Origin: Antiquaquibacter soli
Lineage (GTDB): Bacteria; Actinomycetota; Actinomycetes; Actinomycetales; Microbacteriaceae
Assembly: GCF_030580675.1 (NCBI RefSeq)
Contig: NZ_JAUQUB010000001.1
Span: 1,054,001 to 1,118,000, forward strand
Direction of reading: 5' to 3'
Length of the DNA: 64,000 nucleotides
Shown: positions 1 to 64,000 of the stretch, piece by piece
How the letters are laid out: each line of letters begins with the position of its first letter
Position numbering within the stretch: position 1 is the first letter of the stretch
Notes under the pieces: generated by a model
The model's database searches: none
What the model was told of the DNA's origin: nothing
Seen by the model: only the letters and a program-made list of their open reading frames with translations
Made by a program: the position numbers and the translations under genes

Positions 1-1
1 G

Positions 2-634
2 CCGGCGGTCGAGCGACCGTGGACGCCCGTCGGCGAGATCGGACCGCTCACCCTCTACGGGGACGGGATCTACTACGGCTTCGTGCTGCTCGGTCGGATC
101 GTGGCATCCCTGCTCCTCGCGCTCGTCATGGTGATGACGACGCACCCGAGCGACCTGTTCACGTCGTTGTCGAAGCTCAAGGTGCCGTACACCCTGAACT
201 TCATGCTCGCGATGACCCTCCAGCTCATCCCGGTGTTCCAGCGCGAGGTGGGCATCATCATGAGCGCTCAGAAGTCGCGGGGAATGAAGGGCAAGGGCTT
301 CTCCGCCGTGCTCCCGAGCTTCGTGCCGGTGTTCGTCGGCGCGATCGAGAGGGTGCAGCAGTTGTCCATCTCGCTCGAGTCGCGCGGGTTCGGCTCCAAC
401 GGCATCAAGACGAGCTACCGGCAGGTCCGGGGCCGCCCGAGCGACTGGGTGATCGGGATCGTCGGCGCCCTCGCCCTCGGCGGGCTCTCGGCCTACTCGA
501 TCTGGCGGGGCACGTGGAACATCTCCTCCGACATCGTGTTCTCGCCCCTGTTCGTGGTCGTCACCTTCGTGATCTCCGCGACCCTCTTCTTCGGCGTCGT
601 GCTCTTCGCCGTGTTCCTCTCCCTCAAGAAGTAG
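2..634 (+). CDS. EcfT, ECF transporter transmembrane subunit (5' end outside the window)
   Basis: This is the scaffold membrane subunit of an energy-coupling-factor importer, linking a substrate-binding S component to the two ATPases. The frame is open from base 2, so the true start lies upstream; the GTG at 83 is internal. Two conserved cytoplasmic motifs are visible, each with Ser-Arg-Gly where the family has Ala-Arg-Gly (in AQKSRGMKGKGF and in SLESRGFG), which normally contact the ATPases. Several hydrophobic segments follow, ending in a short basic tail. It lies 40 bases before two uridine-phosphorylase genes on the same strand, which suggests the importer may serve a nucleoside or related compound; that is inference from context. 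The S component and ATPases are not in view. Confidence 0.85.
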   Translation, partial: PAVERPWTPVGEIGPLTLYGDGIYYGFVLLGRIVASLLLALVMVMTTHPSDLFTSLSKLKVPYTLNFMLAMTLQLIPVFQREVGIIMSAQKSRGMKGKGFSAVLPSFVPVFVGAIERVQQLSISLESRGFGSNGIKTSYRQVRGRPSDWVIGIVGALALGGLSAYSIWRGTWNISSDIVFSPLFVVVTFVISATLFFGVVLFAVFLSLKK

Positions 635-635
635 T

Positions 636-648
636 CCGGCTGCGCCGG
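636..648 (+). terminator. small GC hairpin after ecfT
   Basis: CCGGC and GCCGG flank a three-base loop directly after the ecfT stop. There is no T tract, so it could be a weak processing or pausing structure in a read-through operon and need not be a real terminator. Confidence 0.25.
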
Positions 649-674
649 CCCATCAAGAAAGCGATCCGTCTCCC

Positions 675-1460
675 ATGTCCTCCAGCCTCCCCACCGACCG
701 CCAGCACCACATCCAGGTGGCCGAGGGCGAAGTCGGCAAGTACGTCTTCCTCCCCGGCGACCCCGGCCGCTGCGAGCCCATCGCCCAACTGTTCGACGAC
801 CCCGTGCTCGTGGCGAAGAACCGCGAGTACGAGACGTGGACCGGGTACCTCGACGGCGAGAAGGTCTCCGTGACGTCGACGGGGATCGGATGCCCGTCCG
901 CCGCCATCGCCATGGAGGAGCTCGTCAAGGTCGGCGCGGACACGTTCATCCGGGTGGGCACGTCGGGGAGCATGCAGCCGAGCATCCCCCCGGGCGACCT
1001 GGGCGTGATCAGCGGCGCGATCCGCGACGAGGGCACGTCGAGCCACTACCTGCCGATCGAGTTCCCCGCGGTGGCGGACATCGACGTCACGCGAGCGCTG
1101 GCGATCGGGGCGCGCAGCCTCGGCGCGAACGTGCACGTGGGAATCTCCCAGTCGAAGGACTCCTTCTACGGCCAGCACGAGCCGGGCCGGATGCCCGTGG
1201 CCAAGCGCCTCCAGGACCGCTGGTCGGCGTGGATGGCCGGCGGGGCGATCTGCTCCGAGATGGAGGCCGCCGCGCTCTACATCGTCGCGGCGACCCTGGG
1301 CGTGCGCGCGGGCGGAATCATGATGATCATGGGCCACTGGGACCAGTCGCCCATGACCGACGAGGAGATCTCCCGCGGTTCGCTCGACAACCTGCTGCCG
1401 CAGGCGGTGGCCGGCCTTCGCGAGCTCATCGCCCAGGACCGTGCGGCGGGTCGCGCGTGA
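675..1460 (+). CDS. uridine phosphorylase-like nucleoside phosphorylase, copy 1
   Basis: This cytoplasmic enzyme of the PNP/UDP superfamily is expected to cleave a nucleoside with phosphate to a free base and pentose 1-phosphate. The 261 residues match the family length. The phosphate-binding GDPGR lies at residues 28-32, the RVGTSG core is in the middle, and the nucleoside-binding SEMEA is at 194-198. It overlaps the next gene by GTGA, so the two are translationally coupled. The two copies are closely similar along their length and diverge mainly at the C-terminus. Uridine is the best guess for substrate; thymidine, deoxyuridine or a modified nucleoside are possible. Confidence 0.85.
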   Translation: MSSSLPTDRQHHIQVAEGEVGKYVFLPGDPGRCEPIAQLFDDPVLVAKNREYETWTGYLDGEKVSVTSTGIGCPSAAIAMEELVKVGADTFIRVGTSGSMQPSIPPGDLGVISGAIRDEGTSSHYLPIEFPAVADIDVTRALAIGARSLGANVHVGISQSKDSFYGQHEPGRMPVAKRLQDRWSAWMAGGAICSEMEAAALYIVAATLGVRAGGIMMIMGHWDQSPMTDEEISRGSLDNLLPQAVAGLRELIAQDRAAGRA

Positions 1461-2218
1461 GCGCCGTGGAGGGGGGCGTCCAGTACCACCTGCAGCTGCG
1501 CCCCGGAGACGTGGGCCGGTACGTGCTGCTTCCGGGCGACCCCGGCCGCTGCGAGCCGATCGCCGCGCTCTTCGACTCGCCGGCGCACGTCGCGTCGCAC
1601 CGCGAGTACACGACGTGGACGGGAACGCTCGACGGTGAGAAGGTCAGCGTCGTCTCCACGGGGATCGGATGCCCGTCCGCGGCGATCGCGGTGGAGGAGC
1701 TCCTCAGGCTGGGCGCCGACACCTTCATCCGCGTGGGCACGTCGGGCGCCATCCAGCCGGGGACCCCGTCGGGCCAGCTCGCGATCGTGAGCGCGGCGAT
1801 CCGTGACGAGGGCACCTCGAGCCACTACCTGCCGATCGAGTTCCCGGCGATCGCCGACCCCGGCGTGGTCGACGCGCTCGTGGAGGCGGCCCGGACCGTG
1901 GGCGCGTCGTACCGCGTGGGCGTCTCGCAGTCGAAGGATTCGTTCTACGGCGAGGTCGAGCCCGAACGCATGCCGATGGCCGAGCACCTGCAGGACCGCT
2001 GGAACGCGTGGATCGCGGGCGGCGCGATCTGCTCGGAGATGGAGGCCGCGGCGATCTTCGTGATCAGCTCGATCCATCGCGCGCGCGCCGGCGGGATCAT
2101 GCACATGTGGTCCGAGGGCGGCGACATGGAGCGCGACCGTCAGCGGATGCTCGAGACCTCGGTTGAGGCGCTGCGCGTGCTCATCGCCCGCGATCGGGCG
2201 GGTGCACAGTGGCCGTAG
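1457..2218 (+). CDS. uridine phosphorylase-like nucleoside phosphorylase, copy 2
   Basis: This is the tandem paralogue of the preceding gene (253 residues), with GDPGR at residues 27-31 and SEMEA near the end. The start is the GTG at 1457 inside the GTGA overlap; the open frame extends far upstream but only as a shadow of copy 1. Where copy 1 has a Met-rich stretch and a loop after RAGGIM, copy 2 has a short HMWSEGGD segment, so the C-terminal helix that helps close the active site differs. The pair could be two enzymes with different substrates or the two chains of a hetero-oligomer; the sequence does not decide. Confidence 0.85.
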   Translation: MSAVEGGVQYHLQLRPGDVGRYVLLPGDPGRCEPIAALFDSPAHVASHREYTTWTGTLDGEKVSVVSTGIGCPSAAIAVEELLRLGADTFIRVGTSGAIQPGTPSGQLAIVSAAIRDEGTSSHYLPIEFPAIADPGVVDALVEAARTVGASYRVGVSQSKDSFYGEVEPERMPMAEHLQDRWNAWIAGGAICSEMEAAAIFVISSIHRARAGGIMHMWSEGGDMERDRQRMLETSVEALRVLIARDRAGAQWP

Positions 2219-3534
2219 GGGCCGATGCCGCGCGGCTTCAGGCGGAGGCGCCGGAGTACGCGAGGCTCATGTCCGCGCACCAGCGGCGCAACTTCCTCTT
2301 CCTCGTCCTCGACGGAGCGACCTTCTCGTTCGCGATCACCCTCTTGAGCGAGACGACCATCATCCCCGCGTTCGTCCAGTCGCTCGGCGGGGGAGCGGTG
2401 CTCGTCGGGATGGTCGCGGCGGTGTACGCGGTGGGCAAGTACCTGCCCCAGCTCGTGGGCGCGCACCTGCTGCGCGGGAGATCGCGACGCAAGCCCCTGC
2501 TGCTGGCGATCGTCATCGCGGAGCGCGTGGGCATCCTCGCCATCGCGATCACCGCGCAACTGATCGGGGTGCTCGATTCGACCACGATCCTCGTGGTGTT
2601 CTTCATCGCCTTCGGCGGGTATGCGATTACGACGGGTCTCATCGGGCCCGTGTACGGCGACTTCCTCGCGAAGGCGATCACCCGCAATCGCGGGTGGTAC
2701 TACGCGATCGTGCAGCTCCTCGGCGGGGTGCTGGGGTTCACTGCGGCGCTCGTGGCGGAGAACATCATCCGCACGAGCGAGTTCCCGCAGGGCATCCAGC
2801 TCTGCTTCTGGATCTGCTTCGGCCTGTCGTTCCTGTCGATCTTCTTCGTGGCGGGCCTGAAGGAGGAGCCGTATCCGCACCCCGAGCCCCGCACGAGTCT
2901 TCGCGCGACGGTGGCGGAGATCCCGGGGGTGATCCGGGGCGACCGCTCGTACGCGCGGTTCCTCGTGGCTCGCTGCGTGCTCGCGTTCTCGACGCTGGGC
3001 ATCGGCTTCGTGGTCGTCGACGGCCTCGCGCAGGGGGTCCTCCGGCCTTCGGATGCCGCGCTCCTCGCCGCGGTCTTCATCCTGTCGCAAGCGTTGCTGG
3101 GTTTCGCCCTCGCGGCGATCGGGAACTACGTCGGCTTCAAGGTCGTGGTGATCATCGGCGGAGTGCTCATCGTCGGGGGAATGGTCGGGGCGGTGATCGG
3201 CGGAGCGCTGCCCGTCTACATCGTGACGTTCATCGCGCTCGGGGGAGCGAACGCCATGACGATCATCGCCGACCCGAACCTGTCGATCGAGCTCGCGCCC
3301 ACCAAGAGCACGAGCATCTACCTCGGCACGACGTCGACGCTGCTGGCGCCGTTCTTCATCGCCGGCCCGTTGCTGGCCGGTGTCCTCGCCCTCAGTGCGA
3401 GCTATGAGGTCGTCTTCATCGTCGCGGCGTGCGTCGCAGTCGTCGGCGTCGTCCTCGCCCTGCGGATGCACGAGCCGAGGTCGGTCGCGCTCGAGACCGT
3501 GGAAACCGTCGGCCTACCGGGAGTCCAACCATGA
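2209..3534 (+). CDS. MFS transporter, probably for nucleosides or sugars
   Basis: This 441-residue membrane protein has the usual pattern of about twelve hydrophobic helices in two halves, with a basic loop RGRSRRK after the third helix typical of the major facilitator family. The start is GTG at 2209, overlapping the end of the second phosphorylase, and the stop overlaps the ATG of the nucleoside hydrolase. The tight coupling to nucleoside-cleaving enzymes suggests it moves nucleosides, bases or pentoses across the membrane. Whether it imports substrate or exports the free base cannot be told from sequence. Confidence 0.8.
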   Translation: MAVGADAARLQAEAPEYARLMSAHQRRNFLFLVLDGATFSFAITLLSETTIIPAFVQSLGGGAVLVGMVAAVYAVGKYLPQLVGAHLLRGRSRRKPLLLAIVIAERVGILAIAITAQLIGVLDSTTILVVFFIAFGGYAITTGLIGPVYGDFLAKAITRNRGWYYAIVQLLGGVLGFTAALVAENIIRTSEFPQGIQLCFWICFGLSFLSIFFVAGLKEEPYPHPEPRTSLRATVAEIPGVIRGDRSYARFLVARCVLAFSTLGIGFVVVDGLAQGVLRPSDAALLAAVFILSQALLGFALAAIGNYVGFKVVVIIGGVLIVGGMVGAVIGGALPVYIVTFIALGGANAMTIIADPNLSIELAPTKSTSIYLGTTSTLLAPFFIAGPLLAGVLALSASYEVVFIVAACVAVVGVVLALRMHEPRSVALETVETVGLPGVQP

Positions 3535-4463
3535 GACGCATGATCATCGATACCGATACGGCGGCGGACGACAGCTTCGCGCTTCTCGTCGGCCTCCTGC
3601 ACCCCGAGGCGAGCCTGGAGGCGGTCACGATCGTCTCGGGCAACGTCGACTTCGCGCAGCAGGTGCAGAACGCGCTCATCACGATCGAGGCGGCGGGTCG
3701 CGGCGGAGAGGTGCCCGTGCACCTCGGCGCCGAGGTGCCCATGGCTCGGCCCTGGTATGCGGCGAGCGCGCACGGCGACGGCAAGGGCAACCACGATTTC
3801 CCCGTGCCGGAGCAGGCGCCGAGCGATGAGCCCGCCGCCTCCGCGCTCGTGCGACTGGTGAACGAGAACCCCGGCGAGATCGACATCGTGGCGATCGGGC
3901 CCTTGACGAACATTGCGACGGCGGTGCTGCTGGACCGTGATTTTGCCTCGAAGGTACGCCAGCTCTGGGTCATGGGAGGCTGCGACAACTCGGTCGGCAA
4001 CGTGTCGGCGGCGGCGGAGTACAACTTCTTCGTGGACCCGGAGGCGGCGGACATCGTGTTCCGCGCGGGCTTCGATGTCACCGTGGTGACGTGGACGCTC
4101 ACGCTGAAGCGAGCACTCTGGGACCGTGATCAGCTCGCGGAGATCGCGGCGATCGACACCGATCTGGCGCGCTACTTCACGATCTTGGACACCCCGAACC
4201 TGGAGTTCAACGAGGGGGTCGCGATCCAGGGCAGCACTCACCCCGACTCGCTCACGGCGATGCTGCTGGTCGAGCCGTCCCTGATCGCTGCGTCGAGCCG
4301 TAAGTTCGTCGCGATCGAGCACCACAGCGAGCTGACGCGCGGCTATTCGCTTTTCGACGACCGTCCCGAACGCAACGCGCCGAACGCGACGGTCATCGAC
4401 GACGTCGATGCGACCGGGTTCTTCGAGTCGTACAAGCGATTGCTGGCGGCAGGGTCACGCTAG
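3531..4463 (+). CDS. nucleoside hydrolase (inosine-uridine preferring family)
   Basis: This enzyme would hydrolyse ribonucleosides to base and ribose. The calcium-binding signature DTDTAADD is at residues 7-14, followed by the family's GPLTNIA segment and VMGG motif. At 310 residues it has the normal length. The ATG at 3531 overlaps the stop of the transporter (ATGA). Having a hydrolase beside two phosphorylases means the locus can release both free ribose and pentose 1-phosphate; the ribose product fits the ribokinase-like gene at the end of the cluster. An 80-base gap with an operator-like repeat separates it from the regulator. Confidence 0.9.
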   Translation: MRRMIIDTDTAADDSFALLVGLLHPEASLEAVTIVSGNVDFAQQVQNALITIEAAGRGGEVPVHLGAEVPMARPWYAASAHGDGKGNHDFPVPEQAPSDEPAASALVRLVNENPGEIDIVAIGPLTNIATAVLLDRDFASKVRQLWVMGGCDNSVGNVSAAAEYNFFVDPEAADIVFRAGFDVTVVTWTLTLKRALWDRDQLAEIAAIDTDLARYFTILDTPNLEFNEGVAIQGSTHPDSLTAMLLVEPSLIAASSRKFVAIEHHSELTRGYSLFDDRPERNAPNATVIDDVDATGFFESYKRLLAAGSR

Positions 4464-4466
4464 TGC

Positions 4467-4494
4467 GCATATGAGCAGTTTGAGCTACATATGC
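4467..4494. promoter_or_regulatory. inverted repeat, candidate operator of the SorC/DeoR regulator
   Basis: GCATATG (4467-4473) and CATATGC (4488-4494) form an inverted repeat with centres 20 to 21 bases apart, two helical turns, in the gap before the regulator gene. TGAGC also recurs inside it (4472 and 4481). SorC-family regulators such as Bacillus DeoR bind extended palindromes in front of the genes they control. A possible -10 hexamer TACAGT lies at 4517-4522 with no clear -35. Confidence 0.4.
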
Positions 4495-4543
4495 AGCTAA
4501 GCCCGCTAACGCTGTCTACAGTGGAGAGGTCGAGGGAGGTGAC

Positions 4544-5485
4544 GTGAACGAGACGACAGAGCTGCTCGCGGTGCGGGTCGCCGAGCTCTACTACGAGGAG
4601 AACAAGTCCCAGGACGAGATCGGGGGCCTCCTCGGTATTACGCGCTGGAAGGTGGGCCGGCTGCTCAGCCAGGCTCGGGAGCAGGGCATCGTGTCGATCG
4701 AGATCGTGCATCCGCGCGCCCGCCGGCTCGGCGTCGAGCGGCAGCTGCGTGAGCGCTTCGGGCTCGACGACGCGGTCGTCGTGCCCGCGACCGATGAGCC
4801 TGAGCTCTCGGCACGCGTGGCCCAGGCGGCGGCGGACTTCCTGACGGCGGTCCGCCCGGTCCCGCGCACGCTCGGCGTGAGCTGGGGTCGCACCCTCGAT
4901 GCGATCGCGGAGCGCCTGCCGACGGGGTGGGCGACGTCGGTGACCGTCGTGCAGATCAACGGCGGTGTCAGTCTGAGTCGCCGACCGGGTACGGCAGCGC
5001 ACACAGCGACCACGATCGCGCAGAAGGCGGCCGGTCAATCGGTTCTGCTACCGAGCCCCGCCATCCTCGAACGGCTCGAGACCAAGCGCGCGATCGAGTC
5101 CGATCGCACCGTCGCCGGCGTCATCGAGCTCGCCGAAGCGGCCTCGATGTACCTGTTCAGCGCGGGAGTGGCGGATGCCACGTCGATCCTCGTCGACAAC
5201 GGGTACCTCACCTCGGCCGACGTGGCCGAACTGCGTCGCAAGGGCGCGGTGGGGGACGTCGTCGGTCGCTACATCGACGCCAACGGGAATATCGTTGACC
5301 CCGGACTCGACGAGCGGACGATGGGACTGAGCCTCGACAAGCTCAGGTCGTCGAAGAACACCGTCCTCGTCCTCTCCGGCGAGAGTAAGCACGATGTCGC
5401 CCGCGCCATCGTGACCAGCGGGTTGTGCACGGTCCTCATCACCGATGAGTCGACCGCCTCGGCCCTGTTAGAGGAGCTCCCATGA
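4544..5485 (+). CDS. SorC/DeoR-type sugar-binding transcriptional regulator
   Basis: This 313-residue regulator has an N-terminal helix-turn-helix (roughly residues 8-55, with SQDEIGGLLGITRWKVGRLL) and a large C-terminal sugar-phosphate-binding domain, the SorC family arrangement. In Bacillus the DeoR protein of this family represses the deoxyribonucleoside operon and is released by deoxyribose 5-phosphate. Here it directly precedes and overlaps deoC (ATGA), so the same role is very likely. The GTG start at 4544 follows a good ribosome binding site (GGGAGGTGA). The palindrome in the preceding gap is its likely operator. Confidence 0.85.
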   Translation: MNETTELLAVRVAELYYEENKSQDEIGGLLGITRWKVGRLLSQAREQGIVSIEIVHPRARRLGVERQLRERFGLDDAVVVPATDEPELSARVAQAAADFLTAVRPVPRTLGVSWGRTLDAIAERLPTGWATSVTVVQINGGVSLSRRPGTAAHTATTIAQKAAGQSVLLPSPAILERLETKRAIESDRTVAGVIELAEAASMYLFSAGVADATSILVDNGYLTSADVAELRRKGAVGDVVGRYIDANGNIVDPGLDERTMGLSLDKLRSSKNTVLVLSGESKHDVARAIVTSGLCTVLITDESTASALLEELP

Positions 5486-6495
5486 ATTCCAGCGGACCAT
5501 CCGCACTCGCCCCGGCGCACAGGGCGATCGAACTGATCGGCTCCGATCTGACGGAGAAGTCCCTCCGACTGCACCTGGAGGGTCTCTCGGGCGTCGACGC
5601 CGTCGGCCTCGAGCAGCGCGCCGCGTCCCTCGGCACTCGCTCGATCAAGACGACCTCCAAGGCGTGGGCGCTCGACACGATCATCCGGCTCATCGACCTC
5701 ACCACTCTCGAGGGCGCCGACACCCCCGGCAAGGTGCGCTCCCTCGTCGCGAAGGCGCTCACCCCCGACCCGCAGGACGCCTCCACGCCCCGCGTCGCGG
5801 CCGTGTGCGTGTACGGCGACATGGTGCCGTCGGCCGTCGAGGCACTCGGCTCCGCCCACGGCGATCCGGACGCGGGCGGCATCTCGGTCGCGGCCGTCGC
5901 GACCGCGTTCCCGAGCGGTCGGGCATCCCTGGCCGTCAAGCTCGCGGACACCGCGGACGCCGTCGCGGCGGGCGCCGACGAGATCGACATGGTCATCGAC
6001 CGCGGCGCGTTCCTCGCCGGCAACTACGGACTGGTCTTCGACCAGATCGTGGCCGTCAAGGAGGCCTGCCGTCGCGACGACGGCAGCTACGCGCACCTCA
6101 AGGTCATCCTCGAGACGGGCGAGCTGAACACCTACGACAACGTGCGCAAGGCGTCGTGGCTGTCGATCCTCGCCGGGGGCGACTTCATCAAGACCTCGAC
6201 GGGCAAGGTCTCGCCCGCGGCGACGCTCCCCGTGACCCTGCTCATGCTCGAGGTCGTGCGCGATTGGCACCGCCTCACGGGCGAGAGGATCGGCGTGAAG
6301 CCCGCGGGCGGCATCCGTGCCTCCAAGGATGCGATCAAGTACCTCGTCACGGTCGCCGAGACCGTGGGCGAGGAGTGGCTCGTGCCCCACCTGTTCCGCT
6401 TCGGCGCCTCGAGCCTCCTGAACGACGTGCTCCTGCAGCGACAGAAGCTCTCCACCGGCCGGTACTCCGGCCCCGACTACGTGACGGTTGACTGA
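5482..6495 (+). CDS. deoC: deoxyribose-phosphate aldolase
   Basis: DERA splits 2-deoxyribose 5-phosphate into glyceraldehyde 3-phosphate and acetaldehyde, the final step of deoxynucleoside breakdown. The Schiff-base lysine is K237 in FIKTSTGK, and the second conserved lysine lies in GVKPAGG. At 337 residues it is the long form, with about 80 extra N-terminal residues compared with the short bacterial enzyme, like the animal and many actinobacterial enzymes. It is coupled to the regulator upstream and has three bases before the aldehyde dehydrogenase, which would consume its acetaldehyde. Confidence 0.95.
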   Translation: MNSSGPSALAPAHRAIELIGSDLTEKSLRLHLEGLSGVDAVGLEQRAASLGTRSIKTTSKAWALDTIIRLIDLTTLEGADTPGKVRSLVAKALTPDPQDASTPRVAAVCVYGDMVPSAVEALGSAHGDPDAGGISVAAVATAFPSGRASLAVKLADTADAVAAGADEIDMVIDRGAFLAGNYGLVFDQIVAVKEACRRDDGSYAHLKVILETGELNTYDNVRKASWLSILAGGDFIKTSTGKVSPAATLPVTLLMLEVVRDWHRLTGERIGVKPAGGIRASKDAIKYLVTVAETVGEEWLVPHLFRFGASSLLNDVLLQRQKLSTGRYSGPDYVTVD

Positions 6496-6498
6496 CCC

Positions 6499-7941
6499 AT
6501 GAGCTTCCTCGACTACGCCCCGGCACCCGAGTCCACGAGCATCCTGCACCTGAAGAAGAGCTACGGGCTCTTCATCGACGGGCAGTTCGTCAAGGGCCAC
6601 GGCTCACCGTTCCTGACGATCTCGCCCTCGACGGAGGAGCGCATCGCGGAGATCGCGAATGCGAACGCGAAGGACGTCGACACCGCCGTTGCCGCCGCCC
6701 GTCGGGCCTACGACCGCACGTGGTCGAAGCTCTCGGGAGCCGACCGCGGCAAGTACCTCTTCCGCATCGCCCGGCTCGTCCAGGAGCGCGCTCGCGAGCT
6801 CGCGGTCGCCGAGAGCCTCGACAACGGCAAGCCCATCAAGGAGTCTCGGGATGTCGATGTCCCGCTCGTCGCCGCGTGGTTCTTCTACTACGCGGGGTGG
6901 GCCGACAAGCTCGACTACGCCGGCCTCGGCCCGAATCCGCGGGCCCTCGGAGTGGCGGCGCAGGTCATCCCGTGGAACTTCCCGCTGCTCATGCTCGCGT
7001 GGAAGATCGCCCCGGCGCTCGCGGCGGGCAACACGGTCGTGCTCAAGCCCGCCGAGACGACCCCGCTGACCGCTCTGCTTTTCGCGGAGATCCTCCAGCA
7101 GGCGGACCTGCCCGCGGGCGTGGTCAACATCATCACGGGGGCCGGGGACACCGGTGAGGCACTCGTGAACCACCCGGACGTCAACAAGGTCGCCTTCACG
7201 GGGTCGACGGCCGTGGGTCGCGCGATCGCCAAGTCGGTCGCCGGCACGGGCAAGAAGGTCACGCTCGAGCTCGGCGGCAAGGCGGCCAACATCGTCTTCG
7301 ACGACGCGCCGATCGACCAGGCGGTCGAGGGGATCGTCAACGGCATCTTCTTCAACCAGGGGCACGTGTGCTGCGCGGGCTCCCGGCTCCTCGTGCAGGA
7401 GAGCATCCACGACGAGGTCATCGACCGCTTGAAGACGCGAATGTCGACGCTGCGACTGGGGGATCCGCTCGACAAGAACACCGACATCGGCGCGATCAAC
7501 TCGAAGGAGCAGCTCGAGCGCATCCGCGAGCTCAGCGACATCGGGGAGGCCGAGGGCGCCGAGCGGTGGAGCGCCCCGTGCGAGATCCCCGCGAAGGGGT
7601 TCTGGTTCGCCCCGACGATCTTCACGAACGTCTCGACGTCGAGCCGCATCGCGCGCGAGGAGATCTTCGGGCCGGTGCTGAGCGTGCTGACCTTCCGCAC
7701 TCCCGCCGAGGCGATCGCCAAGGCCAACAACACCCCGTACGGGCTCTCCGCCGGGATCTGGAGCGACAAGGGCTCCAAGATCCTCGCGGTCGCCGACCAG
7801 TTGCGCGCCGGCGTCATCTGGGCCAACACGTTCAACCGCTTCGACCCCGCGTCGCCCTTCGGCGGCTACAAGGAGTCGGGCTACGGCCGCGAGGGGGGCC
7901 GCCACGGCCTCGCCGCGTACCTCGAGGGAGGATCCTGGTGA
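6499..7941 (+). CDS. aldehyde dehydrogenase, catalytic chain of a split ALDH16-like enzyme
   Basis: This NAD(P)-dependent aldehyde dehydrogenase probably oxidises the acetaldehyde made by DeoC. It has the cofactor domain (PWNFPLL, KPAETTPL, FTGST), the general-base E257 in TLELGGK, and the nucleophile C291 in GHVCCAGS (His where most members have Gln). It is 480 residues long but stops at GLAAYLEGGSW, just where ordinary enzymes carry the C-terminal beta strand (consensus like AYTEVKTV) that completes the neighbouring subunit. That strand appears instead at the end of the next gene, which overlaps by GTGA. This reciprocal loss suggests the two chains work as one enzyme. Confidence 0.9.
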   Translation: MSFLDYAPAPESTSILHLKKSYGLFIDGQFVKGHGSPFLTISPSTEERIAEIANANAKDVDTAVAAARRAYDRTWSKLSGADRGKYLFRIARLVQERARELAVAESLDNGKPIKESRDVDVPLVAAWFFYYAGWADKLDYAGLGPNPRALGVAAQVIPWNFPLLMLAWKIAPALAAGNTVVLKPAETTPLTALLFAEILQQADLPAGVVNIITGAGDTGEALVNHPDVNKVAFTGSTAVGRAIAKSVAGTGKKVTLELGGKAANIVFDDAPIDQAVEGIVNGIFFNQGHVCCAGSRLLVQESIHDEVIDRLKTRMSTLRLGDPLDKNTDIGAINSKEQLERIRELSDIGEAEGAERWSAPCEIPAKGFWFAPTIFTNVSTSSRIAREEIFGPVLSVLTFRTPAEAIAKANNTPYGLSAGIWSDKGSKILAVADQLRAGVIWANTFNRFDPASPFGGYKESGYGREGGRHGLAAYLEGGSW

Positions 7942-8795
7942 GCCGGCTCGCAGTTCCGAAGACGTACAAGCTCTACATCGGCGGAAAGTTCCCGCGCAGC
8001 GAGAGCGGCCGTACCTACGAGGTCGTCTCGACGAAGGGCGCGTTCCTCGCGAACGCCGCCCTCGCGAGTCGCAAGGATGCCCGCGACGCCGTCGTCGCGG
8101 CCCGCGGCGCGTTCGCTGGCTGGTCCGGGGCGACCGCGTACAACCGCGGCCAGGTGCTGTACCGGATCGCCGAGCTCCTCGAGGGGCGGCGCGACCAGTT
8201 CATCGACGAGGTGGTGGCGACGGAGGGAGCATCCCGACCCTCCGCGACGAAGCAGGTCGACACGGCGATCGACGCGTGGGTCTGGTACGCCGGCTGGGCG
8301 GACAAGTACGTGCAGGCGGCGGGCAACGGCAACCCCGTGAGCGGCCCCTACTTCAATCTCTCGACCCCGGAGCCGACGGGAGTCGTCGCAGTGGTCGCCC
8401 CTCAGTCGGGCGGTTCCCTGCTGGGCCTCGTGAGCGTTCTCGCACCGGTGATCGTGAGCGGCAACACCGTCGTCGTCATCGCGAGCGAGTCCGCGCCGCT
8501 CAGCGCCATCACGCTCAGCGAGGTGCTCGCGACGAGCGATGTGCCCGGGGGAGTCGTCAACGTGCTGACCGGCTCGCCGAAGGAGATCGCGCCGTGGCTC
8601 GCCGGTCACGCCGACGTCAACGCCCTCGACCTCGCGGGTGCCGAGGCGCTCGACTGGGTCGACCTGCAGATCTCGGCGGCAGACACTCTCAAGCGAGTGC
8701 TGCCCCCGGTCGTCGGCATCCCGTCGCCATCCCTCGACCGCATCGTCGCGTTCACCGAGACGAAGACGGTCTGGCACACGAAGTCGCTCATCTGA
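7938..8795 (+). CDS. half-size aldehyde dehydrogenase-like protein without catalytic domain
   Basis: This 285-residue protein has the N-terminal oligomerisation and Rossmann parts of an aldehyde dehydrogenase (matching segments include YIGGKFPRSESGR and GNTVVVIASESAPLS) but jumps from there to the C-terminal tail RIVAFTETKTVWHTKS. The ELGGK glutamate and the catalytic cysteine region are absent, so it cannot be active alone. Its tail is the piece missing from the upstream enzyme. The combined length (480 plus 285) and the order resemble ALDH16, in which a second, inactive ALDH domain follows the active one in a single chain. The start is GTG 7938 in the GTGA overlap. It also overlaps the kinase gene. 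Confidence 0.8.
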   Translation: MSRLAVPKTYKLYIGGKFPRSESGRTYEVVSTKGAFLANAALASRKDARDAVVAARGAFAGWSGATAYNRGQVLYRIAELLEGRRDQFIDEVVATEGASRPSATKQVDTAIDAWVWYAGWADKYVQAAGNGNPVSGPYFNLSTPEPTGVVAVVAPQSGGSLLGLVSVLAPVIVSGNTVVVIASESAPLSAITLSEVLATSDVPGGVVNVLTGSPKEIAPWLAGHADVNALDLAGAEALDWVDLQISAADTLKRVLPPVVGIPSPSLDRIVAFTETKTVWHTKSLI

Positions 8796-9676
8796 TGGCC
8801 GCGGTCGTCGTGGTCGGCAGTGCGAACGTCGACCAGGTGTTCCGCGTCGACCGCATCCCCGAGCCGGGGGAGACGGTGCTCTCGACGGGGTTCGCGAACG
8901 CCCGCGGCGGCAAGGGGCAGAACCAGGCGGTCGCGGCGGCGCGGGCCGGGGCATCCACCGCCTTCATCGCCGCGATCGGCGACGACGGATTCGGCCGGCT
9001 CACCGCGGAGGGCCTCGCGGAGGACGGCATCGACTCGTCGCGCCTGCGCACCCTCGACGGTCCCACCGGAACCGCGCTCATCGCGGTCGATCCGCGGGGC
9101 GAGAACACGATCATCGTGGAGGCGGGGGCGAACGGCCGGCTGGCGCCGCTCGACGAGGCCGACCGATCCGTCATCGCCGCCGCCTCCGTGCTCGTGATGC
9201 AGCTCGAGATCCCGCTGGAGACCGTGGCGGAGGCCGCGGCCGCCGCGCGCGCGGGCGGCACGACCGCCCTGCTGAACGCCGCTCCGATCGCGGAGCTCCC
9301 GGATGCCCTGCTCGCGAATCTCGACGTGCTCGTCGTCAACGAGCACGAGGCGGCGCACTTGCGCTCGAGCTCCGGTGCCGCGGAACTCACGGAACTCGTT
9401 CCCACCGTCGTCGTCACTCTGGGCGCCGAGGGCGCGGAGCTGCATCGCCGCGGGGGCGACGTCGTGCGCGTGCCGGCTCCGCGGGTGACGGCGGTGGACG
9501 CCACGGGCGCGGGCGACACGTTCTGCGGCGCCTTCGCTGCCGCCCTCGCCGAGGGAGCCGAGGCCGGCGACGCGGTGCGATTCGCGGTGACGGCGGCATC
9601 CCTGTCCGTGCAGGAGCACGGCGCGGTGCCGTCGATCCCGCACCGGGCGGCCATCGATGCCGCACTCGCCGAGTAA
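8795..9676 (+). CDS. rbsK: ribokinase-like PfkB family sugar kinase
   Basis: This 293-residue cytoplasmic kinase has the N-terminal ribokinase motif GGKGQNQA and the C-terminal signature DATGAGDTFCGAF, with catalytic base D241. It would phosphorylate ribose (from the nucleoside hydrolase) or deoxyribose to feed DeoC. The ATG at 8795 overlaps the previous stop (TGATG). It closes the nucleoside cluster. Ribose is the first guess; a 2-deoxyribokinase role is a real alternative given deoC in the same operon. Confidence 0.85.
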   Translation: MAAVVVVGSANVDQVFRVDRIPEPGETVLSTGFANARGGKGQNQAVAAARAGASTAFIAAIGDDGFGRLTAEGLAEDGIDSSRLRTLDGPTGTALIAVDPRGENTIIVEAGANGRLAPLDEADRSVIAAASVLVMQLEIPLETVAEAAAAARAGGTTALLNAAPIAELPDALLANLDVLVVNEHEAAHLRSSSGAAELTELVPTVVVTLGAEGAELHRRGGDVVRVPAPRVTAVDATGAGDTFCGAFAAALAEGAEAGDAVRFAVTAASLSVQEHGAVPSIPHRAAIDAALAE

Positions 9677-9710
9677 CGAAAAGGCTACAAAAAGGTAACG
9701 ACGAGGTAAC
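9672..9710 (-). promoter_or_regulatory. four 11-bp direct repeats, candidate PHO box
   Basis: On the plus strand AGTAAC, GGCTAC, GGTAAC and GGTAAC begin at 9672, 9683, 9694 and 9705, exactly 11 bases apart. Read on the minus strand this is GTTACCT-N4 repeated, the spacing and shape of actinobacterial PhoP boxes (Streptomyces units resemble GTTCACC plus four). It overlaps the end of rbsK and lies 67 bases before the glycerophosphodiesterase start, with a possible -10 TAGAGT at 9720-9725. Confidence 0.55.
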
Positions 9711-9776
9711 GAAGCGCGCTAGAGTGTCAGGACCCGCGACGGTGCGGGCCACCCGAGACTCGAAGAGAGCGTGTCA

Positions 9777-10649
9777 ATGGCGACAGCGCGACAGCCCGAT
9801 GCGCGCACCTCCCTGCTTGCAGCGGCGGCGGCTCTCGCGCTCGTGCTCGCCATCGTGCTGAGCCCCGATACCGTGGGCACCGCGGCGGCCAATCCCTTCT
9901 CGAGCCTGCGCTCGCCCGGGGAGATGGGCTTCGTCGCCGGGCACCGCGGCGACTCGGATGCGGGGCCGGAGAACACCCTCCCGGCGCTCGCCGGAGTGAT
10001 CGACAGCGGTGCCGAGTTCGTGGAGACAGACGTGCAGCTCACCGCCGACGGCGTCCCCATCCTCATGCACGACTGGACGCTCGACCGCACCACCGACGGC
10101 ACCGGTCCGGTGTGGGCGGCGACGTGGGAGCAGATCAGCAGGCTGGACGCGGGCTCCTGGTACGACGCGGACTACCGGGGCACGCGGGTGCCGCTCTTCG
10201 AGGAGTTCCTCGCGATCCTCGCCCCCTCGCCGACGCACGCGATCGTCGAGCTGAAGGGGTCGTGGACGCCCCACGACGTCGAGATCGTCCAGCGACTCGT
10301 CACCGAGTACGGCGTCGCCGACCAGGTCGTGTTCGCGAGCTTCGACATCATGACGCTGCGAGCCGCCCAGCTCGTCGCCCCCGGTGTGCAGCGTGCGATC
10401 ATCTCGCGCGAGGTCAACGGAGAGCCTGCCGACCTTGCGGCGGAGTGCGGCGCGATCGCGATCATCGTGAGCAAGGCGTTCGTGCTCGCCCGCCCCGAGC
10501 TCGTCGACCGGATCCACGCGGCAGAGCTGGGCGTGATGGTCTACACGGTCAACGATTCGGACGCCTGGATGGAGGCGATCGAGCTCGGCGTCGACGGCAT
10601 CATCACCGACACCCCGGGCGAGCTCGACCGCTGGAGGCACTCGGGCTGA
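9777..10649 (+). CDS. exported glycerophosphodiester phosphodiesterase
   Basis: GDPD enzymes hydrolyse glycerophosphodiesters from phospholipids or teichoic acids to glycerol 3-phosphate and an alcohol. The catalytic GHRGD (H56, R57) and PENT are followed by the ETDVQLTADGVPILMHD metal-binding stretch with the second catalytic His. An N-terminal hydrophobic segment (about residues 14-35) looks like a signal peptide or anchor, so it acts outside the membrane. The ATG at 9777 has a better-spaced ribosome binding site (AGAGAG) than the GTG at 9771. The PHO-box-like repeats upstream suggest induction under phosphate starvation. Confidence 0.9.
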   Translation: MATARQPDARTSLLAAAAALALVLAIVLSPDTVGTAAANPFSSLRSPGEMGFVAGHRGDSDAGPENTLPALAGVIDSGAEFVETDVQLTADGVPILMHDWTLDRTTDGTGPVWAATWEQISRLDAGSWYDADYRGTRVPLFEEFLAILAPSPTHAIVELKGSWTPHDVEIVQRLVTEYGVADQVVFASFDIMTLRAAQLVAPGVQRAIISREVNGEPADLAAECGAIAIIVSKAFVLARPELVDRIHAAELGVMVYTVNDSDAWMEAIELGVDGIITDTPGELDRWRHSG

Positions 10650-10678
10650 CCCTCATTCGCTCGCTGTCGTCATAAAAC

Positions 10679-10692
10679 AGACAGACCTGTCT
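10679..10692. promoter_or_regulatory. short palindrome before the Rhs remnant
   Basis: AGACAG and CTGTCT surround two bases in the gap after the phosphodiesterase gene. It could be the stem of a weak terminator or a TetR-like operator; nothing nearby identifies the regulator. Confidence 0.25.
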
Positions 10693-10735
10693 CCCCCCTA
10701 ACGAGGGTACCGATGGTGCTCACGAGAGGGTGGGC

Positions 10736-12363
10736 ATGGGTACCTGGTGGCGCGCGGTCGCGGCGGGGGTCGCACTCGCGGCGGGGATACTCGGTAATGG
10801 CGGCGCGAGCGCGGCAGTCGCCGACAACTCCGTCCGAGTCGCCGCGACCGAGCCGTCGGCGTGCTCGGGGCGGCCCTTATCGTGCGACCTCGACGCGGCA
10901 CGACGAAGGCGCCCGACACAGGCACCCCGTTGACCGTCACCGCCGCCTACAACGCGGCGGGCCAGCTGACCTCGGAAGCCAAGAAGCGTCCGGGTCTGCT
11001 GGGAAGCTCCACGGTATCGACGTCGTACTCCTACGACGCGAACGGTAACCGCACCAAGGAGCAGACCGGGCTGGCGTCCACGACCTACTCCTACACCGAC
11101 GACGACAAGCTGTCGAAGATCTCCGAGGCCGGCCGCACGGTCACGACCGGCTACGACGGTCTCGGCCGCGCCCTGACCTCCACAACAAGGTCGCTGCTGG
11201 TGCTGGGGCAGACGAGCACGCAGGTGTGGGATGGCCTGGAGGTGGTGCAACAGGATGCCGCCCTCACGGGTGTCTCGAACCTGGTGCGTGACGTCACCGG
11301 TGAGGTGGCCATCCAAACCGCCGAGGGGCTGCTCTCCGGTGGTGACCGGTGGGGTTTGACGGACCGTTTGGGTTCCACGATCGGCCAGGCGTCGGGGTCG
11401 CGGGTGTCGCAGGTGGTGTCGTACTCGGATTGGGGCATCCCCACCTTCCAGACCCTCGGCTACAACTCCGCTGCTGGTTTCACCGGCGAGCTGGGCGACA
11501 GCATCACGGGGTTGAGTGAGTATTTCGCTCGCGCCTACGATCCGTGGTCGGCGTCGTGGTTGCAGGCGGACCCCTACCGGGGAACTCTGGATGCCCCGGG
11601 CACCCTCAACCGCTACGCCTACGCCGAGGGCAACCCGGCGACGTTGCAGGACTACTACGGGTATGCGACCTCCCGCGTACAGCTCGAGACACGGCAGGGT
11701 GCCTCGACGGGTCCGTCAGGACCGCGGGCGAAGGGCGGCCCACCGCCGAAACCGGATGCGACTTCCCCGGACGACTATGTCGAGCGCGGGACTGCACGAC
11801 ACGCGCCGCCATGCGCTCTGGCTGGGCCGTGCGGAACCAACGTCGGTGCGATACCTCTGATAGCCGGCGGGGCCCTGGCCGTGCTGCTCTCAGCACTCCG
11901 AACCCTCGTTGCAATCGGTCTCGCAACGGCTGCGATTCTCGCCCTGATCGCCATCATCGAGCGAGTCCTGCGAGAGATCGACAAGCTCACCGAGGACCGA
12001 CAAATCGCCGCACCCCCCGCGCCGAAGCCCCAGACCCAGACCGGCGGGGGAAGCAACGGCGGCTCACCACCAGTAATCCCGCCCGCGCTGGGTGGCCCCG
12101 ACCACGAGGACAGCGACGACGGATTCGACCAGGTCGGGGGCGAGGCAGGTCGCTACTCGGTAGACGAGCTAGCGCAGCTTGCGACTCGACATGGCGGAGA
12201 GGGTCGTCCAAGCTTCGAGGATGCACTAAATGCATTGGAGAACGGCACTAGGTACACAGTGGAAGGCAGTCAAGGAGTTCGGTTCGACTATGGCAATGTC
12301 CGCGTCATCATCAATGAGGCCCAACCATGGCGAAGCACCACATACTGGATTGGATCGCCCTGA
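10736..12363 (+). pseudogene. truncated, frame-shifted secreted Rhs protein with intact C-terminal toxin-like tip
   Basis: Full Rhs proteins are large YD-repeat shells carrying a C-terminal toxin. Here an ATG at 10736 (behind GAGAGGG) starts a signal peptide ending in ASAA, but this frame stops at 10933. The remaining sequence continues in another frame, open from a GTG at 10861 to 12363: a few YD repeats (AAYNAAGQLTSE, YSYDANGNRTKE), then the Rhs core (DPWSASWLQADPYRG, LNRYAYAEGNPATLQDYYG), a hydrophobic stretch of about 40 residues, a proline-rich linker, and a roughly 75-residue tip from 12145. The tip (DYGNVRVIINEAQPWRSTTYWI) recalls small RelE/DUF4258-type RNases, but I cannot assign it. 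Most of the repeat body appears deleted, with the junction between about 10860 and 10920. The tip has lower GC than its surroundings. Confidence 0.7.
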
Positions 12364-12375
12364 CGGGGAGGCTTG

Positions 12376-13185
12376 ATGTCAACAACGGTAGAAGTGAGCG
12401 CGGCCCAATGGGGTAGTCAGGTGGGAAGAGACGCGTCCGACACGTTCGGAGCCCGCGTGCAATCCTGGGCAGCACACGTCAGTCGTTTGGCGCGCGAACG
12501 TGACATGCATGAGGACGATCCTGCTCGGTGGGGCGCGGACGACTTCGTCGCTGCGCTGTTCGTGCGAGATCGTCTAGAGGCCGCCATCGAGCAGGTGTGG
12601 GAGGGCAATGCTGCGCCAGCTGTCGTCCGTGTGGCGGACGACTTGTTCGAGAACGTCTCCGAGCCGATCGATTCGTTGCATTTCCTCGAGTGGGATGCCC
12701 GCGACGATCGCTGGTGGTGGAAACGCATACCCACATATGGACCGATTCGTGCCGAGATCGAACGGCGCCGGGCGACAGTATCCCACCACTCGCTGTCCGA
12801 AGAAGGTTTACGAAGGCTGGCGAACGGGCCCGTTCCGACCGCGGTCGCCTCGTTCATGCAATGGCTGGCACGACGGGGATTCTCGCCGGCCCCGGAAGCT
12901 GGGGAAGACCCTGCGACCAGGTTCTATCGTGCAGACGGCATGCGGGTCTCAATGAGGATCGGGCCCGAGGGCTGGGAGTTGCTCGTCGGTCCGCCCGTTG
13001 CGGCGGGCGAAGAGTTCGGGGCGTTCGAGTGGGCCACTGTGTCAGGACTTCAGGTCGACCAGACAGGATTCGAGGGTGCAGCCCGCTTCTTTCGAGCCGA
13101 GTGGCCGCGCGTCAAGGCTCTCTCTACGATTCCTGCCACCGCGGAGTCGCTCAGGGAGGCCCGCAGCAGCCGCAGCGAGCAATAG
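12376..13185 (+). CDS. putative immunity protein for the Rhs tip
   Basis: This 269-residue soluble protein starts 13 bases after the Rhs reading frame, behind a GGGGAGG ribosome binding site (ATG 12376). I do not recognise a named family. It is acidic and Trp-rich (for example DDRWWWKRIP), with no signal or membrane segment, consistent with a cytoplasmic inhibitor. Rhs and other polymorphic toxin genes are almost always followed by the cognate immunity gene, and this one is intact although the toxin's N-terminal part is broken. Length and two dissimilar halves (about 1-125 and 135-250) leave open two immunity domains. Confidence 0.6.
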   Translation: MSTTVEVSAAQWGSQVGRDASDTFGARVQSWAAHVSRLARERDMHEDDPARWGADDFVAALFVRDRLEAAIEQVWEGNAAPAVVRVADDLFENVSEPIDSLHFLEWDARDDRWWWKRIPTYGPIRAEIERRRATVSHHSLSEEGLRRLANGPVPTAVASFMQWLARRGFSPAPEAGEDPATRFYRADGMRVSMRIGPEGWELLVGPPVAAGEEFGAFEWATVSGLQVDQTGFEGAARFFRAEWPRVKALSTIPATAESLREARSSRSEQ

Positions 13186-13366
13186 TGCAGATAGCAGACC
13201 GCACTTCAACGGTCCAGCCGGAGGGCACTGTGACTACTGGGGAACGCCCTGGGCTGAGCGTATTCGCCTGACGAGCACGGAGACGAGAGAACTGGGTTCC
13301 TCCGCGTCGATGTGGGCGTGACAGCAGGTCTCGCGGCTGTGTGATTCGACGATGTCGCGCCGGAGG

Positions 13367-14695
13367 CTATAGCCGCGCGAGCAGATCCCGGTAGAAGCCG
13401 ATGCCGCGCTCCCAGCTCGCCACGCGCATCCGCTCGTTCTTGGCGTGCAGGGTGTCCCTCTCGGCGCGGCTCAGCACGAAGGGCGTGAAGCGGTAGACGC
13501 CGCTCGAGATGCCGGTGAACGACCGGCTGTCTGTCGCGCCGGTCTGCACATACGGGGTGACGATCGCCTCGGGGTGCGACGTCGCGACGGTCGCCGCGAT
13601 CGTGTCCCACGCCTGGCCGCTCGTGGGGGAGATCGGCGAGGGCTCGGTGGCCTGCACCATCTCGATCGCGACCGCGTCATCCCGGATCGCCTTGCGCACG
13701 TGCTTCACTGCCTCGGCGACGCTCGATCCGACGGCGACGCGGATGTTGACCATCGCCTCGGCGCGCTCCGGCAGGGCGTTGGCGGCGTGGCCGGCGGACA
13801 GCTGCGTCACGGCCTGGGTGGTCTGGGTCATCGCGCGCGTCTCATCCGACCTCGAGAACACCCGCAGCAGTAGCGGTTTCGTCACGGCGAGCGATCGCAG
13901 CGCGCGACCGACCGTGCCCGTCGCGTGCGGTGCGAGGGTGCGGAGCATCTCGAGCACCGCCGGGTTGAAGCCCGCCGGGAACGGAGTCGAGTTGAGCCGC
14001 ACGATCGCCCGCGCGAGTCGCGCCGTCGCGCTCAGCCGCGGGGGAGTGGACGCGTGGCCGCCCTTCTGGTCGACGACGAGGCGCACGAGCGTCGGTCCCT
14101 TCTCGGCGACGCCGATCACGGCGAGCGGCTCGCTCACCCCGGGGAACGCGTCGTCCGCGACGGCGCCGCCCTCGTCCAGCACCAGCGACGGCCGGATGCC
14201 CCGCTCCTCGAGCACGGCGGCGGCGGCGGCGGCGCCGCTGCCGTGGGTCTCTTCGTCGTGACCGAAGACGAGGTACACGTCGTGGGCGGGTTCGAATCCG
14301 GACTCGACCTGCGACTCGACCGCCTCGAGGATCGCGACGAGCGAGCCCTTGTCGTCGATCGTGCCGCGACCCCAGATCTCGCGGGCGTCGCCCGCGCCGG
14401 TCACGTCCGCACTGAACGGCGGGTGGGACCAGCCCTCGTCGGTCGCGGCGACGACGTCGTAGTGAGCCATGAGCACCGCGGGCTCCGTCGAGTACCGGCC
14501 CTTCCAGCGGTACAGCAGCGTGTGCCCGCCCACGAGCTCGCGCTCGAGTACACGGTGCAGGGCGGGGTAGAGCCGCTCGACGGTCTCGCGGAAGCGGTCG
14601 AAGTGCTCCCACTCGACCTCGTCGGTCTCGAGACGGGAGACGGTCGGGATGCGGACTAGCTCCTGGAAGCGCTCGAGCGCGCGGTCGACAGCCAT
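13367..14695 (-). CDS. M20 family metallopeptidase (carboxypeptidase S-like)
   Basis: This 442-residue di-zinc hydrolase has the family metal ligands: His in LMAHYDVV, Asp in GRGTIDDKGS, the catalytic and ligand Glu pair in GHDEETHGSGA, and Asp in LDEGG. The central lid/dimerisation domain follows (KGGHAS). It resembles the CPS1/PM20D1 branch that cleaves or forms N-acyl amino acids and dipeptides. It is probably cytoplasmic since no signal peptide is seen. It is transcribed divergently from the DUF2207 gene; the TAGGCT box six bases before its ATG predicts a leaderless mRNA. Confidence 0.9.
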   Translation of the reverse strand: MAVDRALERFQELVRIPTVSRLETDEVEWEHFDRFRETVERLYPALHRVLERELVGGHTLLYRWKGRYSTEPAVLMAHYDVVAATDEGWSHPPFSADVTGAGDAREIWGRGTIDDKGSLVAILEAVESQVESGFEPAHDVYLVFGHDEETHGSGAAAAAAVLEERGIRPSLVLDEGGAVADDAFPGVSEPLAVIGVAEKGPTLVRLVVDQKGGHASTPPRLSATARLARAIVRLNSTPFPAGFNPAVLEMLRTLAPHATGTVGRALRSLAVTKPLLLRVFSRSDETRAMTQTTQAVTQLSAGHAANALPERAEAMVNIRVAVGSSVAEAVKHVRKAIRDDAVAIEMVQATEPSPISPTSGQAWDTIAATVATSHPEAIVTPYVQTGATDSRSFTGISSGVYRFTPFVLSRAERDTLHAKNERMRVASWERGIGFYRDLLARL

Positions 14696-14701
14696 GATTC
14701 G

Positions 14702-14733
14702 AGCCTATACACGCGCCCCCGATCCGATACCGT
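14702..14733. promoter_or_regulatory. back-to-back leaderless -10 boxes
   Basis: TAGGCT reads on the minus strand at 14707-14702, six bases before the ATG at 14695. TACCGT reads on the plus strand at 14728-14733, seven bases before the GTG at 14741. Both fit TAnnnT -10 elements placed so that transcription begins at the start codon. Confidence 0.55.
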
Positions 14734-14740
14734 GGCTCCC

Positions 14741-16570
14741 GTGAACCGACTCGCCCGTGTGATCCTCGCGGCTGCTCTCGTCGTGATGCCCGCGCTTGGG
14801 GCATCCACCGCCGTCGCTGCCGAGCCCGCGTCGCCGATCGTGCGCGCCGGCGTCGACGACTTCGTCTTCGAGAGCTTCAGCGCCGACTACTACCTCGACG
14901 TCGATGCGGAGGGGCGCAGCACCCTCACGACGGTCGAGACGTTCGTCGCGGTGTTCCCGGAGTACGACCAGAACCGCGGCATGCGCCGGGCCATCCCCGG
15001 CGACTACCAGGGAGCACCGACCGACGTCGCCGTGCTCTCGATCACCGATGAGAACGGCAACCCGCGCCCGATGGAGGTGGAGACCGACGACGACGGCTTC
15101 GTCCTGGCCACGAGCCGCGCCGACGGCTTCGTCCACGGCCGCCAGACCTACGTCTTCACGTACACCCAGCACAACGTCACGCGGTACTTCGAGAACACCG
15201 ACTCCGACGAGTTCTACTGGGACACCAACGGCACCGGCTGGTACCAGCCCTTCGGGTCGGTGACCGCGCGAGTGCACGTACCGGCGGCGCTCGCCGAGCG
15301 GCTCACCGGCAACGCGGCGTGCTACTTCGGCTACGAGGGCGCCGACCAGCCCTGCGAGATCGCGAGCACCGTCGAGGGCGACGAGACCGTCTTCGAGATG
15401 TCGGTGACGGATGTCGCGGCCTACCAGAACCTCACGTTCGCGATCGGGTTCGAGCCGCAGACGTTCGTGCCGCGCGACGACAGCTACCTCGGCTCGCCCC
15501 TCGCGTGGCTGCAGATCGCCGCGCTCGTCGGCCTTGCGGCCTCGCTCGTCATCGCGATCGTCATGCGCGTCACCGTGCTCGCGGACGGCCGTGGCCGGCC
15601 CACGATCATCGCCGAGTACACGCCGCCGAAGGAACCGGACATCATCACGTCGTCGATCCTCATCGGCAAGTCGCGCCGCGCGGTGGCGGCGCAGCTCGTG
15701 GACTGGGCGGTGCGCGGGCGCATCCGCATCATCGAGCAGCCCGCGCAGGGCTGGTTCGCCCGCGGCAACGAGTACCTGCTTCAGCTCGTCGACCCGAGCG
15801 GCCTCCAGGGCGGCCAGCTGCAGCTCGCGCAGGCACTGTTCGGCTGGCAGCTCGCGCCCGGCACCGGGTACCTCATGGGCAAGACCGACTCGACGCTCAG
15901 CCAGTTCGTGCGCGGGATCATCCAGTCGGCGACGGCCGCGACGAAGGCGCAGGGGTATCGTGCCCGGGGCAAGGGCTGCCTGCCGGTGCTGCCGATCCTC
16001 CTCGCGCTGGGGTCGGCGATCGCGACGTTCATCCTCGGTATCACGCTCGTGGATGCCGCGATCGGCGGCGCGCTCCCGATGCTGTTCATCGTCCCGGCGA
16101 TCATCGTCGTCATCGCCGTGTTCGCACTCGTCGCGCGCCAGCCGCTCACGGAGAAGGGCGCCGAGGTGCGCGACCACCTCAAGGGCCTCGAGCTCTACAT
16201 CCGCCTCGCGGAGGCGGACCGTCTCCGGATGCTGCAGTCGCCGACGACCGCCGAGCGAGAGGCCGTCTCGACGAGTGACCCGAGACAGGTGCTCGACGTC
16301 TACGAGAAGCTCCTGCCCTACGCGGTGCTCTTCTCGCTCGAGAAGCAGTGGGCCGAGGAGCTCGGCCGCTACTACACGGAGGCCTCGCCCGACTGGTACT
16401 CCGGCAGTTCTGCGTTCAACGCTGCCGTCTTCGCCTCGAGCATCAGCTCGATGTCGTCGAGCGTCTCGACGTCCTACTCGGGCAGCTCGTCGAGCTCGTC
16501 GAGCGGCGGGTCCGGCGGCGGCGGCTCGTCGGGCGGCGGCGGTGGCGGTGGCGGCGGGGGCGGCGTCTAG
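14741..16570 (+). CDS. DUF2207 membrane protein with glycine/serine-rich tail, paralogue 1
   Basis: DUF2207 proteins are actinobacterial envelope proteins of unknown function. A signal peptide (ending near ALGASTAVAA) precedes an extracytoplasmic beta-rich domain (about residues 35-245, with YYLDVDAEGRSTL and DEFYWDTNGTGW), one membrane helix, a cytoplasmic region, two more helices around residues 410-465, a second soluble region, and a Ser/Gly-rich low-complexity tail. I chose GTG 14741 over GTG 14732 because it leaves seven bases after the -10 box and starts the signal peptide cleanly. A close paralogue lies at 27913. Confidence 0.85.
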   Translation: MNRLARVILAAALVVMPALGASTAVAAEPASPIVRAGVDDFVFESFSADYYLDVDAEGRSTLTTVETFVAVFPEYDQNRGMRRAIPGDYQGAPTDVAVLSITDENGNPRPMEVETDDDGFVLATSRADGFVHGRQTYVFTYTQHNVTRYFENTDSDEFYWDTNGTGWYQPFGSVTARVHVPAALAERLTGNAACYFGYEGADQPCEIASTVEGDETVFEMSVTDVAAYQNLTFAIGFEPQTFVPRDDSYLGSPLAWLQIAALVGLAASLVIAIVMRVTVLADGRGRPTIIAEYTPPKEPDIITSSILIGKSRRAVAAQLVDWAVRGRIRIIEQPAQGWFARGNEYLLQLVDPSGLQGGQLQLAQALFGWQLAPGTGYLMGKTDSTLSQFVRGIIQSATAATKAQGYRARGKGCLPVLPILLALGSAIATFILGITLVDAAIGGALPMLFIVPAIIVVIAVFALVARQPLTEKGAEVRDHLKGLELYIRLAEADRLRMLQSPTTAEREAVSTSDPRQVLDVYEKLLPYAVLFSLEKQWAEELGRYYTEASPDWYSGSSAFNAAVFASSISSMSSSVSTSYSGSSSSSSSGGSGGGGSSGGGGGGGGGGGV

Positions 16571-17581
16571 TCAGCGCGCCGCGATGCCGAGGAGCCGCTC
16601 GGTGTCGCCGAAGACCTCGAGACCTGCGCAGTCCGCGGTGCCGTCGAGCAGAACCTCTCCCGTCGGCGAGAGGTGCCGCACCGACACTCGGGCGTCGAGG
16701 GTTTCCTCGACCCGCTGGTGCATGGCTGTCCGCAGAGGCGCGTGCAGCAGTCCGCCGCGCACGCGCTCCGCGGAGAGCTCGAGCCGGCCGCTCGGGCCGT
16801 CGAGCCGCCACGTCACGCGCGAGTCCGTGATCTCGAGCAGTTCCTCGCGTGAGCCGTTGTAGGTCGTCCACTTATGCAGCACGCCGCCGTGGCGGAACCC
16901 GACGATGTAGCCGCGGAACGACCGGCCGAGCCACGGGATGATCGCCACCGAAGCGATGAGGGAGGCCCCGGCATCCGCATCCACATGGTTGCTCGCGAGC
17001 CACACGTAGCCCGCCGGGAACGCCTTGCCCCAGTCCTTCTCGATGTAGCCGCGGCCGCCGTGGAAGCTCCGCGTCGAGCCCTCCACCTCGAGGGTCCCCG
17101 ACAGCCCGTGCCCGAACGACACGATGCCGTGGAAGCACTCGAGGAACGGCACGAGCCCGTACCATCCCATGATTCCGGGCTCGCGCAGCGTCACAGGCCA
17201 CGGCTCGAGCGGGCTCGAGTACTCGAGGCGCCCGCGCAGCTGCGGCAGGTCGAGGGTCACGCCCGAGGAGTCGAAGCGGTTGGGGCCGACCGCGACATCG
17301 AAAGCCGAGTCGGATGCCGCGAACTCCGCCACCTCGAAGCGGTGGTACCACGAGCGTCCCGAGAGGCCGTCGAGCACTTGCACGAACGCCTCGTCCCGCT
17401 CGGCGTCGTTCGCGAGGCCGCGGAACACTCCCGGGATCACGGCCCAGCGCTGCGCGCGGTCCTCGGAGACGAGCTTGACGTACCAGCCCTCGAAGAACCC
17501 GCGGTCGACGCCGATCCCGTGGAACGCCTCAGGATGCCGGACTCCCCGCACCCAGGCGAGCGGGCCGCGCGGAGCCGCCAT
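16571..17581 (-). CDS. tocopherol cyclase family protein
   Basis: This 336-residue protein carries the signatures of the tocopherol-cyclase-like fold: FFEGWYVKL near the N-terminus and EKDWGKAFPAGYVW in the middle. In plants and cyanobacteria this fold closes the chromanol ring of tocopherol; in actinobacteria the substrate is unknown, so a lipocalin-like lipid-binding or modifying role is the most that can be said. The ATG at 17581 overlaps the upstream stop (TGATG), so I prefer it to the TTG at 17584. It ends one base after the DUF2207 gene on the other strand. Confidence 0.8.
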   Translation of the reverse strand: MAAPRGPLAWVRGVRHPEAFHGIGVDRGFFEGWYVKLVSEDRAQRWAVIPGVFRGLANDAERDEAFVQVLDGLSGRSWYHRFEVAEFAASDSAFDVAVGPNRFDSSGVTLDLPQLRGRLEYSSPLEPWPVTLREPGIMGWYGLVPFLECFHGIVSFGHGLSGTLEVEGSTRSFHGGRGYIEKDWGKAFPAGYVWLASNHVDADAGASLIASVAIIPWLGRSFRGYIVGFRHGGVLHKWTTYNGSREELLEITDSRVTWRLDGPSGRLELSAERVRGGLLHAPLRTAMHQRVEETLDARVSVRHLSPTGEVLLDGTADCAGLEVFGDTERLLGIAAR

Positions 17582-18222
17582 CAACTGGCGGCGCCAGCCG
17601 CCCAGTCCACCACGACGTCGTTCGGGCCCGCGCCGAGCTTCGCGTGCAGCTTCGACCCCGGGTACACCAGCGGCAGCGCGGAGGCCGGTACGGCATTGCC
17701 GACCTGGATCTGGTACGGCTCGGGCACTCCCGTCGCGACGGTGAGCGTGAGCGCGTGCACCGGGTCGCCCTTGTGGTTGTTGACCCCGATCGGCTGGTTG
17801 GCGACGAGCACGACCGTGATGGGCTTGCCGTTGGCGAGGATGTCAGCGGCGCTGCCGGGGCCGGTGTTCTCCGGGAGGTTGACCTCGGGCGGCTGGCTCC
17901 CGAAGTCGATCGCGACGCGCGACGGGTCGGCGGGGTCGACGCGCAGGGCGAGCACGACCCCCGGCTGCTGCAGCTGCGGGATGACGATCTCCTGAACCCG
18001 CTGGGTGATGGTCGCCTGGTACGGCTGCTGGCCGTCGCGGATGACGTTCACGACGAACGTGCAGCTGCGCTCCACCGGGGCGTTCATGATGCTCACCGTG
18101 GTGCCGGAGAGAGTCATCGACACGATTTCCCCGCGAGCGAGGATGCCGGTTGCGAGGAGCTCTTGGTCGACGCCCCCGGTGAGGTTCCGGAAGCCCTGGG
18201 CGATGTCGTCGAACAGTCCCAT
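17581..18222 (-). CDS. hypothetical protein with two tandem beta domains
   Basis: This is a 213-residue soluble protein without signal peptide. It contains an internal duplication: residues about 22-108 and 122-208 share the pattern of a gly-containing beta strand, an Asn-centred turn, a hydrophobic strand pair, then a Pro-rich segment leading to a Pro-Gly turn and a val-rich strand ending in Asp (compare LQQPGVVLALRVDP with VYPGSKLHAKLGAGP). I know similar single domains in actinobacterial hypotheticals but no function. It is coupled by TGATG to the tocopherol-cyclase-like gene. A TACGCT box lies upstream on the minus strand (18269-18264) and a GAAGGGG ribosome binding site precedes the ATG. 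Confidence 0.7.
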   Translation of the reverse strand: MGLFDDIAQGFRNLTGGVDQELLATGILARGEIVSMTLSGTTVSIMNAPVERSCTFVVNVIRDGQQPYQATITQRVQEIVIPQLQQPGVVLALRVDPADPSRVAIDFGSQPPEVNLPENTGPGSAADILANGKPITVVLVANQPIGVNNHKGDPVHALTLTVATGVPEPYQIQVGNAVPASALPLVYPGSKLHAKLGAGPNDVVVDWAAGAAS

Positions 18223-18301
18223 GGTGTACCCCTTCAGGCGTGCGGCGGACGGGAGTCGCGCTTAGCGTAGCGGCTGGCCCCGCGCTCCGCGAGGGTTTGG
18301 A

Positions 18302-18307
18302 TAGGCT
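18302..18307 (+). promoter_or_regulatory. leaderless -10 box TAGGCT
   Basis: TAGGCT lies seven bases before the ATG at 18315, with no ribosome binding site, and would start a leaderless mRNA for the four-gene membrane cluster. No clear -35 is seen. Confidence 0.5.
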
Positions 18308-18314
18308 GAGGGCG

Positions 18315-18653
18315 ATGAGCGCCTCGTACCCCTCTCCCGCCCGCCGCACGGCGCTCATCCCGGCCCTGCTCGCGGCCGTCGCCCTCCTGGTCGGGGTGGC
18401 CCTCATCGACGGCGGTGGGTTCACCGTCATTCGCTACATCGTGAGCATCTTCGCGCTCATCGTGGCGGTGTTCGCGTGGCAGGCGAAGCACTGGTGGTGG
18501 CTCGTGCCGCTCGTGCCGATCGCGATCCTCTGGAACCCGGTGTTCCCGATCGAGCTCGGCCTGCCCGACGTGTGGCTCGGCCTGCAGTACGGCGCCGCGC
18601 TCGTGTTCATCGCGGCGGGCATCCTGATCAAGGCCGTCACCGCGGAGAACTAG
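18315..18653 (+). CDS. small integral membrane protein (DUF6804-like)
   Basis: This 112-residue protein has about four hydrophobic segments linked by very short turns, with a Trp-rich motif KHWWWLVPLVPIAI and NPVFPI in the third. This resembles the small DUF6804 family, whose function is unknown. It is the first of four genes joined by overlaps; the next starts within its stop codon. Membrane location is clear; function is not. Confidence 0.7.
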   Translation: MSASYPSPARRTALIPALLAAVALLVGVALIDGGGFTVIRYIVSIFALIVAVFAWQAKHWWWLVPLVPIAILWNPVFPIELGLPDVWLGLQYGAALVFIAAGILIKAVTAEN

Positions 18654-19246
18654 TGGCCGACGCACCGAGGGGACGGATCGCGCGGTGGCTCGCCGCAGTT
18701 CCGACGAGCGCATGGATCGTGGTGGGTGCCGGGGCAGTTCTCGGCATCTCCGCTCTCTTCGGCGGGCTCGACGAGGCTGACCTGTCATCGAAGCAGCCGC
18801 CCGTCGTCGCCGTCGACGAGCCGATCGTGCGCGACGAGCTCACGATCGCTGTGCACTCCGCCGAGCTCTCGATGGTGGCTCCCGACTATTCGTTCGAGCC
18901 GGACGAGGGGATGATCTACCTGCTCGTCGAGGCGACCGTCACGAACAACTACACGACGACGGCGATCGGACTCGATGAGGCCCTGCGCCTCGACGGCACC
19001 GAGAAGCCGACGACCGATCGCCTCGCCCGGGTTGTGGACGGAAGCAGCCTCCCGCAGGCCAACCCGGGGCTCCCGATCGGTGTGGTGTGGGTATTCCAGG
19101 TTCCCGAGGACGAGGTCGCGCCCGGGGACACCGTGCGGGTCACGGTCACCGCCAAGTCGTTCACCGAGGACGGCGACGTGACCTACGGCTCGTACTGGTC
19201 CGACCCGAAGCCGACGGCCTTCGTCGACGTGGAGGTGCAGGGATGA
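18653..19246 (+). CDS. membrane-anchored protein with DUF4352-like domain
   Basis: This 197-residue protein has one N-terminal membrane anchor (about residues 20-42) and an extracytoplasmic beta domain resembling DUF4352/telokin-like domains, with the typical phrase DEGMIYLLVEATVTN followed by a residue pattern for an immunoglobulin-like sandwich. The GTG start overlaps the preceding stop. The following two genes encode proteins of the same design, so the three may form an envelope complex with the polytopic protein upstream. No substrate can be named. Confidence 0.65.
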   Translation: MADAPRGRIARWLAAVPTSAWIVVGAGAVLGISALFGGLDEADLSSKQPPVVAVDEPIVRDELTIAVHSAELSMVAPDYSFEPDEGMIYLLVEATVTNNYTTTAIGLDEALRLDGTEKPTTDRLARVVDGSSLPQANPGLPIGVVWVFQVPEDEVAPGDTVRVTVTAKSFTEDGDVTYGSYWSDPKPTAFVDVEVQG

Positions 19247-19797
19247 CTCGGCCCCTCGCGTGGCTCGCGGCGGCGGGCATCCTCGTCGCCGCGGGCGCCG
19301 TCGTGCTGCTCGAGCCGGGGGAGCAGCTCGCCCAGGGACCGATCGTCGTGGCCGTTGACCCGGGCGAGGAGGGTGCGGGGCGCAACGTCGTGGCGACGTT
19401 CGGCGACGTCAGGATGGGCGAGGTCCTGGAGCTCGACTCCACGGGCGCGATGTACACGACCGAGGGCGTCTGGGTCGCCGTCGACGTGGTCGCCGAGTCG
19501 GTCGTGTCGCCCACCGGGCTGCAGAGCACGCTCGAGATCGACGGCAAGGAGTATCTCGGCTCGGAGCGACTCGACACCGACGGCATCGAGTCGTGGACGC
19601 TCGCCGCGGGGCTTCCTACTGCCGGCACGGTCGTCTTCGAGATCCCGCCGGAGCTCGCGGGCGGCACCGCGCACGTGCGTCTCGCGGGATCGGGCACGCC
19701 CCGGCTCGACAGCGTCATCGAGCTCACGGTCGATCTCTCGAGCCTCGAGGTCGCCCCGAGCGTCACGGCGCTCGCGGCGGGGAGGGTGGACCCGTGA
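19243..19797 (+). CDS. membrane-anchored or exported beta-sandwich protein
   Basis: This 184-residue protein starts in the ATGA overlap with the previous gene. It has an N-terminal hydrophobic segment (about residues 5-24) and a beta-rich extracytoplasmic domain with the line TEGVWVAVDVVAES, parallel to the corresponding line in the previous protein. It has no cysteines in the mature part and no enzymatic motif. Probably a diverged member of the same family as its two neighbours. Confidence 0.65.
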   Translation: MTRPLAWLAAAGILVAAGAVVLLEPGEQLAQGPIVVAVDPGEEGAGRNVVATFGDVRMGEVLELDSTGAMYTTEGVWVAVDVVAESVVSPTGLQSTLEIDGKEYLGSERLDTDGIESWTLAAGLPTAGTVVFEIPPELAGGTAHVRLAGSGTPRLDSVIELTVDLSSLEVAPSVTALAAGRVDP

Positions 19798-20318
19798 GCT
19801 GGCTGAAGTCGAATCGGTGGGCGCTGCTCGCGCTCGTCGTCCTTGCGCCCGCGGCACTCGTCGTCGCCCTCAGCGCGGGGTGGTTCGATTACGTGGAGCA
19901 GCAGAACGGCCGACCCATCCGCGCTGTCGCCGGTCAGACCGTCGAGTACGGCGGCTCGCAGTTCTCACTCCTCGAGTCGTACCGCGTCGACGCGGACACC
20001 GACCGCGGCCAGGCCGCAGGGCTGCGGCCGGGCACCACCCTGGTCTCGGCGACGATCGGTGTCACGCCGGGCGCCGAGCCCCCGTCGTGCTCGGTCGAGC
20101 TGACGGATGCTTCCGGGGAGCGTCGCTGGGCGGAGGCGACCTTCGCCGACGCGGATGTCACGAACGCCGACGGTACCGAGTCGTACTGCAGCACCGACGC
20201 CGAGGGGCCGTACCGGCTGCAGGTGTTCTTCGTCGTGCCCGACGACGCGGCCGAGGCGCCGGAGCTACGCTTCTCCCGGTTGGACCTTCTGCCGGACCTT
20301 GTCCTGTTCGAGCTGTAG
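19794..20318 (+). CDS. membrane-anchored exported protein with two cysteines
   Basis: This 174-residue protein starts at GTG 19794 (GTGA overlap). One membrane segment (about residues 10-30) is followed by a beta-rich domain with two cysteines (in PPSCSVEL and ESYCSTD) that could form a disulphide outside the cell. It is the last of four coupled genes. Its last 54 bases overlap the convergent gene on the minus strand. Confidence 0.65.
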   Translation: MSWLKSNRWALLALVVLAPAALVVALSAGWFDYVEQQNGRPIRAVAGQTVEYGGSQFSLLESYRVDADTDRGQAAGLRPGTTLVSATIGVTPGAEPPSCSVELTDASGERRWAEATFADADVTNADGTESYCSTDAEGPYRLQVFFVVPDDAAEAPELRFSRLDLLPDLVLFEL

Positions 20319-21446
20319 TTCGGCGCGGCCGGCGGGGCTCAGCGTGAGGCAGTAGCTCCACGTCGCGGCGATGAGGGCGATCCGGATCGGCTCGACGAGC
20401 AGCGAGATGGCCAGCAGGATGCCCGTGTCGGTCGCCATCCAGAAGCTCAAGTCGTGGGGCCCGATGAGTCGGTTGACGCCGAACTGGATCCACGTCGCGA
20501 TGGTCGAGAGCACGGCGTACGACAGCACGAAGAGCGCCACCGTGAGAGGCCCGGAGCGCCAGATGAGCCGCGCCGCCTGGGAGATCGGGAGCCAGCGACC
20601 CGCGAGGTCGCCCCCGACATCCGCAAGCCGAGCACGGATGAAGGGTGGAAAGCGCTTGAGCCGCTTCTCCGCGGCTGCGGCGAGGCGGGTGGGCGAGTCC
20701 TCGGGTCGCGTCACCGCGTAGACGATGCCCGCGAGGGTGAGCCACGCGAGCGGGAGCCCGATCACGACTCCGGCCTGGCCGAGGAGCCAGCCCGCCCCCT
20801 CCCACAGGAACTTGAGCGGCGCGACGGCGTCGCCGATCGCCGCGAGCGTGTCGTTGATCCAGGCCACGAGACGACGGCCGTCGAGCCACTCCATCACCCA
20901 CCCCGTCACCTGGCCGATGAGGTCGATCGCGAGGAAGATCCACACCGCCTCGAGGTAGGCGGCGATGAAGCCGAACCACTTCGGCAGCTTCTCGCTCGAC
21001 CGCTTGAGCAGCAGCCGCAGCACGAATGCGACGACGACGACGCCCACAGTGATCGGGGTCACCGTGACGAACAGCGGGGGCTCGGTCCCGTCGAGCGAGC
21101 GCTGCTCGAGCTGCGCACTGGCGAACGCGACCCAGTCGGTCTTGATGAGGCCCCAGGTCGCGAAGACGACGAGGAACGGCAGGATGCTCGAGCTGAGCGC
21201 CTCGACGAAGTTCTTGCCCGGGCGCAGCACGAGGAACATGGCGACGAACGACGCGACGCGCACCAGGACGGCGAGCGGGAGAACAAGGTAGCCGTAGAGC
21301 GGGTCGATGTTCGCGACGAAGCCCGCGAAGCGGATGAGGAGGTAGTTGGCGATCCAGCCGGCGAGGAAGAACGCGAGAAGGGCGGGGAGGTGGCGGGCGT
21401 ACAACCGGACCGTGCCCTTGATGATTTCGAGCATCCCCCCGTTCAT
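20265..21446 (-). CDS. polytopic membrane protein of unknown function
   Basis: This 393-residue protein has about eight to ten hydrophobic segments, paired at the N-terminus (ALLAFFLAGWIANYLLI), middle and C-terminus, with a charged central loop. I do not recognise the family. The ATG at 21446 is preferred to the GTG at 21452 because it lies six bases after a TAGGCT box, matching the leaderless pattern elsewhere in the window. Its 3' end overlaps the convergent gene by 54 bases. Confidence 0.65.
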   Translation of the reverse strand: MNGGMLEIIKGTVRLYARHLPALLAFFLAGWIANYLLIRFAGFVANIDPLYGYLVLPLAVLVRVASFVAMFLVLRPGKNFVEALSSSILPFLVVFATWGLIKTDWVAFASAQLEQRSLDGTEPPLFVTVTPITVGVVVVAFVLRLLLKRSSEKLPKWFGFIAAYLEAVWIFLAIDLIGQVTGWVMEWLDGRRLVAWINDTLAAIGDAVAPLKFLWEGAGWLLGQAGVVIGLPLAWLTLAGIVYAVTRPEDSPTRLAAAAEKRLKRFPPFIRARLADVGGDLAGRWLPISQAARLIWRSGPLTVALFVLSYAVLSTIATWIQFGVNRLIGPHDLSFWMATDTGILLAISLLVEPIRIALIAATWSYCLTLSPAGRAELQLEQDKVRQKVQPGEA

Positions 21447-21452
21447 ACCCAC

Positions 21453-21458
21453 AGCCTA
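21453..21458 (-). promoter_or_regulatory. leaderless -10 box TAGGCT
   Basis: TAGGCT on the minus strand ends six bases before the ATG at 21446. Divergent from it, TACACT at 21494-21499 on the plus strand may serve the helicase gene with a leader of about 140 bases. Confidence 0.5.
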
Positions 21459-21643
21459 GGGCGCGTGAGATGCGAAGGCCCTCCCGGAGGGCGTACACTG
21501 GGCGCAACGCCGTCACCGGCCCACCGGTCGCTCCTCGATCGGGTCTGGGTTCACGGGTTCGGCGCCGTCATCCGGTCGTTACCGTCTGGCAACTCGCATA
21601 CCACCGTGCTGTGGCAGCATCGCCCGGCACAAGGAGATACTCA

Positions 21644-23761
21644 TTGGCTGTTGAGCAGACCCGGCGCCAGTCGCGCCAGTCCTCGAACCAGCGCCGTCGT
21701 TCCCGCCCCGGCGACGATGTCGGCGTCATCCCCGTTCTCGCCCGCGCCGCGCGCGAGGTCGAGACCGCGGTCCAGCGCGGCCCGCTGAAGCCCGCCAACC
21801 GAGCCCGGTTCCAGGTTGCGGCACTCCTGCTCCGTGAGGAGCGCGCTCGGGTGAAGGCCGACTCGAGCCTGACCGACGCGGAGCGCGCGAACGAGCAGAA
21901 GCGCCTCGACGGTCTCGCGGGCATCCTCGCGAAGACCGCCGCTCGCGACACGAGCCTCATCGCGATGCTGAGCGAGGATGCTCCCGTCACGGCCGCCGCG
22001 AAGGCGCTGCGCCGCGACCTGCTCCTTGCCGCGGGCGTCGAGCTCAGCCCCGACGAGCTCATCATCACGACCGAGCCGAAGCCCGTCGACAAGCAGGTCG
22101 AGAAGCAGGTCGTGCCGCAGTCGGTGCGCCAGATGCAGATGTCCAACCCGTTCCTCGCCCCCGACTTCAGCGCGGTGCAGGCGCAGGCGCCCGCACCCAC
22201 GAGCCGCCTCGCGAACTGGGAGCTCATCGAGCCGCTGTTCCGGTCGTTCGAGTACGGCGCCGGCGGCGGCGCGGCGAGCATGGAGCTGCCCGAGGCGACG
22301 TCGCTCACCACCCACGGCGACCTCGAGCTCATGCGCCACCAGGCGCGATTCGTGGAGCGCGTGCGCCGCGGCCACCGAACGTTCCTGCTTGCCGACGAGC
22401 CGGGGCTCGGCAAGACCGCCCAGGCGCTCCTCGCGGCCGACGCGTCGAACTCGTTCCCGCTGCTCGTCGTCGTGCCGAACGTCGTCAAGACGAACTGGGC
22501 GCGCGAGGTGGAGCGCTGGACGCCGGGTCGCACGGCGACGGTCGTGCACGGCGACGGCGACGACGTCGACGCGTTCAGCGACGTCGTCATCGTCAACTAC
22601 GAGATCCTCGACCGGCACGTCGGCTGGCTCAGCCGGTTCGGCTTCAAGGGCATGGTCGTCGACGAGGCGCACTTCATCAAGAACCTCAAGTCGGAGCGCT
22701 CCAAGCACGTTCTCGCGCTCTCGCGGAGCATCCGGGCCACGTCGCCGAAGGCGCTCTTCATCGCCCTCACGGGAACCCCGCTCATCAACTCGATCGAGGA
22801 CTTCCGCGCGATCTGGCAGTTCCTCGGCTGGATCGACGACAAGAAGCCGCTCGCGCCGCTCATGGCCAAGCTCGAGGAGACGGGCCTCACTCCCGCCGAC
22901 CTGGGCTTCTTCGCCGAGGCGCGTCGCGCCGTCATCGACATGGGCATCGTGCGCCGCAAGAAGGTGGATGTCGCGGCCGACATCCCGGCCCGCCGCATCG
23001 CCGACATCCCCGTCGAGCTCGACGACGAGCTGGGTCGCTCGATCCGCGCCGCCGAGGCCGCGCTCACCAAGCGACTTCTCGACCGCTTCGCGCGCGTGCG
23101 CGCGATCAAGCCGGACGCGACCGACGAGGAGCTCATCCGCGTCGTCGCCCACGCCGAACTGGAGGAGTCGAAGGGCCAGGAGACCGGCGAGAACGTCTTC
23201 ACGATGGTCCGCAAGATCGGTCAGGCCAAGGCGACCCTCGCCGCCGACTACACCGCCCAGCTCGCGCGCTCGGTCGGCAAGGTCGTCTTCTTCGCGAAGC
23301 ACATCGACGTCATGGATGCGGCGGAAGAGCACTTCGAGCGGGTGGGGCTGAAGTCGGTCTCGATCCGCGGCGACCAGAGCCCGAAGGCCCGGCAGGAGGC
23401 GATCGACGCCTTCACGACCGATCCCGAGGTCGCGGTCGTCGTCGCCTCCCTCACCGCCGCCGGCGTCGGGCTCAACCTGCAGGCCGCGTCGAACGTCGTG
23501 CTCGCCGAGCTGAGCTGGACGAACGCGGAGCAGACGCAGGCGATCGACCGCGTGCACCGCATCGGCCAGGAGCTCCCGGTGACGGCGTGGCGCATCATCG
23601 CCGCGCACACGATCGATGCGCGCATCGCCGAGCTCATCGGCTCCAAGGCGGGGCTCGCAGCCCGCGCCCTCGACGGCTCGGACGAGGAGATCGCCGCCGA
23701 GTCGAACATCCAGCTCGAGGCGCTGTCCGGTCTGCTGCGGGAGGCTCTTCTCGCGGACTAG
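21644..23761 (+). CDS. SNF2-family helicase (SMARCAL1-like)
   Basis: This 705-residue ATP-dependent DNA translocase has both RecA-like lobes: Walker A DEPGLGKT with K257, the DEAH box in VVDEAHFIKN, LTGTPL, and in the second lobe GVGLNLQAAS and the QAIDRVHRIGQ arginine-finger motif. The VHRIGQ form and lack of long insertions resemble SMARCAL1/RapA-type annealing or remodelling helicases. About 230 residues precede the helicase core and look partly disordered and basic. The TTG at 21644, seven bases after AAGGAGA, is the best start; the open frame runs upstream without one. Confidence 0.85.
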   Translation: MAVEQTRRQSRQSSNQRRRSRPGDDVGVIPVLARAAREVETAVQRGPLKPANRARFQVAALLLREERARVKADSSLTDAERANEQKRLDGLAGILAKTAARDTSLIAMLSEDAPVTAAAKALRRDLLLAAGVELSPDELIITTEPKPVDKQVEKQVVPQSVRQMQMSNPFLAPDFSAVQAQAPAPTSRLANWELIEPLFRSFEYGAGGGAASMELPEATSLTTHGDLELMRHQARFVERVRRGHRTFLLADEPGLGKTAQALLAADASNSFPLLVVVPNVVKTNWAREVERWTPGRTATVVHGDGDDVDAFSDVVIVNYEILDRHVGWLSRFGFKGMVVDEAHFIKNLKSERSKHVLALSRSIRATSPKALFIALTGTPLINSIEDFRAIWQFLGWIDDKKPLAPLMAKLEETGLTPADLGFFAEARRAVIDMGIVRRKKVDVAADIPARRIADIPVELDDELGRSIRAAEAALTKRLLDRFARVRAIKPDATDEELIRVVAHAELEESKGQETGENVFTMVRKIGQAKATLAADYTAQLARSVGKVVFFAKHIDVMDAAEEHFERVGLKSVSIRGDQSPKARQEAIDAFTTDPEVAVVVASLTAAGVGLNLQAASNVVLAELSWTNAEQTQAIDRVHRIGQELPVTAWRIIAAHTIDARIAELIGSKAGLAARALDGSDEEIAAESNIQLEALSGLLREALLAD

Positions 23762-25143
23762 TTCCGCACGCGTGCGGCGATCCGCTCGATCCCGGCCACG
23801 GGTATCGGCAGCCACTCGGGCCGGTTGCGCACCTCGTAGACGGCCTCGTAGAGCGCTTTGTCGGCCTCGAACGCGTCGACGAGCGCGTGCCGTTCGCCGA
23901 GGTCGTCGCCGGATGCCTCGCCGTAGCCCTCGGCGAAGGCGGCCCGCGCGGCTCGCGCCCACTCGCTCGCGTCGATTCCCCCGGTGACGGCGAGAGAGCC
24001 GGCCACGTAGTCGAAGGAGCGCAGCATCCCCGCGACATCGCGGAGCGGGTTGTCGAGGCGGTTGCGCTCGACCATCGGCCGCAGCGGCTCGCCTTCGAAG
24101 TCGACCATCACCCAGCCGCGGCCCGGCACGTCGAGCACTTGCCCGAGGTGCAGGTCGCCGTGGATGCGCTGCAGTGCCGGCCACGAGGTCGACCGGGCGA
24201 GGCGCAGGACGTCCTCGAGCGCGGAGCGGTGCGGGGCGAGCGCGGGGATCTCGGCAATCGCGGTTTCGAGGCGCCGGGCCATCGACTCGAGCGTGTCCTC
24301 GATGTCGGCCTGGTCGGCGGGTCGGGAATCGAGCGCCGCGGAGAGCGTCGCGTGGACGCCCGCGGTGGCGACCCCGAGAGCCCGGGCGCGAGCGGAGAAG
24401 TCCTCTCCCGCTGCCGCCGACTCGATGGCCACCCGCCACGCGTCGTGCGCGCCGGGCAGGAACTCCTGGGCGAACGCGAGGTGGCCGCGCGCCCGACCGC
24501 TCGGCCGACCGCGATCCGACCACTCGGCGACGACGTGACCCACGGCCCGCGGTACGACGGGAGAGCCGGCCGCCGCGAGGGCGCCCTGGAGCTCGACGTC
24601 GGGGTTGTCGCCGTGGTGGATGGCGCGGAAGATCTTGCAGATCACGGGCACGGCACCGGTGCCTGTCCACTCTGCGACGATCGACGTGTTGGACTGCTCT
24701 CCCGAGAGCACCCGGCTGGTGAGCGCGGGGGAGTCCGCGTCGAACGGGACGGCGGCAGGGTTGCGCCCGCCGCGCGCCCACGTGTCGGCGCCCGCGACTT
24801 CTGCGCCGGCCGCGAGCATCCTCAGAAGGGCGGCAACGTACCCGGGGTCGCGAGGAGCGTCGACGACCCAGTCGTCGCCGACCCTGCCGATCGGCTCGAC
24901 GCCGGGGAGGGGATCCCTGCGGTAGGAGAGGGGCACCTGGTAGAGCAGGGGCTTGCCGGGGGTGTGGTCGAGGAGCAGGTGCGTCACGAAGCGCGCACCG
25001 GCGGGAGCGGAGAGCTCCCACCGCCCGATCTCCTCGAGCATCGGCCGGGCGCCCTTGTTCGCGAACCATCGCTGGCTCGCCATCCACTCGCCCACGAGCG
25101 AGAGGTCTGCACCGGATCCCGGCTCCGCCGGCGGGATTGTCAT
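23758..25143 (-). CDS. maltokinase-like phosphotransferase
   Basis: This 461-residue kinase has the aminoglycoside-phosphotransferase catalytic loop IHGDLHLGQ and the metal-binding VDFEGEP, and the N-terminal cap with SQRWFANKG typical of maltokinase. Maltokinase phosphorylates maltose to maltose 1-phosphate for GlgE glucan synthesis. In many actinobacteria it is beside or fused to trehalose synthase treS; neither treS nor glgE is in this window. The ATG lies five bases after a TAGTCT box. Convergent with the helicase gene, overlapping by four bases. Confidence 0.85.
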   Translation of the reverse strand: MTIPPAEPGSGADLSLVGEWMASQRWFANKGARPMLEEIGRWELSAPAGARFVTHLLLDHTPGKPLLYQVPLSYRRDPLPGVEPIGRVGDDWVVDAPRDPGYVAALLRMLAAGAEVAGADTWARGGRNPAAVPFDADSPALTSRVLSGEQSNTSIVAEWTGTGAVPVICKIFRAIHHGDNPDVELQGALAAAGSPVVPRAVGHVVAEWSDRGRPSGRARGHLAFAQEFLPGAHDAWRVAIESAAAGEDFSARARALGVATAGVHATLSAALDSRPADQADIEDTLESMARRLETAIAEIPALAPHRSALEDVLRLARSTSWPALQRIHGDLHLGQVLDVPGRGWVMVDFEGEPLRPMVERNRLDNPLRDVAGMLRSFDYVAGSLAVTGGIDASEWARAARAAFAEGYGEASGDDLGERHALVDAFEADKALYEAVYEVRNRPEWLPIPVAGIERIAARVRN

Positions 25144-25148
25144 TGTTC

Positions 25149-25248
25149 AGACTAGGCATGTCCGGGCGTCGCCGGTCAAGGGGCTGGCGCGCCACCCTGC
25201 CAACGCACAGTCGTCGCCCAGCACTCACCAGGGAGCGCCGTCTACCGT
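25149..25248. promoter_or_regulatory. divergent leaderless -10 boxes
   Basis: TAGTCT on the minus strand (25154-25149) ends five bases before the maltokinase ATG. TACCGT on the plus strand (25243-25248) ends seven bases before the hydrolase ATG at 25256. Confidence 0.5.
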
Positions 25249-25255
25249 GGAGGGC

Positions 25256-26197
25256 ATGCCCGTTCGAGTTCCCGCGCTCGCCCGAGTCCCGGTGTGGGTG
25301 TGGCGCGCCCTCATGGCGCACCTCGGTCCGCGCGAGCTGCGCCGCTTCAACGCGCGCCCGCTGGAGTCGGTGGAGTACTCGACCGACATCGACTACGTCG
25401 GCGACCTCATCCGATCGCACCGGCTCGACGTCATCGCGCCCCGCGGCGTTGACGGGCCCCTCCCGGTGTACGTCTACTTCCACGGGGGCGGCTGGACCTC
25501 GGGCGACAAGGCGCCCCTCACCCGCTACTGCGCGACCCAGGCCGAGACCGGCATGGTCGTCGTGAACGTCAACTACCGCATGGCCCCTCGGCACCGCATG
25601 GCGCACATGGTCGAGGACGCGAATGCCGCGCTCGAGTGGATCGCCCGCGAGATCCGCGCCTTCGGGGGCGACCCGGACCGTGTCGTCGTCGGCGGCGACT
25701 CGGCGGGCGGCCAGCTCTCTGCGCTCGTCGCGGCCACCGCCACGCGGCCCGAGCTCGCCGAGCACTACGGCATCCGTCCCGCCCCGGCTCGCATCCGGGG
25801 CGTGGTGCAGCACTGCGGTGCGCTCGACTTCTCCGTCATCTTCGAGCGCGGGTTCATCCTGAGCACCAACTTCGTGCGGATGCTCCTTCCCGAGGGACGC
25901 CGTCAGCGCCGCGACGGTCTCGTCGCCGCAGCCCGGTACCTCTCGCCGATCGAGTGGGTGGACTCGGACTACCCGCCCGTGCTCGTGACGACCTCCCGCC
26001 CCGACCCCTTCTACCGCGCGAGCCTCAACTTCGCGGAGGCGCTCGCGGAGCACCAGGTGCCCGTCGAGGTTCACGTCGACGAGGTCGCCCAGCACACCTG
26101 GCAGCAGGATTCGCACGACCCGCGCTCCGCTCCCGTCTACGAGCGCCTGCAGTCCTTTGTGGCGCGGGTTGCCGGAGGTCACCGGATCAGCGTCTGA
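25256..26197 (+). CDS. alpha/beta hydrolase of the hormone-sensitive lipase type
   Basis: This 313-residue esterase-like enzyme has the oxyanion-hole motif FHGGGW, the nucleophile motif GDSAGG, an Asp in SRPDPFYR, and a C-terminal His (QHTWQQ). This is the HSL/arylacetamide-deacetylase branch acting on carboxylic esters. No signal peptide is visible, though the N-terminus is basic and amphipathic (VWVWRALMAHLG). The ATG at 25256 follows GGAGGG and a -10 box. The following hydrolase gene starts 21 bases later from its own box. Confidence 0.8.
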   Translation: MPVRVPALARVPVWVWRALMAHLGPRELRRFNARPLESVEYSTDIDYVGDLIRSHRLDVIAPRGVDGPLPVYVYFHGGGWTSGDKAPLTRYCATQAETGMVVVNVNYRMAPRHRMAHMVEDANAALEWIAREIRAFGGDPDRVVVGGDSAGGQLSALVAATATRPELAEHYGIRPAPARIRGVVQHCGALDFSVIFERGFILSTNFVRMLLPEGRRQRRDGLVAAARYLSPIEWVDSDYPPVLVTTSRPDPFYRASLNFAEALAEHQVPVEVHVDEVAQHTWQQDSHDPRSAPVYERLQSFVARVAGGHRISV

Positions 26198-26205
26198 ATC
26201 GGCGC

Positions 26206-26211
26206 TATCCT
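26206..26211 (+). promoter_or_regulatory. leaderless -10 box TATCCT
   Basis: TATCCT ends seven bases before the GTG at 26219, just after the preceding stop codon. Confidence 0.5.
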
Positions 26212-26218
26212 GCCTTCC

Positions 26219-27127
26219 GTGGCTACGGGGATAGACGACGCTCGCGCCGACGCACGGGCGCGGGACGCCGCCCTGCCCGACATCGACTGGATGCTCGTGC
26301 CGGAGGGCGTCGAGAAAGGCTGGCACGACGCGCCGAGCGGCAGGCTCGCGACCCTCTCCGCTGGCGACCCCTCGGCACCGCGCGTGCTTCTCGTGCCGGG
26401 CGTGACGGGCTCGAAGGAGGACTTCGTGCTCATGCTGCCGCTCCTCGCTGCGGCCGGGTACCGTGCCGAGTCGTTCGACATGGCGGGCCAGTTCGAGTCG
26501 AGCGGCGCAGGTCCCGAGAACCTCCGCCCGCCGCGACGGCACTACGACCACGACCTCTTCGTCGACGATCTCGTCTCGGTGCTCGAGGCGGGGTCCTCAC
26601 CCGTGCACGTGCTCGGCTACTCGTTCGCGGGCACTGTCGCCCAGATCGCGTACTCGAGGCGGCCGGAACTGTTCGCGAGCCTGGCTCTCCTGAGCGCGCC
26701 GCCCGAGCCGGGCCAGGGGTTCCGCGGCGTGAAGGTGCTCGGTCCGTTCACGGGCCTCGCCTCGGGCCGGGTCGGCGCGGCACTCATGATCTGGGGCGTT
26801 CGCAACAACATGAACAAGGTGCCGCCGGGTCGGCTGCGGCTCGCTCGGCACCGCTTCGGTTTCACCCGCCGAGACAGCGTGAGCGACATCATCTCCCTCA
26901 TGAAGCGCGCGCCCGATCACCGCGCGCTGCTCGCCGCGTCGAGGATGCCCAAGCTCGTCGCCGTGGGCGAGCACGACTTGTGGCCGCTCGAGCTCCACAA
27001 GGGACTCGCCGACGCCATCGGGGCTCGCCTCGCGGTGTATCCCACGGGCCACAGCCCGTGCGAGACGACGCCGCACGAACTCGTTCTCGACCTGATCGAG
27101 ACCTACGAGAGCGCGCCGTCGGCCTGA
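26219..27127 (+). CDS. alpha/beta fold hydrolase
   Basis: This 302-residue protein shows the classical fold: GVTGSKEDF near the oxyanion strand, nucleophile elbow GYSFAG, an acid in GEHDLWPLE and a catalytic His in PTGHSPCETTP. It is from a different branch than the neighbouring HSL-type enzyme and resembles lipases or C-C bond hydrolases. No signal peptide. The GTG start sits behind a leaderless -10 box. The end overlaps the convergent glycosyltransferase. Confidence 0.75.
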   Translation: MATGIDDARADARARDAALPDIDWMLVPEGVEKGWHDAPSGRLATLSAGDPSAPRVLLVPGVTGSKEDFVLMLPLLAAAGYRAESFDMAGQFESSGAGPENLRPPRRHYDHDLFVDDLVSVLEAGSSPVHVLGYSFAGTVAQIAYSRRPELFASLALLSAPPEPGQGFRGVKVLGPFTGLASGRVGAALMIWGVRNNMNKVPPGRLRLARHRFGFTRRDSVSDIISLMKRAPDHRALLAASRMPKLVAVGEHDLWPLELHKGLADAIGARLAVYPTGHSPCETTPHELVLDLIETYESAPSA

Positions 27128-27864
27128 GCCGACTCGCCCCGCTCCAGTCGGCGGCGCTCGGCGCGGCGATCCAGGAGCGACCGCTCGCGCCAGTTGAGCG
27201 CGAGCGTGCCGAACGCCCAGTCGATGCGGCGCTGGAAGCCCGAGAACGTGGCGAACGGTCGCGCCGACACCCCGACCCTCAAGGTCGGATCGAAGCGCAC
27301 GCCCATATCGGGGGCGATGTGGATGGCGAGGTCGAGGTCGTCGTGGATCTCGCGCAGCTCGCGATGCACCTCGGTGCGCAGCCTCCGCCACGCGCTCGAG
27401 CGCAGTGCGAGGTTGGAGCCGAAGAGCGGCGCGTGACCGAGGAGCGCGCCGACGAACCAGATGTACCCGCCGATGTAGAGGTTCTCTGCGAGCCAGTGGA
27501 CGACGCGGCTCGAGCCGTAGAAGTCTCCGGGCCCTGACAGCAGATCGAGATTGGCGTTGTCGTCGAACGCCCAGACGATCCGCTCGATCCAGTCCGCGGG
27601 CGGCACCGAATCGGCGTCGAGCCGGGTCAGCAACTCACCGGTCGCGGCGTCGAAGCCCGCCGCCGTCGCCGGGAAGATGCCCCGGAGGGGCTCCTCAACC
27701 ACGCGGGCGCCGTGCCGACGGGCAACGTCCGCCGTGTCATCCGTGCTCCCGTTGTCGACGACGACGATCTCGTCTGCCGGTCGCGACTGCGCGGCGAGCG
27801 CCGTCAGGCACTGTTCGAGCATGACGGCGTCGTTCAGGGCGGGAATCACGACCGAGACGCGCAT
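27103..27864 (-). CDS. family 2 glycosyltransferase
   Basis: This 253-residue GT-A enzyme starts with SVVIPALND, binds the nucleotide with VVDNGSTDDT, and carries the metal-binding DxD in RLDADS. It has no transmembrane export helices, so it is a cytosolic or membrane-associated transferase; donor and acceptor are unknown. ATG 27864 begins directly with the first beta strand; ATG 27879 is possible. A TATGCT box (27880-27875) lies ten bases before the chosen ATG. Confidence 0.8.
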   Translation of the reverse strand: MRVSVVIPALNDAVMLEQCLTALAAQSRPADEIVVVDNGSTDDTADVARRHGARVVEEPLRGIFPATAAGFDAATGELLTRLDADSVPPADWIERIVWAFDDNANLDLLSGPGDFYGSSRVVHWLAENLYIGGYIWFVGALLGHAPLFGSNLALRSSAWRRLRTEVHRELREIHDDLDLAIHIAPDMGVRFDPTLRVGVSARPFATFSGFQRRIDWAFGTLALNWRERSLLDRRAERRRLERGESAQADGALS

Positions 27865-27900
27865 AGCGTTACCCAGCATAGCCAGGGGCACCCCCGGCGA

Positions 27901-27906
27901 TAGTCT
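27901..27906 (+). promoter_or_regulatory. leaderless -10 box TAGTCT
   Basis: TAGTCT ends six bases before the GTG of the second DUF2207 gene at 27913. Confidence 0.5.
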
Positions 27907-27912
27907 GGGCGC

Positions 27913-29727
27913 GTGAAGCCCCCTCGCCTGCTGCTCGCGGTAGCCGCCGCGCTGCTCGCCCTTCCGATCGCGGCGGCCCCCGCCGCCGCGGCACCGGCCG
28001 ACGTCGACGACTTCTCGTTCGACTCGTTCTCCGGCGAGTACTACCTCGACATCGACGAGTCCGGCCGTTCGACGCTACGAGTCGTCGAGACGATCGTCGC
28101 GCGATTCCCCGAGTTCGACCAGAACCGCGGTATCGTCCGGGCCATTCCGACGAAGTACGGCGACGTGAACCTCGGGCTCTCCGTCGTCTCGGTCACCGAC
28201 GAGTCGGGGGCGCCCGTGCCGTTCGAGCGCGGCGACTACGGCGATTTCGCCGAGCTCGCGCTCGGCACCGACGAGTTCGTGCACGGCCGCACGACCTACG
28301 TGATCGAGTACACGATGCGCGACGTCGTGCGGAACTTCGCAGACACCGGCGATGATGAGTTCTACTGGGACATCAACGGCGACGGGTGGGGCCAGGAGTT
28401 CGGGAGCGTGAGCGCGAGCATCCATCTCTCTGCCGCGTTCCAGGACGCGCTCACCGGGTCCGACGCGTGCTTCCTCGGGGTCTACGGCGAGGTGGGGGAG
28501 TGCGAGCTCGAGTACTCCGACGGCGTGTTCTCGGCGACGGTGACACCGGTCGGCCCCTACAACACGCTCACCGTCGCGATCGGGTTCGACGGCGGCACGG
28601 TCGTCCAGCCGACTCTCCCGCGGGACAGCTGGATCGTCACGATCGCGCCGCTCGTGCTCCTCGGCCTCGGCGGCGTGTGGCTCCTCGTCGCGATCCTCGT
28701 GCGATTCCTCGTGTGGCGGCACGCGAAGGGCCGGGGTACGGTGATCGCCCAGTTCGAGCCGCCCGCCGACAGCGACCTCCTTCTCGACGCCGAATTGCTC
28801 GATCGCCGCTGGGTCGGCCTTCCCGCGCTCTTCATCGACTTCGCCGTGCGCGGCATGGTGAAGGTCATCGACCTCGAACCGGGTGGCGGCAGCGGCACGG
28901 GTAACCGCCGCTTCCAGCTCGAGCTCGCGACCGCCGACGGGGCGACCGCCCGAGAGAAGCGGATTCTCGTCGCCCTGTTCGGCAAGGCGCTCAAGCCGGG
29001 CTCGGAGGTGAACCCGGGCTCCCTCACGGCGGCGCAGGGGGCATCTCTGTACTCGATGGGCGCATCGTCGCAGCAAGCGCTCATCGAGCGCGGCTACCTC
29101 GCCCGGCCGGATGACCGGCTGCCGAAGTGGATCCGGCGCGCCGGCTTCGCCACCGTGCTCGCGTTCGCCCCGATCTGGGTGTGGGCGGGGTTCAACGACG
29201 TGCTCGAGGGCAACGTCGTAGGACCGGCGTTCGGCACGGTGTTCCTCTGGATCGTGGCGTCCGGCTTCACCGTCCGGCCGCTGCTGCGCACTCGGCGCGG
29301 GGGCGAGGCGTTCGAGTACCTGCAGGGTCTGCGGGAGTACCTCACCGTCGCCGAGGAGGCCCGGCTGCGGATGCTCCAGTCGCCCGAGGGCGCCGTGCGC
29401 GTCGATACGGCCGACCGCGACGCCGTCGTGAAGCTCAACGAGCGCCTGCTGCCCTACGCCGTCCTGTGGGGCGTGGAGGACCGCTGGGTCGAGGTGCTGC
29501 GCGCCGCGAACGTCGCGCCCGCCTGGGTGGAGGGAACGGATGTCTCGGCGAGCATGCTCTCGAGCTTCCGGGTCGCCTCGACCTCCTCGGTCCGCCCCAT
29601 CGTCACCTCGTCCTCCGGCGGGTCGAGCTCGTGGTCGTCGTCGAGCAGCTCGAGCTTCTCGAGCGGCTCGAGCGGCGGCGGCTTCTCCGGTGGCGGGGGC
29701 GGCGGAGGCGGCGGCGGCGGGCGGTAG
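27913..29727 (+). CDS. DUF2207 membrane protein with glycine/serine-rich tail, paralogue 2
   Basis: This 604-residue protein parallels the one at 14741: a signal peptide (LLLAVAAALLALP), a beta domain with YYLDIDESGRSTL and DEFYWDINGDGW, a membrane helix around residue 245, two helices near 405-455, and a C-terminal tail of Ser runs and then Gly runs. The extracellular domain is the best conserved part; the middle differs. Function is unknown. The GTG start lies six bases after a -10 box. It is followed by the phosphate transporter with its own promoter. Confidence 0.85.
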   Translation: MKPPRLLLAVAAALLALPIAAAPAAAAPADVDDFSFDSFSGEYYLDIDESGRSTLRVVETIVARFPEFDQNRGIVRAIPTKYGDVNLGLSVVSVTDESGAPVPFERGDYGDFAELALGTDEFVHGRTTYVIEYTMRDVVRNFADTGDDEFYWDINGDGWGQEFGSVSASIHLSAAFQDALTGSDACFLGVYGEVGECELEYSDGVFSATVTPVGPYNTLTVAIGFDGGTVVQPTLPRDSWIVTIAPLVLLGLGGVWLLVAILVRFLVWRHAKGRGTVIAQFEPPADSDLLLDAELLDRRWVGLPALFIDFAVRGMVKVIDLEPGGGSGTGNRRFQLELATADGATAREKRILVALFGKALKPGSEVNPGSLTAAQGASLYSMGASSQQALIERGYLARPDDRLPKWIRRAGFATVLAFAPIWVWAGFNDVLEGNVVGPAFGTVFLWIVASGFTVRPLLRTRRGGEAFEYLQGLREYLTVAEEARLRMLQSPEGAVRVDTADRDAVVKLNERLLPYAVLWGVEDRWVEVLRAANVAPAWVEGTDVSASMLSSFRVASTSSVRPIVTSSSGGSSSWSSSSSSSFSSGSSGGGFSGGGGGGGGGGGR

Positions 29728-29747
29728 GGACTCGGCCCGAGGTCGAC

Positions 29748-29753
29748 TAGGCT
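29748..29753 (+). promoter_or_regulatory. leaderless -10 box TAGGCT
   Basis: TAGGCT ends six bases before the GTG of the phosphate transporter at 29760. Confidence 0.5.
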
Positions 29754-29759
29754 CGCACG

Positions 29760-30917
29760 GTGGACATCACGCTCGTTGTCGCGCTGGTCATCGCGCTGGC
29801 ACTGTTCTTCGATTTCACGAACGGGTTCCACGACACGGCGAACGCGATGGCGACTCCGATCGCGACGGGCGCGCTCAAGCCGAAAGTGGCCGTCGCCATC
29901 GCCGCAGTGCTCAACCTCGTGGGGGCGTTCCTGTCCACCGAGGTCGCCAAGACGATCAGCGGCGGGCTCATCCGCGAGGGCGAGCAGGGCATCCAGATCA
30001 CTCCCGTCATGATCTTCGCCGGACTCATCGGGGCCATCGTCTGGAACATGGTCACCTGGTTCCTCGGTCTGCCGTCGAGCTCCTCCCACGCCCTGTTCGG
30101 CGGGCTCATCGGGGCGACCATCGTCGGGGCGGGCTTCGGCGCGATCGACGGAGCCGTGCTGCTGTCGAAGATCGTGCTCCCGGCCTTCCTCGCGCCCGTC
30201 ATCGCCGGCGTGGTCGCCTTCACGGCGACGAAGATCGCCCTCGTTCTGACACGGAAGTCGGATACCTCGCAGGGCGGGTTCCGCTACGGCCAGATCTTCA
30301 CCTCCTCCCTCGTCTCCCTCGCGCACGGCACGAACGACGCGCAGAAGACGATGGGCGTCATCACTCTCACCCTCGTCGCGGCCGGCTTCCAGTCGAGCGG
30401 TACGGGCCCCGAGTTCTGGGTCATCGTCGTGTGCGCCCTCGCTATCGCTCTCGGCACCTACATGGGCGGCTGGCGGATCATCCGCACCCTCGGCACGCGC
30501 ATCACCGACGTGAGCCCCCCGCAGGGCTTCGCCGCCGAGGCGAGTACGACGGCCACGATCCTCGCGAGCTCCCACCTCGGGTTCGCGCTCTCCACGACTC
30601 AGGTCGCCTCGGGTTCCGTCATCGGCGCGGGCCTCGGCAAGGACCGCCGCGCGGTCCGGTGGCGCGTCGCGGGCCGCATTGCGATCGCCTGGCTCATCAC
30701 CCTCCCGGCGGCGGGCCTCGTCGCGGCTCTCGCCGAGCTCATCGCGCGAATCGGCCCCGTGGGGATCGCGATCGACGCGGCGATCGGCGTCGCGGTCATC
30801 GTCACGATCTTCGTGCGCTCCCGGCGATCCGTGGTCGCCCACCACAACGTCACCGACTCGGACGCGGTCCCGGATGACGCGTCCGCACTCGAGCCGAAGA
30901 AGGCGGGCACCCCGTGA
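29760..30917 (+). CDS. pit: PiT-type inorganic phosphate transporter
   Basis: This 385-residue permease of the PiT family takes up metal-phosphate with protons. The two signature repeats are present: DFTNGFHDTANAMATPIATGAL split at the N-terminus and SLAHGTNDAQKTMG in the second half, within about ten membrane helices. PiT is normally the low-affinity constitutive system, in line with a leaderless promoter and no PHO-box-like repeat here. The next small membrane gene overlaps its stop. Confidence 0.92.
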   Translation: MDITLVVALVIALALFFDFTNGFHDTANAMATPIATGALKPKVAVAIAAVLNLVGAFLSTEVAKTISGGLIREGEQGIQITPVMIFAGLIGAIVWNMVTWFLGLPSSSSHALFGGLIGATIVGAGFGAIDGAVLLSKIVLPAFLAPVIAGVVAFTATKIALVLTRKSDTSQGGFRYGQIFTSSLVSLAHGTNDAQKTMGVITLTLVAAGFQSSGTGPEFWVIVVCALAIALGTYMGGWRIIRTLGTRITDVSPPQGFAAEASTTATILASSHLGFALSTTQVASGSVIGAGLGKDRRAVRWRVAGRIAIAWLITLPAAGLVAALAELIARIGPVGIAIDAAIGVAVIVTIFVRSRRSVVAHHNVTDSDAVPDDASALEPKKAGTP

Positions 30918-31132
30918 TCGACTGGACCGCCTTCGTCACCGTCGCCGCGGCGTCCCTCCTCTCGGCGTGCCTGCTCGTCGCCCTCTATGCTCTCGGCGTG
31001 CGGCTCCTCACGAGTACGGGCGACCTGCTCCCGCGCACCCGTCGTCTCGCGGGAGTCGCGTGCTTCGTGCTGTGCGGCGCCCTCGTCCTCTTCGGCATCT
31101 ACCTCATCGTCCCCGCGCTGCACGGGGGCTGA
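30914..31132 (+). CDS. small membrane protein coupled to pit
   Basis: This 72-residue protein has two hydrophobic helices (about residues 5-30 and 43-67) around a basic loop, and starts at GTG 30914 within the pit stop (GTGA). Small two-helix proteins often follow PiT genes in actinobacteria. A role as partner of the transporter is inferred from coupling only. Confidence 0.65.
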   Translation: MIDWTAFVTVAAASLLSACLLVALYALGVRLLTSTGDLLPRTRRLAGVACFVLCGALVLFGIYLIVPALHGG

Positions 31133-31138
31133 GCCGCC

Positions 31139-31720
31139 TCAGAGCAGTCCGCGCACCGCGAACGCCGCCTCGGTCGCCGCGGGAAGGGTGAGACCGGGGA
31201 GCTCGGTCGCGAGCTGACCAGCGTCCGAGTGCCCCTGGATCGTGATCGAGTGCACGGTGTCGAAGAGGTACAGCGCGGAGTCGAGGTGGCCGTCGGCCGC
31301 GTCATCCGCGTCGAGGGCCTGCAGCACCGCGCTGCCGTCTGCCGTGCGCTCGTCGGCGATGACCCCGGGGAGCGTGCCGTAGAGATCGAGCTCCTCCTGG
31401 AGGATCGGGATGGCGGCGATCGTCACGCCGAGCTGGGTGCCGCCGTCCGCCGAGACGAAGACGCACACCCGCTGCTCGTAGGCCTCCTGGCCGGCCTGCC
31501 CCGTCGACGCCGCTTCGTCGTAGGCGAGGTCGGCGGAGATGCCGGCGATCGCGAGCACGACCTCGTCGCACGAGGGCAGCGAGCCGCCCGCGCTCGGCGC
31601 CGACGTGTGCGAGGGCGCCGCCGTGGGGGTGTCGTCCGGGGCGGCCGCGGGCGTCGTGCAGGCGCTGAGCGCGATCGCGGCGAGGACGGCGACGGATGCT
31701 GTGGAAAACGCGCGAGGCAT
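31139..31720 (-). CDS. secreted lipoprotein of unknown function
   Basis: This 193-residue protein has a lipoprotein signal peptide with lipobox LSAC (Cys21), a Thr/Ala/Pro-rich linker, and a helical extracellular domain with two cysteines (PSCDEV and RVCVFV). No enzymatic motif is visible. It converges on the small membrane gene. A TAGGGT box six bases before the ATG predicts a leaderless mRNA. Confidence 0.75.
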   Translation of the reverse strand: MPRAFSTASVAVLAAIALSACTTPAAAPDDTPTAAPSHTSAPSAGGSLPSCDEVVLAIAGISADLAYDEAASTGQAGQEAYEQRVCVFVSADGGTQLGVTIAAIPILQEELDLYGTLPGVIADERTADGSAVLQALDADDAADGHLDSALYLFDTVHSITIQGHSDAGQLATELPGLTLPAATEAAFAVRGLL

Positions 31721-31726
31721 CCCACG

Positions 31727-31732
31727 ACCCTA
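31727..31732 (-). promoter_or_regulatory. leaderless -10 box TAGGGT
   Basis: TAGGGT on the minus strand ends six bases before the lipoprotein ATG at 31720. On the plus strand TAGGAT at 31744-31749 may serve aspA, which has a normal ribosome binding site. Confidence 0.5.
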
Positions 31733-31778
31733 ACAACCGTGCCTAGGATTGTTCTGTCAGTCAAAGGAGACAGGACGA

Positions 31779-33323
31779 ATGTCGAACACGCCACAAGCGC
31801 AGGCAGCACCCCGAACAGCAGAGGCCCACATGATGGGCGACGAGAACACCCCCCGGCACGATTTCTCGGCCGCGATGGATGGCACCATCCCCACCCGGAT
31901 CGAGTCGGACTCGCTCGGCTCGATGCCCGTCCCGGCGGCGGCCTACTGGGGCATCCACACCGCGCGGGCGCTCCAGAACTTCCCGATCACGCGCCGCGCG
32001 ATCTACAACTACCCGGACCTCATCCGCGCCCTCGCGCGCGTCAAGCAAGCGGCGGCCCGCGCCAATCTCGAGCTCGGCGTACTCGACCCCCGCAAGGCCG
32101 AGCTCATCGACCGGGTGTGCGAGGAGATCGTCGGGGGCGCGCTGCACCTCGAGTTCTGCGTCGGCGCGATCCAGGGCGGGGCGGGAACCTCGACCAACAT
32201 GAACACGAACGAGGTGATCGCGAACCGCTGCCTCGAGCTCATGGGCCACGAGAAGGGCCAGTACGAGCACTTCAGCCCCATCGACGATGTCAACCGCAGC
32301 CAGTCGACGAACGACGTCTACCCGACGGCGATCAAGCTCGCGATGGTGTTCGGCATCCAACGGCTGCTCGCCGAGCACCGCCTGCTCACGGCGTCGTTCG
32401 CCGCGAAGGGGCGCGAGTTCGCGAGCATCCTCAAGATCGGGCGTACGCAGCTGCAGGATGCCGTTCCCATGACGCTCGGCCAGGAGTTCACGGGCTTCGC
32501 CCACACGCTCATGGAGGACTACGACCGCCTCACCGAGACGATCCCGTGGATGAACGAGATCAACATGGGCGCCACGGCGATCGGCACCGGAATCACGGCC
32601 GACCCGCGCTATGCCGAGGCCGTGCGCCGCCACCTCGTCGAGGTCACCGGGATCGAGATGGAGACCGCGCCGGACCTCATCGAGGCGACGGCGGATGCGG
32701 GCATCTTCATGACTCTCAGCGGCACGCTCAAGCGGGCGGCGGTCAAGCTCTCGAAGATCTGCAACGACCTGCGTCTGCTCTCGAGCGGGCCGCAGGCGGG
32801 CCTCGGCGAGATCACCCTCCCGCCCCGCCAGGCCGGGTCGTCGATCATGCCCGGCAAGGTCAATCCTGTGATCCCCGAGGTCGTCAACCAGGTCGCCTTC
32901 GCGGTGATCGGCGCGGATGCCACGGTCACGGCGGCCGCAGAGGCGGGGCAGCTCCAGCTCAACGCCTTCGAACCGGTGATCGCCAACTCGATCCTCCAGT
33001 CGCTCGCCTGGATGACCAACGCCTGCTACACCCTGCGGGTCAACTGCATCGACGGCATCACGGCGAACACCGAGCGTCTCGCGATGCAGGTGGAGTCGAG
33101 CGTCGGGGTCGTCACCGCCCTGACCCCGTACATCGGCTACGCGACGGCCGCGTCGCTCGCACATACCGCGCTCACGTCGCACGCGTCGATCAAAGATCTC
33201 GTCGTCGACGCGGGGCTCATGACGCCGGAGAAGGTCGCTCAGGTGCTCTCGCCGGAGAAGCTCTCGGGAATGGTGCCGCTCACGGGCCCGCTCATCCTGC
33301 CTGACGCGCCGCCGCGCACCTAG
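31779..33323 (+). CDS. aspA: aspartate ammonia-lyase
   Basis: Aspartase interconverts aspartate with fumarate and ammonia. This 514-residue protein has the superfamily signature GSSIMPGKVNP, the TSTNMNTNEV and SQSTNDVYPTA active-site regions, and the aspartase-like C-terminus. About 35 to 40 N-terminal residues precede the conserved start (RIESDSLGSMPVP) and look disordered. The ATG at 31779 is supported by AAGGAGA eight bases upstream; an internal ATG at 31830 lacks a site. Fumarase class II is the alternative, but the sequence as a whole reads as aspartase. Confidence 0.9.
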   Translation: MSNTPQAQAAPRTAEAHMMGDENTPRHDFSAAMDGTIPTRIESDSLGSMPVPAAAYWGIHTARALQNFPITRRAIYNYPDLIRALARVKQAAARANLELGVLDPRKAELIDRVCEEIVGGALHLEFCVGAIQGGAGTSTNMNTNEVIANRCLELMGHEKGQYEHFSPIDDVNRSQSTNDVYPTAIKLAMVFGIQRLLAEHRLLTASFAAKGREFASILKIGRTQLQDAVPMTLGQEFTGFAHTLMEDYDRLTETIPWMNEINMGATAIGTGITADPRYAEAVRRHLVEVTGIEMETAPDLIEATADAGIFMTLSGTLKRAAVKLSKICNDLRLLSSGPQAGLGEITLPPRQAGSSIMPGKVNPVIPEVVNQVAFAVIGADATVTAAAEAGQLQLNAFEPVIANSILQSLAWMTNACYTLRVNCIDGITANTERLAMQVESSVGVVTALTPYIGYATAASLAHTALTSHASIKDLVVDAGLMTPEKVAQVLSPEKLSGMVPLTGPLILPDAPPRT

Positions 33324-33327
33324 CGGC

Positions 33328-33342
33328 GGGCGTGGCGCGCCC
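33328..33342. terminator. hairpin between convergent genes
   Basis: GGGCG and CGCCC surround a five-base loop in the 26-base gap between aspA and the convergent gene. Without a T tract it is at best a weak bidirectional terminator. Confidence 0.3.
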
Positions 33343-33349
33343 CCGCGGG

Positions 33350-33832
33350 CTACTTCGCCTCGGCGTCGTCCTCGAGCTCGTGGAGAGCCTTGTCGCGAGC
33401 GTCGCCCGCTGCCTCGGTGACGCGCGCCGTGGCATCCTTCGCGGCGGTCGTCGCGCGCTCGGCGACGTCCTTGGCGGTCTCGGAGACCTTGCCGGCGACG
33501 TCCTTCGCCGTCGACTGCACGTTCTCGGCGACGTCCTTCGCGGTCTCGGAGACCTTGCCCGCGACGTCCTTGGCGGTCGACTGCACCTTCTCCGCGACGT
33601 CCTTGGCGACGCCCGGCGCGGCCTTGACCGCGGCCTCGGCACGCTCGCGGATGATCGGCGCCTGCTGGCGCGCGTACTCCTCGACGTCGCGCCTCGCCTT
33701 GGCCACGCGCGGGTCCTCCCACAGCTTGGTCGCGGCGGCCTTCATCTTGTCGTACTGCTCGCGACCGGCGCGCGTTCCGAGCACGTAGCCGAGGGCGACA
33801 CCGGCGGCGAGGGCGAGGATTCGAGGGTTCAT
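33350..33832 (-). CDS. YtxH-like membrane-anchored helical repeat protein
   Basis: This 160-residue protein has an N-terminal membrane segment with the YtxH-like phrase ALGYVLGTRAGREQYDK and then a long Ala/Lys/Val/Asp helix made of 11-residue periods such as KDVAGKVSETA and KDVAEKVQSTA. This 11-mer periodicity is seen in apolipoprotein-like, LEA-like and DUF3618-type stress proteins that bind membranes. Two 22-residue units are nearly identical. A TAGGCT box six bases before the ATG gives a leaderless start. Role in envelope stress is inference. Confidence 0.75.
   Translation of the reverse strand: MNPRILALAAGVALGYVLGTRAGREQYDKMKAAATKLWEDPRVAKARRDVEEYARQQAPIIRERAEAAVKAAPGVAKDVAEKVQSTAKDVAGKVSETAKDVAENVQSTAKDVAGKVSETAKDVAERATTAAKDATARVTEAAGDARDKALHELEDDAEAK
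33458..33589. repeat. two 66-bp tandem repeats inside the YtxH-like gene
   Basis: Units at 33458-33523 and 33524-33589 are nearly identical and a third diverged copy starts at 33590. Each encodes 22 residues, two 11-residue helical periods. Copy number could change by slippage or recombination without a frameshift. Confidence 0.8.
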
Positions 33833-33836
33833 GCCG

Positions 33837-36317
33837 TCAGCCTAGTTCGGACTCCCTGTGCACGTCCTCCGGATCCTTGTCCGGTCTCAGCCCTCGCCAG
33901 CTGGGATGACGGAGCTTGCCGGTCGGGGTCCACTCCGAGAACTCGACCTCGCCGACGATGCTCGGCGTGACCCAGTGGGCGTCGGATGCGTCGGGCCCCG
34001 GCACCTCGACGAACGGGCTCGTCTTGCGCTCGAGCCGCCGCAACCGGGTGCCGAGCTCAGCGAGCATCCGGTCGCTGAAGCCCGTGCCGACGCGGCCCAC
34101 GTACTCCAGTCCGTCGGTTCCGGGCACCCCCATGAGCAGCGATCCGACCTGGTGGGCCCGCGTCCCGGAACCGGGTCGCCACCCGCCGATCACGACCTCC
34201 TGGGAGAGGTGGTGCTTGATCTTGATCCAGGATGACGCGCGCTTTCCGGCCAGGTAGGCGGATGCCCGGCGCTTCGCCATGACCCCCTCGAGCCCGAGCT
34301 GCCGACTCGTCGCCACCGCCGCCCGGGCATCCCCGTCGAACACAGGCGGCAGCTGGATCGCGCCGCCAGGGCTCAGCGCGGCCTCGAGTCGCTCCCGCCG
34401 CTCCGACCAGGGACGCTGCACGAGCGACTCGCCGTCAAGCTCCAGGAGGTCGAAGACCATGAACTGGACGGGGGTGGTCGCCATCGCCGGCTCGACGTCC
34501 TTCGGCTTGGCGAGCTTCATGCGCTTCTGCAGCACGCCGAAGTCGGGGCGGCCTGCGGCGTTGAGCGCGATCACCTCGCCGTCGAGCACGGCGTCGGTGC
34601 GCAGCATCCCGGGCAGGGCCTGCAGCTCGGGATAGGTCGCCGTGACGTCGACGCCGTTACGGCTCCAGAGGCGCACCGTCCCGTCGCGCACCTCGGCGAT
34701 CGTGCGCACGCCGTCCCACTTCATCTCGAACGCCCACTCGTCCGTGTCGCCGAGCTCGCCGAGCGTGCCGGGGCTCGCGAGCATGGGGGAGAGCGAGCGC
34801 TCCGAGGCCGCGCGGGGTGGCCGGGTTCCGCCGATGACCTTGCGGCGGGAGTCGGCGCGGGCGTGGCGCGGCGGTTGCTCGTCGACCGGCTTCATGAGGT
34901 GGATGAGCCAGTTGTTCTCGTCCCCGTCGCGGCCGCCGGTCTGGATGAGGGCGTAGCGGTGGGACCCGTGCTTCTCGCCGTGAAGGGTAGCGATGACCTC
35001 TTTGCCGTCGCGCCACTTCTCGAGGTCGTAGGTTCCGCGATCCCAGATCGTGACCTCGCCCGCGCCGTACTGCCCGGCCGGGATGACTCCCTCGAACGCG
35101 CCGTAGGCGAGCGGGTGGTCCTCCGTCTGCACGGCGAGGTGGTTCTTGCCGGGGTCGGTCGGCACCCCCTTCGGCAGCGCCCAGCTCACGAGCACGCCGT
35201 CGTGCTCGAGCCGGAAGTCCCAGTGCAGCCGGGTCGCGTGGTGCTCCTGGATGACGAAGCTGTTTCCGCTCGAGGTCGGCGGTGCCTCGGCGGGCACGGG
35301 CTCGGGCGTCTTGTCGCCGTCGCGCATGCTGCGATAGGTAGCGAGCCGGTCATCCGGTCCGCCTGCGGCGATGAAGCCGGCCATGCGCTCGGGGGTGGGC
35401 TCAAGCGAGGCCAAGTGGCCCGCCGTGAGGTCGGCGAGCAGGTCTCCCTTCTTCTCGACCCGGCGGATGACCTCGCGGTAGTCGAGGTGCGCGAGGGTCG
35501 GGCTCTCGAGCTCCTTCCACGTGCGCGGCGCGGCGACCATGGGGTGGGCGCGGCCGCGCAGCGAGTACGGAGCGATCGTGGTCTTGCTGCCGTTGTTCTG
35601 GCTCCAGTCGACGAGCACCTTGCCCTCGCGCAGCGTCTTCTTCATATCGCTGACGATGAGGTCGGGATGATCGGCCTCGAGCGCCCGCGCGAGCTCGTGC
35701 GCGACATCCGACACCTGGTCGCTGGTCTGCTTCCCATCGAGGGCCGCATAGAGGTGGATTCCCTTCGACCCGCTCGTGACCGGGAACGGGTCGAGGCCCA
35801 TGTCCTTGAGGATGCGGCGCGCGAGGCGGGCGACCTCCGCGCACTCCGGGAGCCCCGCGCCGGGACCGGGGTCGAGGTCGAGCACGAGCCGATCGGGGTT
35901 CTTGCGCACCCCCGTTCGACCGAACTGCCACTGCGGCACGTGCAGCTCGAGGGCGGCGATCTGGCCGAACCACGTGAGCGTCGCGAGGTCGTTGACGAGC
36001 GGGTACGAGTTGACGTGGTCGGAGTGCTGGATGTCGCGGCGCAGCACCCACTGCGGCGTCGAGCGGTCGTCGAGGTTCTTCTGGAAGAACATCTCGCCCG
36101 GGTCATCCGCCGTTCCGACTCCGTTGACCCAGCGCTTGCGGGTGACGGGGCGGTTTGCGGCGTGGCGGATGAGCGGCTCGGCGACGCGCGCGTAGTAGTC
36201 GAGCACGTCCGCTTTCGTGGTGCCCGTCTCGGGGTAGAGCACCTTGTTCAGGCTCGTGAGCTTCAGCCGGTGGCCGTCGATCGTGACGACCTGGTCGTCC
36301 CCTGCTGCGGCTGCCAT
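33837..36317 (-). CDS. ligD: multifunctional NHEJ DNA ligase LigD
   Basis: LigD repairs double-strand breaks with Ku. This 826-residue protein has the mycobacterial order: a primase-like polymerase domain (about residues 10-300), a 3'-phosphoesterase domain (HHATRLHWDFRLEHDG, about 355-480), and an ATP-dependent ligase domain with nucleophile K533 in EMKWDG and an OB-fold to the end (VVIGGWRPGSG). All three look intact. ATG 36317 starts 12 codons after a TTG at 36353; neither has a strong ribosome binding site, and the ATG is preferred. It is divergent from ku. Confidence 0.95.
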   Translation of the reverse strand: MAAAAGDDQVVTIDGHRLKLTSLNKVLYPETGTTKADVLDYYARVAEPLIRHAANRPVTRKRWVNGVGTADDPGEMFFQKNLDDRSTPQWVLRRDIQHSDHVNSYPLVNDLATLTWFGQIAALELHVPQWQFGRTGVRKNPDRLVLDLDPGPGAGLPECAEVARLARRILKDMGLDPFPVTSGSKGIHLYAALDGKQTSDQVSDVAHELARALEADHPDLIVSDMKKTLREGKVLVDWSQNNGSKTTIAPYSLRGRAHPMVAAPRTWKELESPTLAHLDYREVIRRVEKKGDLLADLTAGHLASLEPTPERMAGFIAAGGPDDRLATYRSMRDGDKTPEPVPAEAPPTSSGNSFVIQEHHATRLHWDFRLEHDGVLVSWALPKGVPTDPGKNHLAVQTEDHPLAYGAFEGVIPAGQYGAGEVTIWDRGTYDLEKWRDGKEVIATLHGEKHGSHRYALIQTGGRDGDENNWLIHLMKPVDEQPPRHARADSRRKVIGGTRPPRAASERSLSPMLASPGTLGELGDTDEWAFEMKWDGVRTIAEVRDGTVRLWSRNGVDVTATYPELQALPGMLRTDAVLDGEVIALNAAGRPDFGVLQKRMKLAKPKDVEPAMATTPVQFMVFDLLELDGESLVQRPWSERRERLEAALSPGGAIQLPPVFDGDARAAVATSRQLGLEGVMAKRRASAYLAGKRASSWIKIKHHLSQEVVIGGWRPGSGTRAHQVGSLLMGVPGTDGLEYVGRVGTGFSDRMLAELGTRLRRLERKTSPFVEVPGPDASDAHWVTPSIVGEVEFSEWTPTGKLRHPSWRGLRPDKDPEDVHRESELG
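33839..33844 (-). promoter_or_regulatory. leaderless -10 box TAGGCT
   Basis: TAGGCT on the minus strand ends six bases before the ATG at 33832, overlapping the end of ligD. Confidence 0.5.
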
Positions 36318-36424
36318 GGCTCCATCTTGCGTCGCAAGGGGTGGCAGCGACAACCGGGAGGGTGTGTACTTGACATCGGCATGTTCATCATGTCCACATC
36401 ACGTCGCAGACAGCGGGAGGCACG
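36318..36424. promoter_or_regulatory. divergent ligD-ku intergenic region
   Basis: A consensus -35 TTGACA lies at 36370-36375 on the plus strand, facing ku, but the 17-base position holds only GC-mixed sequence without a good -10. GACAT (36372) and ATGTC (36390) form a loose inverted repeat. GGGAGG precedes the ku ATG. No LexA-type box is apparent. Confidence 0.35.
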
Positions 36425-37303
36425 ATGCGGTCGATCTGGAAGGGCGCCATCACGTTCGGGCTCGTCAATGTGCCGGTGAAGGTGTACACGGCTACCGAGG
36501 ACCACGACGTCTCGCTGCACCAGGTTCACGACAAGGACGGCGGGCGCATCCGCTATCGCCGCGTGTGCGAGATCGATGGCGAGGTCGTCGAGTACGCGAA
36601 CATCGCGAAGGCCTACGATGACGGCGAGCGCACGGTCGTGCTCACCGACGCCGACATGGCGTCGCTCCCCGCCGAGAAGAGCCGCGAGATCGATGTCGTC
36701 GAGTTCGTGCCGACCGAGCAGGTCGACCCGATCATGTTCGAGAAGAGCTACTACCTCGAGCCCGACTCCCGGTCGGTGAAGGCCTACGCGCTGCTGCGCC
36801 GCACGCTCGAAGAGAGCGACCGCACCGCGATCGTGAAGTTCGCCTTGCGTCAGAAGACCCGGCTCGGGGCCCTCCGCGTGCGGGGCGACGTGCTCATGCT
36901 CCAGTCCCTGCTGTGGGACGACGAGGTGCGCGAGGCGCGCTTCCCGGCTCTCGACGAGAAGGTCTCGATCTCGGCGAAGGAGCTCGAGATGTCGCAAGCG
37001 CTCGTGAAGAGCTTCGAGTCCGACTTCTCGCCCGAGAAGTTCACCGACGACTACCAGGATCAGCTCAAGGAGCTCATCGAGGCCAAGCTCGAGAAGGGCG
37101 ACGCCCTCGACACGGCGGAGACCTTCGGGGAGTCGGCGGAGGAGGGCGGCGGCGAAGTGCTCGACCTCATGGAGGCGTTGCGCCGCAGCGTCGAGAAGAA
37201 CCGCTCGCAGTCGGCGCCCGCGAAGAAGCCGGCTGCGAAGAAGGCGACCGCGGCGAAGCCGGCCGCGAAGAAGGCGCCGGCGAAGAAGAAGGCCTCCGCC
37301 TAG
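36425..37303 (+). CDS. ku: Ku, NHEJ end-binding protein
   Basis: Bacterial Ku forms a homodimeric ring on DNA ends and recruits LigD. The 292-residue protein begins with the hallmark MRSIWKGAITFGLVNVPVK (19 residues) and ends in a Lys/Ala/Pro tail (PAKK and AAKK repeats) of the type that lets actinobacterial Ku thread inward and bind DNA. ATG 36425 follows GGGAGG. Divergence from ligD with a 107-base shared promoter region supports a joint system. Confidence 0.95.
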   Translation: MRSIWKGAITFGLVNVPVKVYTATEDHDVSLHQVHDKDGGRIRYRRVCEIDGEVVEYANIAKAYDDGERTVVLTDADMASLPAEKSREIDVVEFVPTEQVDPIMFEKSYYLEPDSRSVKAYALLRRTLEESDRTAIVKFALRQKTRLGALRVRGDVLMLQSLLWDDEVREARFPALDEKVSISAKELEMSQALVKSFESDFSPEKFTDDYQDQLKELIEAKLEKGDALDTAETFGESAEEGGGEVLDLMEALRRSVEKNRSQSAPAKKPAAKKATAAKPAAKKAPAKKKASA

Positions 37304-38316
37304 CCGGTGGGGTGAGCGGCGTCGGAGCCGTCGACGGAGTGCGCCTCGCGGATCCGGCGGCCTTCCGCCTCGTCGGCTGAGCGCTGGCGCGCGAGCATGT
37401 GGTTGCGCGCCGTGCTGCGCAGTGCGACCTGGATGCTCTCCTCCGACGCCATGCCGGCGTGCAGCTGCCGCAGCCTCATGACCTCCGCATCCACTTCCGC
37501 GCCGAGCACGAGCACGAGGTTCGTGAGGTAGAGCCACAGCAGCACGACGAGGCCTCCGCCGAGCCAGCCGTACACGCGGTCGTAGGGGGCGACCGTGAAC
37601 ACGTAGACGGCGAAGGCGGCCGTCGCGAGGCTCCACACGCCGATCGCGAAGAGCGCGCCGTGGCTCACCCAGCGGATGCGCTCGTGGCGCACGTTGGGTG
37701 CGGCGTAGTACAGGAGCGCGACGATGAGCGTGACGAGGGCGGCGAGCACCGGCCAGCGGACGATCGAGAACGCGGTGACCCACGGCTCGCCGATGCCGAG
37801 TGAGCGTGCCGCCGCAGCGGCGATGCGCGGCGTCGTGACGAGCAAGGCGATGACGGCGGAGAACGCGACGAGCAGGAAGGCGGACAGCACGAGCATCAGT
37901 CCGCGGAACGTCCAGATCTGGCGGCCCTCCTGCACTTCGTAGGCGCCGTTGACCGCGCGGCCGAACGCCGTCGCGTAGCTCGCGAGCGACCAGAGGGACA
38001 GCGCGAGACCGATCGCGAGGGCGAGCCCGGGGTTGCCGATCGCGAGGAGCTGGCCGAGCGGCTCTCGGATCGTCTCGACGGTCGCCGGCTGGAGCACCTC
38101 TCCGAGGATCTCGAGGATGACCTCGGTCGCCCGATCGCCGTTGCCGAGCGCGAACGCGGAGACGACGGCGAGCGCGGCGGGGAAGATCGCAAGGCTCGCG
38201 AAGAAGCTGAGCGCCGCGGCGGAGTCCAACCCGCGGTGCCGGATGAACCCGTGCCACGCGCGGCGGGCCGCGAAGGCCCACGAGCTGCGCGGGAGTCCGC
38301 GCGAGGTGAGCGTCAT
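37300..38316 (-). CDS. YihY/BrkB family membrane protein
   Basis: This 338-residue protein has the six-helix core of the YihY/BrkB family (once misannotated as RNase BN), including GLDSAAALSFFASLAIFPA, a YGWLGGGLVVLLWLYLTN stretch and a cytoplasmic charged tail. Function is unknown; transport or envelope integrity has been proposed. The open frame reaches upstream but ATG 38316 fits the family's start and overlaps the stop of the preceding minus-strand gene. Confidence 0.85.
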   Translation of the reverse strand: MTLTSRGLPRSSWAFAARRAWHGFIRHRGLDSAAALSFFASLAIFPAALAVVSAFALGNGDRATEVILEILGEVLQPATVETIREPLGQLLAIGNPGLALAIGLALSLWSLASYATAFGRAVNGAYEVQEGRQIWTFRGLMLVLSAFLLVAFSAVIALLVTTPRIAAAAARSLGIGEPWVTAFSIVRWPVLAALVTLIVALLYYAAPNVRHERIRWVSHGALFAIGVWSLATAAFAVYVFTVAPYDRVYGWLGGGLVVLLWLYLTNLVLVLGAEVDAEVMRLRQLHAGMASEESIQVALRSTARNHMLARQRSADEAEGRRIREAHSVDGSDAAHPTG

Positions 38317-38792
38317 CGGGGGTTCCGCGACCGCTCCACGCCGAAGGGGAGGATCACCCACGCGAAGGCGATCCCGAGGAGGGTGACCGCGCCTGCCGCC
38401 CAGCCCCACTGCCTGCCGAGCACGACGTCGACGATCAGCAGGACAGTGCCGAGGATCGTGAGCCCGACGAAGAACAGCGTGACCTTGAGGACGCGGTTCG
38501 CGATTGTGACGATCTCATCCTTCGCCTTCTGCTTGAACAGCACCCGGTGCAGGCTCACCGGGGTGAGAGCGAGGATCGTGGTGATCGCGGCGGTCCCCAC
38601 GAGGATGAGGTACGTCGTGACCTGGTACTCGTCGAGCTCGGTGAACCGCGGCTGGAACGCGAGCGCGAGGAGGAACCCGGTGAGGATCTGAGTGCCGGTC
38701 TGGATGACGCGGAGCTCCTGCAGCAGCTCGGCCCACCTCCGGTTGAGGCGCTCCTGCTCGGTCTCGTCGTCGCGTTCGATGGTGCCGCTCAT
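38313..38792 (-). CDS. DUF6328 family membrane protein
   Basis: This 159-residue protein has a charged N-terminal helix ([19 protein letters not shown]) and four hydrophobic helices, the DUF6328 pattern common in actinobacteria. Function unknown. The frame runs far upstream inside the alkA-type gene, but ATG 38792 is placed six bases after a TACCAT box and is the natural start. It overlaps the BrkB gene by four bases, so both share a transcript. Confidence 0.75.
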
Positions 38793-40249
38793 CCCTTGAT
38801 GGTAGCCACCGGGCGCGCCCGCCACAGGTGCAATCCCGCGTAGCTGCGCCACGGCGCCCAGCGCCGGCCGTGCTCGGCGAGGCCCCGAGCGGTCGACGGC
38901 AGTCCGAGGGCGGCGGCGCTCTGCAGCATGACGAGGTCGGTCGACAGGAGGGTGTCGGGGTTGCCGAGCACGCGCATTGCGAGATAGCCGGCGGTCCAAG
39001 GGCCGATGCCGGGGAGGGCGACGAGCTGCTCCGTGAACTCGGCGGCGGGCATCCCGACGTCCAGCCGCACGCGGCCCTCGACCACGGCCTCCGCGGCCCC
39101 GACGATCGTGGCGATGCGCGACGCCGGTCCGCGCAGCACCTCCCGGCCGCGCTCCGCGAACTGCTGCGCGGTCGGGAACCGCCCGTCCGACCCGAGCTCC
39201 CGCGTGAGCGTGCCGAGAACGGTGCGCGCTGCCGCGATCGAGATCTGCTGACCCACGAGGGTGCGGAACAGGGCCTCCTCCGGATCGAGCGCCCCGGGGA
39301 TGCGGATGCCCGGCACCGCCGCCACGAGCGGCGCGAGCGTGGCATCCGCCGCGAGTGCTCCGTCGATCGCGACCGAGTCCGCATCCAGGTCGAAGAGGCG
39401 ACGGACCCGGGCGACGAGGGGCGCGACATCCGCGATGCTCTCGAGCCGCGCGGAGCACACGACGCCGCTGTCGCCATCGAGCTCGATCCGGATGCTCGCC
39501 GCCCCACCGGGCAGACGCAGGGTCCGCTCGAACCAGTCGTGCCCGCCGGACTCGAGTCCGGCGATCGCGTGGTCTGCGAGGTAGCGCAGCACCCCCGTTC
39601 CGTCGAAGGGCGGCCGGGCCGGCAGCCGCAGCGTGATCGTCGTCGCGTCGTCGCTCGTCGGCGGTGCGGCACGACCGCGGCGCGCGAGGGCGCGCAACTG
39701 GGTGGGCGTGGTCTCGTAGACCGCGAGGATCGTGTCGTTGAACTGGCGGACGCTCGAGAACCCGCTCGCGAACGCGACATCCGCGACGGGCAGATCGGTC
39801 GAGGCGAGGAGCGTGCGGGCGCTGTGGGCGCGGTGCGCTCGAGCGAGCGCGAGGGGGCCGGCGCCGAGCTCCGCCGTGAGCACGCGAGTGAGGTGGCGGG
39901 GCGTGTAGCCGAGGCGCGACGCCAGACCGGGGACCCCTTCGCGCTCGACGACGCCATCGCCGATGAGCCGCATCGCGCGGGAGGCGAGATCGTCGGCGAG
40001 GTTCCAGTCGGGGGAGCCGGGCACGGCGTCGGGCTGGCAGCGCTTGCACGCGCGCAGCCCCGCCTCGTGAGCAGCGGCCGCCGTGCGGTAGAAGCGCACG
40101 TTCCGCGAGTGCGGCGTCATCGCGGGGCAGCTCGGCCGGCAGTAGATGCCGGTGGAGTGGACTCCCGCGATGAACTGGCCGTCGAATCGCGCATCTCGGG
40201 ATCGCAGGGCGCGATAGCGCTGCTCGAAGAGGTCGTCGGTCGCGGTCAC
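38789..40249 (-). CDS. Ada-AlkA fusion: methylation-responsive regulator and 3-methyladenine glycosylase
   Basis: This 486-residue fusion carries an N-terminal Ada metal-binding domain with Cys in YCRPSCPA and ACKRCQPD (one Cys accepts a methyl group from phosphotriesters), an AraC-type DNA-binding domain (about residues 95-190), an AlkA N-terminal domain, and an HhH-GPD glycosylase domain with the catalytic Asp after [15 protein letters not shown]. It therefore senses DNA methylation and removes alkylated bases. It lacks the Ada O6-methylguanine transferase domain. The start is GTG 40249. Confidence 0.92.
38799..38804 (-). promoter_or_regulatory. leaderless -10 box TACCAT inside the upstream gene end
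   Basis: TACCAT on the minus strand ends six bases before the DUF6328 ATG at 38792, within the last codons of the Ada-AlkA gene. Confidence 0.4.
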
Positions 40250-40301
40250 TCGTCCAGCGTCGCACCCGCGACCGACATCCTCTAGCGGGAATCGGACAGA
40301 G

Positions 40302-40733
40302 CTAGGCGCCCTGGGGGATGACTCCCTTGACGAGGACGAAGTCGTTGTAGGGCTCGTCCTCGCGAGTGAGCACGACGAGCCGGGCGCTCCGTGCTCGCTC
40401 GTAGAAGTCGAAGCGGGGGATGTTCTCGAGCTCGAAGTCCCGCCCCTCGGCGGCCCGCGCGAGCTCGAGGACGCGCACCGCGTTGGGAACCAGGTGATCG
40501 GGGTCGTCGTACGCCTCCATCTTCGCGACGGGCGGCACCGCGAAGTCGAGGGGCAGCACGCTCAGGATCGCCTCCGCCGCGCGCACGATCCCCGCGTCGA
40601 CTCGGACGACCGGCACTCCCGCCGAGTAGGCGGGGTAGTTGCGGTCGGCGAGCACGAGAGCGTCGCCGTGGCCGAGCTCGTCGAGGTGCTTGAGCAGCTC
40701 GCCGGACAGCAGCGGGTCGGTGTTCTTGAGCAT
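40302..40733 (-). CDS. RbsD/FucU family sugar mutarotase
   Basis: This 143-residue protein has the FucU/RbsD fold signature ([17 protein letters not shown]) and the C-terminal VLTRE(D)[12 protein letters not shown]. These enzymes interconvert alpha and beta forms of fucose or ribose. FucU length and the adjacency to a fucose-isomerase-like gene favour fucose or a related deoxy sugar over ribose. A GGAGG site lies five bases before the ATG, and 28 bases separate it from the isomerase gene. It is the last gene of the sugar operon. Confidence 0.85.
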
Positions 40734-40761
40734 CAGGCCTCCGATCGGGGGGAAGCCTAGC

Positions 40762-42405
40762 TCACGACGCGATGCGGGCGTCGCCGATGAGGTGCACGGT
40801 CACGCCGAGGGCATCGAACATGGCCGCCTTCGCCGTGAGAGCCCTGTCGGCGGTCTCCGCGTCGGGCGCGTAGACGAGCTGGGCGTGGTTCGCTTTGTGC
40901 CGCGCCATGAACTGGTCGCGGGTGACGCCGTGGAGCACGGCGTGCATGATCGGCCACTCCGGGTTCGTCGCCTGCCAGCGCCGCTCGGTCTCCTCCGCGG
41001 GGAGGTCGATCGCGGAGCCGCGTCCGAGGTCCACGTGGAGCCGGGCATCCTGGATGTAGACCCGCGACCAGACGACCTCGCCGGCCTTCGACACCCCCTT
41101 GATCGTCGAGCCGCCGAGCGGGAAGTACATGGGGTTCTGCCGCCAGCCGGTGGCGCCCGCGTAGCCCTCCGCGAAGTGCGAGGGCGGAACGGAGCCGGAG
41201 ATCTCGAACACCCACACGAACGTGCCGTCGAACTCCTCGCCCCACCGCACGTCGTGGAGCGTGTTCGCCGAGTCGAGCCCCATCGCCTGCCAGACGCGGT
41301 GGGTGATGAGGGCGTCGATCGCGACGCCCTCATCGGCCTCGTTCGCGAGCGGGACGGGCAGCCCCTCCCACAGCACCCGCGAGCCGTCGCGCGACCGCAC
41401 CGGCGGGCGCTCGGCGTTGTTGACGATGCCCTCCGCGAGGTCGGATGCCGGGCAGATGTCCTTGAGCCCCTGCTGGTACTGGATGCCGATCGCATCCAGC
41501 CCGAAGTCGTCGGCGATGCGCAGGAGCGCGATGTACATGCGCGCCTGGAGCAGCACCTGGCGCTCGGTGAGCTCGGTCGCCTCATCGCTGCCGAACGCGA
41601 AGGTCATGCCGTGCTCCAGCAGCCAGTCGAGCACGCCGCGCGCGTCATCCTCGCTCACGGTCTGCATCTCGGCCCACAGAGCGGACTGCGACAGGCGCTC
41701 CTTGTAGATGCCGAGCGGGTTCATGAGCTCGTCGTCGATGATCGCGTTGTACATCCCCATGCAGCCCTCGTCGAAGACGCCGAAGATCGCCTTGTCGGCG
41801 GTGAGCTGCGCGGCGAGCGCCCGCCCGAGCGCGACCTCGTCGGTCGCGGGGAGCGGCGGGAGCGGATGAACGTGCGAGTCGTCGTGGGCGATCGAGCCGG
41901 TCTCCACCCAGCTACGGATGCCGTCGAGGAACCACTCGTCGGTGAAGTCGACGCTCCAGATGCTCGAGTAGGGCTTGCCCATCTTCGTCAGGCCGCCGTT
42001 GAGGCCGAGGAGGCCGACGAGGCCGGGGGCGTCCCCCTCGAAGTTCGCGACCGTGAGGATCGGGCCGCGGTGGGTGCGCAGTCCCGCGAGCACGTGGTGG
42101 CTGTACTGCCAGACCGCCTCGGCGACGATGAGCGGCGCCTCCTCGGGGATCGCCGTGAACACCTCGAGCCCCATGCGCTGGCTCGAGATGAAGCCGTGGC
42201 CGGTGGCCGGGTCGACGGGGTTCGCCCGACGGATGTTCCAGCCGAGGTCGCCGAAGACGCGGGCCAGCTCGGCCTCCATGCGCTCTTGGATCGGCCAGCC
42301 GGACCGGTTGGGCGCCTCACGGAGGTCGCCGCTCGAGATGAGCCACGCCGTCTTCGGCTCGAGGGCCGGTCGGGTGACGGGTGAGGGGAGGGTGTACGCG
42401 GGCAT
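40762..42405 (-). CDS. L-fucose/arabinose isomerase-like protein
   Basis: This 547-residue protein has the size and overall pattern of the L-fucose isomerase family: an N-terminal alpha/beta part (ERMEAELARVFGDLG), a central section GVFDEGCMGMYNAIIDDEL carrying the expected metal-binding acidic residues, and a C-terminal domain ending with GVTRDQFMARHKANHAQLVYA. It would isomerise an aldose to a ketose with a divalent metal. It is divergent from classical FucI, so the substrate may be L-fucose, D-arabinose, L-rhamnose-like or another deoxy sugar. It overlaps the hydrolase gene (TGATG). Confidence 0.75.
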   Translation of the reverse strand: MPAYTLPSPVTRPALEPKTAWLISSGDLREAPNRSGWPIQERMEAELARVFGDLGWNIRRANPVDPATGHGFISSQRMGLEVFTAIPEEAPLIVAEAVWQYSHHVLAGLRTHRGPILTVANFEGDAPGLVGLLGLNGGLTKMGKPYSSIWSVDFTDEWFLDGIRSWVETGSIAHDDSHVHPLPPLPATDEVALGRALAAQLTADKAIFGVFDEGCMGMYNAIIDDELMNPLGIYKERLSQSALWAEMQTVSEDDARGVLDWLLEHGMTFAFGSDEATELTERQVLLQARMYIALLRIADDFGLDAIGIQYQQGLKDICPASDLAEGIVNNAERPPVRSRDGSRVLWEGLPVPLANEADEGVAIDALITHRVWQAMGLDSANTLHDVRWGEEFDGTFVWVFEISGSVPPSHFAEGYAGATGWRQNPMYFPLGGSTIKGVSKAGEVVWSRVYIQDARLHVDLGRGSAIDLPAEETERRWQATNPEWPIMHAVLHGVTRDQFMARHKANHAQLVYAPDAETADRALTAKAAMFDALGVTVHLIGDARIAS

Positions 42406-44738
42406 CAGTGCTCCTGTTCGGTGGTGCGGAAGACGAGGGTCTCCCAGTCGTCGACGTCGTCGATCTGGACGCGGCCGTCGGTGAGGGTCAGCGGATGCTC
42501 GGCACCGTCCACGACGCGGGCGGCGGCCACGGCGCCGCGCACCCGGAGGGTGAGCGAGGCGAGCCGGGCGACGTCTTCGATCGCCGCGGGCTGCGCGGCG
42601 CCGTAGAGGTCGAGCGGCACGACGGGGTAACCGGTGACGAGGTGCACGACGAGGTCGCTGCCGCGTCGGGCGACGACGGCCTCCGTGTTGTGGTGCGTCC
42701 CCTCGATCGCGACGACGGGCTCCTGCCCCGCGGCGCGCAGCACGAGCTCGGCGAGCAGGTCGCGATAGGCGCCGTGACCCAGCCGCGCGCGGTTGTTGCC
42801 GAGGCGCGCGGTGGACACCACCACGCGACCAGCGCCGACGGATCGCTCCACGATGACGGGCTCCGCCGTCGCGCGGCCCGGCGCCGGCTGGTTGTTGTGC
42901 CAGTAGTTCGACTCGTCCGTCTCGAGCACCGGGTCCGTGCGTGTCGCGAGCACGCGGACGTCGTCAGCGATCTGCGACAGCGGTGCCATCCGACCGTAGT
43001 GGGGCAAGGGCCAGTCGCCGAGGTCGCCGGCGAGCTCGGCGCCCAGCTGCACGTACGGGAAGGTGTAGCCGGAGCGCTCGCCGAATCCGACGCCGAGCAG
43101 GTCCACCAGGGCGGGATCCATCGCTGTCGGGCGACCCCGTTCGTCCCGGGTCCCCGCCTCCCCGGTCACGACGAGGCCGCCGCCGGAGCGGACGAATGCG
43201 CCGAGGGCAGCGACCTCGTCCGGAGACAGGGAGAGGGCATCCGGGAGCACGACGACGCGGTAGTCCGAGAGTCGCGCGAGGGACTCCGGGCGCTCGTCGA
43301 GGAGGTCGACGGGAAGGTGCGCCTCGACGAGGGCGCGGTAGGTACCCGTCACGGCCGCGACGAGGTCGCTCGGCGCCGATCGCGGCTCGCTCTGCGGGAA
43401 CTGCGCCGACTGCTCGCCGTTCGACGGGTTCTCCTCGGCGCCGAGGACGCTCTCGAGCTCGCGCGAGCGCTGGCTCGCGTAGAGCGCGGCGAAGCGTTCC
43501 GGCACCGCGCCGTCGAGCCACCGGGACCGCTCCGCGATCCGCGCGAAGACGGGCGCGAGCCGTCGGTAGACCTCCGGCTCGATCGCGCCGCTCGCGTACG
43601 GCTGGTCGTCGACCGACACCGTCGAGCCGTGGGCGGCGACGGTGAACGCCTCGAATCGCAACTGCGCCTCGGAGCGCAGCGTGAAGTCCCACGTGTGCAC
43701 GAATCGGCTCACGAGAACCTCGCTCGGTCGCCCCTGCACTCCCGCGGAGATGTAGCTCGAGGCGAAGCTCGGGAACCCGAGGCCGTGCCAGTCGGTGTAG
43801 CCCTCGCTCGAGCCGATGTCGGCGAGCTCGAGGTGGCCGGTCGTGAGGCCGATCACCGCGTCGACGAAGGTCGTCGCGTAGAAGTTGGGGATGAGGGCCG
43901 CGAGCGGGCGCTCCTGCGCGAGCACGGCGCGCTGCTCCTCGAGGTAGTCGCGCAGCACCTGCTGCGAGAAGTGGATGAGGTCGATCCAGCCCTCGTCGTC
44001 TCGATCGTCGGGCATCGGTCGGCCGTACTGGGCCTCGAACGCGCGCTGGCAGCGCCAGCACACGCACGGCCCGGCGGTGAGAATGTCGCTCCACAGCCCG
44101 TCGATGGGGTAGCGGCGGGCGATCTCGCGCACCTGGTCGAGCGCGAACTGCCGGTACGGACCGAGGAGGCACAGCGCGGGCCAGCGACCCGTGCTCCCGC
44201 GGGAGGGCGAGGGCACGAGCATCCAGTCGGGGTGGGCGCCGGCGGCGGCCGTGTCCCACATGTTGGAGTAGTAGGCGATGACGCGGATGCCCCGTTGGTG
44301 CGCGGCGGCGAGCTGTTCGCCGAAGAGGTCGCGGCCCTGGAGCTGCGAGTGCGGTCGACCGATCTCCGTGGGGTAGTAGGCGTTGCCGTACTGGCACTTC
44401 GCAAAGAGCACGACGGAGTCGACCCCGGCCTCGGCGAGGATCTCGAGGTCCTCCTCCGGTCGGACGGCCGAGAGCAGCTCGAAGCCGGGATCGGGGACGA
44501 TGCCGCGCTGGTGCGGATCCGCCCAGTCCGGCGTGTGCGCGTCGTAGAAGACCCGGCGTCGGGAGGTCGTCCACCAGGAGGTGTCCGGCCCGGTCACGGG
44601 CGAGAGGCGGGTCGTCACGGTCGTCTGCTGTCCTTCGAAGTCATGCGGGGAGGAGGAGGCTCGGGGCGCCGGTGCCGTCGACTGAGCCGATTTTTCTGCG
44701 GCGGCATCGGGCGCCCCGAGGGCTGTGGGGATGCTCAT
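42405..44738 (-). CDS. GHL6-type glycoside hydrolase with beta-galactosidase trimerisation-like domain
   Basis: This 777-residue protein has an N-terminal TIM-barrel of the GHL6 type (SVVLFAKCQYGNAYYPT, HQRGIRVIAYYSNMWD), distantly related to alpha-amylase and fucosidase barrels, followed by a GH42-like class I glutamine-amidotransferase-fold domain (YRVVVLPDALSLSPDEVAAL) and a beta domain. No signal peptide is present, so it acts on imported oligosaccharide. ATG 44738 overlaps the upstream stop (ATGA); the frame upstream is a shadow. The context suggests release of a fucose-like sugar. Candidate catalytic acids lie in YYSNMWD and LWSDIL. Confidence 0.8.
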   Translation of the reverse strand: MSIPTALGAPDAAAEKSAQSTAPAPRASSSPHDFEGQQTTVTTRLSPVTGPDTSWWTTSRRRVFYDAHTPDWADPHQRGIVPDPGFELLSAVRPEEDLEILAEAGVDSVVLFAKCQYGNAYYPTEIGRPHSQLQGRDLFGEQLAAAHQRGIRVIAYYSNMWDTAAAGAHPDWMLVPSPSRGSTGRWPALCLLGPYRQFALDQVREIARRYPIDGLWSDILTAGPCVCWRCQRAFEAQYGRPMPDDRDDEGWIDLIHFSQQVLRDYLEEQRAVLAQERPLAALIPNFYATTFVDAVIGLTTGHLELADIGSSEGYTDWHGLGFPSFASSYISAGVQGRPSEVLVSRFVHTWDFTLRSEAQLRFEAFTVAAHGSTVSVDDQPYASGAIEPEVYRRLAPVFARIAERSRWLDGAVPERFAALYASQRSRELESVLGAEENPSNGEQSAQFPQSEPRSAPSDLVAAVTGTYRALVEAHLPVDLLDERPESLARLSDYRVVVLPDALSLSPDEVAALGAFVRSGGGLVVTGEAGTRDERGRPTAMDPALVDLLGVGFGERSGYTFPYVQLGAELAGDLGDWPLPHYGRMAPLSQIADDVRVLATRTDPVLETDESNYWHNNQPAPGRATAEPVIVERSVGAGRVVVSTARLGNNRARLGHGAYRDLLAELVLRAAGQEPVVAIEGTHHNTEAVVARRGSDLVVHLVTGYPVVPLDLYGAAQPAAIEDVARLASLTLRVRGAVAAARVVDGAEHPLTLTDGRVQIDDVDDWETLVFRTTEQEH

Positions 44739-45385
44739 GGCCGGGCCCCCTGGGCGGCGTCGATCCCGGCGAGCTCGTCGGCCGTGACGCGAGCCGCGAA
44801 CGCGGCGAGGAGCGCGGGCACGACGAGCGCGAGGGTTCCGACCGTCGCCGCCACCGCGAAGGCGCCGAGGACCCCCAGCGCGATCAGCGAGACGGTCGTG
44901 CCGGGTCGGTACACGGCCAGGATCGCTCCGCCGCGGATCGCCGCGATCCCACCGCGGCCGCGAACGGCGCCGTAGGCCAGCGCTCGGGGCAGGACGGCGA
45001 GGGCGAGGCCCGCGGCGGCGAATCCGACGATCCGGAGCACGCCGTCCTGGCTGACGAGCCAGCCGGACCCGGCCGCCGCCGCGAGGATCAGGAGCGCGAG
45101 CAGGGCATCCGCTCGCAGCAGGTCGCCGACGCGGACCCGGCCGCCGTCCGCGAGAGCCGCGCCCACCTGGGCGAGGCCGGCGGAGGCGAGCGCGAGCGGC
45201 GTCAGGGCCAGGGCGACGAGCCACGGCGGAGCCGCCCCGAGGAGGGCGACGCCCACGGGCACGGCGGTCGCGGCGGTCACGGCACCCACCGCGAGAACGC
45301 GGGGGAGCTCGCGCCACACCTGCAGGGCGGTGACCCGCAGCTGCCCGGCCGGGCCGAGCGCGACGGTCGCGGTCGCGGCGCTCAC
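44735..45385 (-). CDS. polytopic membrane protein of the sugar operon (YesL-like)
   Basis: This 216-residue Ala/Leu-rich protein has about six hydrophobic segments and starts at GTG 45385 in a GTGA overlap with the permease. YesL/DUF624 proteins occupy this position beside MalFG-type permeases in several glycan operons, and the size fits, but similarity is too low for me to be sure. It may assist the transporter. Confidence 0.55.
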   Translation of the reverse strand: MSAATATVALGPAGQLRVTALQVWRELPRVLAVGAVTAATAVPVGVALLGAAPPWLVALALTPLALASAGLAQVGAALADGGRVRVGDLLRADALLALLILAAAAGSGWLVSQDGVLRIVGFAAAGLALAVLPRALAYGAVRGRGGIAAIRGGAILAVYRPGTTVSLIALGVLGAFAVAATVGTLALVVPALLAAFAARVTADELAGIDAAQGARP

Positions 45386-46245
45386 AGCTTGAGCCCGCTC
45401 GACGCGATCGACTGCACGATCCAGCGCTGGGCGACGATGAAGACGACCAGCACCGGGATGATTGCGAGGGTGATCCCCGCGGCGATCGTGCCGAGCGAGC
45501 CGGTCGAGAACCGGCCGGCGAGCAGGACGAGGCCGACGGGCAGCGTCTGGTTCTCGACATCGCGGATCATCACGAGGGGCATGAGCAGGTCGTTCCACCA
45601 GTAGGTGAAGGTGAGGATGCCGAGCGTCGCGAGCGCCGGCCCGGAGAGCGGCAGGATCACTTGGAAGAAGGTGCGAACGTGGCCGGCCCCGTCGATGCGC
45701 GCCGCCTCCTCGAGCTCTCGCGGGAGGCTGAGGAAGTGCTGGCGGAGCAGGAAGATGCCGAACGCGCTGAACACACCCGGCAGGATGAGCGCCCACAGCG
45801 TGTTCGTCAGCCCGAGCTTCGACATCACGAGGAAGAGCGGCACGATCGTGACCTGGAGCGGGATCATGAGCGACCCGATCACGAGGGCGAAGGCGACCCC
45901 GCGACCCGGGAAGCTCAGTCGTGCAAAGGCGTAGCCGGCCGTCGAGCACGTGATGAGCTGCGCCGCGGTGATCGAGCCGGCGACGACGAGCGAGTTCAGG
46001 ATGAAGCGCCCGTAGGGCACCTGCTCGAAGACCTTGCCGAAGTTCTCCAGCGTCGCCTCCGTCGGGAACGGCGAGGGCGGCAGCTCGTAGAGCTCGGCGT
46101 CGCTCGCCGAGATCGCCCCGCGGAATATCCACAGGAAGGGAGCCACGATGGCGACCGCGGCGATGGCGAGGATCGCAAAGGTCAGCACGGTGGTGACGAT
46201 GGTGGACGGCCTCGGAAGGGCTCGTCGCTTCAGGGTGCTGTTCAT
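45382..46245 (-). CDS. carbohydrate ABC transporter permease, MalG type
   Basis: This 287-residue permease has six helices and the EAA loop (EEAARIDGAGHVRTFFQVILP, split here as EEAARIDGAG then LPLSGPALAT) that docks on the ATPase. It pairs with the MalF-type permease before it, which it overlaps by four bases. No ATPase gene is in the locus, so a shared MsiK-like ATPase encoded elsewhere is probable, as is usual in actinobacteria. Confidence 0.92.
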   Translation of the reverse strand: MNSTLKRRALPRPSTIVTTVLTFAILAIAAVAIVAPFLWIFRGAISASDAELYELPPSPFPTEATLENFGKVFEQVPYGRFILNSLVVAGSITAAQLITCSTAGYAFARLSFPGRGVAFALVIGSLMIPLQVTIVPLFLVMSKLGLTNTLWALILPGVFSAFGIFLLRQHFLSLPRELEEAARIDGAGHVRTFFQVILPLSGPALATLGILTFTYWWNDLLMPLVMIRDVENQTLPVGLVLLAGRFSTGSLGTIAAGITLAIIPVLVVFIVAQRWIVQSIASSGLKL

Positions 46246-47201
46246 TCGTAGAAGGTCCATCTGCGGGAGACGCGGAACTGGATGGCGGTCAGAACGATGA
46301 GCACGAGCAGGAGCGTGATGCCGATCGTCGACGCGTAGCCGAGGTCGAAGCTGCCGAAAGCGGTGTCGTAGATGTACTGCACGATCGTCCGACTCGCGTC
46401 GCCCGGTCCGCCGGTGGTGAGCACTCGCGGTTCGGCGAAGAGCTGGAACGCGTTGATCGTGTTGATGACGATGAGGAAGAAGACGGTGGGGGACAGCAGC
46501 GGCAGGGTGATGCGCCAGAAGCGCTGCCAGGCGTTCGTGCCATCCACGATCGCCGCCTCCCGGATCTCGTTCGGGATCGACTGGAGCCCGGCGATGTAGA
46601 CGAGGATCGAGAAGCCGAGGGTCTTCCACGACGAGACGATGATGACCGAGATGGGCGCCCAGAAGCTCGAGCCGAGCCAGTCGATCCGGCCGACGTCGAA
46701 CCACTCGCCGAGCCAGAAGTTGACGAGGCCGAGGTCCTTGTTGAGCAGGAAGCGCCAGATGAGCGCGACCGCCGACGAAGACACGACGAACGGGAAGAGG
46801 AACGACAGCCGGAAGAAGCCGCGCAGCCACCGGGGCATCCTCGTCTCGAGGAGCACGGCCAGCAGCAGCCCGATCGTCACGTTGACGGCGAGGATCGCGA
46901 AGGCCATGTAGGCGGTCGAACCGTACACCGCGAGCAGGCGCCCGTCGGTGAAGAGGCGGGCGAAGTTCGCGAGACCGATGAAGCGGCCGTCGCTCAGGAG
47001 GTTCCAGTTGAAGAAGCTGAGCAGGATGACGCCGGCCGCGGGAGCCAGCACGAAGAGAGCGAAGCCGACGAGGGAGGGGCTCAGGAAGCCGAGGGCCGCG
47101 AGTCCGTCTCCCCGCCGTCGACGCGAACGAGTGTCTGCAGCAGCAGGGGTGGCAACCCGAAGGCTGCCACCCCCGACACCGCTACCGGTGTTACTGGTCA
47201 T
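46242..47201 (-). CDS. carbohydrate ABC transporter permease, MalF type
   Basis: This 319-residue permease has a charged N-terminus, six helices and the EAA loop (REAAIVDGTNAWQRFWRITL). ATG 47201 lies one base after the stop of the binding-protein gene; the open frame begins slightly upstream without a better site. It forms the membrane channel with the MalG-type partner for an oligosaccharide. Confidence 0.92.
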   Translation of the reverse strand: MTSNTGSGVGGGSLRVATPAAADTRSRRRRGDGLAALGFLSPSLVGFALFVLAPAAGVILLSFFNWNLLSDGRFIGLANFARLFTDGRLLAVYGSTAYMAFAILAVNVTIGLLLAVLLETRMPRWLRGFFRLSFLFPFVVSSSAVALIWRFLLNKDLGLVNFWLGEWFDVGRIDWLGSSFWAPISVIIVSSWKTLGFSILVYIAGLQSIPNEIREAAIVDGTNAWQRFWRITLPLLSPTVFFLIVINTINAFQLFAEPRVLTTGGPGDASRTIVQYIYDTAFGSFDLGYASTIGITLLLVLIVLTAIQFRVSRRWTFYE

Positions 47202-47202
47202 C

Positions 47203-48522
47203 TCAGCTGCAGGCCACAATCGGGTCGAGCTCGCCCTGGAGCGTGGTCAGGCCGTCGGCGATCGTCGTCTCACCCGCGAAGATGAGCTGCAGGTTGCGCA
47301 GGACGGTCGACTCGAACTCGCTGTACTTGGCCGGGGCCGGGTAGGGCACGAGCGTGTCGTGGTCGTCGATGCTCGAGTAGAACAGGTCGGAGCTCACCGG
47401 CGGGACGCCCACCTCGCTGATGGTGCTGGCGACGGAGCGCAGCGACGGGATCGAGTCGCCGGGCGCCTCGGGGGTGCCGACGTACTGCTCCTGGATCTCC
47501 GGGCTCACCGTGAACTTCTGGTACTCCCACGCGAGATCCGGGTTCGGCGAGGACTGCAGGATCGGGTAGCCCGAGCCGCCGAACACGGTCTTGTACGTCT
47601 CATCCGACGGGTAGAGCTGGATGTCGAAAGACGTGAAGCCTGCGGGCACGAAGGTGCCGATCGGCCAGCGGCCGGCACCGAACATCGCGATCGATCCGTT
47701 CTGGAACCGGGTGAACACGTCGCTCATCGGCATCGGCGCGGGCGCGATGCCCTCGTCGATGAGCCCCTTGAGGAACTCGAGGGCCTTGGTGACCTCCGGT
47801 GTGTCGACCGTCGCCTCGCAACGGTCGTCGCTCGTCAGGTTGCCGCCCGCGTTCGCCACCCACGGCATGATCCCGGGGAAGATCTCGTTACTGGCCCAGG
47901 TGAAGCCGTACTGGTCGGTCGTTCCGTCGCCGTTGGTGTCCTTCGAGAGGGCGGCCGCGGTCGCCTTGAAGTCGTCCCACGTCCAGTCCGCGGACGGCGC
48001 CTCGAGGCCGGCTGCGGCGAACACGTCGGTGTTGTAATACACGACCATGTTGTTCCAGGCGTTGGTGAGGGTCACGATGTCGCCGTCGACGGTGAACCCG
48101 TCGATGAGTCCCGGCGCGATGTCGTCGACGAGCGCCGCGGCATCCGGGTCGCTCTCGAGGTAGTCGTTGATCGGCAGCGCGAGGTTGTTGGCGTGGATGA
48201 ACTCGGCGCCCTCGCCCGAGATGAGCATGAGGTCGGGCTTCTCGCCGCTCGCGATGAGCGTCGCGACGTTGGCGTAGTAGGTGCCCCAGTTCTCGCCGGC
48301 CACCGGGGTGAGGCTCACCTCGACGTCGGGGTTGGCCGCCATGAAGGCGTCGGCGGTGGCCTGGTTGCCGGTCTGCGCCGCGGGGCCGTAGTCCCAGAAG
48401 ACGACGTTGAGGGTCTTCTCGCCCGAGTCGGAGCCCGAGCTGGGCGCGCAACTGGCGAGGGCCGTTGCGGTGAGCGCGGCAGTGAGTGCTGCGGCCGCGA
48501 TGGTTCTCGTGGTGCGGTTCAT
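47203..48522 (-). CDS. extracellular sugar-binding lipoprotein
   Basis: This 439-residue family-1 solute-binding protein has a lipoprotein signal with lipobox LASC (Cys25) and a mature domain typical of oligosaccharide binders (NVVFWDYGP, ANPDVEVSLTPV, NNMVVYYNTDVF, WTWDDFKATAAAL). Trp and Tyr rich segments would stack on sugar rings. It is the first gene of the operon, behind a promoter with a LacI operator placed between -35 and -10. Confidence 0.92.
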   Translation of the reverse strand: MNRTTRTIAAAALTAALTATALASCAPSSGSDSGEKTLNVVFWDYGPAAQTGNQATADAFMAANPDVEVSLTPVAGENWGTYYANVATLIASGEKPDLMLISGEGAEFIHANNLALPINDYLESDPDAAALVDDIAPGLIDGFTVDGDIVTLTNAWNNMVVYYNTDVFAAAGLEAPSADWTWDDFKATAAALSKDTNGDGTTDQYGFTWASNEIFPGIMPWVANAGGNLTSDDRCEATVDTPEVTKALEFLKGLIDEGIAPAPMPMSDVFTRFQNGSIAMFGAGRWPIGTFVPAGFTSFDIQLYPSDETYKTVFGGSGYPILQSSPNPDLAWEYQKFTVSPEIQEQYVGTPEAPGDSIPSLRSVASTISEVGVPPVSSDLFYSSIDDHDTLVPYPAPAKYSEFESTVLRNLQLIFAGETTIADGLTTLQGELDPIVACS

Positions 48523-48563
48523 GGTTGGGGGTAAATCCTCTCCGTTGAGAATCGGCTGACCCC

Positions 48564-48592
48564 AGTAGACCGCAAGAAATCGGTTTCGTCAA
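48564..48592 (-). promoter_or_regulatory. promoter of the sugar operon with internal LacI operator
   Basis: On the minus strand TTGACG (48592-48587) and TCTACT (48569-48564) are spaced 17 bases. The palindrome GAAACCGATTTC (48587-48576) fills the spacer right after the -35, so a bound LacI protein would block polymerase. Start of translation is 42 bases downstream. Confidence 0.7.
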
Positions 48593-48643
48593 GTTACGCG
48601 ATGAAACACGCGACAAACCCGGTATTTCAGGGCTGAAGTGCGA

Positions 48644-48655
48644 GAAACCGATTGC
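48644..48655. promoter_or_regulatory. second LacI-type operator
   Basis: GAAACCGATTGC matches the minus-strand promoter operator in 11 of 12 positions. It lies about 68 bases away, between the lacI-type gene's 3' end and the promoter, and could allow looping. Confidence 0.6.
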
Positions 48656-48668
48656 AGATTCGGTGTGC

Positions 48669-49658
48669 TCAGCGGGCGGGACGCGCGGCACCGCGCGTGA
48701 CATCCGCCCGCAGCACGACAGTCCGCGCCGGCTGGTCGTCACCGGCGATCCGCTCGAGCAGCATCGTCGCCGCCGTCGTGCCCAGGTGGCGAGCGGGGAG
48801 GTGCACCTGCGTGATCGCGTCGGGATGCAGCGTCGAGAAGGGGAGGTCGCCCACGACGGCGACGCCGAAGTCGGGCGGAGTGATGCCCGCCTCGGAGAGC
48901 GCTTGCAGCGCCCCGACGCCCATGAGGTTGTTCGTGGTGACGACGGCGTCCGGCGGCGAGTCGAGCGCGAGCAGCGCCGCCATCGCCGCTCGGCCGCCGT
49001 CGACACGGTAGTTCGCGTGCTGGAGGTAGCGATCGATCGTCTCGCCCGCGCCGCGCTTGGACACCACTTGGCGCCAGCCGAGGCTGCGCTCCTCGGTCCA
49101 CTCGAGGCCGAGGGGGCCCGCGATGCACGCGACGCGTTCGTAGCCGGCGTCGAACAGCGCCGTCGTCGCGGCGACACCGGCAGCCCGGTTGTCGACCATC
49201 ACCGAGTCGATGGTGAGCCCGGTGTTGCGGTCCACGGCGACCACCGGGCGGCCCCGGTCGGTGACGTGGCGGATATCCCCGTCCTCCGATGCCGGGGCGA
49301 GGATGACCCCCGCCATGTCCTCCGAGTTCGCGATGTCGAGGTAGCGCGTCTCCTTCGCCGGGTCGTCGTCGGTGTTGCACAGGACGACGGAGAACCCGGC
49401 GGCCTGAGCCTTGTCCTCCACGCCCCGGGCGAGCGCCGTGAAGAACGGGTTCTCCACGTCGGGGATGAGGAGGGCGATCAGCTCGGACGACTGGTTGCGC
49501 AGCCGACGCGCGGTGCGGTTGGGCGTGAACTGGAGCTGCTCGGCGGCCTCGCGCACGAGGCGCACCTTCTCCGGGGACACCGCGGCTCCGTTGAGTACTC
49601 GGGAGACGGTTGCGGGCGAGACGCCGGCGAGAGCCGCGACCTCGTAGATGGTGGCCAT
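48669..49658 (-). CDS. LacI family transcriptional regulator
   Basis: This 329-residue repressor has the LacI helix-turn-helix and hinge at the N-terminus (ATIYEVAALAGVSPATVSRVLN) and a periplasmic-binding-like effector domain (ALLIPDVENPFFTALARG, CIAGPLG). ATG 49658 starts the DNA-binding domain directly; the frame upstream has no conserved sequence. Three palindromes related to GAAATCGATTTC flank this gene, so it very likely controls the sugar operon, itself and the divergent esterase-oxidase pair. The inducer would be a sugar made from the imported glycan. Confidence 0.92.
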   Translation of the reverse strand: MATIYEVAALAGVSPATVSRVLNGAAVSPEKVRLVREAAEQLQFTPNRTARRLRNQSSELIALLIPDVENPFFTALARGVEDKAQAAGFSVVLCNTDDDPAKETRYLDIANSEDMAGVILAPASEDGDIRHVTDRGRPVVAVDRNTGLTIDSVMVDNRAAGVAATTALFDAGYERVACIAGPLGLEWTEERSLGWRQVVSKRGAGETIDRYLQHANYRVDGGRAAMAALLALDSPPDAVVTTNNLMGVGALQALSEAGITPPDFGVAVVGDLPFSTLHPDAITQVHLPARHLGTTAATMLLERIAGDDQPARTVVLRADVTRGAARPAR

Positions 49659-49679
49659 AGCGCCCCACTCTAGTTCCAA

Positions 49680-49691
49680 TAAATCGATTTC
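49680..49691. promoter_or_regulatory. third LacI-type operator, between lacI-type gene and esterase
   Basis: TAAATCGATTTC contains the perfect palindrome AAATCGATTT (49681-49690). It lies 21 bases before the regulator ATG and 47 bases before the divergent esterase ATG, allowing autoregulation and control of both directions. Confidence 0.65.
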
Positions 49692-49738
49692 AGATAGCGG
49701 GCGCGCGGGGCTAGCATGGCGACGACCCAGGAGGTGCA

Positions 49739-50716
49739 ATGGCTCCCCGTACCCGCACGGAGACCGACATCATCGCGAACGTCGACCCCGAGATCGCCCC
49801 GGCGATCGCGGCGACGCTCACGCCGTGGCTGCCCGACGGCGAGCTCGAGGTGAGCGCATTGCGCGAGCTGGATGCCGGGCTCGCCGCCGCGCGGGAGCGC
49901 CCCGTCGTCTCGCCCGCTCCCGACGTCGTGCACGTGTCCGGCCCCGACGGCGACGCGCTCGAACTGCGAATCCACGCGGCACGGGGCGGCGCCCCCGCCC
50001 CGGCCCTGCTCTGGATCCACGGCGGCGGGATGATCCTCGGCGCGGCGGAGGGCGACGACGCCCTGTGCCGCGCCTACGCCGACGGCTCAGCGGTCGCGGT
50101 GGTCGCGGTCGACTACCGGCTCGCACCGGAGCATCCGCACCCGGCTCCCGTCGAGGACTGCTATCGCGCTCTCGAGTGGATCGCGAGCGCGCAGCATCCC
50201 GCGATCGCCGCGGGGCGCATCGCCGTCGCCGGGGCGAGCGCGGGCGGCGGCCTCGCTCTCGGCCTCGCGCTCCTGGCTCGGGATCGGGGCGGTCCCCGCA
50301 TCGACTATGTGCAGGCGATCTACCCGATGATCGACGACCGGGGGATCACGGCTGCTCACGAACAGCTCGCGCTCGCGCCCGTCTGGAACGCCCGCCTCGA
50401 CGAGCTCGCGTGGGCCGCATACCTCGGAGGTGCACCCGCTGACCACTACGCCGCGCCGGCCCGGGCCGAGGACGTCGCCGGCCTCCCGTCCCTCGCTATC
50501 GACACGGCCGAGTTCGATCTGTTCCGCGACGACGACATCGACTTCGCCCGCCGGGTGCTCGCGGCGGGCGGGCGCTGCGAGCTGCACGTGGAAGCCGGCA
50601 CGGTGCACGGCTTCGACGGCATCGCGCCCCTCGCGGCGGTCTCCCGGCGCGCCTGGGGTCGGCGATTCGAGACCCTCGCGAGGGCTCTAGGGGTGGCAGT
50701 CCCCGTGTCAGAATGA
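49739..50716 (+). CDS. alpha/beta hydrolase (HSL-type esterase) of the sugar locus
   Basis: This 325-residue esterase has the oxyanion motif WIHGGGM, nucleophile GASAGGG, an Asp in TAEFDLFRDDD and catalytic His in TVHGFDG. It is cytoplasmic. ATG 49739 follows AGGAGGT. Lying divergent from the LacI-type gene with a shared operator, it could remove acyl groups from the imported sugar or act on a lactone. The FAD oxidase begins four bases after its stop. Confidence 0.8.
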   Translation: MAPRTRTETDIIANVDPEIAPAIAATLTPWLPDGELEVSALRELDAGLAAARERPVVSPAPDVVHVSGPDGDALELRIHAARGGAPAPALLWIHGGGMILGAAEGDDALCRAYADGSAVAVVAVDYRLAPEHPHPAPVEDCYRALEWIASAQHPAIAAGRIAVAGASAGGGLALGLALLARDRGGPRIDYVQAIYPMIDDRGITAAHEQLALAPVWNARLDELAWAAYLGGAPADHYAAPARAEDVAGLPSLAIDTAEFDLFRDDDIDFARRVLAAGGRCELHVEAGTVHGFDGIAPLAAVSRRAWGRRFETLARALGVAVPVSE

Positions 50717-50720
50717 CGGA

Positions 50721-52118
50721 GTGAGCACCGCAGCGACTGCACCATCTGCCGCCGGTACCGACGGGACCGGGGTCGTCGCCCGGCTCCGATCCGCGCTCGG
50801 CGACGCGGTGTCCGTGGATGCCGCGGCGCTCGAGGCCGCGCGCGAGGACAAGTCGGGGCACGTCTCCCCGTCGGCGCCCCTCGTCGTCGTCACACCGCGG
50901 AGCACCGAGGACGTCCAGGCCGTGCTTCGCATCGCGAGCGAGACCCGCACGCCCGTCGTGGTGCGCGGCGCCGGTACGGGACTGGCGGGCGGCGCCATCG
51001 CGAGCGAGGGCGAGATCGTGCTCTCGATGCTCGGGATGGACCGGCTCCTGGAAGTCTCGCGCGACGACGAGCTCGCCGTCGTGCAGCCCGGCATCATCAA
51101 CGCCGACCTCAATGCGCAGCTCGCGCCGCACGGACTGTGGTTCGCGCCCGACCCCGCGAGCCGCGCGATCTCCACCGTCGGCGGCAACATCGCGACGAAC
51201 GCGGGCGGCCTGCTGTGCGCCAAGTACGGGGTGACCCGCGAAGCCGTGCTGGGTCTCAAGGTCGTGCTCGCGGACGGCCGACTGCTCGAGCTCGGCCACC
51301 GCACCGTCAAGGGCGTCACGGGCCTCGACTTCACGGCGCTCATGATCGGCTCCGAGGGGACCCTCGGCGTCGTCGTCGAGGCGACCGTTCGGGCCAAGCG
51401 CATCACGCCGGGGCCGGTCGCGACGATCAGCGCGAGCTTCGCGACCGTCGAGGATGCGGCGCGCGCCTCGGCGGTCATCACCGCGTCGGGTCTTGCCCCG
51501 GCGATCATGGAGCTCATCGGGGAGTCGGCGATGCGGCACATCGCGGACTACCTGGGGGTGGGGCATCCCGGCGGCTCGCAGCTCATCGTGCAGTTCGACG
51601 GGCCCGGTGCCCTGGCCGAGTCGCAAGCGGCGCTCGCGAGCATCCATTCGCTCGGGGGAGCGGCGACGCTGTCCGCCGACCGCGAGGAGGGGGAGCGGCT
51701 CTTCCAGGTGCGCCGCTCGTTCCACCCCTCGATCGCGCGGCTCGGCACCGTGCTCATCGAGGACGTGTGCGTCCCGCGGAGCGCCCTACCGGCGATGTTC
51801 GCGGCCATCGGCGAGATCGAGCGCAGCTACGGCATCGAGATCCCGACGGTCGCGCACGCGGGCGACGGCAACCTGCACCCGAACTTCGTCTTCGAGGGGG
51901 ACGACGTTCCCGAGCACATCTGGGCGGCCGCCGACGAGCTGTTCCTGGCAGCTCTCCGCCTCGGGGGAACCCTCACGGGGGAGCACGGAATCGGGCTCCT
52001 CAAGCGGCGCTGGCTGAAGGACGAGCTCGGCGACGACCAGCTCGAGCTGCAGCGGCAGGTGAAGTCCGTGTTCGACCCGCTCGGCATCCTGAACCCCGGC
52101 AAGGTGTTCGAGCGGTAG
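50721..52118 (+). CDS. FAD-linked oxidase (glycolate oxidase/D-lactate dehydrogenase type)
   Basis: This 465-residue flavoprotein has the VAO-type FAD domain (VVRGAGTGLAGGA, GGNIATNAGG, GSEGTLGVV) and the C-terminal cap with HAGDGNLHPN and GTLTGEHGIG, like GlcD and D-2-hydroxyacid dehydrogenases. It oxidises a 2-hydroxy acid, probably lactate or glycolate. In a fucose-type pathway lactate is a product, which would explain its place; that link is inference. Start GTG 50721, four bases after the esterase. Confidence 0.88.
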   Translation: MSTAATAPSAAGTDGTGVVARLRSALGDAVSVDAAALEAAREDKSGHVSPSAPLVVVTPRSTEDVQAVLRIASETRTPVVVRGAGTGLAGGAIASEGEIVLSMLGMDRLLEVSRDDELAVVQPGIINADLNAQLAPHGLWFAPDPASRAISTVGGNIATNAGGLLCAKYGVTREAVLGLKVVLADGRLLELGHRTVKGVTGLDFTALMIGSEGTLGVVVEATVRAKRITPGPVATISASFATVEDAARASAVITASGLAPAIMELIGESAMRHIADYLGVGHPGGSQLIVQFDGPGALAESQAALASIHSLGGAATLSADREEGERLFQVRRSFHPSIARLGTVLIEDVCVPRSALPAMFAAIGEIERSYGIEIPTVAHAGDGNLHPNFVFEGDDVPEHIWAAADELFLAALRLGGTLTGEHGIGLLKRRWLKDELGDDQLELQRQVKSVFDPLGILNPGKVFER

Positions 52119-52142
52119 CGCGGACTGCCGTCGGACCGGGCG

Positions 52143-53264
52143 CTAGCCGCCAGCGGGGGACAGCGCGTCCACGAGTGCCGGCACCGCGAGCGCGATGGCG
52201 GTTCCCGTGATGGCCGCCGTGTACTGGATGAGCCCGGCCGCCGCGAACGGCGTGTCCGGCGATTGCGATACCTGCTGGTACTCGGCGAGGAGCTGGGCCC
52301 GTCGACCGCCTCTCCAGCGCCCGACCGGGGATGCGGCGAGCGCCGTGATCTCGTCGTCGAGCTCGGACAGGCGGATGCGCTTCGCCGTCGTCACCACGGT
52401 GGTGAGCTGCCACATCGGAATGAGTGAGAACCACGCCGCAATGACGAGCAGGCACACGGCGAGCCAGACGAGCATCGATTGCGCGAGCGCGATGATGCTC
52501 ACGGTCGGAACGGCCGGGCTGAAGACGAACATCCACAGCAGGAGCATGGCGATGAGGAACGCCATGGTGACGATGAGCGCGCCGCCCAAGCCCGCCACGC
52601 GAGCGAGAATCTTGATCCACGGGGTCGATGCGGGGTCGTGCTTCACGACGGTCGGCCGGGCGGCGGGCCGCAGAAGCAGGTCGAGTACGAGGGGCAGCGG
52701 GACGCACCAGTGCAGGCACAGCGCGCCCACGCCCGCCAGCCACAGCGGCGCGATCCAGCCGGGTACGCTGAACGTCCGGTCCGTGGTGAGGGCCCAGGCT
52801 GCCATCGACCACGCGACCGCGCCGACGATGACGATCACGAACGCGGTCTGCGTGACCCACGAGAAGTAGCCGAGCACCAGTCGACGAAGCCGTTTCTGGA
52901 GCTCCGGATCGTGCAGCGTGAACTTCAGTTCGCTCCGGCGGTCGTTGACGAAGCGCAATCCCGTGCTGGCGCAGTAGCAGAGCGCTGCCGTCAGGGCGGC
53001 GAGCGCGAACGAGAGCGGGAAGTCCTTCGTGTCCGTGTCGATCGCGAGCGCCGGATCGATTGAGTGCACCACCGCATTGATGGCGAGGGGGACCGCGGCG
53101 ACGGCGACCGCGATCATGATCGGGAGGACGTTGCGCTGGAAGAAGGTTCCGTTCGGTCCGGCCTGCGGTCGTCGGGAGAGCCAGTACAGGCCGAGGAGGT
53201 GGGCGAGCGCCGAGGATCGGAACGCGATCGACCAGGCGCGGGTGAAGGACAGGGGTGCTACCAA
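52143..53264 (-). CDS. polytopic membrane protein of unknown function
   Basis: This 373-residue protein has about seven hydrophobic segments separated by charged loops; the family is unknown to me. The start is TTG 53264, seven bases after a strong GAGGAGG site that also lies in frame upstream; the longer open frame through 53477 has no better start. A cytoplasmic loop (RKRLRRLVL) and a C-terminal part with ELDDEITALAASPVGRWRGG suggest a helical cytosolic domain. Confidence 0.6.
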   Translation of the reverse strand: MVAPLSFTRAWSIAFRSSALAHLLGLYWLSRRPQAGPNGTFFQRNVLPIMIAVAVAAVPLAINAVVHSIDPALAIDTDTKDFPLSFALAALTAALCYCASTGLRFVNDRRSELKFTLHDPELQKRLRRLVLGYFSWVTQTAFVIVIVGAVAWSMAAWALTTDRTFSVPGWIAPLWLAGVGALCLHWCVPLPLVLDLLLRPAARPTVVKHDPASTPWIKILARVAGLGGALIVTMAFLIAMLLLWMFVFSPAVPTVSIIALAQSMLVWLAVCLLVIAAWFSLIPMWQLTTVVTTAKRIRLSELDDEITALAASPVGRWRGGRRAQLLAEYQQVSQSPDTPFAAAGLIQYTAAITGTAIALAVPALVDALSPAGG

Positions 53265-53328
53265 ATGAAACCTCCTCAACTCAGCGTATCGCTCGGTAAC
53301 GCGGAAGGCCAGCCGGCTCCGCCGCCGG

Positions 53329-53334
53329 TACTGT
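53329..53334 (+). promoter_or_regulatory. leaderless -10 box TACTGT
   Basis: TACTGT ends six bases before the ATG at 53341. Confidence 0.5.
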
Positions 53335-53340
53335 GGAGCC

Positions 53341-53886
53341 ATGACCTTCCTGCCCCTCACGAGCGAGGAGTCGCGCACCCCCGAGCAGCGCGCGGCCGCC
53401 GACCGGCAGGTCCGTCTCCACGGCGGGCGGATCACCAACATGAAGGCGACGCTGCTCAGCCACGTCCCGAGTTTCACCGCCTACATGGAGTGGTACACGC
53501 TTCGAGACGAGCTCGTGCCGTTCATCGGCGAGCGGGCGGTGTCGCTGTTCTCCTACGCGATCTCCGATGAGAACGACTGCCTCGTGTGCTCGGTGTTCTT
53601 CCGGCGCATCCTGATCGACAACGGCGAGGACCCCGACAACCCGCAGGTGACGGAGACCGAGCAGCTGCTCATCGATTGGGGCCGACTGATCGTGCGCGAC
53701 CCGGGCGGGATCCCCGACGAGTTCTACTCGCGCCTCGAGCAAGCCTTCCGGCCGGAGCTGCGAGTGCTCCTGCTGGCGTTCGCCGGTCAGATGGTCGCAA
53801 CGAATCTCTTCAACACGGTCGGTCGAGTGCCGCTCGACGAGGTCCTCTACGACTACCGCAAGCCCGGCGACGAGCGGACCCGGTGA
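53341..53886 (+). CDS. AhpD-like/carboxymuconolactone decarboxylase family protein
   Basis: This 181-residue all-helical protein has the AhpD-type redox pair in ENDCLVCSVFFRR (CxxC) and a Tyr/Asp-rich C-terminus, as in CMD-family proteins. The His usually following the second Cys is replaced by Phe. It precedes a mycofactocin-type dehydrogenase by one base and may act in the same redox chain or on its substrate. Leaderless start. Confidence 0.75.
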   Translation: MTFLPLTSEESRTPEQRAAADRQVRLHGGRITNMKATLLSHVPSFTAYMEWYTLRDELVPFIGERAVSLFSYAISDENDCLVCSVFFRRILIDNGEDPDNPQVTETEQLLIDWGRLIVRDPGGIPDEFYSRLEQAFRPELRVLLLAFAGQMVATNLFNTVGRVPLDEVLYDYRKPGDERTR

Positions 53887-53887
53887 C

Positions 53888-54697
53888 GTGACGGCCGAGC
53901 TGGAGGGCCGGGTCGCGTTCATCACGGGCGCGGCGCACGGCCAGGGCCGCGCGATCGCCCTCGCGCTCGCCCGAGCGGGTGCCGACATCGTCGCCTTCGA
54001 TGTGGCCGCCAAGATCGCCTACCCGGCCTATAGCCAGGGTTCGCCCGCAGAACTCGGGTCCCTCCTTACGGAGGTCGAGGCCCTCGGTCGCCGCGCGGTC
54101 CTCGCCGTCGGCGACGTGCGAGACGCCGCCGCGGTGCAGTCCGCGGTCGACGACGCCGTCGAGCAGCTCGGGGGCATCGACATCCTCGTCAACAACGCGG
54201 GCATCGTCGCCTACGCCGCCCTCGAGGACATGACCGAGGCCGAGTGGGATGCGATGCTCGACATCAATCTGAAGGGGCCGTTCCTCGTCGCCCGTGCCGT
54301 CGTTCCCCAGCTCAAGCGCCGCGGCGGCGGGGTGATCGTCAACAACTCCTCGGTCATGGGCCTGCGCGGTGGCAACCGGCTGTCGCACTACGTCGCCTCG
54401 AAGCACGGGCTCACGGGGCTCACCAAGGCATGGGCGATCGAGCTCGCGCCGCAGGGCATCCGCGTCGTGAGCATCCACCCGACGGGCGTGAACACTCCCA
54501 TGAACGACGGCCTCGCCGAGCTCGAGGGGGCGACGGCGATCGAGATCGCCGAGCGCAGCGCGGGAAACCTGCTGCCCGGGGTGCCGTGGATCGAGCCCGA
54601 GGATGTCGCCGAGCTCGTGCTGTACCTCGTGAGCGACCGCGCGCGCTTCGCCACCGGCGCCCAGTTCACCCTCGACGCCGGTCTACTCACGCGCTGA
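53888..54697 (+). CDS. SDR dehydrogenase of the mycofactocin-coupled type
   Basis: This 269-residue Rossmann enzyme has TGAAHGQGR (cofactor), NNAG, the catalytic Ser (NNSSVMG) and YVASK. The insertion after the second strand (DVAAKIAYPAYSQGS then ELGSLLTEVEALGRR) is the trait of mycofactocin-associated SDRs that hold NAD tightly and pass electrons to mycofactocin. No mft genes are in the window. Start GTG 53888 two bases after the previous stop; the GTG at position one is unusual but coupled. Confidence 0.85.
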   Translation: MTAELEGRVAFITGAAHGQGRAIALALARAGADIVAFDVAAKIAYPAYSQGSPAELGSLLTEVEALGRRAVLAVGDVRDAAAVQSAVDDAVEQLGGIDILVNNAGIVAYAALEDMTEAEWDAMLDINLKGPFLVARAVVPQLKRRGGGVIVNNSSVMGLRGGNRLSHYVASKHGLTGLTKAWAIELAPQGIRVVSIHPTGVNTPMNDGLAELEGATAIEIAERSAGNLLPGVPWIEPEDVAELVLYLVSDRARFATGAQFTLDAGLLTR

Positions 54698-55646
54698 GCG
54701 GAGCGGGCCGGAAGCTTCGGCGGTAGTCGCCCGGCGCGAGGCCGAATCGTTGACTGAACCTGGACCGTAGGTTAGCCGCGGAGCCGAGGCCCGAGGCGGC
54801 CGCGATCTCCTTGACCGTGAGATCGGTCGACTCCAGCAGCTCCCGCGCCCGGTCGAGGCGCTCTGCGGCGAGCCAGGCACCGGGACTCGAGCCCGTCCGC
54901 TCCCGGAATCGCCGGGCGAGGGTGCGCTCGCTGAGGGCCGCCCGCCGGGCCAGGCGGGGCAGCGACAGGTCGCTCGCGAGGTGGGCTCGCGCCCACTCGA
55001 GCAGTTCCGAGAACCTGTCGCCCTCGTCCGCCGGCCGCGGCCGCTCGATGTACTGCGACTGCCCCCCGAATCGGATGGGCGGCATGACGAGCCGCCGGGC
55101 CACGTCGTTGGCGACGGTCATCCCATGGTCGGAGCGCACCACGTGCAGGCACAGGTCGAGTCCGGCGGCGACGCCCGCTGACGTCAGGATGCCGTCGTCC
55201 ACGTACAGCACATCGGGCTCGAGCCGCACCAGGGGGAATCGCTCCTCGAACTCGGCGGAGCGCATCCAGTACGTGGTGGCGCGACGGCCGTCGAGCAGGC
55301 CGAGCTCGGCGAGCACGAACGCCCCCGTGCAGATCGCCATGATCCTCGCGCCGCGGTCCCGGGCACCCAGGACCGCCCTGCGCACGCGGGGGTCGATGGG
55401 CCCCGTTCGGGCCTCGCGTCCGGGAAGCACGATGACCGTGTCCGCCTCGTCGACGATCTCGAGCCCGTCGGCGACGGCGGCGTCGAACCCGGCGGTCGTG
55501 CGGATGGGGGCCCCGTCGACGCTCGCGATGCGCACGCGATAGAGCTCCTCGCCCGCAGCGCCGCGCGCCGTTCCGAACACCTGGTGCGGTATCCCGAGGT
55601 CGAGTACGACACTGTCTTGGAGCGCGATCGCGACGATCTCGTGCAT
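54687..55646 (-). CDS. DJ-1/PfpI-AraC transcriptional regulator
   Basis: This 319-residue regulator has an N-terminal DJ-1/PfpI domain with the Cys elbow CTGAFVLAELGLLDG and a C-terminal AraC double helix-turn-helix (LARRAALSERTLARRF, VKEIAAASGLGSAANLRSRF), as in GlxA/FtrA. ATG 55646 is behind GGAGG. It is divergent from an MFS transporter gene across an 84-base gap with a palindrome and likely activates it. Its end overlaps the convergent SDR gene by 11 bases. Confidence 0.88.
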   Translation of the reverse strand: MHEIVAIALQDSVVLDLGIPHQVFGTARGAAGEELYRVRIASVDGAPIRTTAGFDAAVADGLEIVDEADTVIVLPGREARTGPIDPRVRRAVLGARDRGARIMAICTGAFVLAELGLLDGRRATTYWMRSAEFEERFPLVRLEPDVLYVDDGILTSAGVAAGLDLCLHVVRSDHGMTVANDVARRLVMPPIRFGGQSQYIERPRPADEGDRFSELLEWARAHLASDLSLPRLARRAALSERTLARRFRERTGSSPGAWLAAERLDRARELLESTDLTVKEIAAASGLGSAANLRSRFSQRFGLAPGDYRRSFRPAPLSA

Positions 55647-55673
55647 CCTGGCCCTCCTTCGACGAGGTTTGGC

Positions 55674-55699
55674 AGAATCCTTGCGATAGAAGGCATTCT
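55674..55699. promoter_or_regulatory. inverted repeat between AraC regulator and MFS gene
   Basis: AGAATCCTT (55674-55682) and AAGGCATTCT (55690-55699) are near-complementary with one extra base in the right arm. The site is midway between the divergent genes and could bind the regulator. Confidence 0.4.
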
Positions 55700-55730
55700 C
55701 GCCAGCGATACCGAGAGCATACTCGAAGGC

Positions 55731-57002
55731 ATGTCTCCCATCGCGCCCGTCCGGACTCGTCGATTCCACCCCGCGTGGATCGTCGCCGCGGTAGCCTTCC
55801 TCGCCCTCGTCGGCGCGGCGGGCTTCCGTGCGGCGCCGAGCGTGCTCATGCTGCCACTCGAGGAGGAGTTCGGCTGGACGCGGACCGAGCTGTCCCTCGC
55901 CGTCACAGTCAACCTCCTGCTGTACGGCCTCATGGCGCCCTTCGCGGCCGCACTGATGGCGCGCTTCGGGCTCCGGCGCGTCACGTCGGTCGCCCTCCTG
56001 CTCGTCGCCGCGGGTGCGGGCTTGAGCATCTTCGCCACGGAGCCCTGGATGCTCGTGCTCACGTGGGGCGTCCTCATCGGACTGGGTACCGGCTCGATGG
56101 CGCTCGTGTTCGCCGCGACCGTCGCCGACCAGTGGTTCGTCCGGCGTCGCGGGCTCGTCGTCGGCGTGCTCACCGCTGGCTCGGCGACCGGCCAGCTCGC
56201 GTTCCTGCCCTTCATCGCCATCCTCGTCACGGAGCAGGGCTGGCGGCAGGCCTCGCTGCTCGTCGCGGCGGGAGCGCTGCTCGTGGTCCCGCTCGTGCTG
56301 CTGTTCCTGCGCAACTCGCCCGCCGACCTCGGCGTCACGCCCTTCGGCGCACCGGAGACCTGGGTGCCCGCCGAGCGCCCGAGGGGAAACGCCGTTCGTC
56401 TCGCCCTGGGCACCCTTGCCCGGGCGAGCCGGGTGCGCACCTTCTGGGCGCTCGTCGCGGGCTTCGCGATCTGCGGGGCGACCACGAACGGACTGGTGGG
56501 CACCCACTTCATCCCCAGCGCGCACGACCACGGGATGCCCGAGACGACTGCAGCCGGACTGCTCGCGATCGTCGGCGTGTTCGACATCGTCGGGACGATC
56601 GCGTCCGGGTGGCTCACCGACCGCGTGAACCCTCGCATCCTGCTCGCCGTGTATTACGCGGGTCGCGGACTCGGGCTGCTCGTCCTGCCGCTGCTGCTGT
56701 CGGCGACGGTGCAGCCGCCGATCATCGTCTTCGTGGTCATCTACGGACTCGACTGGGTGGCGACGGTGCCGCCGACCGTCGCGCTGTGCCGCGAGGTCTT
56801 CGGCAAGGACGGCCCGATCGTCTTCGGCTGGGTGTTCGCCTCGCACCAGGTCGGTGCCGCTATCGCCGCCACGGTGGCGGGCGTCGTGCGCGATTCGACG
56901 GGGGAGTACACGCTCGCGTGGTTCGGAGCTGCGGGACTGTGCCTCGTCGCCGCCGTGGTGAGCGCGAGCATCACCCGGTCGCGCCAGGTGGCGTTGAGCT
57001 AG
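55731..57002 (+). CDS. MFS transporter (oxalate/formate antiporter or drug-efflux-like)
   Basis: This 423-residue permease has twelve hydrophobic segments, with MLPLEEEFGWTRTELS at the first loop and a GLRRV motif-A loop, resembling the monocarboxylate/oxalate-formate antiporter branch (GWRQASLLVAAGALL, RNSPADLGV). It imports or exports an organic acid or drug. ATG 55731 was chosen from the conserved start of this branch. Likely regulated by the divergent DJ-1/AraC protein. Confidence 0.8.
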   Translation: MSPIAPVRTRRFHPAWIVAAVAFLALVGAAGFRAAPSVLMLPLEEEFGWTRTELSLAVTVNLLLYGLMAPFAAALMARFGLRRVTSVALLLVAAGAGLSIFATEPWMLVLTWGVLIGLGTGSMALVFAATVADQWFVRRRGLVVGVLTAGSATGQLAFLPFIAILVTEQGWRQASLLVAAGALLVVPLVLLFLRNSPADLGVTPFGAPETWVPAERPRGNAVRLALGTLARASRVRTFWALVAGFAICGATTNGLVGTHFIPSAHDHGMPETTAAGLLAIVGVFDIVGTIASGWLTDRVNPRILLAVYYAGRGLGLLVLPLLLSATVQPPIIVFVVIYGLDWVATVPPTVALCREVFGKDGPIVFGWVFASHQVGAAIAATVAGVVRDSTGEYTLAWFGAAGLCLVAAVVSASITRSRQVALS

Positions 57003-57009
57003 GGCGCGG

Positions 57010-57015
57010 TAAGGT
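57010..57015 (+). promoter_or_regulatory. leaderless -10 box TAAGGT
   Basis: TAAGGT ends six bases before the GTG at 57022. Confidence 0.45.
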
Positions 57016-57021
57016 CGACGG

Positions 57022-57591
57022 GTGACCACCGACCTGCTGCTGGCCGTGCTCCTCCTCGCGCTCTGGGTAGGGCTGCTCGCGCTCCAGCTGGCGGACGTGG
57101 TGCTCACCGCGAGTCGGCTCCCGCAGCTGTCCGCCTTCTCGAGCATCAAGGCGGCGCTCCTCGAGGCCGAGGGCTCTCGCGTCGCCCCCGAGCAGCTCGA
57201 GTCGTGGCGCGAGCAGATCGCCGAGCTGGATGCCCGCGAGGCCGCCCGCGCGATCCCGCCCGGTCGCGGCGCCACCGAGCAGCTGTGGCGGGCGACCCCC
57301 TGGCGGCTTGCCCCCTCCGCTCTGGCGATCGTGCTGGTCGTCCTCTCCGCCTCCTACTGGCCGATCGTCCTGCTCGCGCTGCCGCTGCCGGTCGTGACCT
57401 ACGTCCTCGCACTCGCGGCCGCCCGGGCGTCGGTCGCCGCGGCGAGCGCGCGGGCGAGCATCCACGAGCAGCAGCGCGCGGAGATCGACGAGCTCGTCGA
57501 CCGGGTCTCGCGGACGGCGCGCAAGCGAGTGGCCGGTCTCGGTGACCGCGTCAACCGGGCGCTGCAGATCCTGCGCGAGCAGCAGGGCTGA
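57022..57591 (+). CDS. small membrane protein with coiled-coil end
   Basis: This 189-residue protein has an N-terminal hydrophobic helix, a charged helical segment (PEQLESWREQIAELDAR), two close hydrophobic helices (about residues 98-135), and a C-terminal amphipathic helix. I do not know the family. The GTG start follows a leaderless box. It is 45 bases before the PrsW gene, which has its own -10. Confidence 0.6.
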   Translation: MTTDLLLAVLLLALWVGLLALQLADVVLTASRLPQLSAFSSIKAALLEAEGSRVAPEQLESWREQIAELDAREAARAIPPGRGATEQLWRATPWRLAPSALAIVLVVLSASYWPIVLLALPLPVVTYVLALAAARASVAAASARASIHEQQRAEIDELVDRVSRTARKRVAGLGDRVNRALQILREQQG

Positions 57592-57624
57592 GGAGAGGCT
57601 CCGGCCGGCCCCGGCGGCAGCCGG

Positions 57625-57630
57625 TAGGGT
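57625..57630 (+). promoter_or_regulatory. leaderless -10 box TAGGGT
   Basis: TAGGGT ends six bases before the ATG of the PrsW gene at 57637. Confidence 0.5.
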
Positions 57631-57636
57631 CGTGGC

Positions 57637-58878
57637 ATGACGTCGATCGATCCGACCTCCCGCACGACCGACTACACCGCTTCGGCGGGTGTGACCGCGG
57701 CCCAGCCGGCCGTCGCCCCCGTCGAGGTGACGGCCGCGACGGCGACGGCCGCGGTGCCGGTCGTCCCGCGGCGCAGCTCGGGGCTCCTCGCCCTCGGCAT
57801 CGTCGGCATCATCGTCCTCTCGGTCGTAGCGCTCTTCGTGGTCGTCTACCTCGTCGCCGGCCTCGGCATCGACGCGTTCGCGCTCGGCGGCATCATGGCC
57901 CTCATCCCGCTCGCGATCGTGTTCTTCGGGGTGCGCTGGATCGACAAGTGGGAGCCCGAGCCACGCGTCGCCGTCGTCTTCGCCTTCCTGTGGGGCGCCG
58001 GGGTCTCGGTCCTGATCGCCCTCATCGTGGGCTCGGAGATCGACAACGTCATCAACTCGATGGGTGGGCCCGGCCCGGGCTACGAGTTCTTCAGCGCGGC
58101 CATCCAGGCTCCCATCGTCGAGGAGGGCGGCAAGGGGCTCGGCCTGCTCATCCTGTTCTGGGCGGCGCGCAAGCACTTCGACGGGCCCGTCGACGGCATC
58201 GTGTACGCCGCGTGGATCGCGGGGGGATTCGCCTTCACCGAGAACATCCTCTACTTCGGCTCGCAACTCATCGAGGCGGGTGGAGTCGACGCCAGCGTCG
58301 TGCAGATCTTCCTGATGCGCGGGATCATGTCCCCGTTCGCCCACGTCATGTTCACCTCGTTCATCGGCATCGCGCTCGGACTCGCCGCCCGTCGGACGGG
58401 GGCGATCGGGGCGATCGGCTTCTATCTGCTCGGTCTCATCCCCGCGGTCCTGCTCCACGCCTTCTGGAACGGCGCCCTCTTCTTCGTCAGCGACTTCTAC
58501 GGCTACTACCTCCTCGTGCAGGTGCCGCTCTTCGCCGGGGCGGTGGGGCTCGTCATCTTCTTGCGTCGGCAGGAGTCGAAGCTCACGAGCGACCGGCTCT
58601 CCGAATATGCCGCGGTCGGATGGTTCGCCCCCGACGAGGTCGCTGTGCTCGCCACGCCGCAGGGTCGCCGTCAGGCTCTCGCGTGGGCCGGCGCCCGGGG
58701 ACGGCGCCGCGAGATGAAGCGGTACATCCAGAATGCGACGAAGCTCGCATTCGCGCGCCAGCGCATCATCACGGGCCGCGGTCGTGCGACGGCCGAGGCG
58801 GACGAGGCCCTGCTTCTCGGCGCGGTCGTCGAGTCCCGCCGCGCGATCGTCCCTCCCGCCGCGGCGCCCGCCGCCTAG
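57637..58878 (+). CDS. PrsW family intramembrane metalloprotease
   Basis: This 413-residue protein belongs to the PrsW group of the CAAX-protease superfamily, which cleave membrane-spanning anti-sigma factors. The catalytic PIVEEGGKGLG Glu pair, GFAFTENILYF and the His motifs in HVMFTSF and LLHAFWNG are all present within about eight helices. The N-terminal Ala/Thr-rich stretch is cytosolic. A C-terminal basic region (about residues 330-413) follows the last helix. The substrate is unknown. Confidence 0.85.
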   Translation: MTSIDPTSRTTDYTASAGVTAAQPAVAPVEVTAATATAAVPVVPRRSSGLLALGIVGIIVLSVVALFVVVYLVAGLGIDAFALGGIMALIPLAIVFFGVRWIDKWEPEPRVAVVFAFLWGAGVSVLIALIVGSEIDNVINSMGGPGPGYEFFSAAIQAPIVEEGGKGLGLLILFWAARKHFDGPVDGIVYAAWIAGGFAFTENILYFGSQLIEAGGVDASVVQIFLMRGIMSPFAHVMFTSFIGIALGLAARRTGAIGAIGFYLLGLIPAVLLHAFWNGALFFVSDFYGYYLLVQVPLFAGAVGLVIFLRRQESKLTSDRLSEYAAVGWFAPDEVAVLATPQGRRQALAWAGARGRRREMKRYIQNATKLAFARQRIITGRGRATAEADEALLLGAVVESRRAIVPPAAAPAA

Positions 58879-58890
58879 GCAGCAGGGGCG

Positions 58891-58905
58891 CGAGCGCGGC
58901 GCTCG
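58891..58905. terminator. palindromic hairpin after prsW
   Basis: CGAGCGC, one base, then GCGCTCG. A real hairpin would open the inner pairs. It stands 12 bases after the prsW stop, directly before the long hairpin. Confidence 0.35.
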
Positions 58906-58912
58906 TTAACAG

Positions 58913-58963
58913 ACTCATCGCCCGGCGGTGCGGCAATGCCTGCGACTCTTCCGGGCGATGAGT
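58913..58963 (+). terminator. long hairpin between prsW and helD
   Basis: ACTCATCGCCCGG (58913-58925) and CCGGGCGATGAGT (58951-58963) are perfectly complementary over 13 pairs; with a one-base bulge four more pairs (AACA with TGTT) extend it. The 25-base loop could fold further. TGTTCTG follows, only moderately T-rich. It may terminate prsW or act as a structure in front of helD. Confidence 0.5.
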
Positions 58964-59023
58964 TGTTCTGCCTCCAGGGTGCCACCGGCGGGCCGGGGGC
59001 GCAAGAGCCTCTTCGACGAGGAC

Positions 59024-59029
59024 TAGAAT
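59024..59029 (+). promoter_or_regulatory. -10 box of helD
   Basis: TAGAAT lies 29 bases before the helD ATG, leaving a short leader with GAGAGG as ribosome binding site. No -35 is clear. Confidence 0.4.
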
Positions 59030-59058
59030 GGAAGGCCTGATTTTCGAGAGGTGGGCGG

Positions 59059-61293
59059 ATGCCGTCGAGCGAGCTGAGCAACGAGCGCGACTACGTCCAC
59101 GGCCTCTACGCCCGGCTCGACGCTCTCCGGATCGAGGCGGAGCAGCAGCTCGAGGCGGTGCGCCGGGCGAACCTGGGCGGAACGCACCAGAACCGGTCGG
59201 AGCGCGACGCGTTCGCCCGCATCTACGAGGATCGCATCGCTCAGCTGCGTCAGGTGGATGAGCGCCTCGCCTTTGGGCGATTGACGCTGGCCGAGGGCGA
59301 GAACGAGCACCTGTACATCGGTCGGATCGGGCTGCGCGACGACGACCAGCACCCCCTCCTCCTCGACTGGCGCGTGCCGCAGGCCAGGGCTTTCTACCAG
59401 GCCACGGCTGCCACGCCGCTCGGCGCCCGGGCCCGCCGCCACCTGCAGAGCCAGGGTCGCGACGTCGTGCGCATCGACGACGAGATCTTCGACCCCGAGC
59501 TGCTCGACGCCGACGTCGACAGCCTCCAAGGCGAGGCCGCCCTCCTCGCCACGCTCACCGCGCGGCGCACCGGTCGGATGACCGATATCGTCGCCACCAT
59601 CCAGGCCGAGCAGGATGCGATCATCCGCTCCGAACTCGTCGGCACCCTCGTCGTGCAGGGCGGGCCGGGCACGGGCAAGACGGCGGTGGCGCTGCACCGG
59701 GCGGCCTACCTGCTGTATTCGCATCGCGAGCGGCTCGCGGCATCCGGTGTGCTCATCGTGGGGCCGTCGCGCTCGTTCCTGCAGTACATCGAGCAGGTGC
59801 TGCCCTCGCTGGGTGAGACCGGCGTCGTCCTCGCGAGTGTCGGCCAGCTCTACCCGGGCGTCGAGGCGCTCGTCGAGGATGCCCCCGCGACGGCCGCCGT
59901 CAAGGGCGGACTCGAGATGGCATCCCTCCTGCAGAAGGCCGTGCGCTCCCGTCAGATCGTGCCCGCGGAGCCCCAGCTCATCGAGGTCAACGGGGAGCGG
60001 ATGCTCGTGCAGCCGTCCCTCATCCACTCCGCCATGCAGCGCGCGTGGGATACCCGCAAGCCCCACAACGTTGCCCGCACGACGTTCAACAAGGCAGCGC
60101 TCACCGCTCTCGCCCGACAGCTCGCGGAACAGCTTCGCGATCACGGGAACACGATCGAGGAGTCCGACCAGGCGTGGCTCCGCGAGGACCTGCGCACGTC
60201 CTACGACGTCAAGGTGCTGCTCAACACGGCGTGGTTGCCGCTCACCCCGCAGAAACTCCTGCAGGACCTCTACGCCCGTCCTCAGTGGCTTGCCAGCCTC
60301 ACGCCGGGGTGGAGCCCCGAGAAGCGCGCCCTGCTGTTGCGCTCCCGGGATGAGCCGTTCACCGTGAGCGATGTCGCCCTTCTCGACGAGGCGGCGGAGC
60401 TCCTCGGCGAAGCGGACACGGTGAGCGACGCACAGAAGGCGGAGCAGAAGAGGCAGCGCAAGCGCGACATCGAGAACGCCGAGGCCGCCATCCGCAACAT
60501 GGACGTCGAGGGCCTCGTGGATGCCCGCACCCTCGCCGAGGGCTTCGAGGCCGTCCTCGACCGCGGCACGACGGCGGAGATCGCGGCCGCGGACCGGGAG
60601 TGGACCTACGGCCACATCGTCGTCGACGAGGCTCAGGAGCTCTCGCCCATGCAGTGGCGGGTCCTCACTCGCCGCAATCCGCTCAAGTCGTTCACGATCG
60701 TGGGCGATGTCGCACAGGCCTCCGCCGCGGCGGGCACGTCGAGCTGGGGCGATGCATTGCGCCCCCACGTCGGCGATAACTGGCGCCTGGAGGAGCTGAC
60801 CGTCAACTACCGGACGCCCGCGCAGATCAGCGCCGTCGCGGAGGCGATGGCTCTCGCGCACGGCGTCGCGATCACGAGGTCGCGAGCGGTTCGCGAGGGC
60901 GAGTGGCCCGTCTTCGTCGAGCGCGCACCGCGACTCGCGCCTGCCGTCGTGAACGCGGTTCGCGCCGATCGTGCCCTGGGTGATGGCACCCTCGCCGTGA
61001 TCGCCCCGCCGATGCGCATCCCGGAGCTCGAGGCCGCCCTGGGCGAGGCGTTCGGCGATGACGTCGGGGTGGGCCCCCGCGGGCTCAATCGGGCGGTGGC
61101 GCTTCTCTCTCCGCAGGAGGCGAAGGGACTCGAGTTCGACGCCGTCGTCGTCGCCGAGCCCCAGGAGGTCATCGATGAGCACTCGCGCGGCGCTGCGGCG
61201 CTCTACGTCGCGATGACGAGGCCCACCCAGCGGCTCCATGTCGTCTCGACCTCTCCGGTACCGGAGGGCATCGTCGGCGAGTCACACGAGTAA
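59059..61293 (+). CDS. HelD-like UvrD-type helicase
   Basis: HelD proteins bind RNA polymerase and free it from stalled or rifampicin-blocked DNA complexes. This 744-residue protein has an N-terminal coiled coil (residues 5-70, ALRIEAEQQLEAVRR), Walker A GGPGTGKT with K207, Walker B in VVDEAQEL, and the final helicase motif AKGLEFDAVVV with AALYVAMTR. This is the actinobacterial class II design. There is no rifamycin-associated element upstream, so I see no sign of rifampicin induction. A rho-independent-type hairpin follows. Confidence 0.88.
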   Translation: MPSSELSNERDYVHGLYARLDALRIEAEQQLEAVRRANLGGTHQNRSERDAFARIYEDRIAQLRQVDERLAFGRLTLAEGENEHLYIGRIGLRDDDQHPLLLDWRVPQARAFYQATAATPLGARARRHLQSQGRDVVRIDDEIFDPELLDADVDSLQGEAALLATLTARRTGRMTDIVATIQAEQDAIIRSELVGTLVVQGGPGTGKTAVALHRAAYLLYSHRERLAASGVLIVGPSRSFLQYIEQVLPSLGETGVVLASVGQLYPGVEALVEDAPATAAVKGGLEMASLLQKAVRSRQIVPAEPQLIEVNGERMLVQPSLIHSAMQRAWDTRKPHNVARTTFNKAALTALARQLAEQLRDHGNTIEESDQAWLREDLRTSYDVKVLLNTAWLPLTPQKLLQDLYARPQWLASLTPGWSPEKRALLLRSRDEPFTVSDVALLDEAAELLGEADTVSDAQKAEQKRQRKRDIENAEAAIRNMDVEGLVDARTLAEGFEAVLDRGTTAEIAAADREWTYGHIVVDEAQELSPMQWRVLTRRNPLKSFTIVGDVAQASAAAGTSSWGDALRPHVGDNWRLEELTVNYRTPAQISAVAEAMALAHGVAITRSRAVREGEWPVFVERAPRLAPAVVNAVRADRALGDGTLAVIAPPMRIPELEAALGEAFGDDVGVGPRGLNRAVALLSPQEAKGLEFDAVVVAEPQEVIDEHSRGAAALYVAMTRPTQRLHVVSTSPVPEGIVGESHE

Positions 61294-61296
61294 CGT

Positions 61297-61329
61297 CCCC
61301 CACACGAGTTTCCCCCGTAGTGGGGGTTT
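61297..61329 (+). terminator. helD terminator with two possible partners
   Basis: CCCCCAC (61297-61303) can pair with GTGGGGG (61320-61326), followed by TTT. A nearer CCCCC (61312-61316) can pair with the same GGGGG through a five-base loop. One of the two probably ends the helD transcript. Confidence 0.5.
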
Positions 61330-61356
61330 GCAGCAGTTTCTCAGCGTGTGCACACT
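61328..61356 (+). promoter_or_regulatory. promoter of the NERD gene
   Basis: TTGCAG (61328-61333) and CACACT (61351-61356), one base from the common actinobacterial TACACT, are spaced 17 bases. Transcription would start near 61363, leaving a leader of about 127 bases. Confidence 0.6.
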
Positions 61357-61363
61357 ATTCCTA

Positions 61364-61485
61364 CGAACCACAGTCCTTCGGGGGAGGGACGGTTCGATCG
61401 GGAGCGATTCGTCGCTACGAGTAGGGCCGGAGGCGGGGGAGCCTCCGGCCCAACGTCGTATTCCCCCTATTTTCCGGGCGGGGGA
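61364..61485 (+). promoter_or_regulatory. structured leader with repeated CGGGGGAG loops
   Basis: Two hairpins lie in the leader. The first pairs CGAACC (61364-61369) and GTCC (61373-61376) with GGACGGTTCG (61387-61396) and exposes GGGGGA (61380-61385). The second pairs GGGCCGGAGGC (61424-61434) with GCCTCCGGCCC (61441-61451) around the loop GGGGGA (61435-61440). TCCCCC at 61462-61467 can pair with either loop or with the GGGGGA at 61480-61485 that serves as ribosome binding site four bases before the ATG. I know no named riboswitch with this form. Confidence 0.45.
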
Positions 61486-61489
61486 CGAC

Positions 61490-62281
61490 ATGGACGGCAG
61501 GGGCGTTCGCGACCGCATCGCCGCGCAGAGCGCCATGGCCGCCGTGGTCGCCGCGCAGTCCGACGCGCCCGCGCGTTCGCCCTGGGCCCGGATGCTCGGC
61601 CTCTCGCCTCTGGCTCCGGGCTCGCGGGACGAGTACCGGGCCGCCCTCGGCGAACTGCTCGTCGGCGACATGCTCGAGAACCTCGGCCAGCGCTGGGACG
61701 TGCTCCACGACATCCCTCTCGGGTCCTCGACGCTCGACCACCTCCTGATCGGGCCCGCGGGCGTCTTCGCCGTGCGGGTTGCCAACCACGGAGACCGGGA
61801 TGTCGTCGTCGACGGCGCCCTGCTGGTCTCCGGCGAGCCGACCGACGACGTCGCGGAGGCCGCGCGGCAGGCGGACCTCGCGGGCGAGCACCTGTCGGTC
61901 GCGGCGGGCGAGGCGGTCCGCGTGCGGGCACTCCTCGTCGTCGTCGACCCTCGCCGCCTCGTCGAGCGCACGGCGCCGACGTCGGTGCGCGTTGTCGCCT
62001 CCGCCGATCTCGATCGGATGCTCCACCGCTCGCCGCGCGTCCTCTCCGGCGACGAGGTGGCCAGGGTGTCCGATCTCGCCGACCTCGAGTCCACCTGGCC
62101 CCCGCCGCAGCCCCAGTCTCTCGACCTGCCGGGCCTGCACCGGGCGTTCGCGATCGTCAGGCAGGACGTGCGATCGGCGCTGCTCCGCCGCGCCCTGTGG
62201 GCCGGCGGCGCTCTCGCGGTCGGCTGCGTGGGCCTGTGGCTGGTCGTCGCGCGCGCGGTCGCCGCCGTGGTGTCCTCCTAG
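61490..62281 (+). CDS. NERD-domain protein with altered catalytic motif and one C-terminal membrane helix
   Basis: NERD is a nuclease-related domain. This 263-residue protein keeps the early Glu (ALGELLVGDML), and the Asp segment LDHLLIGPAGVFAV, but where active members have Glu/Asp-x-Lys the sequence reads VRVANHG, so nuclease activity is doubtful. A C-terminal hydrophobic helix (about residues 238-262) anchors it to the membrane. ATG 61490 follows GGGGGA. Possibly a binding or regulatory derivative of the family. Confidence 0.75.
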   Translation: MDGRGVRDRIAAQSAMAAVVAAQSDAPARSPWARMLGLSPLAPGSRDEYRAALGELLVGDMLENLGQRWDVLHDIPLGSSTLDHLLIGPAGVFAVRVANHGDRDVVVDGALLVSGEPTDDVAEAARQADLAGEHLSVAAGEAVRVRALLVVVDPRRLVERTAPTSVRVVASADLDRMLHRSPRVLSGDEVARVSDLADLESTWPPPQPQSLDLPGLHRAFAIVRQDVRSALLRRALWAGGALAVGCVGLWLVVARAVAAVVSS

Positions 62282-62325
62282 GATCCGTTCCGGCGATTCC
62301 CAGTGCGATCGGGCAGCATGGGGGG

Positions 62326-62769
62326 ATGTTCCTGCGCCACCCGATCCTCAGCCTCGCGACGATCGCCTATCTCGCCCTCGTCGGCTGGCTGACGCTCACG
62401 CCGCGATCGGGCGCCGTGGACGACTCGATCCTGTGGCCGCTCGCACGATTCTTCGCGCGCTTCGACGCGACGGACTGGCTCACGTTCTCCCGACTCGAGT
62501 TCGCCGCGAACATCGCCCTCTTCGTTCCGCTCGGACTGTTCTTCGTGCTCCTGCTCGGGCGGCGGCAGTGGTGGCTGGCGATCTTCCTCGGTGTCGTCGC
62601 TACCGTCGCCATCGAGCTCGCCCAACGCGGCATCGCAGGTCGCGTCTCCGATCCCCGGGACCTCGTCGCGAACTCGATCGGCGCGATCCTGGGGACGTTG
62701 CTTGCGCTACTGCTGACGGCGGCCGGAGCTCGGCGGGCGCGAGCGCGAGCGGCACTCAGCGGCGCCTGA
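62326..62769 (+). CDS. VanZ family membrane protein
   Basis: This 147-residue protein has the VanZ-like pattern of four helices with conserved Asn and Glu/Gln (EFAANIALFVPLG, VATVAIELAQ, DLVANSIGAILG). VanZ gives low teicoplanin resistance in enterococci, but most homologues have unknown envelope roles. ATG 62326 is after a G run in the 44-base gap. It ends one base before the convergent KTSC gene. Confidence 0.85.
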   Translation: MFLRHPILSLATIAYLALVGWLTLTPRSGAVDDSILWPLARFFARFDATDWLTFSRLEFAANIALFVPLGLFFVLLLGRRQWWLAIFLGVVATVAIELAQRGIAGRVSDPRDLVANSIGAILGTLLALLLTAAGARRARARAALSGA

Positions 62770-62994
62770 TCACTCCTCGTCGAAGTCGAACGCGTCACGC
62801 ACGTGGTCGTTGAAGTAGCGACCGCTCGATCCCGACGGCGGATCGACGAGGTCGGCGGCAACGTCGGGCGGCACGGCGAGATAGCGGTAGACCGATCCGC
62901 TGGAGAAGCGCACCCGGAGTTCCCGCGACGCCTCGTCGTAGGCGACCGCTCGAATGAGCGAGGAACTGACGATGCGCCAGGGTGCCGCAGTCAT
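62770..62994 (-). CDS. KTSC domain protein
   Basis: This 74-residue protein is a single KTSC domain: VSSSLIRAVAYDEASRELRV, FSSGSVYRYLAVP (two beta strands), then SSGRYFNDHVRDAF. The canonical Lys-Thr-Ser-Cys C-terminus of some members is replaced by the region PPSGSSGRYF. KTSC domains are found alone or with lysyl-tRNA synthetase and may bind RNA. Function is unknown. It overlaps the promoter region of the following divergent gene. Confidence 0.75.
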   Translation of the reverse strand: MTAAPWRIVSSSLIRAVAYDEASRELRVRFSSGSVYRYLAVPPDVAADLVDPPSGSSGRYFNDHVRDAFDFDEE

Positions 62995-63004
62995 GCCGAC
63001 AGCC

Positions 63005-63010
63005 TACGCT
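63005..63010 (+). promoter_or_regulatory. leaderless -10 box TACGCT
   Basis: TACGCT ends six bases before the ATG at 63017. Confidence 0.5.
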
Positions 63011-63016
63011 GGCTTC

Positions 63017-63679
63017 ATGAAGCGCTCGTGGGCTTTCGCGCCGTTCGTCCTTGTCGGGCTCGCGCACCTGTACTGCCTCGTCGCGGACCTGTACTGGCCG
63101 GCGCTCGTCACGAAGTTCTCCCTCATGCCCGCCCTCCTGCTCGCGCTCCTCGTGGCGCTGCCGCGGTTGCGATCCGAGATCGCGCTGTGGGCCTCGCTCG
63201 CGATCGGCTTCTCGTGGGCGGGAGACATCCTTCTCGCCGACCCGGGGGATCTCGGCTTCCTGCTCGGGCTGGGCTGCTTCCTGCTCGCGCACGCGCTCTA
63301 CCTCGTGCTGTACGTGCGCCCGCTGCACTCCCGGAGGTGGGGCTGGTGGCCGCTGCTCTTCCTCGCCTGGTGGGGAGCGCTCCTGGTGGTCCTCGTGCCC
63401 CACATCGGCGCGCTCGCCGTTCCCGTCGTCATCTACGGCCTCGTGATGTGCGCCGCGGCGGCAGCAGCTACCGCGACGACCCCGCTCGTCGCGGTCGGGG
63501 CGACGCTCTTCCTCGTCTCGGACACCGTCCTCGCCCTCCGCTTCTTCCTGCCCGGGTTCTCGTTGTGGGAGGCGGACGCCGTCATCATGGCCCCCTACAT
63601 CGCGGGCCAGGGCCTCATCGTCGCCGGCGCAGTCCTCGTCGCGCAGCACCGGGTTGCGTCCCGCGCGCCCGTCGCGTAG
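63017..63679 (+). CDS. YhhN/TMEM86 family membrane protein (lysoplasmalogenase-like)
   Basis: This 220-residue protein has seven to eight hydrophobic helices and the family motif GFSWAGDILLA with the conserved Asp, plus SDTVLALRFF near the end. Eukaryotic and some bacterial homologues hydrolyse the vinyl-ether bond of lysoplasmalogens. ATG 63017 was preferred over the longer frame from 62954 because of the -10 box spacing and because the first helix starts here. Confidence 0.8.
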   Translation: MKRSWAFAPFVLVGLAHLYCLVADLYWPALVTKFSLMPALLLALLVALPRLRSEIALWASLAIGFSWAGDILLADPGDLGFLLGLGCFLLAHALYLVLYVRPLHSRRWGWWPLLFLAWWGALLVVLVPHIGALAVPVVIYGLVMCAAAAAATATTPLVAVGATLFLVSDTVLALRFFLPGFSLWEADAVIMAPYIAGQGLIVAGAVLVAQHRVASRAPVA

Positions 63680-63689
63680 ACCGGATGTC

Positions 63690-64000
63690 ATGACGACGCC
63701 GATCGAGACGTGGGTGGCCGGCTATCGCCGCGCCTGGGAGTCCAACGACACCGATGATATCCGCGCGCTGTTCACCGACGACGCGGTCTACCGCGGTGCG
63801 CCGTCCGCCGCGCCGTGGACCGGCATCGAGGAGATCATCGCGGGATGGCTCGAGCACCAGGACCCGCCGGGCTCGACGACGTTCGAGTGGACCCCGGTCG
63901 CGACCGAGGGCGACGTGTCGGTGGTGCAGTGCGTGAGCGGATACCCGGAGGGCGACAAGGGCGGCACCTACGACAACCTCTGGGTCGTCCGGCTCGCCCC
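63690..64000 (+). CDS. SnoaL/NTF2-like protein (3' end outside the window)
   Basis: The open frame from ATG 63690 runs to the window edge (103 codons seen). It begins with TTPIETWVAGYRRAWESND and continues with DIRALFTDDAVYRGAP and TGIEEIIAGWLEHQ, the helix-turn-beta pattern of the SnoaL-like NTF2 fold. These proteins are small enzymes or binding proteins; no specific role can be named. It follows the YhhN-type gene by ten bases. Confidence 0.75.
   Translation, partial: MTTPIETWVAGYRRAWESNDTDDIRALFTDDAVYRGAPSAAPWTGIEEIIAGWLEHQDPPGSTTFEWTPVATEGDVSVVQCVSGYPEGDKGGTYDNLWVVRLA

Follow-up and report, generated by a model that had tools for sequence, protein, structure and literature searches.

Members of aldehyde dehydrogenase family 16 (ALDH16) are defined by two ALDH-like parts that lie on one polypeptide. 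In single-chain ALDH16 the second half lacks the catalytic domain; its internal, tertiary contacts imitate the quaternary ones found in other ALDHs, and two ALDH16 chains together imitate the classical ALDH tetramer (PMC8160307). The human member of the family, ALDH16A1, is described in two reviews as a pseudoenzyme without the catalytic residues (PMC10650815, PMC8160307). ALDH16 itself is therefore known, and the two-gene form reported here, from a 64,000-nucleotide stretch of the Antiquaquibacter soli genome (contig NZ_JAUQUB010000001.1; hereafter, the window), is a variant of it. Searches of open-licence PMC papers brought up no account of a split ALDH16, and the original ALDH16 paper could still mention one.

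In the window, the two chains are encoded by overlapping open reading frames on the plus strand, exactly where the preliminary description of this DNA had placed them. By open reading frame, alignment and model, chain 1 (alpha; 6499-7941, 480 residues, TGA stop) is a catalytic ALDH and chain 2 (beta; 7938-8795, 285 residues, GTG start) a pseudo-ALDH. They belong to a tight plus-strand run of seven genes, 2209-9676, that opens with an MFS transporter (2209-3534, Pfam match to PF07690), possibly a nucleoside or sugar importer. This is followed by an inosine/uridine-preferring nucleoside hydrolase (3528-4463, PF01156, with the start codon chosen in our analysis), a SorC/DeoR-type sugar-binding regulator (4544-5485, PF04198; NF053881 below cut-off) and deoC, the gene for deoxyribose-phosphate aldolase (5482-6495, TIGR00126 above cut-off); the run closes, after the two chains, with a PfkB-family ribokinase-like kinase (8795-9676, TIGR02152 slightly below cut-off). 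The regulator gene overlaps deoC by 4 nt, 3 nt lie between the end of deoC and chain 1, and the kinase gene overlaps chain 2 by 1 nt. Chains 1 and 2 share 4 nt, the GTGA of a start/stop overlap at 7938-7941, and a Shine-Dalgarno-like GGAGG (7927-7931) lies within the 3' end of chain 1, six bases before the GTG of chain 2; together these form a putative coupling site on the plus strand at 7927-7941. A scan for promoters and terminators gave no signal clearly above shuffled sequence. Farther along the window, a 500-residue open reading frame at 10861-12363 resembles, by eye, an RHS/YD-repeat protein whose C-terminus varies, and another at 12373-13185 comes after it, giving the locus the look of a polymorphic RHS locus.

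A search of all PDB sequences returned Loktanella ALDH16 (6mvr/6mvu) as the best match of both chains, chain 1 at residues 11-475 (E 7.6e-167) and chain 2 at residues 500-762 (E 2.9e-54), and the cut between the chains therefore sits in the linker between the halves. The summed length, 480+285=765 residues against 767 in the Loktanella PDB chain, bears out the earlier estimate of about one ALDH16, and chain 2, whose alignment to an unrelated Rossmann family would have spoken against the idea, has ALDH16 as its best match. ALDH16 entries were also the best PDB fold for the AlphaFold models of both chains. The chain 2 model, with a mean pLDDT of 92.5, reached a query TM-score of 0.90 over 281 columns; the mean pLDDT of the chain 1 model was 79.2, with values below 50 at residues 1-8, 286-293, 323-328 and 442-468. 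Pfam Aldedh is matched by both chains alike and, among the best 25 NCBIfam matches listed per chain, none lies above its own cut-off, so that split pairs may pass for two ordinary enzymes in annotations. In trees rooted on ordinary ALDHs, chain 1 and the fused N halves share one side of a branch in one tree (SH-aLRT 99), as do chain 2 and the fused C halves in another (SH-aLRT 100). The trees were made with a quick method that gives SH-aLRT support only, and their long outgroup branches were flagged; matches under the score and coverage limits and identical sequences were removed from the alignments, and the removal of near-identical rows before the chain 1 tree left 32 of the 34 rows chosen from Actinomycetota and 14 of the 20 from Verrucomicrobiota. 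Judged by sequence, both halves thus appear orthologous to the matching halves of fused ALDH16 and stand apart from ordinary ALDHs. The two parts do not share one polypeptide, and we therefore name the pair a two-gene variant of ALDH16 and not a plain member.

Chain 1 has the make-up of the N-terminal part of ALDH16, an ALDH with NAD-binding and catalytic domains and, by sequence, predicted activity. Its catalytic Glu257 and Cys291, named in the preliminary description, do not vary among 30 aligned sequences of chain 1 and line up with the Glu and Cys of ordinary ALDHs (Glu in 13 of 14 at the first column, Cys in 14 of 14 at the second). In the larger alignment N160, K183, E257, C291 and E388 are constant in 171/171 chain 1 rows. 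Counted as residues between fixed landmarks in a single alignment, the hairpin that is part of the oligomerisation flap has 27-31 residues in 14/14 ordinary ALDHs, and its place holds 20 residues in 165/171 chain 1 rows (18 in two, 21 in two and 29 in two, L079 and L141, where the extra residues are by eye a low-complexity insert unlike the flap) and 18 residues in the N half of fused ALDH16 (2/2). Chain 1 also stops, as had been noted, at AYLEGGSW (its C-terminal end reads GLAAYLEGGSW), where the C-terminal strand is indeed absent; with a 20-residue loop in place of the hairpin, both parts of the flap are missing. The end falls at most 12 residues past the GREGG motif in 139 of the 170 rows with the motif. 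The remaining 31 rows, nearly all from genomes of the same family, have tails that are longer and mostly of low complexity, and the C-terminal strand was not seen in these. In L010-L041, mostly from same-family genomes, the chain 1 tails measure 17-52 residues, are variable and often rich in lysine and alanine, and end near the start of chain 2; the window's own tail is short beside these, and the variable tail is possibly a linker-like docking tail. In Streptomyces sp. DHE7-1 (L135, 3081-4978) the chain 1 frame seems interrupted, with chain 2 and deoC intact.

Chain 2 consists of an NAD-fold, a full hairpin and the C-terminal strand ETKTVWH, without a catalytic domain, and ends in FTETKTVWHTKSLI. 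The columns of the catalytic Cys and of E388 hold no residue in 174/174 chain 2 rows, and the K183 column is V, I or L in 168/174, which points to a decayed NAD site. The hairpin has 31 residues in 173/173 split chain 2 rows and 28 in the C half of fused ALDH16 (2/2), as it has in the chain 2 row of L069, which is a fused-type C half. Strands are predicted in the model at residues 140-146 and 273-279, the latter being the oligomerisation strand in which, according to the preliminary description, chain 2 ends. E274, K276, T277, W279 and H280 are each at least 95% conserved among the 174 rows, a level reached by 67 columns, and the conservation extends beyond the flap. Chain 2 thus has what characterises the C-terminal part of ALDH16, an NAD-fold without catalytic domain and a terminal beta-flap. 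The earlier picture of an active followed by an inactive ALDH domain is better put as an ALDH followed by an NAD-fold plus flap that has no catalytic domain. The proposed reciprocal loss likewise survives as a reciprocal partition and falls as a new loss, for the second half of fused ALDH16 already lacks the catalytic domain and the pair is therefore the ALDH16 layout cut in the linker. The partition also goes further than had been described, as chain 1 has neither part of the flap and chain 2 has both, along with its decayed NAD site.

The split is widespread. A chain 2 of 65% or higher identity occurs in 87/150 genomes of the same family, the window's own counted (65-84% in the 86 others), and one at E up to 1e-35 was found in 71/296 genomes of the phylum. 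The chains are separate open reading frames in 59/59 loci of one set, which includes the window's own, with chain 1 just upstream of chain 2 in 58 and about 1.4 kb away in the remaining one (region L090). Among the best 80 of 587 confirmed loci, 77 of which are from Actinomycetota, on this count taken as the window's phylum, chain 1 lies upstream as a separate open reading frame in 76; two of the other four (L148, L130) are at contig ends, and two (L152, L170) are Verrucomicrobia loci with chain 1 on another contig. The spacing varies: measured to the nearest start of chain 2, 154 pairs include 45 with a 4-nt, 42 with an 8-nt and 17 with a 1-nt overlap, and 28 in which this start comes more than 20 nt after chain 1 (five further pairs, with no chain 2 start codon in reach, were omitted). 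An assembly or sequencing error and a pseudogene are ruled out by the presence in 87/150 genomes, the 59/59 split loci and the varied overlaps and gaps. Of 173 fetched loci in which both chains pass the filters only 2 are fused, both on proteobacterial plasmids, and no fused ALDH16 turned up among those fetched from the window's phylum. A fused-type ALDH16 fragment occurs in a small genome assigned to Verrucomicrobiota (L245, genome G552), possibly through contamination or recent transfer. On pSymB of Sinorhizobium meliloti R28 (L069, 4330-6855) a fused ALDH16 has a broken frame; a second, independent split in this species was considered and rejected, since strain 2011 (L239) has one intact open reading frame, and we put the R28 case down to a broken frame in this one record.

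The two chains occur together with few exceptions. With cut-offs of E up to 1e-150 for chain 1 and up to 1e-35 for chain 2, 68 of the 296 genomes of the phylum have both (69 have chain 1 and 71 chain 2 in total; chain 1 only in one, chain 2 only in three), and in the four mismatched genomes (G284, G360, G414, G433) the locus is cut by a contig end. Three of the 68 (G219, G246, G330) have the chains on different contigs, with at least one match at a contig end. Among 194 Verrucomicrobiota genomes, 24 have chain 2, 23 have chain 1 and 23 have both, the sole exception being the fused-type fragment of G552. Fisher tests gave p values of 4e-62 for the phylum and 6e-29 for Verrucomicrobiota, both uncorrected for shared descent. 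Pairs are also retained when unlinked: in G442, G610 and G443 (the last via its locus) the chains are on different contigs and other sequence flanks chain 2, and in G444 they are on different contigs with chain 2 at a contig end, where linkage is possible. This co-occurrence is strong, not conclusive, evidence that chain 1 and chain 2 need each other. A mirror-tree test that used DeoC as control, with 103 loci reduced to 62 by removing near-identical rows, gave a slight and not decisive excess for the pair (partial rho 0.52 between chains 1 and 2, against 0.39 and 0.42 with DeoC), the coupling of the chains being the larger in 93% and 81% of bootstraps. In three Verrucomicrobiota loci (L152:4998-8434, L170:5001-7000 and L249:5320-8561) chain 2 stands directly before phosphopentomutase (deoB), away from chain 1, with thymidine phosphorylase (deoA) following in L152 and L249; deoB and deoA of L152 pass NCBIfam cut-offs, and the genes of L170 and L249 were assigned by match to those of L152.

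The neighbourhood of the pair suggests its substrate. Among the best 80 of the 587 confirmed loci, 73 have deoC upstream of chain 1, 72 of them at a distance of up to 100 nt, and five of the seven loci without it are at contig ends and two are from Verrucomicrobia; in wider regions it was present in 18/20, the other two running out at contig ends. The unlinked chain 1 genes of L183, L184 and L185 have deoC upstream at 0.1, 4.7 and 0.7 kb, and the 11 kb of L250, another locus with unlinked chain 1, showed no deoC. Fused ALDH16 genes on plasmids of Alpha- and Betaproteobacteria have deoC directly upstream in 10/10 intact loci examined, with an annotated ribokinase near by in three. The reaction of DeoC yields glyceraldehyde 3-phosphate and acetaldehyde (PMC8346489). 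The adjacency of deoC together with this reaction therefore points to acetaldehyde as the natural substrate of the split ALDH16, as had been proposed earlier; the adjacency would also fit a detoxifying ALDH of broad range. With a deoC neighbourhood in three phyla, ALDH16 gains a likely physiological substrate, the acetaldehyde from deoxyribose breakdown.

We propose, with a probability of roughly 0.77, that chains 1 and 2 form an alpha2-beta2, two-gene ALDH16 that oxidises the acetaldehyde released by DeoC; in this proposal, we infer the binding of the chains, their stoichiometry, their dependence and the substrate. Chain 1 would be the catalytic subunit and, since it lacks both parts of the flap, is not expected to pair with a second copy of itself as in the classic ALDH dimer. 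Chain 2, a pseudo-ALDH with a decayed NAD site, would be catalytically inert; it would contribute the flap and bind chain 1 in trans at the place that the C-terminal domain occupies in single-chain ALDH16. As the flap missing from chain 1 is the one that the fused N half is also without, and chain 2 provides it, an alpha2-beta2 particle is likely, which would mimic the classic ALDH tetramer. The enzyme would turn acetaldehyde from DeoC into acetate during the breakdown of deoxyribonucleosides. The proposals of a hetero-complex and of acetaldehyde as its substrate are well founded: the pair is homologous to the 6mvr layout, deoC is a neighbour in three phyla, and the chains co-occur almost without exception, even in three cases of unlinked genes. 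The label of a split ALDH16-like enzyme is upheld by sequence, fold, trees, residue and flap anatomy and co-occurrence.

Chain 1 alone might nevertheless exist as a non-classical oligomer. It could even be self-sufficient in such an unusual form, with chain 2 serving as an accessory regulator or scaffold, for example as a tether to DeoC, and not as a structural subunit. The constancy with which deoC accompanies the pair, its misses falling at contig ends or in Verrucomicrobiota, would suit an accessory role, and so would the conservation of chain 2 beyond the flap; the position of chain 2 beside deoB and deoA in some Verrucomicrobiota would allow a second role for it. We nevertheless consider an accessory chain 2 unlikely, because chain 2 corresponds to residues 500-762 of the single-chain enzyme and occurs almost perfectly with chain 1, which itself lacks the flap just as the fused N half does.

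The alpha2-beta2 enzyme also has to be weighed against two readings in which chain 2 is no separate functional protein. Ribosomal frameshifting by -1 could join the chains into one ALDH16 protein, the split being only apparent, and the window offers some of what this would need: chain 2 is in the -1 frame, which is open upstream, and a G GGG GGC heptamer lies in the frame of chain 1 at 7893-7899, 49 nt before its end. However, a heptamer in the right frame occurs in 3/154 pairs, the window among them, and at differing places, so that frameshift fusion does not hold as a general mechanism. In other pairs the genes share a frame but are separated by a stop, lie far apart or are unlinked, and chain 2 has its own GTG start with GGAGG; frameshifting is thus highly improbable. 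More improbable still, and largely refuted, is that chain 2 is the functionless, decaying remnant of a tandem ALDH duplicate. Its missing catalytic domain and lost NAD site would agree with decay, as would its faster divergence (mean distance among the 62 loci 0.67, against 0.39 for chain 1). A remnant would hardly be expected to keep 65-84% identity in 86 other genomes of the family and 67 columns conserved to at least 95%, nor to co-occur with chain 1 across two phyla, and no internal stop was seen among the chain 2 matches listed.

As to the direction of change, the chain 1 tree places the split form as sister group to the fused form (support 99 each), as does the chain 2 part of another tree (93 and 99), and the trees therefore favour neither fusion first nor fission first; against this, in that second tree a single fused N-half row of 250 residues falls inside chain 1 with support 75. 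In our opinion, a tandem duplicate that was later fused is the simpler start. A broader reading, which we regard as doubtful, is that ALDH16 was at its root a two-subunit enzyme of the deoxyribose pathway, in which a flapless catalytic ALDH depended on a pseudo-ALDH. The genes would have remained separate in Actinomycetota and Verrucomicrobiota and have been fused later in Proteobacteria and perhaps also in the line that led to animals, and the pseudo-subunit may dock DeoC, acetaldehyde being passed on without release. Liu and Tanner (2019) reportedly left open what the additional C-terminal domain of ALDH16 does. Halves that are naturally separate make the catalytic subunit obtainable with and without its partner and so permit a direct test of what the C-terminal half does, and the two-gene ALDH16 that offers this is widespread, beside a gene of deoxyribose breakdown.

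Compared with known systems, chain 1 shares its catalytic and NAD residues and its fold with canonical tetramers of the ALDH1/2 type. Each of the 14 ordinary ALDHs carries a hairpin of 27-31 residues itself, together with a C-terminal tail in which, with few exceptions, a strand-like motif is seen; chain 1 has neither. Human ALDH16A1, as known from descriptions, lacks the catalytic residues that chain 1 possesses. Single-chain ALDH16 of Loktanella (6mvr/6mvs/6mvt/6mvu; Liu and Tanner 2019) has the same halves in the same order with corresponding domain boundaries, and its catalytic residues are in the first half. The fused plasmid ALDH16 has the flap hairpin in its second half only (2/2), as in the split pair, and the window's chain 2 is 39-44% identical to the fused ALDH16 C halves listed. 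What distinguishes the pair from single-chain ALDH16 is that the halves are two proteins here, encoded by genes that overlap at GTGA in the window and that are, in other taxa, also spaced or unlinked.
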